Source: Desulfobacterales bacterium (GTDB lineage: Bacteria > Desulfobacterota > Desulfobacteria > Desulfobacterales > UBA5852). Taken from it: a stretch of 22,655 nucleotides of DNA. Every line of letters begins with the position of its first letter. Positions within the stretch are counted from its first letter, which is position 1. The translations under genes were made by a program, and so were the position numbers. The stretch is from positions 1-22,655 of the forward strand of contig JASJBQ010000020.1 in the NCBI GenBank assembly GCA_030066455.1, in the 5' to 3' direction. The notes beneath the pieces are model-generated. The model was not told the DNA's origin. It saw only the letters and a program-made list of their open reading frames with translations, and ran no database searches. Below, piece by piece: positions 1 through 22,655 of the stretch.

Positions 1-30
1 GTCCGGGCCCGCGGCAGAATAGCGGCCGGT

Positions 31-717
31 ATGGGTTTCATGACCCCGGACCACCGCGCCGTCCACCATTTTGCCGTGCGTGAACTCCCACGCCACGGCC
101 GTCCCCTGCCCCCCGCAACCATCGCCGCCGGACTGGCACTGCCCGAACGACGGGTGGTTTCTCTTCTGGCCGATCTCGAAGCCCGCATGACTTTTCTCTT
201 CCGCAATCCGGCCGGTGAAGTCATCTGGGCCTATCCGCTGACGGTGGAGACCACGCCGCATGCGATGACCTTCAGCACGGGCGAAAGGCTCCATGCCGCC
301 TGAGCGGTGGACGCTTTCGCGACGCCCTTCGTGCAGGGGCGACTGAGAAAAGAAAATCTGGCGGTCACGGTCGATTCCCAATGCGCCCAAAGCGGGCGGT
401 CCATGCAAATCGAAATCGACAGCGACCTGAGCTACAACGTCCGGGATGAGGGCTGCCGCCCTGTCGTGTTCGTGCCCGACATCAAGCGCTCCGAACTGGA
501 GGCGCCGAGCATCATCGACGACTTCTGAAAGGAAAGTGTCTTCTTCTGGTCAGAAGAACATGCCCGCCGCTATCGCCGCACAACGCACCGCCGGCGGGGC
601 GCCTATTTCACCGCCGACCACACCGTCTATCTCACGCGCATCATGCAGAGTGCGCTGTTCGGCTTCGACCAGGCGGCGACAGCGCCGAAAAAGATATGCG
701 GCTCACCATCGCCTTGA
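31..717 (+). CDS. MerB-family (alkylmercury lyase-like) selenoprotein with two predicted selenocysteines
   Basis: Read through two in-frame TGA codons (301-303 and 526-528), this frame encodes one 228-residue protein, close to MerB's usual size of about 212. Residues 1-90 resemble the MerB N-terminal helical domain. The first TGA (residue 91) falls in LHAA-U-AVD, matching MerB Cys96-Ala-Leu-Asp99, with Asp94 exactly three residues on. Cys118 matches the structural Cys117 region (SQCAQSG versus SHCAATG). The second TGA (residue 166) falls in DDF-U-KESVFFWSEEHA, matching the Cys159 segment before FFAS. MerB uses these two Cys and the Asp to cleave carbon-mercury bonds. There is no other stop or frameshift, and translation ends at TGA 715-717. 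Each TGA is followed by a SECIS-like hairpin. The frame is open to the window edge, so the start (ATG 31 or 40) is uncertain. The 3' end overlaps the convergent methyltransferase gene by 15 bp. The alternative is a pseudogene, which I judge unlikely. Confidence 0.88.
323..341 (+). promoter_or_regulatory. Putative bacterial SECIS element 1 (for TGA 301-303)
   Basis: A 7-bp stem (323-329 with 335-341, one G-U pair) closes a 5-nt loop, CGTGC. The loop begins 26 nt after the in-frame TGA and has G as its second base. This fits the bacterial SECIS model: a short stem downstream of UGA, an apical loop with G in the first two positions, and roughly 16-37 nt of spacing. It lies inside coding sequence, as expected for bacteria, where SelB binds the loop. 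It is a visual prediction; no folding was run. Confidence 0.7.
541..558 (+). promoter_or_regulatory. Putative bacterial SECIS element 2 (for TGA 526-528)
   Basis: A perfect 7-bp stem, TTCTTCT (541-547) with AGAAGAA (552-558), closes the 4-nt loop GGTC. The loop starts 19 nt after the second in-frame TGA and begins with two G residues. Stem length, loop G and spacing all fit the bacterial SECIS model, and the stem is unusually clean for this GC-rich region. SelB recognition is inferred. Confidence 0.78.
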
Positions 718-1188
718 CGGCCGCCAGCGGGGCAGAAACCGACCGGTACGCGCGGCATATTCCCGATAGGCCGCGCCGAAGACGGCCTCCATCATCTTCT
801 CCTCCCGCGGCACCAGGCGGTGCCAGAGAAGGTGCAGCCCAACGGGACCGGCGAGCATGATCCACGAGTTGCTCGCCAGCACGGTCCCGCCGGCGAGCAG
901 CGTGATCCAGGCCGTGTACATGGGGTGACGCACGAAACGGAACGGGCCCCGGGTGCACAGGCGGTCGTGGCGCCACCAGTTGCGCAGCGTCACGAAAGAC
1001 CAGACATGCAGCCCGGCACCGGAAAGAATGAGCACCAGGGCGGCGGCGTATCGCAGATCCGCACGGGCCGTGACGGCGGGCCGGCCGGCCAGCCCGTCGA
1101 ACCACCACAACAGGGCCAGCAGCAACAGGCTGAGCAGCGCACCTGACGGGCCGACGCCGAAGATCTTCTGAAAAGCGGAGATGTTCAT
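703..1188 (-). CDS. Isoprenylcysteine carboxyl methyltransferase (ICMT)/PEMT-type membrane methyltransferase
   Basis: This encodes a 161-residue integral membrane protein. Hydrophobic segments lie at about residues 15-32, 48-66 and 92-122. The family signature RHPMY is at 87-91, followed by a Glu-Glu pair at 129-130 (PREEKMMEAVFG) and the C-terminal YREYAARTGRFLP. These features are typical of SAM-dependent ICMT-like/phospholipid N-methyltransferase proteins; the natural acceptor cannot be told. I chose the ATG at 1188 because it overlaps the TGA of the upstream hydrolase as ATGA (1188-1185), a classic coupling signal. A longer frame reaches back to 1272, but its extra residues are basic, lie inside the hydrolase gene and look like shadow sequence. 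The gene is convergent with the MerB-like gene and overlaps its end by 15 bp. Confidence 0.85.
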   Translation of the reverse strand: MNISAFQKIFGVGPSGALLSLLLLALLWWFDGLAGRPAVTARADLRYAAALVLILSGAGLHVWSFVTLRNWWRHDRLCTRGPFRFVRHPMYTAWITLLAGGTVLASNSWIMLAGPVGLHLLWHRLVPREEKMMEAVFGAAYREYAARTGRFLPRWRPSRRW

Positions 1189-2120
1189 CTGGCGCTGGCC
1201 GATCCCGGGCAAATGCTTTCTCCGCCGCTCAACGCGTTGTCGTGTCCGTGGCGCTTCATTGTCGCCACCCATGCTGCGACCCGGTCGGCGATGGGCCCCG
1301 AATGCTGCACCCAGCCGAAATGATCCAGGCCTTCGGTCTCCAGTTCGCCGGGTTGCACATGCCAGCGTGTGAGCGGGGCGTCGGGAAACTTGCGGCAGAG
1401 GTTGTCCACGGCCCGGGGTGGGGCGAACCCGTCGCCGGCAATCGACACCGCCAGGACCGGTCGGCGCAGGGATGCCAGGCAGGCTTCGAAATCATGCGGG
1501 CTGTTGGTCAGGTCATAGCGTCCGGTACGGGCGTTGCGGGCCCAGTCCCGGATCACCGTACGGGCGGCCGTGCCCCCGAATCCGATGCGCCGCCCCGGGA
1601 AATAGCCCAGCAGCACCGCCAGGGCCAAAGCCGCTTGGGTTCCCAGCCAGATGCCATAGTTGCCCGGGAAGCGCCAGCCCCGATAGCAAACCGAGCAGGA
1701 GGCCACGAGCACGAGACCCTCAACCTTTTCCGGATGAAGGCTGGTGTAGAGCACATTCAATTGACCGCCCAGACTGTGGCCCAGCAGAAAGGTGGGGTTG
1801 CCCGGAAACCGATCCTGCACGGCCGCCACGACGGCAGGCCAGTCGTGGGTCAGCATGTCGTGGTAGCCGAAATCCGTGCCACGGCCGACCCGCACCGAAC
1901 TCGCTCCCAACCCGCGCAGATCCGCCGTTACGGCATTAAGTCCGTTGCGGCACAGATTCAGCGCCAGCGGCTCGTAAAAAGCGGCCCGCACCCCCATGGC
2001 CGGCATGCAGATGGCCACCGGCGCCGCGGCATCAACCCAAAAAACCGTTAGCGCCGAGTGGGTACCGTCCAGCATCCGAATGGGATGCGCTGAGATGTCA
2101 GGGGGCATCGCGCTTCTCAT
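1185..2120 (-). CDS. Alpha/beta hydrolase
   Basis: This is a 311-residue alpha/beta-hydrolase-fold protein. The nucleophile elbow is GHSLGG with Ser116, the acid is probably Asp230 (SIAGDGF), and the catalytic histidine is His267 (LDHFGW). It resembles the uncharacterised COG4757-type hydrolases, so the substrate is unknown. No signal peptide is evident and it is probably cytoplasmic. It forms a two-gene unit with the ICMT-type methyltransferase, whose ATG overlaps this stop codon. The start could be ATG 2120 or ATG 2108. Just upstream of ATG 2120, GCGGCC (2125-2130) and GGCCGC (2140-2145) can form a hairpin that would bury the weak AAGG ribosome site; whether this matters is unknown. Confidence 0.88.
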   Translation of the reverse strand: MRSAMPPDISAHPIRMLDGTHSALTVFWVDAAAPVAICMPAMGVRAAFYEPLALNLCRNGLNAVTADLRGLGASSVRVGRGTDFGYHDMLTHDWPAVVAAVQDRFPGNPTFLLGHSLGGQLNVLYTSLHPEKVEGLVLVASCSVCYRGWRFPGNYGIWLGTQAALALAVLLGYFPGRRIGFGGTAARTVIRDWARNARTGRYDLTNSPHDFEACLASLRRPVLAVSIAGDGFAPPRAVDNLCRKFPDAPLTRWHVQPGELETEGLDHFGWVQHSGPIADRVAAWVATMKRHGHDNALSGGESICPGSASAR

Positions 2121-2292
2121 GCTGGCGGCCTTAACTTTCGGCCGCCTCTTCGTGGTGAATTAGAAAACGCCCTGCGGCCGGCATCGACTGGCAAGGGTTC
2201 ACCTGGCCGTGTTTTCAACGCCTGCTGAAATCTAAAGCCGACCATTCCGGGAAGGGTATTTCCCGCCGCGCCCGATCGTTTGGTTGCCGTTC
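2121..2292. other. Intergenic spacer between hydrolase and EamA transporter
   Basis: This 172-bp gap holds the 6-bp hairpin described under the hydrolase. It also holds a small GGGAA/TTCCC dyad near 2249-2264, downstream of the transporter on the minus strand, without a T-run. I see no gene and no convincing promoter or terminator. Confidence 0.4.
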
Positions 2293-3363
2293 TCAGTCGT
2301 TGTCATGCCCGTCGTTGGAATGACGATGCCGGTGGTGCAGATCGGGCCAATGCCCGTGGGTGTGCTCGGCGGCGTCATGTTCATGCCAGTGGGAGTGATT
2401 GGCGCCGCGCGGCGCATTGCCATGATCGTGCGCGTGGTGGTCATCGTCGTGGGCGTGGTCGTGCCGATGTGCAACCGCATCGTGGCGGTGGGCATGCTGA
2501 TGTTGTTCACGAAATAGAATCACGAGGGAGGCGACAATGATCATGGCCGCCAGCGCCTGCATGCCCGTAAAAGGTTCATCCAGGATTGACACCGCGAACA
2601 GCAGACCGAAAAAGGGGGCCGTCGAGAAAATCATCTGGCTGCGTGAGGCTCCGAGGCCCTGCGCCGCCGAGATGTACAGGGTGACACTCAAACCATAGGC
2701 CAGGGCGCCTACGAGCAGCGCGCTCAAAACGAGGCCGGGGCTGCCGATGCCGCCGGCCAGCACGCCGCCCATGACCAGATTGAACCCACCCGCCGCCGCC
2801 CCTTTCCACAAGGTTGTCTGGGCGGGCGTGATACCGTCAATCAGGGCGGTGAGATGGTTGTCGACGCCCCAGCAGATGCATGCGCCGGCCACGAGCAGGA
2901 CCGCCGGCAGACCGGGATCGCCTTCGGCACCGACCAGCAGCACCGCGGCCACGAGTGTCCCGCCGGCCGCAATCCACCCGCGCAGCGTCATGTATTCGCG
3001 GAATACGAAATGCCCCAGCAGCACCGTCGCCACGAATTCGAGATTGAGCCACAGGGAAACCGAACCGGCACTGGCCCGCTGCAGGCCGAGCAACAGCAGC
3101 ATCGGCCCGACGACCCCGCCCAGCAAGATGGCGCCGCCGAGCAAAAGGAAGGTGGATCGATCCATCCGCCATGGCCTCCGCCCGGGTTTCGGCCAGGCAG
3201 CTGCCGGCAGCACCCCCAGGACCGCCCCGAGGTAGAGCAGGCCGGCGAGTACCTGGGCCGGCAGATCGACCAGCAGCAGCTTGCTGGCCGGCGTGGCGAC
3301 CCCGAAAAGCAGGGCGGATAACAGCCCGGTCAGAAATAGCTTGGTGTTACGGTGCGCTGGCAT
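2293..3363 (-). CDS. EamA/DMT-family transporter with histidine-rich C-terminal tail
   Basis: This is a 356-residue protein. Residues 1-284 form the usual ten-helix drug/metabolite transporter pair of EamA repeats, starting LTGLLSALLFGVATPASKLLL and including the late helix-end SRSQMIFSTAPFFGLLFAV. Residues 285-356 form a hydrophilic tail with 24 histidines among Asp and Glu (for example HRHDHAHDDDHH and HSHWHEHD), which plain EamA proteins lack. The tail probably binds Zn, Ni, Co or similar ions, either as a sensor or as part of metal export; this is an inference. The shadow of the tail on the plus strand is rich in Met and Val codons, so the His codon choice is CAT/CAC throughout. The gene lies between the hydrolase and the secreted-protein gene in the same direction, with gaps of 172 and 72 bp. 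Confidence 0.87.
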   Translation of the reverse strand: MPAHRNTKLFLTGLLSALLFGVATPASKLLLVDLPAQVLAGLLYLGAVLGVLPAAAWPKPGRRPWRMDRSTFLLLGGAILLGGVVGPMLLLLGLQRASAGSVSLWLNLEFVATVLLGHFVFREYMTLRGWIAAGGTLVAAVLLVGAEGDPGLPAVLLVAGACICWGVDNHLTALIDGITPAQTTLWKGAAAGGFNLVMGGVLAGGIGSPGLVLSALLVGALAYGLSVTLYISAAQGLGASRSQMIFSTAPFFGLLFAVSILDEPFTGMQALAAMIIVASLVILFREQHQHAHRHDAVAHRHDHAHDDDHHAHDHGNAPRGANHSHWHEHDAAEHTHGHWPDLHHRHRHSNDGHDND

Positions 3364-3435
3364 CCCATCGATCCATTCTTTGTGGGTAACGATCGCTGCA
3401 GACCCGGGGCCGATAATACACCCCGGAAGCGAACA

Positions 3436-4005
3436 TCAGAGCAGGGGCATTCGTTCCGTATCCGCATCATCCGACGGCGTCGTGCGGAAGGTATCCGGGG
3501 GGACTTCTTCCACCCGCATCTGGTTGAGCTGGCTGGAGAGCGGTCGGTAGTAGATGCCGAGCTTGATCTCAGAGGTGGTTTCGTCGACTTTGAGTTTGAT
3601 CTTGAGCGCGTCGTTTTGCCAGCGGTAGATGGTCTGTTCACCGGCCCGCCCCGATGTGACTTTGGCGGGGCCGTAAGCGTTGCGGAAGTGCTTTTCCAGA
3701 TAATAGGCCTGGTCCGGTGACCGCAGTTTGATGTAGACCGCAAAGAAGCGGTCCTGGAAAAAACCGTAAACCACGCCGGGCACCGGTTGGTTGGCCGTTT
3801 GGTAGGCCATGTTGCGGTTGACGTAGTAGCTGGCCGGACCGGCCCTACGTACCCGGGTAAGATGTTCGTGCGCCTCGACATGGCTGGCCCACGCCATGCC
3901 GTGGACACCGACCTTGAGATCTGAGGCCTGCACAGCGGTCGCCAAGAAAATTATAAATCCCAGAATCGTTGAAGGCCACGTTGAACGCCAGCGCGTCGTC
4001 TGCAT
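3436..4005 (-). CDS. Secreted (periplasmic) protein of unknown function
   Basis: This 189-residue protein has a clear Sec signal peptide: basic N-terminus, hydrophobic core TILGFIIFLATA (13-24) and likely cleavage after VQA at residue 27. The mature part is a small soluble domain with YYVNRN, GFFQDRFFAVYIKL and WQNDALKIKLKVDE, which look like alternating strands of a beta-rich fold. The C-terminus is acidic and polar. I do not recognise the family. It is read towards the EamA gene, 72 bp away, and could be co-transcribed with it. A strong inverted repeat (4034-4076) lies just upstream of its start. Confidence 0.7.
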   Translation of the reverse strand: MQTTRWRSTWPSTILGFIIFLATAVQASDLKVGVHGMAWASHVEAHEHLTRVRRAGPASYYVNRNMAYQTANQPVPGVVYGFFQDRFFAVYIKLRSPDQAYYLEKHFRNAYGPAKVTSGRAGEQTIYRWQNDALKIKLKVDETTSEIKLGIYYRPLSSQLNQMRVEEVPPDTFRTTPSDDADTERMPLL

Positions 4006-4033
4006 TGCATTCTCTCGCGATCGTTTGGGGTTG

Positions 4034-4076
4034 GTACTTGTGCCACCCCAATCATGGGGATGCGGATGGCAAGTAC
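4034..4076. repeat. Imperfect inverted repeat / nested hairpin upstream of the secreted-protein gene
   Basis: GTACTTG (4034-4040) pairs with CAAGTAC (4070-4076). After a 2-nt bulge, CCA (4043-4045) pairs with TGG (4067-4069). An inner CCCC/GGGG stem (4046-4049, 4056-4059) encloses AATCAT. The element lies between the stop of argP and the start of the secreted-protein gene, both on the minus strand. There is no T-run, so it may be a 5' UTR structure or operator rather than an intrinsic terminator. Confidence 0.5.
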
Positions 4077-4177
4077 AACATAATTCTTTTTGGGCATTTA
4101 TCGAATGCCATCACGCCGGAATCGAAGATTTTGATTGCTTCAAGGCCGCCCCGCGTGTTTCGTCGCGGATGGTTAGC

Positions 4178-5062
4178 CTATGCGCTTGTCAACTGCGTGT
4201 TGGCTCCTTGGACCAGCCGTTGGGTCAGGGCTGCAAGCAGGTCGGACTTCAGGTTCCAGCAGTGCCAGTAAAGCTTGACGGCCACGGGCGCCCCCGGGGC
4301 CAGGTCGACCAGGCGGTTCTGTGCCAGCAGGTCGGCGCTCTGCTGGTCGGGCAGCATCCCGTAGGCCAGGCCATGGGTGATGAAATCGACGAATTTCTCG
4401 GACGATGGCAGGTAGTGGGCCGGCAGCGTGGCCGGCACACGGCCAAAAAGCTGCCGGAACAGTTTGACGTGCAGCTCGTCCTTGCGATTGTAGATCAGAA
4501 AAGGGGCCTGGCCGGCCTGGGCCCAATCGAGCCCATCGGGGAACCAGCGCTGTTGAAACCCCGGCGAAGCCACGGGCCGGTAGTTCATACCGCCGAGGTA
4601 GGCCATGCGGCAGCCTTGCAGGGGCTGGTCCATGGTGCTGATGCAGCCAATGACCTCACCGTTTTTCAGCAGCATCTGGGTCTGGTCCTGGTCCTCCACT
4701 TTCAGGTCGAGAAGCACGTGGTGTTTTTCCAGAAAAGGGTGCACCGCGTCGAAAAACCAGGTGGCCAGGCTGTCGCCGTTCACGCCCACGGCCAGTGTGG
4801 TGAAAGCGGTCTCACCGGATTCGGCGGTCAGGTCGTCCTCCAGCCGTTTGACCTGCAGATAGTGCGTGATCATCCGCCGACCGGCCGGGGTGGCCCGGGG
4901 CGGCGTGGTACGCGCCAGCAGGACCTGACCGGTCTGCGCCTCGAGGAGCTTGACCCGTTGGGATATGGCGGATTGGGTCAGGTACAGCCGTCGGGCCGCC
5001 TTGTCGAACCCCCCCTCCTGGACCACCATGGCCAGGGCTTCGATGAGCTTGTAGTCCAGCAT
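4178..5062 (-). CDS. argP: LysR-family transcriptional regulator, ArgP type
   Basis: This 294-residue protein has an N-terminal winged helix-turn-helix at about residues 3-60 (recognition region GGFDKAARRLYLTQSAISQR, 17-36). It is followed by a LysR effector-binding domain with features of the ArgP/IciA group: the start LDYKLIEALAMVVQEGGF, then LAVGVNGDSLATWF, and later FITHGLAYGMLPDQQS. E. coli ArgP senses lysine and arginine and activates an amino-acid exporter (argO) and other genes. Here it is transcribed away from an EamA exporter 273 bp upstream, which is the standard LysR layout and suggests that exporter is its target. The start codon at 5062 places the ArgP consensus at the very N-terminus. 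An AT-rich dyad lies immediately upstream. Confidence 0.88.
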   Translation of the reverse strand: MLDYKLIEALAMVVQEGGFDKAARRLYLTQSAISQRVKLLEAQTGQVLLARTTPPRATPAGRRMITHYLQVKRLEDDLTAESGETAFTTLAVGVNGDSLATWFFDAVHPFLEKHHVLLDLKVEDQDQTQMLLKNGEVIGCISTMDQPLQGCRMAYLGGMNYRPVASPGFQQRWFPDGLDWAQAGQAPFLIYNRKDELHVKLFRQLFGRVPATLPAHYLPSSEKFVDFITHGLAYGMLPDQQSADLLAQNRLVDLAPGAPVAVKLYWHCWNLKSDLLAALTQRLVQGANTQLTSA

Positions 5063-5335
5063 GACCCAAACATTAGCATTATTAATTAATATAAAAAATA
5101 ATTAATTTTACTTTTTTATCTTGCCGGCTTAAGTGAAAGGCATTCGTCGAAAGTCAATTACGGATGGTTTTGGCGACCGGTCGCGATACGAATGGTGAAC
5201 CCCCGAAAAATACGGCGGTCGTACGGTGCACCGCCATGACGCGGGGTGAAGCCGATCGCCGCGGTTGATCCGCCTCGGGTGAATCGCGCGTTTTAAGGGG
5301 CTGTCGTCACGACCCGTCATCATGAAGGGGCAGCA
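5063..5335. promoter_or_regulatory. Divergent argP/eamA control region with dyads
   Basis: The argP-proximal part is strikingly AT-rich. ATTAATTA (5081-5088) and TAATTAAT (5099-5106) form an inverted repeat within 45 bp of the argP start, a likely LysR-binding and promoter site. Further on lie the perfect 12-bp palindrome GCGACCGGTCGC (5173-5184) and the dyad GGCGGT/ACCGCC (5214-5219, 5230-5235). The ribosome site for eamA is AAGGGG just before ATG 5336. Which dyad ArgP binds is inference. Confidence 0.5.
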
Positions 5336-6181
5336 ATGATCCAACCGGAAGCAATGACCGTCGCCTTTGGCCTGGGCAGCGCCGTGGCCTGGGGTGCCGG
5401 AGATTTCAGCGGCGGCTTCGCCACCAAGCATAATTCTGTGTTGACCGTCCTCTTCATCTCGCAGGTGATCGGGGGGATGCTCCTCGTCGGCCTGGCCCTC
5501 CTCCTGGCCGCGCCCTTTCCCGGCCGCGCCGACATGACGGCCGGCGCCCTGGCCGGACTGTTCGGCACCATGGGATTGGCCTGCCTTTACCGGGGGCTGG
5601 CTTCGGGGCGCATGGGCATCGTGGCCCCGCTCTCCGCCGTGGTCACGGCGCTCGTCCCGGTGGTATTCGCCTTTTTCCATGAAGGTGCTCCCGACGGGTT
5701 GCAGTTCGCCGGGTTCGGGGCGGCCCTGGTGGCGGTCTGGTGCCTGGCCGCGCCGCAGGAGGCGGAACCGGTCAACCGGCGGGAAGTCCTGTTGTCGCTC
5801 GCGGCCGGCATCGGTTTCGGACTCTTTTTCATCTTCGTCGACCAGGCCAGCCGGGAAACGGTTCTCTGGCCGCTGGCCGCCGCCCGATGCGCCTCCCTGG
5901 TCATGATCGGCGCCATCCTCACGGTCCAGCGGCGGCGGATGCGCGCATCCAGGCCGCAGCTGGCCGTGATCGCCCTGGCCGGCGTCCTGGACATGGCCGG
6001 CAACGCCTTATTCGCCCTGGCCGCCCAGACGGGACGCCTGGATGTCGCCGCCGTGTTGTCGTCCCTGTACCCTTTGTCCACCGTCCTGCTGGCGCGGACC
6101 ATCCTGAGCGAGCGCCTGCACCGTCGCCAGTGGGCCGGCGTGGCGGCCGCCCTGGCGGCCATGGTCATGATTGCCGCCTGA
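5336..6181 (+). CDS. EamA/DMT-family exporter
   Basis: This is a 281-residue, almost wholly hydrophobic protein with the two-repeat EamA layout. The first repeat starts VAFGLGSAVAWGAGDFSGGFATK; the second starts near residue 150 (REVLLSLAAGIGFGLFFIFVDQ) and ends ILSERLHRRQWAGVAAALAAMVMIAA, a typical DMT C-terminus. Members export amino acids or other small metabolites from the cytoplasm. The start at 5336 is preceded by AAGGGG at good spacing. Its position, divergent from argP and 28 bp before an aminotransferase gene, suggests an amino-acid or amino-acid-derived substrate. That is inferred from context and not visible in the protein. Confidence 0.87.
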   Translation: MIQPEAMTVAFGLGSAVAWGAGDFSGGFATKHNSVLTVLFISQVIGGMLLVGLALLLAAPFPGRADMTAGALAGLFGTMGLACLYRGLASGRMGIVAPLSAVVTALVPVVFAFFHEGAPDGLQFAGFGAALVAVWCLAAPQEAEPVNRREVLLSLAAGIGFGLFFIFVDQASRETVLWPLAAARCASLVMIGAILTVQRRRMRASRPQLAVIALAGVLDMAGNALFALAAQTGRLDVAAVLSSLYPLSTVLLARTILSERLHRRQWAGVAAALAAMVMIAA

Positions 6182-6209
6182 CAGGCGGCCGCGACAAGGA
6201 GAACGTCCG

Positions 6210-7331
6210 ATGATGCCGATCGAAACCTTTGCCCTGGAACGCTATTTTGCGCGCTACGAGTTCAGCGCCCGCTACCTGCTGTCGTCTTCCGATTGCGAAT
6301 CCCTCCGTATGGCGGCGCTGCTGGAAACGGCCAATCACGACCTGCGCCAACAATGGGACAACCTCAAACTGGGGTACACCGACTCCCAGGGCCACCCTGA
6401 GCTGAGGGCGGCGGCCGCGTCGCTCTACGCTGGTTTTCAAGCCGAGGACATACTGGTGGCCGCACCGGAAGAAGCCATCTTTCTTTTGATGCATGCCCTG
6501 CTGGCCCCGGGCGATCACGTGGTCTGCACCTTTCCCGGTTACCAGTCCCTCTATGCCGTGGCCCGCTCAATCGGCTGCCGGATTTCCTTTTGGACCCCGG
6601 AAGAAAGCCAGGGCTGGCGGTTCGATCCCAGGCAGCTCGAAAAGCGGCTGGAGAACGACACGCGCCTGGTGGTGGCCAATTTCCCCCACAACCCCACAGG
6701 TTACCTGCCGCCCCGCGAAGACTTCGAAGCCCTGGTCGATCTTCTGCGCGCGCGCGATATCCATCTGCTCGTAGACGAGATGTACCGCTTCCTCGAAGCC
6801 GACGAAAAAGACACCCTGCCGGCCGCCTGCGAGCGTTACGACAAAGCCGTTTCGCTCTTCGGCCTCTCGAAGACTTTCGGGCTGCCGGGCCTGCGCATCG
6901 GCTGGACGGCCACCCGCGACCGCGACCTGCATGCGGGCATGGCCCGGCTCAAGGACTACACCACCATCTGCAGCAGCGCCCCCAGTGAAATCCTGGCCAT
7001 CATGGCCCTGCACAGCCGTGAAGTCATCATTGCCCGGCAGAAAGCGCGGTTGCGGAAGAACATGGCCGTTTTGGAGCAGTTTTTTCGCGATTTTGAGAAT
7101 TACTTCGAAGGGCCGTGTCCGCGGGCGGGATCGCTCTGCTTCCCTCGCATGCCGATCACCGCGGACACCTTTGTCTTCTGCGAGGAATTGGTCCGGGAGG
7201 CGGGGATCATGCTGGTGCCTTCGCGCATGTTCGACTACGGCAACCGGCATGTGCGCATCGGCTTCGGCCGCGAGGACTTCCCCGAGGTTCTGGCCCGCTT
7301 CGGCGACTATCTGCACCGGCGCTGGGGGTGA
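6210..7331 (+). CDS. PLP-dependent class I/II aminotransferase
   Basis: This 373-residue enzyme is of fold type I. Visible motifs are the substrate-loop region KLGYTDSQGHPELR (53-66), FPGYQS (108-113), FPHNPTG with the conserved Asn161, VDEMYR with Asp189 and Tyr192, GLSKTFGLPGLRIGW with the Schiff-base Lys221 and phosphate-contacting Arg229, and RHVRIGFG near the C-terminus for the substrate carboxylate. It transfers amino groups between an amino acid and a 2-oxo acid; specificity is not evident. I chose ATG 6210 because AAGGAG lies 8 nt upstream; the open frame to 6171 has no ribosome site and overlaps the exporter. It forms an operon with the EamA gene and ends 23 bp before an intrinsic terminator. 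Confidence 0.88.
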   Translation: MMPIETFALERYFARYEFSARYLLSSSDCESLRMAALLETANHDLRQQWDNLKLGYTDSQGHPELRAAAASLYAGFQAEDILVAAPEEAIFLLMHALLAPGDHVVCTFPGYQSLYAVARSIGCRISFWTPEESQGWRFDPRQLEKRLENDTRLVVANFPHNPTGYLPPREDFEALVDLLRARDIHLLVDEMYRFLEADEKDTLPAACERYDKAVSLFGLSKTFGLPGLRIGWTATRDRDLHAGMARLKDYTTICSSAPSEILAIMALHSREVIIARQKARLRKNMAVLEQFFRDFENYFEGPCPRAGSLCFPRMPITADTFVFCEELVREAGIMLVPSRMFDYGNRHVRIGFGREDFPEVLARFGDYLHRRWG

Positions 7332-7354
7332 CGGATGGATAGCCCGCGGCAATA

Positions 7355-7391
7355 AAAAAGCGCGCATCCTTGTCGGAATCACGCGCTTTTT
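7355..7391 (+). terminator. Rho-independent terminator
   Basis: AAAAAGCGCG (7355-7364) pairs perfectly with CGCGCTTTTT (7382-7391) around a 17-nt loop, followed by more T-rich sequence. It lies 23 bp after the aminotransferase stop. The A-run on the 5' side makes it potentially bidirectional, so it could also stop minus-strand transcripts coming from hup. Confidence 0.85.
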
Positions 7392-7604
7392 CTTTCTTGC
7401 CTGATGACCACGAAACACTTCGGCCGCGCACCGGAACCCGCCTGTGGTGCCGCCCGGAAGAGGTAGCTCTGTCAAGGATACGGTCACAGCGATTCGCTGC
7501 TAAAGACGCCGCGTAAGCGAAGCGCAACCTGGCGACGTCGAGGATTTCAGAGGGGCGTAAACGCCGGACCGGGTCGAAAGCGGCCTGTTCGGAATAAGCC
7601 TTTT
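7392..7604. other. Structured non-coding spacer downstream of hup
   Basis: No convincing gene is visible in these 213 bp. GCGATTCGCT (7490-7499) and AGCGAAGCGC (7517-7526) can form a stem with one mismatch around a 17-nt loop. The region would be in the 3' UTR of the hup transcript, or could be a small RNA or repeat. I cannot assign it. Confidence 0.35.
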
Positions 7605-7874
7605 CTAGTTCACGGCGTCTTTGAGGGCTTTGCCGGGGGTGAACTTGGGCACGTTGCGCGCCGGGATGTCGATGGCCGCACCTGTCTGGGGATTTCTTCC
7701 CTTGCGGGCATCCCGCTTGTTCACCTTGAAGGAGCCGAATCCGGCAATCTGCACCGCGTCCTTGCCTTTCAAGGCGCCGGTGATGGTGTCGAAAACACAA
7801 TCGACCACGGCCTGGGCTTCTTTCTTGGTCGCCACGATTTCGGCGACCGCATTGACGATATCACCCTTATTCAT
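7605..7874 (-). CDS. hup: HU-family DNA-binding protein
   Basis: This is an 89-residue histone-like protein, full length for HU (about 90). It has the N-terminal helices MNKGDIVNAVAEIVATKKEAQ and the saddle IAGFGSFKVNKRDARKGRNP. The beta-arm reads QTGAAIDIPARNVPKFTPG, with the Asn-Pro before the arm and the proline that intercalates DNA. HU dimers bend and compact DNA in the nucleoid. Its ribosome site AAAGGAG lies 7 nt before the ATG. It is monocistronic, with its own promoter (7922-7950) and a hairpin terminator beyond the spacer. The gene symbol refers to the family; HU versus IHF subtype was judged by eye from the arm sequence. Confidence 0.95.
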   Translation of the reverse strand: MNKGDIVNAVAEIVATKKEAQAVVDCVFDTITGALKGKDAVQIAGFGSFKVNKRDARKGRNPQTGAAIDIPARNVPKFTPGKALKDAVN

Positions 7875-7921
7875 CGCGTTTCTCCTTTGTCGTTGGTTAA
7901 AATTAGAATCAAGAGGCCGGA

Positions 7922-7950
7922 GAGATATCCACCCGCTTCAATTTTGTCAA
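7922..7950 (-). promoter_or_regulatory. Sigma70-type promoter of hup
   Basis: On the minus strand a perfect -35 TTGACA (7950-7945) is followed, after exactly 17 nt, by TATCTC (7927-7922), a fair -10. It lies about 50 bp upstream of the hup ATG. Confidence 0.65.
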
Positions 7951-8130
7951 GCGAATTACCCCCGCCGACGATATTTCAAAATGATGACCATGGCTACAAA
8001 ATGGCGCTCCCGGGCAAGAAACCACTGTAAAATCCTTAAATCATATGCTTAATCCTTCACAACCCCCAGATCAGGATACGATCGGCACGCGGCAATGGCA
8101 TCGACGACGCCGCAGCGCCGTTGGGGGGCC

Positions 8131-8415
8131 CTATTCAAAAGTGGCCTTGGTGTCCGGAAAGCGGTCCACATGCGGTTTCATCACCTTTCCGAGCCAGGCG
8201 ATGGTTTCGCCCAGGTTGAGCATGTTGTTCAACCCTTCCGCATCCGCCTTGACCTCGCCCTTGTCCAAACCGAGCCCCATGTTCCAGTAGGTCGACCCCG
8301 GCACGATCATCGGGGACATCATGAACATGTGGTTGATGGTATCGAAGACGTGGGTGGCACCTGCGCGGCGTACCGCGACGACGGCCGCGCCGATCTTGCC
8401 GCGGGCTTCCGTCAG
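8131..8415 (-). pseudogene. C-terminal remnant of an NAD(P)H-dependent FMN reductase / iron-sulfur flavoprotein-like gene
   Basis: The frame ending at 8131 reads LTEARGKIGAAVVAVRRAGA, then THVFDTINHMFMMSPM, IVPGSTYWNMGLGLDKGEV and LGETIAWLGKVM. This is the C-terminal half of the flavodoxin-fold FMN reductase/iron-sulfur flavoprotein family (about 94 of roughly 190-200 residues). Upstream in this frame the sequence turns into the shadow of the HtrA-type protease, so the N-terminal FMN-binding half is missing. The homology begins almost exactly at the protease stop codon (8412-8414), which suggests a deletion joined the two genes. An internal ATG at 8328 could start a 65-residue product, but a function is doubtful. 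Confidence 0.72.
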
Positions 8416-9497
8416 GAAATGTCCATGATGGTGACCGCCACGGTGTGCACGGCATCGCCCCGTCGCACCTCGAGCATGACTTCCTGCCCGATCGCGGAAC
8501 GCTGGATAAGCCGCAGGAAATCGTCAAGGCCGGAGACCGCCACGCCGTTCACGGCAACGATGACGTCGCCCAGTAGACGATTGGCATAGTCGATCCCGAC
8601 AAGTCCGGCCTTTTCGGCCTCCGAATTCGGCATCACCCGTTCGATCACCACCCCGGAGACCCCCAGGCGTGCGCTGCGTTCCTCATCGAGGACGACGATA
8701 CCGATTCCCGGCCGCGGCACCTTGCCGTGGGTGATCAGACGGGGCACGACCTCGTTGACCACGTCTACGGGAACCGCGAAACCGATTCCGGCCGAGCTTC
8801 CGGAACCCGAGATAATGGCCGTGTTGACCCCGATGAGACGCCCGGCCGAATCGATCAGCGGCCCGCCGGAGTTGCCCGGGTTGATGGCCGCGTCGGTTTG
8901 GATCACCCCCATCACTTCGCGGCCCGCCGCGGTGGGCAGGCGGCGGTCGAGCGCCGAGATGACGCCGGTGGTCAGCGTACGGGTCAAACCGTAGGGGTTG
9001 CCGATGGCGAAAACCGCCTGCCCCACCTGCAAATCACCTGAAGCGCCCACGGGGATCGGCTGTATGCGCGCCGGAACGGTCCGCAGGCGGATGACGGCGA
9101 GATCGTGATCAGGAGAACTTCCCACATAGGCGGCATCGATGGCCTCGCCCGAGTCCAGGCGAACCTGGACGCGACGCGCCCCCTCGACCACGTGAAAATT
9201 GGTCACCACATGTCCGTGGGTATCCCAGAGAAAACCGGAGCCGTTACCCTGACGGATTTGGCGGGTGCCGAAAAAGCCGGTAACGGCATTCTCGGTGAAA
9301 ATGTAAACCACCGAAGGGGCGGCGGCGTTGAAAATCTCGATGGTGGCTCTCTCGAAACCGGCCAGGTCGCCGCGGGGTATGATTTCGCGTGGCACGCTGA
9401 CAATCTGCCTGTCGCGGGAGCCGAAGGGGGTGTAGTAAAAAAACAGGGCCGCCAGGACCAGCAAAAGGATAAGCACCGTGCCCGTACGATTGTTCAT
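8412..9497 (-). CDS. Trypsin-like serine protease, DegS/HtrA family (S1C), membrane-anchored
   Basis: This is a 361-residue protein. Residues 7-22 form one N-terminal transmembrane anchor (TVLILLLVLAALFFYY), placing the rest in the periplasm. The trypsin domain carries His102 (TNFHVV), Asp132 (DHDLAVI) and Ser210 (NPGNSGGP). A single PDZ domain covers about residues 262-355, including AGLVGIDYANRLLGDVIVAV. One PDZ domain plus an anchor matches DegS better than DegP. Such proteases degrade misfolded envelope proteins or cleave an anti-sigma factor. The start has AGAGG at good distance. The gene runs straight into a truncated flavoprotein fragment at its 3' end; the protease itself looks complete. 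Confidence 0.93.
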   Translation of the reverse strand: MNNRTGTVLILLLVLAALFFYYTPFGSRDRQIVSVPREIIPRGDLAGFERATIEIFNAAAPSVVYIFTENAVTGFFGTRQIRQGNGSGFLWDTHGHVVTNFHVVEGARRVQVRLDSGEAIDAAYVGSSPDHDLAVIRLRTVPARIQPIPVGASGDLQVGQAVFAIGNPYGLTRTLTTGVISALDRRLPTAAGREVMGVIQTDAAINPGNSGGPLIDSAGRLIGVNTAIISGSGSSAGIGFAVPVDVVNEVVPRLITHGKVPRPGIGIVVLDEERSARLGVSGVVIERVMPNSEAEKAGLVGIDYANRLLGDVIVAVNGVAVSGLDDFLRLIQRSAIGQEVMLEVRRGDAVHTVAVTIMDIS

Positions 9498-9932
9498 TTG
9501 TCCTCTGGCTTCGACAGCGCGGGATCACGTGGTTGGCACGCGGATGCGGCTCCCCCCCCGGGCCGCAAACCGATGCGTGCCTGCGGCCGTCGTGCGGCGG
9601 CGGGTACATGGATGCCCCCGACGCGCGTTGAATACGGAGCCGGATCCGGCGTGAATTGAATGCCAGCTCACTATGACTTGGGCACGAGAAAATTGCAAGG
9701 CCGGTAAAGGCGGCCCTGCTGGCAACCGCGTGGCAGCGCGGCGACAGGTGCGCGGCCTCGGGCGGTATTCAGGAGAGATGATCGGCGGACCACCATGGTA
9801 TCGAACGGGTACCGGTATCGACCGGCGGGAACTTCTTTGAAAAAAGGAGAATCGAATACTCAGCTGTCGCGTCATCGATCGCGCAAGTCGCTTGACACGC
9901 CGCCCGGTGATGGGAAAACCCGGCGGGCGGTG
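9498..9932. other. Intergenic region between the protease and the dehydrogenase operon
   Basis: This 435-bp stretch holds no recognisable gene; the short frames in it lack family features and ribosome sites. It should contain the protease promoter, but I see no clear -35/-10 pair. The only distinct element is the hairpin at 9894-9934. Confidence 0.4.
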
Positions 9933-9934
9933 TC
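9894..9934 (-). terminator. GC-rich hairpin at the end of the sugar-acid operon
   Basis: GACAC (9894-9898) and CGCCCG (9901-9906) pair with CGGGCG (9924-9929) and GTGTC (9930-9934), giving 11 bp with a 2-nt bulge. The stem overlaps the stop codon of the dehydrogenase gene. There is no T-run afterwards, so it may be a processing or stability hairpin rather than a true intrinsic terminator. Confidence 0.45.
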
Positions 9935-11030
9935 ATCCGGCCGTCAGGCCGGCGCCCACGGCAGCAAAAATCTGCTGCGTCCCCGCGTCGCCCCCCATTT
10001 CACAGGGTCTTAGCGTCCCCGGAGCAAAGGCGTTTTCCACCGCGGCCGTCAATCGCTCGGCCGCGGCCTGGGCTTCAACCAGTCCGTGACGCTCCCCCAG
10101 CCAATCCAGCATCAGGGCCGCCGAAAGGATCATGGCGGTGGGGTTGGCCTTGCCTTGGCCGGCGATATCGGGCGCACTCCCGTGGCAGGGCTGGAAGACG
10201 GCATGCCGGTCCCCGATGTCGGCGGAAGGGGCCATCCCCATCCCCCCCACCAGGGCCGCGCTGAGGTCGGAGAGAATGTCGCCGAACATGTTCTCCATGA
10301 CGAGGACATCGAATTCCCAGGGGCGCTTGATCATGTTGAGGGCCATGGCATCCACGTAGCAGTGTTGGGCGTCGATACCGGTAAAGCGCTGGGCGCGCTC
10401 GTCGAATATCTGGCGGAAAAAAGCCTGGGAGCCCAGGACGTTGGCCTTGTCCACGCAGGTTACCTGGCCCGGGAGACCCTTTTGCCTGCGTTTGGTGGCC
10501 AGGCCGAAAGCAAAATCGAACAAACGCTCACACACCGGCCGGGTGATCTTCATGGTATCACGGGCCACGCGGTCGTCTTCCACGGCGGCTTGCGCGCGGG
10601 AGGCGAAAAGGCCTTCGGTGGATTCACGGATGATGACCAAGTCCAGATTGGCGGCCCGTTCATCGGCCAATACCGGGGGCAGTCCCGGAAGACACTTGAC
10701 CGGGCGCACCCCCGCATACAGCGCGAGGCGCTCACGCAGATCGAGCTGCGGGGCGATTTCGCGTCCGTCGGCATAGCGCACACCCGGCAGTCCCATGGCA
10801 CCGAGGAGAATCGCGTCGGCCCGCTCGGCGACCTTGAAGACCTCTTCCGGAAAGGCTTCCCCGGTTCGCGCGTAGAGCGCCGCCCCGGCCTCCAAATGTT
10901 CATAATCAAGATTGAAGCTCTCGGCGCCGACGGTCGCCGTCGTTATCAGGTCCAGGCAGCCGGGCATGATCTCGCTGCCGATGCCATCGCCCGGCAGCAC
11001 GGCGATTTGCAACGTTCGCGTCGGGGTCAT
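9933..11030 (-). CDS. Isocitrate/isopropylmalate/tartrate dehydrogenase-family protein
   Basis: This 365-residue enzyme is from the metal- and NAD(P)-dependent beta-decarboxylating dehydrogenase family. Motifs: [10 protein letters not shown] (12-21), [10 protein letters not shown] (107-116), [10 protein letters not shown] (133-142), catalytic Lys195 (VDKANVL), metal ligands Asp227, Asp251 and Asp255 ([11 protein letters not shown]), and the nucleotide-site [15 protein letters not shown] (283-297). The family oxidises 2-hydroxy acids and usually decarboxylates them. The real start is ATG 11030, with GAGGAG before it; a longer open frame to 11309 overlaps the ABM gene and is spurious. Isocitrate or isopropylmalate is unlikely as substrate, because the gene is last in an operon with otnK and otnC. 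A four-carbon hydroxy acid such as tartrate, or a tetronate, is the better guess. Confidence 0.87.
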
Positions 11031-11040
11031 GGCGTGCTCC

Positions 11041-11331
11041 TCAGTCTTGGACACGGTGCCAGAACCGGACGGTCTTGCGCTCGACCCAGTCCCGTACGGT
11101 GGCGTCGAAGTCCAGAAAATGCGCGGTGGACAGGTGGGCTTTGAAGGCCGCCTCGTCGGTATAGACTTCGTACAGGAAAAGACGCTCCCGCGTCTGGGGA
11201 TCGACGCAGACGTCGAACTGCCGGCAATCCGGTTCGCATTCCAGCGAATTGCGGGCTTGCTGCTGCATGACCCGGTGGAATTCTTCGACATGTTGGGGCC
11301 GGACGACAAACTCGACCGTGACGATGTACAT
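11041..11331 (-). CDS. Antibiotic-biosynthesis-monooxygenase (ABM) domain protein, LsrG/YgiN-like
   Basis: This 96-residue single-domain protein is of dimeric alpha-beta barrel type. It has the typical start MYIVTVEFVVRPQHVEEF, central EPDCRQFDVCVDPQTRERLFLYE and YTDEAAFKAHLSTAHFLDF. It resembles LsrG, which acts on a phosphorylated dicarbonyl from AI-2 breakdown, and YgiN-type quinol monooxygenases. In an operon with a kinase and decarboxylase for oxo-tetronates, an isomerase or tautomerase role on a phosphorylated or oxo-acid intermediate is plausible but inferred. It starts 32 nt after the aldolase stop and ends 10 nt before the dehydrogenase start, which supports co-transcription. Confidence 0.87.
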   Translation of the reverse strand: MYIVTVEFVVRPQHVEEFHRVMQQQARNSLECEPDCRQFDVCVDPQTRERLFLYEVYTDEAAFKAHLSTAHFLDFDATVRDWVERKTVRFWHRVQD

Positions 11332-11363
11332 TCATCCTCGCTTTTCTCCCCTGGCAGGGATGG

Positions 11364-12002
11364 TCAGATCCGCCGCGGGAAGGCACTGTCGAGTGCGGCG
11401 ATTTGCGCCGCCGACAGCTCGCGATGCGGCTGATCCTTGAGAAGAAAAAAAAGACGGGCGGCGGCTTCGAGTTCCTCCGCGTTGGCCACGGCGTCCGCCA
11501 GATCGCCTCCCCCCACGATCAGCCCATGCTGCGCCAGCAGGAGCGCGTGACTGTCCTGCGCCCACTGCCCCACGGCAGCGGCCAGGGCCGGATCGCCTGG
11601 CCGGAAATAGGGCACCAGCGGCAGTCGGCCGATGCGCATCACGTAATAGGGCGTCAGCGGCGGGATGACATTTTGGACGTCGAGATCTTGCAGGCAGGAT
11701 ACGGCCATGCTCCAGGGGGCGTGCAGGTGAACCACGGCCGCCACTTTGGGCCGGGCCGTATACAGGGCCTGGTGGACGACGACTTCTTTGGATGGCGGAT
11801 CGCCCGCCAGATGTCGCCCGTCATCCGCCAGACGCGCAATGCGTGCGGGATCGAGCTGTCCCAGGCGTGAATTGGTCGGACTCATCAGCAGTCCGCCATC
11901 CAGCTTCACGCTGAGATTGCCGGACGTTCCCGGGCAGAGGCCCTGCCGGTCGAGGATGCGGCCCAGCGCGGCCATTTGTCGGCGCAGTGCTTCTTCGCTC
12001 AT
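11364..12002 (-). CDS. otnC: Class II aldolase-family 3-oxo-tetronate 4-phosphate decarboxylase (OtnC-like)
   Basis: This is a 212-residue class II aldolase/adducin-domain protein. TSGNLS (26-31) is the phosphate loop, Glu73 (PSKEVVVH) is the catalytic acid, and His92, His94 (VHLHAPWS) and His159 (AQHG) bind zinc. The family includes fuculose-phosphate aldolase. Beside otnK the expected activity is decarboxylation of 3-oxo-tetronate 4-phosphate to dihydroxyacetone phosphate. ATG 12002 overlaps the otnK stop as ATGA (12002-11999), so the two are translationally coupled. The longer open frame to 12551 is shadow sequence inside otnK. Assignment to OtnC rather than another aldolase of this family rests mainly on context. 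Confidence 0.85.
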   Translation of the reverse strand: MSEEALRRQMAALGRILDRQGLCPGTSGNLSVKLDGGLLMSPTNSRLGQLDPARIARLADDGRHLAGDPPSKEVVVHQALYTARPKVAAVVHLHAPWSMAVSCLQDLDVQNVIPPLTPYYVMRIGRLPLVPYFRPGDPALAAAVGQWAQDSHALLLAQHGLIVGGGDLADAVANAEELEAAARLFFLLKDQPHRELSAAQIAALDSAFPRRI

Positions 12003-13276
12003 TGCAACATCTCCAGAGCCCGCGTAAAAAAATCCGGGCGGCCGAAGTTTCCCGATTTCAGGGCCAGCACCAGCCCATCCGCTGAGGTGCTTAGCGTCCA
12101 GGGAACCCCCGGTTCGATTTCGGGGCCGATCTTGAGCGCCCTCACGTCCAGCGCTTGGAGCACGGCCCCCGACGTTTCGCCGCCGGCCACGATCAACTGC
12201 TTCAGCCCCTGCCGGTGCAATCCGACCGCCACACCGGCCAGGGCCTCTTCGACCAAGATGCCGGCCCGGGCAGGCCCGAGCGCCTCCTGGGCCGCGGCCA
12301 CTTCTTCCGGCCCGGCCGAAGCATAGACGAGCACCGGCCCCTTTGTCATCCGATCGGACGCCCAGGCCGTCAGCTCCTCGATCCGTTGTCGGCCTTCCGC
12401 CAGTTGCAGCGGATCCACCTTCAGGGCCGGATGGGCCGCGGCCATGTGCGCCACCTGCTCGCGGGTGGCCACCGAACAGCTCCCGGCCAAAACGGCCGCC
12501 GGACCCGGCTGCGGGCTGATCGCCACCAGCCCTTCGGTTTCGGGCAGCCATCCGGCCGCACGGTAATTGTCGGGCAGTCCCATGGCCACGGCCGACCCTC
12601 CCGTCACCAGCTTCATGTCGGCACAGGCGCGGCCGATGGCGACGAGATGGCGGTCACTCAAGGCGTCCACCACCACGTAGTGAACGCCCTCGGCCGCCAG
12701 GCGCGCCAGCTTGCGACCGATCCACGCGGCGCCCTGTTCGACGCGCGCGAAATCGACCAGCCCCACCTTGGCCTCCCCTGGCAGCTGGCGGCCCAGAAAC
12801 CGCACCAGGTCGGCATCCGTCATGGGGGTCAGGGGGTGGTCCCGCAGGCTCGATTCGGACAGCAGGCGATCCCCCACGAATAGATGCCCCTGGTAGACGG
12901 TCCGGCGGTTGGCCGGAAAGGCCGGACAGAAGACGGTGCTGCCGCCGCCGGTGGCCTCGCTCAAGGCCGCGGCCACCGGCCCGATATTGCCCCCCGGTGT
13001 GGAATCGAAAGTCGAACAGTATTTGAAAAAGAGCTGGCGGACGCCGTGGGCCTGCAGCCAGCGGCAGGCTGCCAGGCTGTCGGCGACGGCCGCGGTCACT
13101 GGAGCGGTCCGGCTCTTGAGGGCCACCACGACGGCCGCGGCCTCCTCGGGCCAGGGGGTATCCGGCGCCGGGCACCCGATATGCTGCACCACCGGCATGC
13201 CGTTGCGGCCCAGCATGAGGGCCAGGTCGGTGGCGCCGGTTATGTCGTCGGCAATGGCGCCAAGAACAGGTTGCAT
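11999..13276 (-). CDS. otnK: Four-carbon acid sugar kinase (3-oxo-tetronate kinase, OtnK-like)
   Basis: This 425-residue, two-domain DUF1537-family kinase is full length. The N-terminal substrate domain begins LGAIADDITGATDLALML, followed by LKSRT, FKYCSTFDSTPGGNIGPV and YQGHLFVGDRLLSES-RDHPLTPMTD, which are hallmarks of the OtnK group. The C-terminal nucleotide-binding domain has VTGGSAVAMGLP, VAGGETSGAV and KSGNFG. OtnK phosphorylates 3-oxo-tetronate (from L-threonate or D-erythronate) at O4 using ATP. ATG 13276 was chosen because MQPVLGAIADD is the normal family N-terminus; the frame to 13348 adds unrelated residues. It is first gene of the minus-strand operon and faces the SMP-30 gene across a 154-bp control region. 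Confidence 0.92.
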   Translation of the reverse strand: MQPVLGAIADDITGATDLALMLGRNGMPVVQHIGCPAPDTPWPEEAAAVVVALKSRTAPVTAAVADSLAACRWLQAHGVRQLFFKYCSTFDSTPGGNIGPVAAALSEATGGGSTVFCPAFPANRRTVYQGHLFVGDRLLSESSLRDHPLTPMTDADLVRFLGRQLPGEAKVGLVDFARVEQGAAWIGRKLARLAAEGVHYVVVDALSDRHLVAIGRACADMKLVTGGSAVAMGLPDNYRAAGWLPETEGLVAISPQPGPAAVLAGSCSVATREQVAHMAAAHPALKVDPLQLAEGRQRIEELTAWASDRMTKGPVLVYASAGPEEVAAAQEALGPARAGILVEEALAGVAVGLHRQGLKQLIVAGGETSGAVLQALDVRALKIGPEIEPGVPWTLSTSADGLVLALKSGNFGRPDFFTRALEMLQ

Positions 13277-13382
13277 GCGGGAGGCCTCACTCCATGTTCG
13301 GTCCTCAGGACACCGTGGCCTGCAGGACGGATTTGATCGCCAAGACAATCACGATGACATTTGACTTTCAATGACGGATGCA

Positions 13383-13398
13383 ATAACGTATACGTTAT
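13383..13398. promoter_or_regulatory. Perfect 16-bp palindromic operator between the divergent arms
   Basis: ATAACGTATACGTTAT is a perfect palindrome with a GTATAC core. Cores of the form GT-N2-AC are typical for GntR-family FadR/UxuR-type repressors. The site overlaps the plus-strand -10 (TATAAT 13396-13401) and lies just downstream of the minus-strand -35. A bound repressor would therefore block both operons. The GntR/FCD protein encoded at 14519 is the obvious candidate binder, by inference. Confidence 0.78.
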
Positions 13399-13413
13399 AA
13401 TATTCATTGTCAA
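13385..13413 (-). promoter_or_regulatory. Candidate promoter of the otnK operon
   Basis: On the minus strand a perfect -35 TTGACA (13413-13408) is followed 17 nt later by TACGTT (13390-13385), a weak -10. The palindromic operator covers the -10 and part of the spacer. Confidence 0.5.
13396..13401 (+). promoter_or_regulatory. Candidate -10 box of the SMP-30 operon
   Basis: TATAAT is a perfect -10 thirty bases before the ATG at 13431 and overlaps the right half of the operator. The -35 is poor (ATGACG, 13371-13376, spacing 19), so an activator or a weak promoter is likely. Confidence 0.45.
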
Positions 13414-13430
13414 CCCGGACCACCATCGCC

Positions 13431-14405
13431 ATGCAACTTTCGCTGGACCAGATCGAGACCTTCGGCCAAGGCCTCCACCGCCCCGAATGCGTGCTTTGTA
13501 CTTCCGCCGGTAATATTTACTGTGCCGACTGGGGCGGCGGTGTCGCCCGTCTGGCGCCGGACGGCACCGTCGAACGCATTTTGGCCCGCAATGCGGATTT
13601 CGATCTCAAGCCCAACGGCATCGCGCTTTGTCGGGACGGCACGTTTCTGGTCACTGATCTGGGAGACCGCGGCGGGCTCCATCGCCTGGACCGCGACGGT
13701 CGCCTCGCTCCCGAAATTATTGAAGTCGACGGCCTGCGGGTGCCGCCTTCAAACTTTGTCCTGGTCGACACGCAGGATCGCATCTGGCTGACCGTGAGCA
13801 CGCGCCGGGAGCCGCGCGATCGGGGCTACCGGCCGGATGTGGACGACGGCTTCATCATCTTGAAAGACCGCCGCGGTGCCCGGGTGGTTGCGGACGGATT
13901 GGGGTACACCAACGAGGTCCAACTGGATCCAAGCGGTCGATGGCTCTATGTCAACGAAACATTCGGACGCCGTCTGAGCCGCTTTAGAATTACCGCCGAC
14001 GGGGCGCTGCAGGCACGCGAGACCGTGACCGCGTTCGGCCCCGGCACCTTCCCGGACGGTCTGACCTTCGACGCCCGGGGCGGTATCTGGATTACGAGTA
14101 TTGTCAGCAACCGCGTCATCTATATCGAACCGGGCCGCCGCACCCCTGAAGTGGTGATCGAGGACGCGGATCCGGATCATCTCGACTGGGTCGAGGCCGC
14201 CTTCCAGGACGGCACCATGGGACGTCCGCACCTGGATCAGGTCAAAAGCCGCAAATTGCGCCAAATATCCAGCCTGGCCTTTGGCGGCCCGGACCTCAAA
14301 ACCGTTTTTCTGGGCTGCCTGCTGGACGACCGGCTGTACCGCTTCCGCTCGCCGGTGGCTGGCCGACCGCCGGTTCATTGGCATTACGATTCGACCTGCA
14401 AATAG
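13431..14405 (+). CDS. SMP-30/gluconolactonase-family lactonase
   Basis: This 324-residue beta-propeller protein has the expected metal-site residues: Glu19 (HRPEC), Asn108 (PPSNF), Asn161 (GYTNEV) and Asp209 (FPDGLTFD). Repeated blade motifs such as DGTFLVTDLG and PSGRWLYVNET are also visible. The family hydrolyses sugar lactones to aldonic acids using Ca or Zn. In this locus it may open a four- to six-carbon sugar lactone whose acid is then used by the otn enzymes (inference). I prefer ATG 13431; a TTG at 13407 is in frame but adds nothing conserved and would lie very near the predicted transcription start. It is first gene of the plus-strand arm, with GntR and Gfo/Idh/MocA genes downstream. 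Confidence 0.9.
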   Translation: MQLSLDQIETFGQGLHRPECVLCTSAGNIYCADWGGGVARLAPDGTVERILARNADFDLKPNGIALCRDGTFLVTDLGDRGGLHRLDRDGRLAPEIIEVDGLRVPPSNFVLVDTQDRIWLTVSTRREPRDRGYRPDVDDGFIILKDRRGARVVADGLGYTNEVQLDPSGRWLYVNETFGRRLSRFRITADGALQARETVTAFGPGTFPDGLTFDARGGIWITSIVSNRVIYIEPGRRTPEVVIEDADPDHLDWVEAAFQDGTMGRPHLDQVKSRKLRQISSLAFGGPDLKTVFLGCLLDDRLYRFRSPVAGRPPVHWHYDSTCK

Positions 14406-14518
14406 CAATTGGGGATTGGAACTGCTTGACGATCTGCCCCCAGCGACAATCCTTCGGCGGGGATACCGGCACTTGACATCCGATGCCTTTGATCCCCCGG
14501 CTTGAAAGGCCTTCCGGC

Positions 14519-15172
14519 ATGACCTATGTCCGCCAGGCATACCGCACCATCAAGACGCGCATTCTCGAAAACCGGTACCCGCCGGGGCACCAGATCCTCG
14601 AGCAGGAGTTGGCCGACGATCTCGGTATGAGCCGCACACCGGTGCGCGAAGCATTGATCCGGCTGCAGGACGAAGGCCTGGTGGAACTGATCCCGCGGCG
14701 CGGTATGCGCGTGGTGCCGCTGTCCCCCGAAGACATGCGGGAAATATACGAGGTTTTGACCGCCCTGGAGGTCGCGGCGGTTGAGCTTGCGGCCCAACGG
14801 AACTTGACGGACCAGGACCTGGCACCGCTGGAGAAGGCCCTGGAGGCCATGGAAACCAGGCTGGCCGCAGACGATCTCGACGGCTGGGCCCGTGCCGACG
14901 CCCGTTTCCACAAGGCCCTGATCCGCCTGGCCGGCAACAAACGCCTGGCCGGCATGGCCGGCACCCTGGCCGATCAGGTGCACCGGGCGCGCATGATCAC
15001 CCTGCGGCTGCGTCCCCGGCCGGTTCAGTCCATTGAAGAGCACGGAGAGGTTCTCGAAGCCCTGCGGGCCGGTGACGGCGTGAGGGCCTGCGAAGGGCAT
15101 CGCCGGCACCGCCGCGCGTCGGCCCGGCTGCTGCTCGATCTGTTAAACTACTATCGGCTGCCCCACCTGTAA
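14519..15172 (+). CDS. GntR-family transcriptional regulator with FCD domain
   Basis: This 217-residue regulator has an N-terminal winged HTH (about 5-68): IKTRILENRYPPGHQILEQE, ELADDLGMSRTPVREALIRLQ and RRGMRVV. The rest (about 70-210) is the helical FCD ligand-binding domain with DARFHKAL and SIEEHGEVLEAL, whose Asp and His residues commonly bind a metal and a carboxylate effector. FCD regulators of sugar-acid operons are usually repressors released by the pathway substrate. ATG 14519 has AAAGG upstream, whereas the frame to 14483 has no ribosome site. The gene sits between the lactonase and oxidoreductase genes and probably acts on the palindrome at 13383-13398. Confidence 0.9.
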   Translation: MTYVRQAYRTIKTRILENRYPPGHQILEQELADDLGMSRTPVREALIRLQDEGLVELIPRRGMRVVPLSPEDMREIYEVLTALEVAAVELAAQRNLTDQDLAPLEKALEAMETRLAADDLDGWARADARFHKALIRLAGNKRLAGMAGTLADQVHRARMITLRLRPRPVQSIEEHGEVLEALRAGDGVRACEGHRRHRRASARLLLDLLNYYRLPHL

Positions 15173-15203
15173 GGTGACCGGATGGCATGGAGTTCCCCGA
15201 CCG

Positions 15204-16262
15204 ATGACTTACACCGCCCCTCTAAAAGGCGTCTGCATCGGCGCCGGCTATTTCAGCCAGTTCCATCTCGAAGCCTGGCATCGCATCCCCGAGGTCGCCA
15301 TTACGGCCCTGTGCGACCTCGACCGCCCGCGGGCCGAGGCCCAGGCGCGGTCCTACGGCGTCCCAAACTGCTACCGTGACTTCCGCGAAATGCTCGCGGC
15401 GGAAAAACCCGATTTTATCGACATCCTCAGCCCGCCGGCCACGCACCCGGAGATTGTGGATTTCGCCGCCCGCCGCAGGATCGCCATGATCTGCCAGAAG
15501 CCGCTGGCGCCGACCATGGCGGCCTGCCGCCAACTGGTGGCACTGACCGAAGCGCACGACGTCCCCTTCATGGTCCACGACAACTGGCGCTGGCAGCCCT
15601 GGTACCGCGAAATCAAAAAAATCCTGGACAAGGGCACCATCGGCGATGTCTCCTTCGCCTCTTTTCAGATGCGCATGGGCGACGGCTGGGGCGAGGACGC
15701 CTATCTCGACCGCCAGCCTTTTTTCCGTGACTACGAACGACTGCTGATCTATGAGACCGGTGTCCACTTCATCGACACGTTCCGCTTTCTCTTCGGTGAA
15801 ATCAAAAGCGTCTACGCCCAGCTCTACCGCCTCAACCCCGTGATACGGGGCGAAGACTGCGGGCAGGTGTTCTTCAATTTCGTCGGCGGCCAGCGGGCCA
15901 TCATGGACGCCAACCGCTACAACGAGGACGAAAGCGGCGTCAGCCTGTACAAGTGCCACCCGCGCACAACCTTCGGCATCATGCGTCTGGACGGATCCGC
16001 CGGGCACTTGATCATGGATTCCTGCGGGGATCTCACCGTCAAGCAACTCGGCCGCTCCTCCTACCGCCACGAGTACTACCGCGAACACCGGGGATTTGCG
16101 GGCGACAGCGTCTACAACACCTTCCAGCACTTCGTCACCCACCTGATCGCAGGCAAGTTGTTCGAAACTAACGGGCGGGAATACCTGAAGACGCTCGAAG
16201 TGGTGGAGGCCTGCTACCGCTCGGCCGCCAGCGGGATGCCGGAGATGTTGGACGGAGAATAG
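15204..16262 (+). CDS. Gfo/Idh/MocA-family NAD(P)-dependent oxidoreductase
   Basis: This is a 352-residue enzyme. Residues 9-120 form the Rossmann domain, with GVCIGAGYFSQFH (9-21) binding the nucleotide and an acidic strand end LCDLDRP (36-42), which suggests NAD preference. The usual EKP motif reads QKP here, with Lys100-region lysine at 99. The C-terminal substrate domain has LIYETGVHFIDTFRFL (181-196) with the catalytic His188. The family oxidises or reduces sugars, inositols and sugar acids. It is a candidate for the missing tetronate (or sugar) dehydrogenase of this locus. ATG 15204 gives the standard family start; it follows the GntR gene by 31 bp. Confidence 0.9.
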   Translation: MTYTAPLKGVCIGAGYFSQFHLEAWHRIPEVAITALCDLDRPRAEAQARSYGVPNCYRDFREMLAAEKPDFIDILSPPATHPEIVDFAARRRIAMICQKPLAPTMAACRQLVALTEAHDVPFMVHDNWRWQPWYREIKKILDKGTIGDVSFASFQMRMGDGWGEDAYLDRQPFFRDYERLLIYETGVHFIDTFRFLFGEIKSVYAQLYRLNPVIRGEDCGQVFFNFVGGQRAIMDANRYNEDESGVSLYKCHPRTTFGIMRLDGSAGHLIMDSCGDLTVKQLGRSSYRHEYYREHRGFAGDSVYNTFQHFVTHLIAGKLFETNGREYLKTLEVVEACYRSAASGMPEMLDGE

Positions 16263-16596
16263 ACTGCTGGGATTTGCGTATCTCCGGTCGTTTGTGAGGC
16301 GGATCGGATGATCTGGCGGATAACCACTAAATAGTGACAACCATCAGAAAATCTTGACTATTTGGATCCTGGCCTGGTAGTCTGGCAGCGATCGATTGGC
16401 TTACCTTAGAGCTGGTTTCGATCCTCTAATTGTCCTGAGCTCTCATCTCAGCCTTTCCTTCCCTCCGACTTCCGTTCGGCCCCAATCTGACTGCCCATAA
16501 TTTATCCGGCCGGTGTATAGGGCTTCCTGAGTGTCGCTGCGGAACAGGCAGGTCCCTCATTTTTTCATCGATCGATTCAAAAGGAGACGGATTATC
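16263..16596. other. Intergenic region before the acyl-CoA dehydrogenase gene
   Basis: This 334-bp gap has no recognisable gene and is less GC-rich than the preceding operon. It holds a dyad, CACTA-AA-TAGTG (16325-16336), and shortly after it TTGACT (16354-16359) with TAGTCT 18 nt downstream, a weak promoter candidate. Together they could be an operator-promoter pair for the dehydrogenase gene. I see no intrinsic terminator for the preceding operon. Confidence 0.35.
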
Positions 16597-17877
16597 ATGT
16601 ACGATTTTCTGCTAACCCCGGAGCAAAAAGCGGTCAAGGCCGAGGCACGCGAATTTGTGAACACGGAGATTACGGGCGATTTTCTGAGGAAGCTTGATAA
16701 GGACGAGATCGTGTATCCCAGGGAGTATGTGGAGAAGCTGGCGGCGCGGGGTCTGCGGGGGATACGGTTTCCGAAGGCGTATGGCGGAAAGGGGCTTGAC
16801 TGGGTGGCGGAGGTGGCGGCTACCGAGGAGATCGGGTGTTTGGGGATGGCTCTGGGCTGCGCGTTCGTTATGCCCTCCATCGTGGGGGAGGCCTTGAATG
16901 TTTTTGGCACCGAGGATCAGAAACAGAGGTACCTGAAGCCGTACATCGAAGGCAAACTGGTAGCGGCCGAGGCGTTGACTGAGCCCCGGGGCGGTTCCGA
17001 CTTCTTCGGGGCCATGACGCGGGCAGAACTCAAGGGCGATCATTTCGTATTGAACGGAATGAAACGCTTTGTGGTTGGCGCCGAGGGCGCGGACTTTTTT
17101 CTGGTTTACTGCCGGACGAATTTTGATGCGAACGCCCACAAGTATCAAAAATTGAGCCTTCTCATCGTTGACCGCGGGCCGGGGGTGGAGACGGAGTACC
17201 TATACGGGCTGATGGGATGCCGGGGCGGGGGCACAGGTCGGCTTGTGTTCCGGGACGTGAAGGTGCCCAAGGCGAATCTGATAGGCGAACTTCACGGTGG
17301 CGCCCTGTGCTTCCACCAGATGATGATTCCGGAGCGGCTCACTTCCGCAGCGGGCTGCCTGGGCACTTGGGGTGCGTTGGATCTCGCCGTGCGCTATTCG
17401 GCGAAACGCCGGGCTTTCGGCAAGGAGATTCGCCGCTATCAAGGCGTGAGCTTCAAGGTGGCGGACAGTATCACCAAGCTGGATGCGGCCCGGGGTCTGT
17501 GCCATATGGCGGCCCGGGCCGTAGACGCAAGCTACCCCAACCAGCGGCGCATTGTGAGCGAGGCCAAACGTTTCGCCACAGAGGCGGCTTGGGAAATTGT
17601 AAACGACGCCATGCAGGTGATGGGCGGCATCGGGTACACGGACGTCTACCCAATCGAGCGGGCGTTGCGGGACACGCGGCTGGGTATGATTTGGACGGGC
17701 ACAAGCGAGGTCATGAATCTCATGATCCAGCACGAGTACTATAACGAGGTGCTCTCGCCGGAATACAGCCGCAGAAAGATGGAGGACGACGCCATGAATC
17801 CGGACGCATCCGAGCGCTGCCTGACGGATGAGGATATGGAGAAAGTGTTCGGTCGCAAACTAGGGCCGTCCCTTTAA
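16597..17877 (+). CDS. Acyl-CoA dehydrogenase family protein
   Basis: This 426-residue flavoenzyme has the three-domain acyl-CoA dehydrogenase layout. The N-terminal helical domain is 1-125; the middle beta-domain includes ALTEPRGGSDF (126-136) and LNGMKRFVVGAEGADFFLVY; the C-terminal domain has YSAKRRAFGKEI (267-278) and MQVMGGIGYT (339-348). The usual catalytic Glu of the I-x-E-G-T motif is replaced: MIWTGTSEVM has Thr367. Glu246 (IPERLTSAAG) sits where isovaleryl-CoA and long-chain dehydrogenases carry their base, so it is the likely catalytic residue. The C-terminus extends about 35 residues past the usual end. The start has AAGGAG 10 nt upstream. It probably oxidises an acyl-CoA and passes electrons to ETF; the substrate is unknown. 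It stands alone, flanked by long gaps. Confidence 0.92.
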   Translation: MYDFLLTPEQKAVKAEAREFVNTEITGDFLRKLDKDEIVYPREYVEKLAARGLRGIRFPKAYGGKGLDWVAEVAATEEIGCLGMALGCAFVMPSIVGEALNVFGTEDQKQRYLKPYIEGKLVAAEALTEPRGGSDFFGAMTRAELKGDHFVLNGMKRFVVGAEGADFFLVYCRTNFDANAHKYQKLSLLIVDRGPGVETEYLYGLMGCRGGGTGRLVFRDVKVPKANLIGELHGGALCFHQMMIPERLTSAAGCLGTWGALDLAVRYSAKRRAFGKEIRRYQGVSFKVADSITKLDAARGLCHMAARAVDASYPNQRRIVSEAKRFATEAAWEIVNDAMQVMGGIGYTDVYPIERALRDTRLGMIWTGTSEVMNLMIQHEYYNEVLSPEYSRRKMEDDAMNPDASERCLTDEDMEKVFGRKLGPSL

Positions 17878-18051
17878 CGGGCAACCTCAAAATGAAATCG
17901 TCTGAACGAACCGGATATCATCGATACTGATCGCCGAAATCTATAGGTCAGCAATTTGGCACGCTAATCTGTAGGTTTGGATTGTCCTGAGAATCACAAA
18001 CATGGGAAAGGCGATATCTATTAGTTCGCTTGGGAAAATGATTGCCCAGAC

Positions 18052-18084
18052 ACCCTAAATTTATCGATGTTTACCCTAAATTTA
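18052..18084. repeat. Two ACCCTAAATTTA boxes spaced 21 bp apart
   Basis: Identical 12-bp copies lie at 18052-18063 and 18073-18084, a 21-bp period equal to two helical turns. Each contains the palindrome TAAATTTA. The phasing suggests tandem protein-binding sites rather than chance. Confidence 0.7.
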
Positions 18085-18107
18085 GTTCAAAATACCAACC
18101 CATCTAT

Positions 18108-18145
18108 TTATGGATTAACAGGATAATTATGGATTAACAGGATAA
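18108..18145. repeat. Perfect tandem duplication of a 19-bp unit
   Basis: TTATGGATTAACAGGATAA occurs twice with no spacer (18108-18126, 18127-18145). It may be slippage, a short repeat element, or tandem binding sites. It lies about 100 bp before the class V protein start. Confidence 0.8.
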
Positions 18146-18242
18146 AAATTCTCCCCTAAAAAAGGCGACCGTGGGTTCATCAACCCCCTGTGCGTGTTGG
18201 GGAGTATCATCGAAATCCAACTCAATAATTCGGAGGGGCAAG

Positions 18243-19538
18243 ATGCAAACAACGAATCAGGATCGAATGGATGCCACCGAAATAGGCGTGTCACGCCGCC
18301 ACTTTTTAGGCATGACCGTTTGTGCTGCCGGGCTCGCGATGGCAAGCCCCTCCTTGGCATTGGCACAAAAAACATCTGCCGGTGCTCGATCCGAGTGGGA
18401 GCAGGTGAGGGACATGTTCACCTTCAGTGAAGGCTCGGTTCCAATGAACGCGGCGAATCTATGCCCCTCTTTCGGCCCTGTGGCGGAAAAAGTGTTTGCC
18501 ATGACCCGAGACCTCAACCAAGATGTCTCTTTCACCAACCGGAAGAAACTAGCGGTCCTACTGGAGGAGACCCGTGCCCGCGTGGCCGAATATTTGAACG
18601 TGGATCATTACGATGTGGCGCTTGTTCGCAACACCTCCGAAGCCAATTGCATCATCAACAACGGGTTCCCACTGGGGCCGAAAGACCAGGTTTTGTTGTG
18701 GACCGAAAACCATGCCACCAATAACCAGGCTTGGGACATCCGGCAGAAACGGTATGGCTTTGAGATTAAACGCGTCTCCCTGCCCTGGAAAACACCGCCC
18801 AGCAAAAAAGAAGTGGTGGCCTTTTTCAAAAAACAGATCGAGCCCGGTAAAACTAAACTGTTCACCTTCACGGAGGTGTCCAACGTTTCCGGCCTTAAGC
18901 TGCCGGCCAAGGAACTGTGCGCTATGGCGCATGAGCACGATATCTATGTGCATGTGGACGGTGCTCAGAGTTGGGGCGCATTGGACCTTGATTTGAAGGA
19001 TATGGACTGCGACAGCTTCTCGGCCAGTTCCCACAAATGGTTCTGTGGTCCAAAGGAAACCGGCATTTTATACGTGAAGAAAAAATACGCCACCCAAATT
19101 TGGCCCAACAACTTCGGGTATACCGGCCATATCAAGGTTGAGATGGATCTGCCGGACGCCCGCCGCTTTGAAACCCTGGGGCAACGGGACGATGCCGCTA
19201 TCGCCGCCCTGTTGGACGCTGTGAAGATTCACCGGACCATAGGTTCCCAAGCCGTTCACAACCGGGTGGTATTTCTGGCAGACCGTCTGAAGCAGGGATT
19301 GAAGAAGAACGGTGCCAAGCTGGTCACCCCGGAAAGCGCGGAATTCAGCCACGGTGTCGTCATCATGGAAATCCCTGAAAAACACAGCGCCAAGGTGGTT
19401 GACATGTTGTATTTCAACTCCGGCATTGCCGGCGCCCCCACGGGCGGCCTGCGGTTGTGTCCGCACATTTACAACACGGAAGCGCATGTCGATCGCGCAA
19501 TCGCCGGCGTAAAAGAGGCGATGTCGTCCGTGATCTGA
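18243..19538 (+). CDS. Tat-exported class V aminotransferase-fold PLP enzyme
   Basis: This is a 431-residue protein. Residues 1-42 are a twin-arginine signal: SRRHFLG with Arg18-Arg19, hydrophobic TVCAAGLAMASPSLAL, then ALAQ. The rest is a fold-type I PLP enzyme of the class V/isopenicillin-N-epimerase-like group. It has RNTSEANCIINNGF (129-142), VDGAQSWGALDLDL with PLP-contacting Asp239, and SSHKWFCGPKETG with Schiff-base Lys265. The cysteine-desulfurase active-site Cys loop (RTGHHC) is not present; the equivalent end reads LRLCPHIYNT, as in epimerase-like members. Tat export implies PLP is inserted in the cytoplasm and the enzyme works in the periplasm. I chose ATG 18243 because GGAGGGG precedes it and the signal peptide starts properly. 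The substrate is unknown. Confidence 0.9.
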   Translation: MQTTNQDRMDATEIGVSRRHFLGMTVCAAGLAMASPSLALAQKTSAGARSEWEQVRDMFTFSEGSVPMNAANLCPSFGPVAEKVFAMTRDLNQDVSFTNRKKLAVLLEETRARVAEYLNVDHYDVALVRNTSEANCIINNGFPLGPKDQVLLWTENHATNNQAWDIRQKRYGFEIKRVSLPWKTPPSKKEVVAFFKKQIEPGKTKLFTFTEVSNVSGLKLPAKELCAMAHEHDIYVHVDGAQSWGALDLDLKDMDCDSFSASSHKWFCGPKETGILYVKKKYATQIWPNNFGYTGHIKVEMDLPDARRFETLGQRDDAAIAALLDAVKIHRTIGSQAVHNRVVFLADRLKQGLKKNGAKLVTPESAEFSHGVVIMEIPEKHSAKVVDMLYFNSGIAGAPTGGLRLCPHIYNTEAHVDRAIAGVKEAMSSVI

Positions 19539-19573
19539 ATGCGATATGGTCTAATAAATCATATTGCGGCGAT

Positions 19574-20434
19574 CTATTCGTACATTTTTTGATTCATCTC
19601 GTAGATCTGTACGGCTTCCTCGCCCCCATGTTCCCTGGCTTCGCCCAATAATCCGAGGGCAATGCTGAATTTCGAATGACCGCCGGCAAAGGGACTCTTG
19701 ACATAACTGAATTTATAGATGCGTAGCCCCTTGGGTTTGGTCCAGACAATCTTAAGCGGTCCCAGGACTTTGTCGTGTATCTCTTCAATGCTGTAGGCCT
19801 GACTGCCCTCGGGCAGGCGGTTGTATTTTTTCAAAAGGGTCAATTGATATGAAGGATTAAATACATAGAGGCGAGTATTATCGTTGGGATACGTATAAAT
19901 GACCTCCAATGCCAAGGCCCCGCCCAGGGAATGGCCGGTCAAGCTGATGACGGTATTTAGCCCGCTGTATTTGGCTTTAATTTCTTCATAGAGCTGAACG
20001 GCCTTGATGCGATGATTATGGGTCAGGGTCCCGTCCACCAGGTCGGGCACCGAAAATTTTGCGGTTCCACGGTAGGCAATGACGACTTCGGCAGGCGCAT
20101 CGGTGCCATCCTCATCGTCGTCGGCCCTTACTTCGAACACCTTGGCCTGAAAGGATCCATTGCTGTAGACCTTGCTGTCAATAAATTCCCGGCTCGGCTG
20201 GGATACCTGACTGTCCTCGTGTCTGACCTCCCGGACGTATGCCGGCAGCGCGAAAGGCGTGTTTTCTTCCGTCTCGTATGAATTGACGGATAACAGGGCA
20301 TAACGATAAGCTTTATCCACAACCTGTTCGCATGGGCCCACATGTCGACCGTTTTCGATTTCGCATATGTGCACATTCTTCGTGCTACAGGAGCAAAGGG
20401 TGAGCAATATGACCAAACAGAATTTGATTCGCAA
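19574..20434 (-). CDS. Lipase class 3-like alpha/beta hydrolase, predicted lipoprotein
   Basis: This is a 286-residue protein. The N-terminus RIKFCLVILLTLCSC is a lipoprotein signal with lipobox L13-C14-S15-C16; Cys16 would be lipidated. A lipase_3-type domain follows: VVIAYRGTAKFS (117-128) provides the oxyanion-hole region, and GHSLGGALALEV has nucleophile Ser169. The acid and histidine are probably in the C-terminal third, for example the His of GGHSKFS. It should sit in the envelope and cleave an ester. The start is TTG (20434); no in-frame ATG lies upstream, and GGAAGG is about 10 nt before it. The gene is less GC-rich than the rest of the window and is convergent with the class V gene, 35 bp away. 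Confidence 0.82.
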   Translation of the reverse strand: MRIKFCLVILLTLCSCSTKNVHICEIENGRHVGPCEQVVDKAYRYALLSVNSYETEENTPFALPAYVREVRHEDSQVSQPSREFIDSKVYSNGSFQAKVFEVRADDDEDGTDAPAEVVIAYRGTAKFSVPDLVDGTLTHNHRIKAVQLYEEIKAKYSGLNTVISLTGHSLGGALALEVIYTYPNDNTRLYVFNPSYQLTLLKKYNRLPEGSQAYSIEEIHDKVLGPLKIVWTKPKGLRIYKFSYVKSPFAGGHSKFSIALGLLGEAREHGGEEAVQIYEMNQKMYE

Positions 20435-21009
20435 TTTTCCAACACCTTCCGGTAGATACCATGGGGTATACCGCCGCGGCTGCTCCTTTGTGTACCGAGC
20501 GAAGTCTATAACTCGGACGTTTGATCAAGGCGAGAGCGGGCCTATTTTACTCAATGCGCACCCAAAGTCCAGAGTTTAATCCGCGAATCTCAACAGCTAC
20601 CAGGACCCTTGCGGGATCCTGTGTTTCATGGCGCTTGTTGAACCAAGACGAGTAGAAGATGATAGAAAGAATCGGAGGTATTTATAATAAAGGGGGGAGC
20701 GTCGGAATGATGCTCGGACATAATTTTTCATTCACCAGCAGTATTGCTATTTATTCGTACCATCATCTGAACGTCGAAGACATGATAGCAAATCCAAATG
20801 TGGCCTTCAGAACCAAAAGGGGTAAGCGACAGCTATTCTTCAATAATCCAATATCACAGTGCCTAGTCTAAATGATGCCACGATTACGTTTGGCCCACAA
20901 ACCCCTTAAGATTTCCGGATTCGCATGGCCGTGTGAGGTTTAAGCGCGTCCCTGCTGGTGTTTTGTTCAACTAAGCATTGCTGGATTCCAAGAATTAAAA
21001 GGAGGTACA
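20435..21009. other. Intergenic region upstream of the sulfatase gene
   Basis: In this 575-bp gap I see one candidate small ORF (20707-20871) and a hairpin (20601-20621) in which CAGGA/TCCTG and CCC/GGG pair with one bulged A. The strong ribosome site AAGGAGG lies just before the sulfatase ATG. No clear promoter is visible. Confidence 0.4.
20707..20871 (+). CDS. Candidate small ORF, unknown
   Basis: This is a 54-codon frame starting MMLGHNFSFTSS and ending PISQCLV. It is kept only because a strong GGGGGGAG ribosome-site-like run lies 7 nt before ATG 20707. The frame is open back to an alternative ATG at 20659, and TATAAT occurs just upstream. There is no recognisable domain, signal peptide or homolog. 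It may be fortuitous. Confidence 0.2.
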   Translation: MMLGHNFSFTSSIAIYSYHHLNVEDMIANPNVAFRTKRGKRQLFFNNPISQCLV

Positions 21010-22655
21010 ATGGCACAATCCGACAGGGACAATGATAGCCGCAATCAAGGCATTTCACGCCGCGATTTTCTCCAGACAGTCGGAGGGGCGGCCCTGGCGG
21101 TTGGCGCGGGAGCCATGCCGCTGAAACCGGAGCCAGGGCAGGCGCGTTCATCCAATGCAACTGCCCCCGGTGTTGGCGCGCCCCTCAAACCAAAGGGCTA
21201 CAATGTCCTGTTCATCCTGACGGATCAGGAGCGCTACGAGCCGGAACTGCTGGGCAAGGGTCACTGGCCGGGGCGGGACCGCCTGGCCTCGATCGGCACG
21301 ACCTTTGAAAACCACCAGATATGCGCGGCGGTCTGCACGCCCTCGCGCTCGGTAATCTACACCGGACAGCACATCCAGCACACCCGGATGTTCGACAACA
21401 CCAACTTCCCCTGGGTCGAGGATCTGTCCTACGACATCCCCACCATCGGCCACATGATGCGCGCGGCCGGCTACTATTCCACTTACCAGGGCAAATGGCA
21501 CCTCCACAACCAGCTCCACGAAAACTTTCCCTCGGGCAAACCACTTCAGATGGTGGGGCATGACATCATGGAGAAGTACGGTTTCTCCAATTTTACCGGT
21601 ATTGGTGACGTGGTCGGCTACACGCATGGCGGGTACCATACCGATCAGTTCATCACCGCCACCGCCCAGTCCTGGCTGCGGCGCAGGGGCCAATCCCTGA
21701 ATGCCCAGGGCCAGCCTTGGTTTTTGGCCTTAAATCTGGTCAATCCCCACGATGTCATGTTCTACAATACCGACAAGGCCGGTGAGGCCGTTCAAGGCGC
21801 ATCCCAGACGCTGTACCCAATCGCCGCCGAGCCGGACCACCAAATCTATGCGAAGCGCTGGTCCCTGCCGCTGGCCCCCAGCCGCAAGAAACCCTGGAAC
21901 AAGCCGGGGCGTCCCGGGGCGCACCTTGACTACCAAAAGGCCCAGGCCTTGCTCACCGGCCGCATTCCCAACGAGGACAAACGCTGGCGTAAATTACAGG
22001 ACTATTATCTCAACTGCATCAGCGACAACGATCGTTCGGTGGACACGATTCTCACCGAACTCGACGATCTGGGTATGTTGGAAAACACCATCGTCATCAT
22101 GACCGCCGATCACGGAGAGCTGTGCGGTGCCCATGGCATGTCGGGCAAGGGCGCCACGGCCTACCGGGAACAGGTCAACGTGCCCCTGATCGTGTACCAT
22201 CCGGATTTGCCTGGAAGGCGCAAGTGCCGGGCGGTCACCTCGCATCTTGATCTTGTGCCGAGCATCCTGGCCATGACCGGAGCCGACAAATTGCAGGCCA
22301 AAGATGTGACCGCTCGGTTGACCGGCCATGACATATCGCCCCTGCTGGCGAAACCTCAGGAGGCCTCCGTCGATAGCATTCGCAACGGTGCCCTGTACTG
22401 CTACAATATGTGGGCTTTTATGGATGCCGAATGGCTGAAAAAGTTCACCCAAGATTATGCCGCAGGCAGGAAATGGACCAAGGATAACCACCCCAGGCCG
22501 GATACGACAAAACGTGCGGCCATTCGCAGCGTGTATGACGGGAGATATAAATTCAGCCGCTATTTCAGTGTCCTGGAACACAATCGACCGACAACGATCG
22601 AACAGATTTTCGACGTCAACGATGTCGAGCTGTTCGACCTTGAAAATGATCCCCT
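21010..22655 (+). CDS. Tat-exported sulfatase (alkaline phosphatase superfamily), 3' end beyond window
   Basis: At least 548 codons are present and the frame is open at the window end. Residues 1-46 are a twin-arginine signal (SRRDFLQ with Arg17-Arg18, then TVGGAALAVGAGAM). The catalytic core starts YNVLFILTDQER, with metal ligand Asp72. Cys109 in AAVCTPSRSVIYTGQH is the C-x-P-S-R residue converted to formylglycine. The second metal/active-site cluster is TADHGELCGAHG. It hydrolyses sulfate esters in the periplasm, or possibly phosphonate or other esters in related family members. Cys-type sulfatases need FGE or anSME, which is not in the window; Tat export fits maturation in the cytoplasm before export. 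The start is fixed by AAAAGGAGGT 4-5 nt upstream. The substrate cannot be told. Confidence 0.92.
   Translation, partial: MAQSDRDNDSRNQGISRRDFLQTVGGAALAVGAGAMPLKPEPGQARSSNATAPGVGAPLKPKGYNVLFILTDQERYEPELLGKGHWPGRDRLASIGTTFENHQICAAVCTPSRSVIYTGQHIQHTRMFDNTNFPWVEDLSYDIPTIGHMMRAAGYYSTYQGKWHLHNQLHENFPSGKPLQMVGHDIMEKYGFSNFTGIGDVVGYTHGGYHTDQFITATAQSWLRRRGQSLNAQGQPWFLALNLVNPHDVMFYNTDKAGEAVQGASQTLYPIAAEPDHQIYAKRWSLPLAPSRKKPWNKPGRPGAHLDYQKAQALLTGRIPNEDKRWRKLQDYYLNCISDNDRSVDTILTELDDLGMLENTIVIMTADHGELCGAHGMSGKGATAYREQVNVPLIVYHPDLPGRRKCRAVTSHLDLVPSILAMTGADKLQAKDVTARLTGHDISPLLAKPQEASVDSIRNGALYCYNMWAFMDAEWLKKFTQDYAAGRKWTKDNHPRPDTTKRAAIRSVYDGRYKFSRYFSVLEHNRPTTIEQIFDVNDVELFDLENDP

What the first reader, a model, noticed from the sequence alone, without database searches (positions are those of the whole stretch)
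31..717. MerB-like protein with selenocysteine at both catalytic cysteine positions
Seen: one 228-codon frame is interrupted only by two TGA codons, at residues 91 and 166. They fall exactly at the equivalents of MerB Cys96 (with Asp three residues later) and Cys159. Known: MerB uses Cys96, Cys159 and Asp99 to cleave C-Hg bonds, and selenolates bind Hg more tightly than thiolates. Inference: this is a diselenide/selenolate organomercurial lyase or related organometal/metalloid enzyme. Standard annotation would break it into two meaningless ORFs. From memory, MerB-like lyases have been linked to selenoprotein-rich cassettes; I do not recall a double-Sec form being described, and that needs checking.
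Basis: partly seen in the sequence, partly recalled or inferred. Interest (0 to 1): 0.95.

Follow-up and report, generated by a model that had tools for sequence, protein, structure and literature searches.

The report
Double-selenocysteine relative of mercury lyase MerB
A bacterial relative of the mercury-detoxifying enzyme MerB has the codon TGA, likely read as selenocysteine, at both of its metal-gripping cysteine positions in all 23 gene copies whose DNA was examined; databases list it mostly as cut-off or apparently mistranslated pieces, so an enzyme that would probably split carbon-metal bonds seems to have been overlooked.

Summary
The frame (window 1-714, open at its 5' end) has TGA exactly at the columns of MerB Cys96 and Cys159. 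In 23 of 23 homologous loci, from the phyla of a Desulfobacterales and a Chloroflexi MAG, both columns are TGA; no TAA or TAG occurs inside, while the genes end with TGA, TAA or TAG. Protein sequence is under purifying selection before, between and after the TGAs. Behind each TGA lies a hairpin whose codons have frozen third bases, as expected of SECIS elements; folding energy alone does not single them out. The AlphaFold model is a full MerB fold; Asp99 and Cys117 equivalents are invariant in the 23. The 2026 catalogue lists one MerB-like selenoprotein, SaoL, with one Sec; I found no double-Sec MerB in the papers searched (two key papers were not held). A second, distant double-Sec MerB family ('B') turned up in the same phylum; it co-occurs with the mercury-methylation gene hgcA even after control for phylogeny. 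The window's own family shows no such link after control, and no mer operon was seen beside it. Selenium insertion, lyase activity and substrate are untested. Verdict: new variant of a known kind, high interest.

The parts
1..714 (+). MerB-like coding frame, 5' end beyond the window (about 25 codons missing); TGA predicted to be read as Sec at two places
301..303 (+). first in-frame TGA, predicted Sec, column of MerB Cys96
   Evidence: TGA in 23 of 23 loci
310..312 (+). codon of the Asp equivalent to MerB Asp99
   Evidence: invariant in 23 of 23
323..341 (+). predicted SECIS hairpin 1 (core 325-339, beginning 21 bases after the first TGA); third bases of Pro, Phe, Val and Gly codons frozen
382..384 (+). 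codon of the Cys equivalent to MerB Cys117
   Evidence: invariant in 23 of 23
526..528 (+). second in-frame TGA, predicted Sec, column of MerB Cys159
   Evidence: TGA in 23 of 23 loci
536..563 (+). predicted SECIS hairpin 2 (core 541-558, beginning 12 bases after the second TGA), apical loop GGUC, closing pair U-A or C-G with Trp/Arg exchange
715..717 (+). terminating TGA

Best explanation
Window 1-717 encodes a MerB-family protein with TGA codons at both catalytic-cysteine positions, and these are likely decoded as selenocysteine, giving a predicted organomercurial or related organometal lyase whose metal would be gripped by two selenolates. Shown: both TGAs sit at the Cys96 and Cys159 columns in 23 of 23 loci, the Asp99 and Cys117 equivalents are invariant there, and each TGA is followed by a conserved stretch that can form a hairpin. 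Inferred: SelB reads each hairpin as a SECIS element. Inferred: the first selenolate attacks the metal of R-Hg (or another R-metal), the second binds it, and the Asp protonates the leaving carbon, as in MerB. Inferred: selenium is used because it speeds carbon-mercury cleavage and holds the metal tightly. The product would then have to be released to cell thiols or selenide rather than to MerA, since 21 of 22 carrier genomes show no MerA over the curated cut-off.
Against: No experiment shows selenium or activity. Single-sequence folding of the window hairpins is not better than shuffles (z -0.49 and -0.97). Covariation is thin: hairpin 1 shows no excess of both-side changes; hairpin 2 has one pair with them, and fewer further pair types than shuffles. 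selB is not enriched in carriers: 18 of 22 against 30 of 40 non-carriers, p 0.75. No mer operon was recognised: beyond close kin and general families (ABC ATPases, kinases) the only shared neighbours in 22 loci are a MarR regulator in 4 and a MerR-type regulator in 3, and MerA is over cut-off in 1 of 22 genomes. The curated MerB models are not reached (51 bits against 193; 48.2 against 200). Tight Hg-selenolate binding could block turnover. The family's link to hgcA (9 of 15 against 107 of 380, p 0.017) vanishes when genomes with family B are removed (4 of 10, p 0.49) and in phylogenetic pairs (median p 1).
Confidence: 0.68

Rival explanations
1. A double-Sec MerB-fold metal binder or sequestering protein without lyase turnover: the two selenolates trap Hg(II), MeHg or a soft metal(loid) permanently.
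For: No MerA over cut-off in 21 of 22 genomes to take the product; Asp is Glu at that place in the related family B (13 of 13 loci read). PMC8261052 passages report that MerB keeps hold of Hg(II) and that 99Ser variants have changed metal affinity.
Against: In the window's family the proton-donor Asp is invariant in 23 of 23 loci together with both metal-ligand positions, which fits catalysis better than trapping.
Confidence: 0.18
2. A double-Sec MerB-like lyase whose true substrate is not mercury but another organometal(loid), for example methylated arsenic, tin, selenium or tellurium. (A sub-case of the main reading, so the two confidences overlap.)
For: No mer genes recognised around it; no independent link of this family to hgcA. 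PMC8261052 suggests a wider metal range for MerB variants.
Against: All catalytic columns of the mercury enzyme are kept. No neighbour that I recognised points to another metal.
Confidence: 0.3
3. Pseudogene or sequencing error: the TGAs are nonsense mutations.
For: Only that one C-terminal relic of the family exists without its upstream part (L029 in G338).
Against: Same two columns in 23 of 23 loci, never TAA or TAG, purifying selection on both sides of each TGA.
Confidence: 0.01
4. TGA is read as tryptophan (or another residue) throughout the genome.
For: 27 of 138 listed database homologues carry Trp at both sites, 24 of them from the JGI source.
Against: 12 of 19 other window genes that I chose end in TGA, and so do 11 of the 23 family genes; the columns are Cys in MerB. 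The Trp copies are best explained by translation of short contigs with code 4; their DNA was not seen.
Confidence: 0.01

Closest known systems
MerB, organomercurial lyase (R831b type; PDB 3f0o, 3f2f)
   Same: Whole fold, Asp99 and Cys117 equivalents, two chalcogen metal ligands at the Cys96 and Cys159 columns.
   Different: Both Cys are predicted Sec; about 22% identity; no mer operon recognised, no MerA over cut-off in 21 of 22 genomes; curated MerB model scores not reached.
SaoL, MerB-like organometallic lyase of the SAO selenoprotein operon (NF040728)
   Same: MerB-like with Sec at the Cys159 column, as read in L026 (174.7 bits over cut-off 140, TGA there).
   Different: SaoL has one Sec (Table 1 of PMC13188914) and in L026 keeps Cys at the Cys96 column; the window protein scores 34.9 against 140. 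I recognised no sao genes beside it, but neighbours were not searched with sao models.
MerB2 / MerB 99Ser variants (PDB 5c17)
   Different: Has Ser for Asp99 (PMC8261052 passages on B. megaterium MerB2; that 5c17 is this protein is recalled); the window family keeps Asp.
Family B, second double-Sec MerB-like family found here (L059-L064, L072-L078)
   Same: TGA at both catalytic columns, same GGUC hairpin after the second TGA.
   Different: Separate clade (SH-aLRT 100; the window's family with its Cys-bearing members 98; deep branches weak); Glu instead of Asp; tied to hgcA.
Other metal-related double selenoproteins (MbdU NF045648; UxxU protein NF041115)
   Same: Two Sec per protein, thought to bind metal (names in Table 1 of PMC13188914).
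   Different: Listed under other family models; the window protein hits only the three MerB-type models in NCBIfam.

Membership tests
MerB superfamily (Pfam PF03243) | score over the gathering cut-off | tested here: met
   53.4 bits against 27 with Cys written for Sec
MerB superfamily (Pfam PF03243) | MerB fold | tested here: met
Canonical MerB organomercurial lyase | curated score (NF009710, NF033555) | tested here: not met
   51 of 193 bits, 48.2 of 200 bits
Canonical MerB organomercurial lyase | Cys96, Asp99, Cys159 (and Cys117) | tested here: inconclusive
   Asp and Cys117 equivalents met; both catalytic Cys are TGA, predicted Sec
Canonical MerB organomercurial lyase | mer operon with merA | tested here: not met
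   MerA over cut-off in 1 of 22 carrier genomes, mostly MAGs; no mer gene recognised in ORF lists of 22 loci, partly cut in the output and not all annotated. The window's own genome and upstream side are not held
Canonical MerB organomercurial lyase | cleaves R-Hg bonds | not testable with these tools
   -
SaoL | NF040728 curated score | tested here: not met
   34.9 of 140 bits
Bacterial selenoprotein | conserved in-frame TGA at Cys columns of homologues | tested here: met
Bacterial selenoprotein | SECIS-like hairpin shortly after each TGA | tested here: met
   by conservation and frozen codons, not by folding energy
Bacterial selenoprotein | Sec machinery in the genome | tested here: met
   in relatives: selB 18 of 22, tRNA-Sec over 65 bits 16 of 22, neither in 1 of 22; not testable for the window's own genome
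Bacterial selenoprotein | Sec present in the protein | not testable with these tools
   -

The most novel reading that the evidence does not exclude
Double-selenocysteine MerB-like enzymes (this family and family B) are the overlooked methylmercury lyases of anaerobes. Family B works alongside HgcAB in mercury-methylating bacteria, breaking or recycling the methylmercury they make, and was missed because surveys asked for Cys at positions 96 and 159 and because gene callers stop at TGA.
Probability: 0.3. Interest if true: 0.93.

Novelty: new variant of a known kind. Interest (0 to 1): 0.8.

Why it matters
How anaerobic sediment bacteria destroy methylmercury is, to my knowledge, an open question. 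A 2021 survey screened MerB by Cys96/Asp99/Cys159/Cys117 signatures and states that no genome with MerB alone codes for HgcAB (passages of PMC8261052). TGA-containing genes would escape such a screen. Here 15 of 395 genomes of one phylum carry the window's family and 22 of 395 carry family B, 18 of those 22 with hgcA. It would also be an unusual enzyme in which two Sec form the metal-binding pair; double selenoproteins are few in the 2026 catalogue, though some metal-binding ones are listed.

Tried and rejected
Pseudogene and code-4 readings: rejected. Operon context: sao genes, mer genes and hgcAB were not recognised beside the gene when I read ORF lists of 22 loci, but the output was cut in the middle, some contigs are short, the window lacks its upstream side, and only four neighbours (two MarR, two MerR) were annotated by profile. 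Link of the window's family to hgcA: looked positive (9 of 15 against 107 of 380, p 0.017; 10 of 22 against 3 of 40, p 0.0008, in a first convenience set), but is not seen without family B (4 of 10, p 0.49) and is gone in phylogenetic pairs (2.2 same way, 1.6 opposite, of 10, median p 1). Rfam found nothing in window 1-2500. Folding energies do not single out the hairpins. Own genome: not held.

Literature: seven searches gave no double-Sec MerB, only SaoL-type mentions. In PMC13188914 I read the first two of three parts of section 7, with the whole of Table 1 (119 families as its text says), and passages; in PMC9312934, PMC8261052 and PMC11639659 passages only; of PMC4525700 the abstract; in PMC12013277 a term search found no MerB, mercury or lyase. 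Haft and Gwadz 2023 and Haft and Tolstoy 2025 are not held, so a mention there cannot be excluded.

Rows dropped or unseen: the first orientation script misread minus-strand loci and was replaced. Only 138 database homologues were read (the 120 listed of 203 hits, plus 18 new ones among the 42, which scored only 7997 candidates). tRNA-Sec matches came with stricter filters and a capped list; I counted only those above 65 bits and only in carriers.

Full report
Observation. One frame runs from window base 1 to the TGA at 715-717, interrupted only by TGA at 301-303 and 526-528. The named ATG at 31 is internal: relatives start about 25 codons upstream of window base 1. Read with Cys at the TGAs the protein is a Pfam MerB member (53.4 bits, cut-off 27) and aligns to PDB MerB with TGA 1 on Cys96, Asp94 on Asp99, Cys118 on Cys117 and TGA 2 on Cys159.

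Relatives. A scan of species genomes gave 5 loci. A profile search of 395 genomes of the phylum of G001 gave 20 genomes with a match at E<=1e-6; 15 are clear members (E<=1.4e-61), each with exactly 2 TGA and no other stop; the other five are a SaoL (L026), three MerB relatives without stops (L027, L028, L030) and one C-terminal fragment (L029). Of 400 genomes of the phylum of G005, 10 had matches: 4 clear members, again 2 TGA each, and 7 weaker matches without stops in 6 genomes. With the window and L002-L004 this makes 23 distinct loci. In all 23 both columns are TGA.

Why recoding and not decay. Terminators of the 23 genes are 11 TGA, 7 TAA, 5 TAG, internal stops only TGA; pS exceeds pN in 253 of 253 pairs before, between and after the TGAs. 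Of 138 listed database homologues, 105 end exactly one residue before site 1; 27 carry Trp at both sites (24 from JGI; inferred: code-4 translation of short contigs, DNA not seen); 3 have Cys at site 1 and end exactly before site 2; one has Trp at site 1 and ends before site 2; one has Ser at site 1 in an unrelated ending; one is Cys/Cys but distant (P0139, 30% identity). So there is no close Cys/Cys member among these 138; Cys at site 1 with an end at site 2 occurs inside the family. Of 19 other window genes that I chose, 12 end with TGA.

SECIS-like elements. A stem with GCCCUU/AAGGGC arms has its core 21 bases after TGA 1; a UUCUUCU-GGUC-AGAAGAA-type hairpin has its core 12 bases after TGA 2. 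At conserved residues, codon choice is frozen (p<0.001 against family usage) in 4 of 9 columns after TGA 1, 5 of 11 after TGA 2 and 4 of 68 elsewhere; all nine lie in the hairpins. In hairpin 2 the closing pair changes from U-A to C-G in 5 of 23 sequences, together with Trp to Arg; cells with both sides changed reach the observed value in 1 of 500 shuffles, but further pair types are fewer than in shuffles. Hairpin 1 has no excess of both-side changes. Folding energies of the window alone are unremarkable. That GGUC is a typical bacterial SECIS loop is recalled.

Machinery. selB is over cut-off in 18 of 22 carriers and 30 of 40 non-carriers (p 0.75); tRNA-Sec is above 65 bits in 16 of 22 carriers; only G002 has neither. 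So the requirement is met in relatives, but it does not discriminate.

Context. Across 22 loci with flanks no operon is conserved beyond close kin (the window, L001 and L002 share the alpha/beta-hydrolase-like gene next door); general families such as ABC ATPases and kinases recur at varying distances. A MarR-type regulator precedes the gene in 4 loci and a MerR-type regulator flanks it in 3 (two of each confirmed by Pfam). MerA over cut-off: 1 of 22 genomes.

Second family. PF03243 in the 22 carriers revealed 6 more double-TGA loci in 5 genomes and one Cys/TGA locus (L065). A profile of this family B found 47 matches in 39 of 395 genomes: 26 matches (E<=7.9e-83) in 22 genomes, each with exactly 2 TGA; the other 21 are weaker or broken, with one TGA or none. 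I read 13 distinct family-B loci: both TGAs at the same motifs, Glu instead of Asp three residues after site 1, and a GGUC hairpin after TGA 2. A tree puts the window's family (with the three Cys-site-1 members; SH-aLRT 98) and B (100) in separate clades with weak deep branches and several long ones; site 1 needs 4 changes, so two origins of Sec there are likely, not proven. SaoL (L026, 174.7 bits, cut-off 140) has Cys at site 1 and TGA at site 2.

hgcA. In the 395 genomes hgcA is found in 116 at E<=1e-60 (113 over cut-off). Family B: 18 of 22 with hgcA against 98 of 373 (p 2e-7). Window family: 9 of 15 against 107 of 380 (p 0.017), but 4 of 10 without family B (p 0.49). On an rpoB tree of 78 genomes there are 12 independent pairs that differ in B: hgcA goes the same way in 7.9 on average and never the other way (median p 0.008, range 0.002-0.063). 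For the window family it goes the same way in 2.2 and the other way in 1.6 of 10 (median p 1). So the methylmercury link is good for B and unsupported for the window's family by itself.

Mechanism. By analogy with MerB (Cys96, Asp99 and Cys159 essential: PMC8261052 passages; product removal by thiols computed in PMC4525700, abstract), two selenolates would attack and hold the metal while Asp protonates the carbon. Selones cleave Hg-C bonds faster than their sulfur analogues (PMC11639659 passage). All of this is inference. Without MerA, release of a tightly bound metal is the weak point of the model.

Known or new. The 2026 catalogue lists only SaoL, with one Sec, as MerB-like (Table 1 of PMC13188914). 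Seven searches show no double-Sec MerB; two Haft papers could not be read. I therefore call it a new variant of a known kind.

Noticed in passing
L059-L064, L072-L078 (family B): A second MerB-like family with TGA at both catalytic columns, Glu in place of Asp99, 26 matches in 22 of 395 genomes, co-occurring with hgcA (18 of 22; phylogenetic pairs median p 0.008).
   Followed up: yes
L065:6625-7449: MerB-like protein with Cys at site 1 and TGA at site 2 followed by a GGUC hairpin, about 35 kb from hgcA on the same contig of G005.
   Followed up: partly
L029 / L066 (G338): C-terminal relic of the window's family starting just after site 2, with no upstream part found in 14 kb.
   Followed up: partly
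L043, L051, L054 and L045-L048: A MerR-type regulator beside the gene in three loci and a MarR-type regulator just upstream in four; possible inducer-sensing partners.
   Followed up: partly
P0002-P0021 and others (27 of 138): Database proteins, 24 of 27 from the JGI source, with Trp at both Sec columns, apparently from code-4 translation of short contigs; selenoproteins may hide in such sets.
   Followed up: partly
window 2293-3363 (-): Membrane-transporter-like protein (EamA-like by eye) with a very His-rich C-terminal tail, near the MerB-like gene.
   Followed up: no
P0025, P0029, P0037: Members of the window's family with Cys at site 1 that end exactly before site 2: apparently Cys/Sec forms.
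   Followed up: partly
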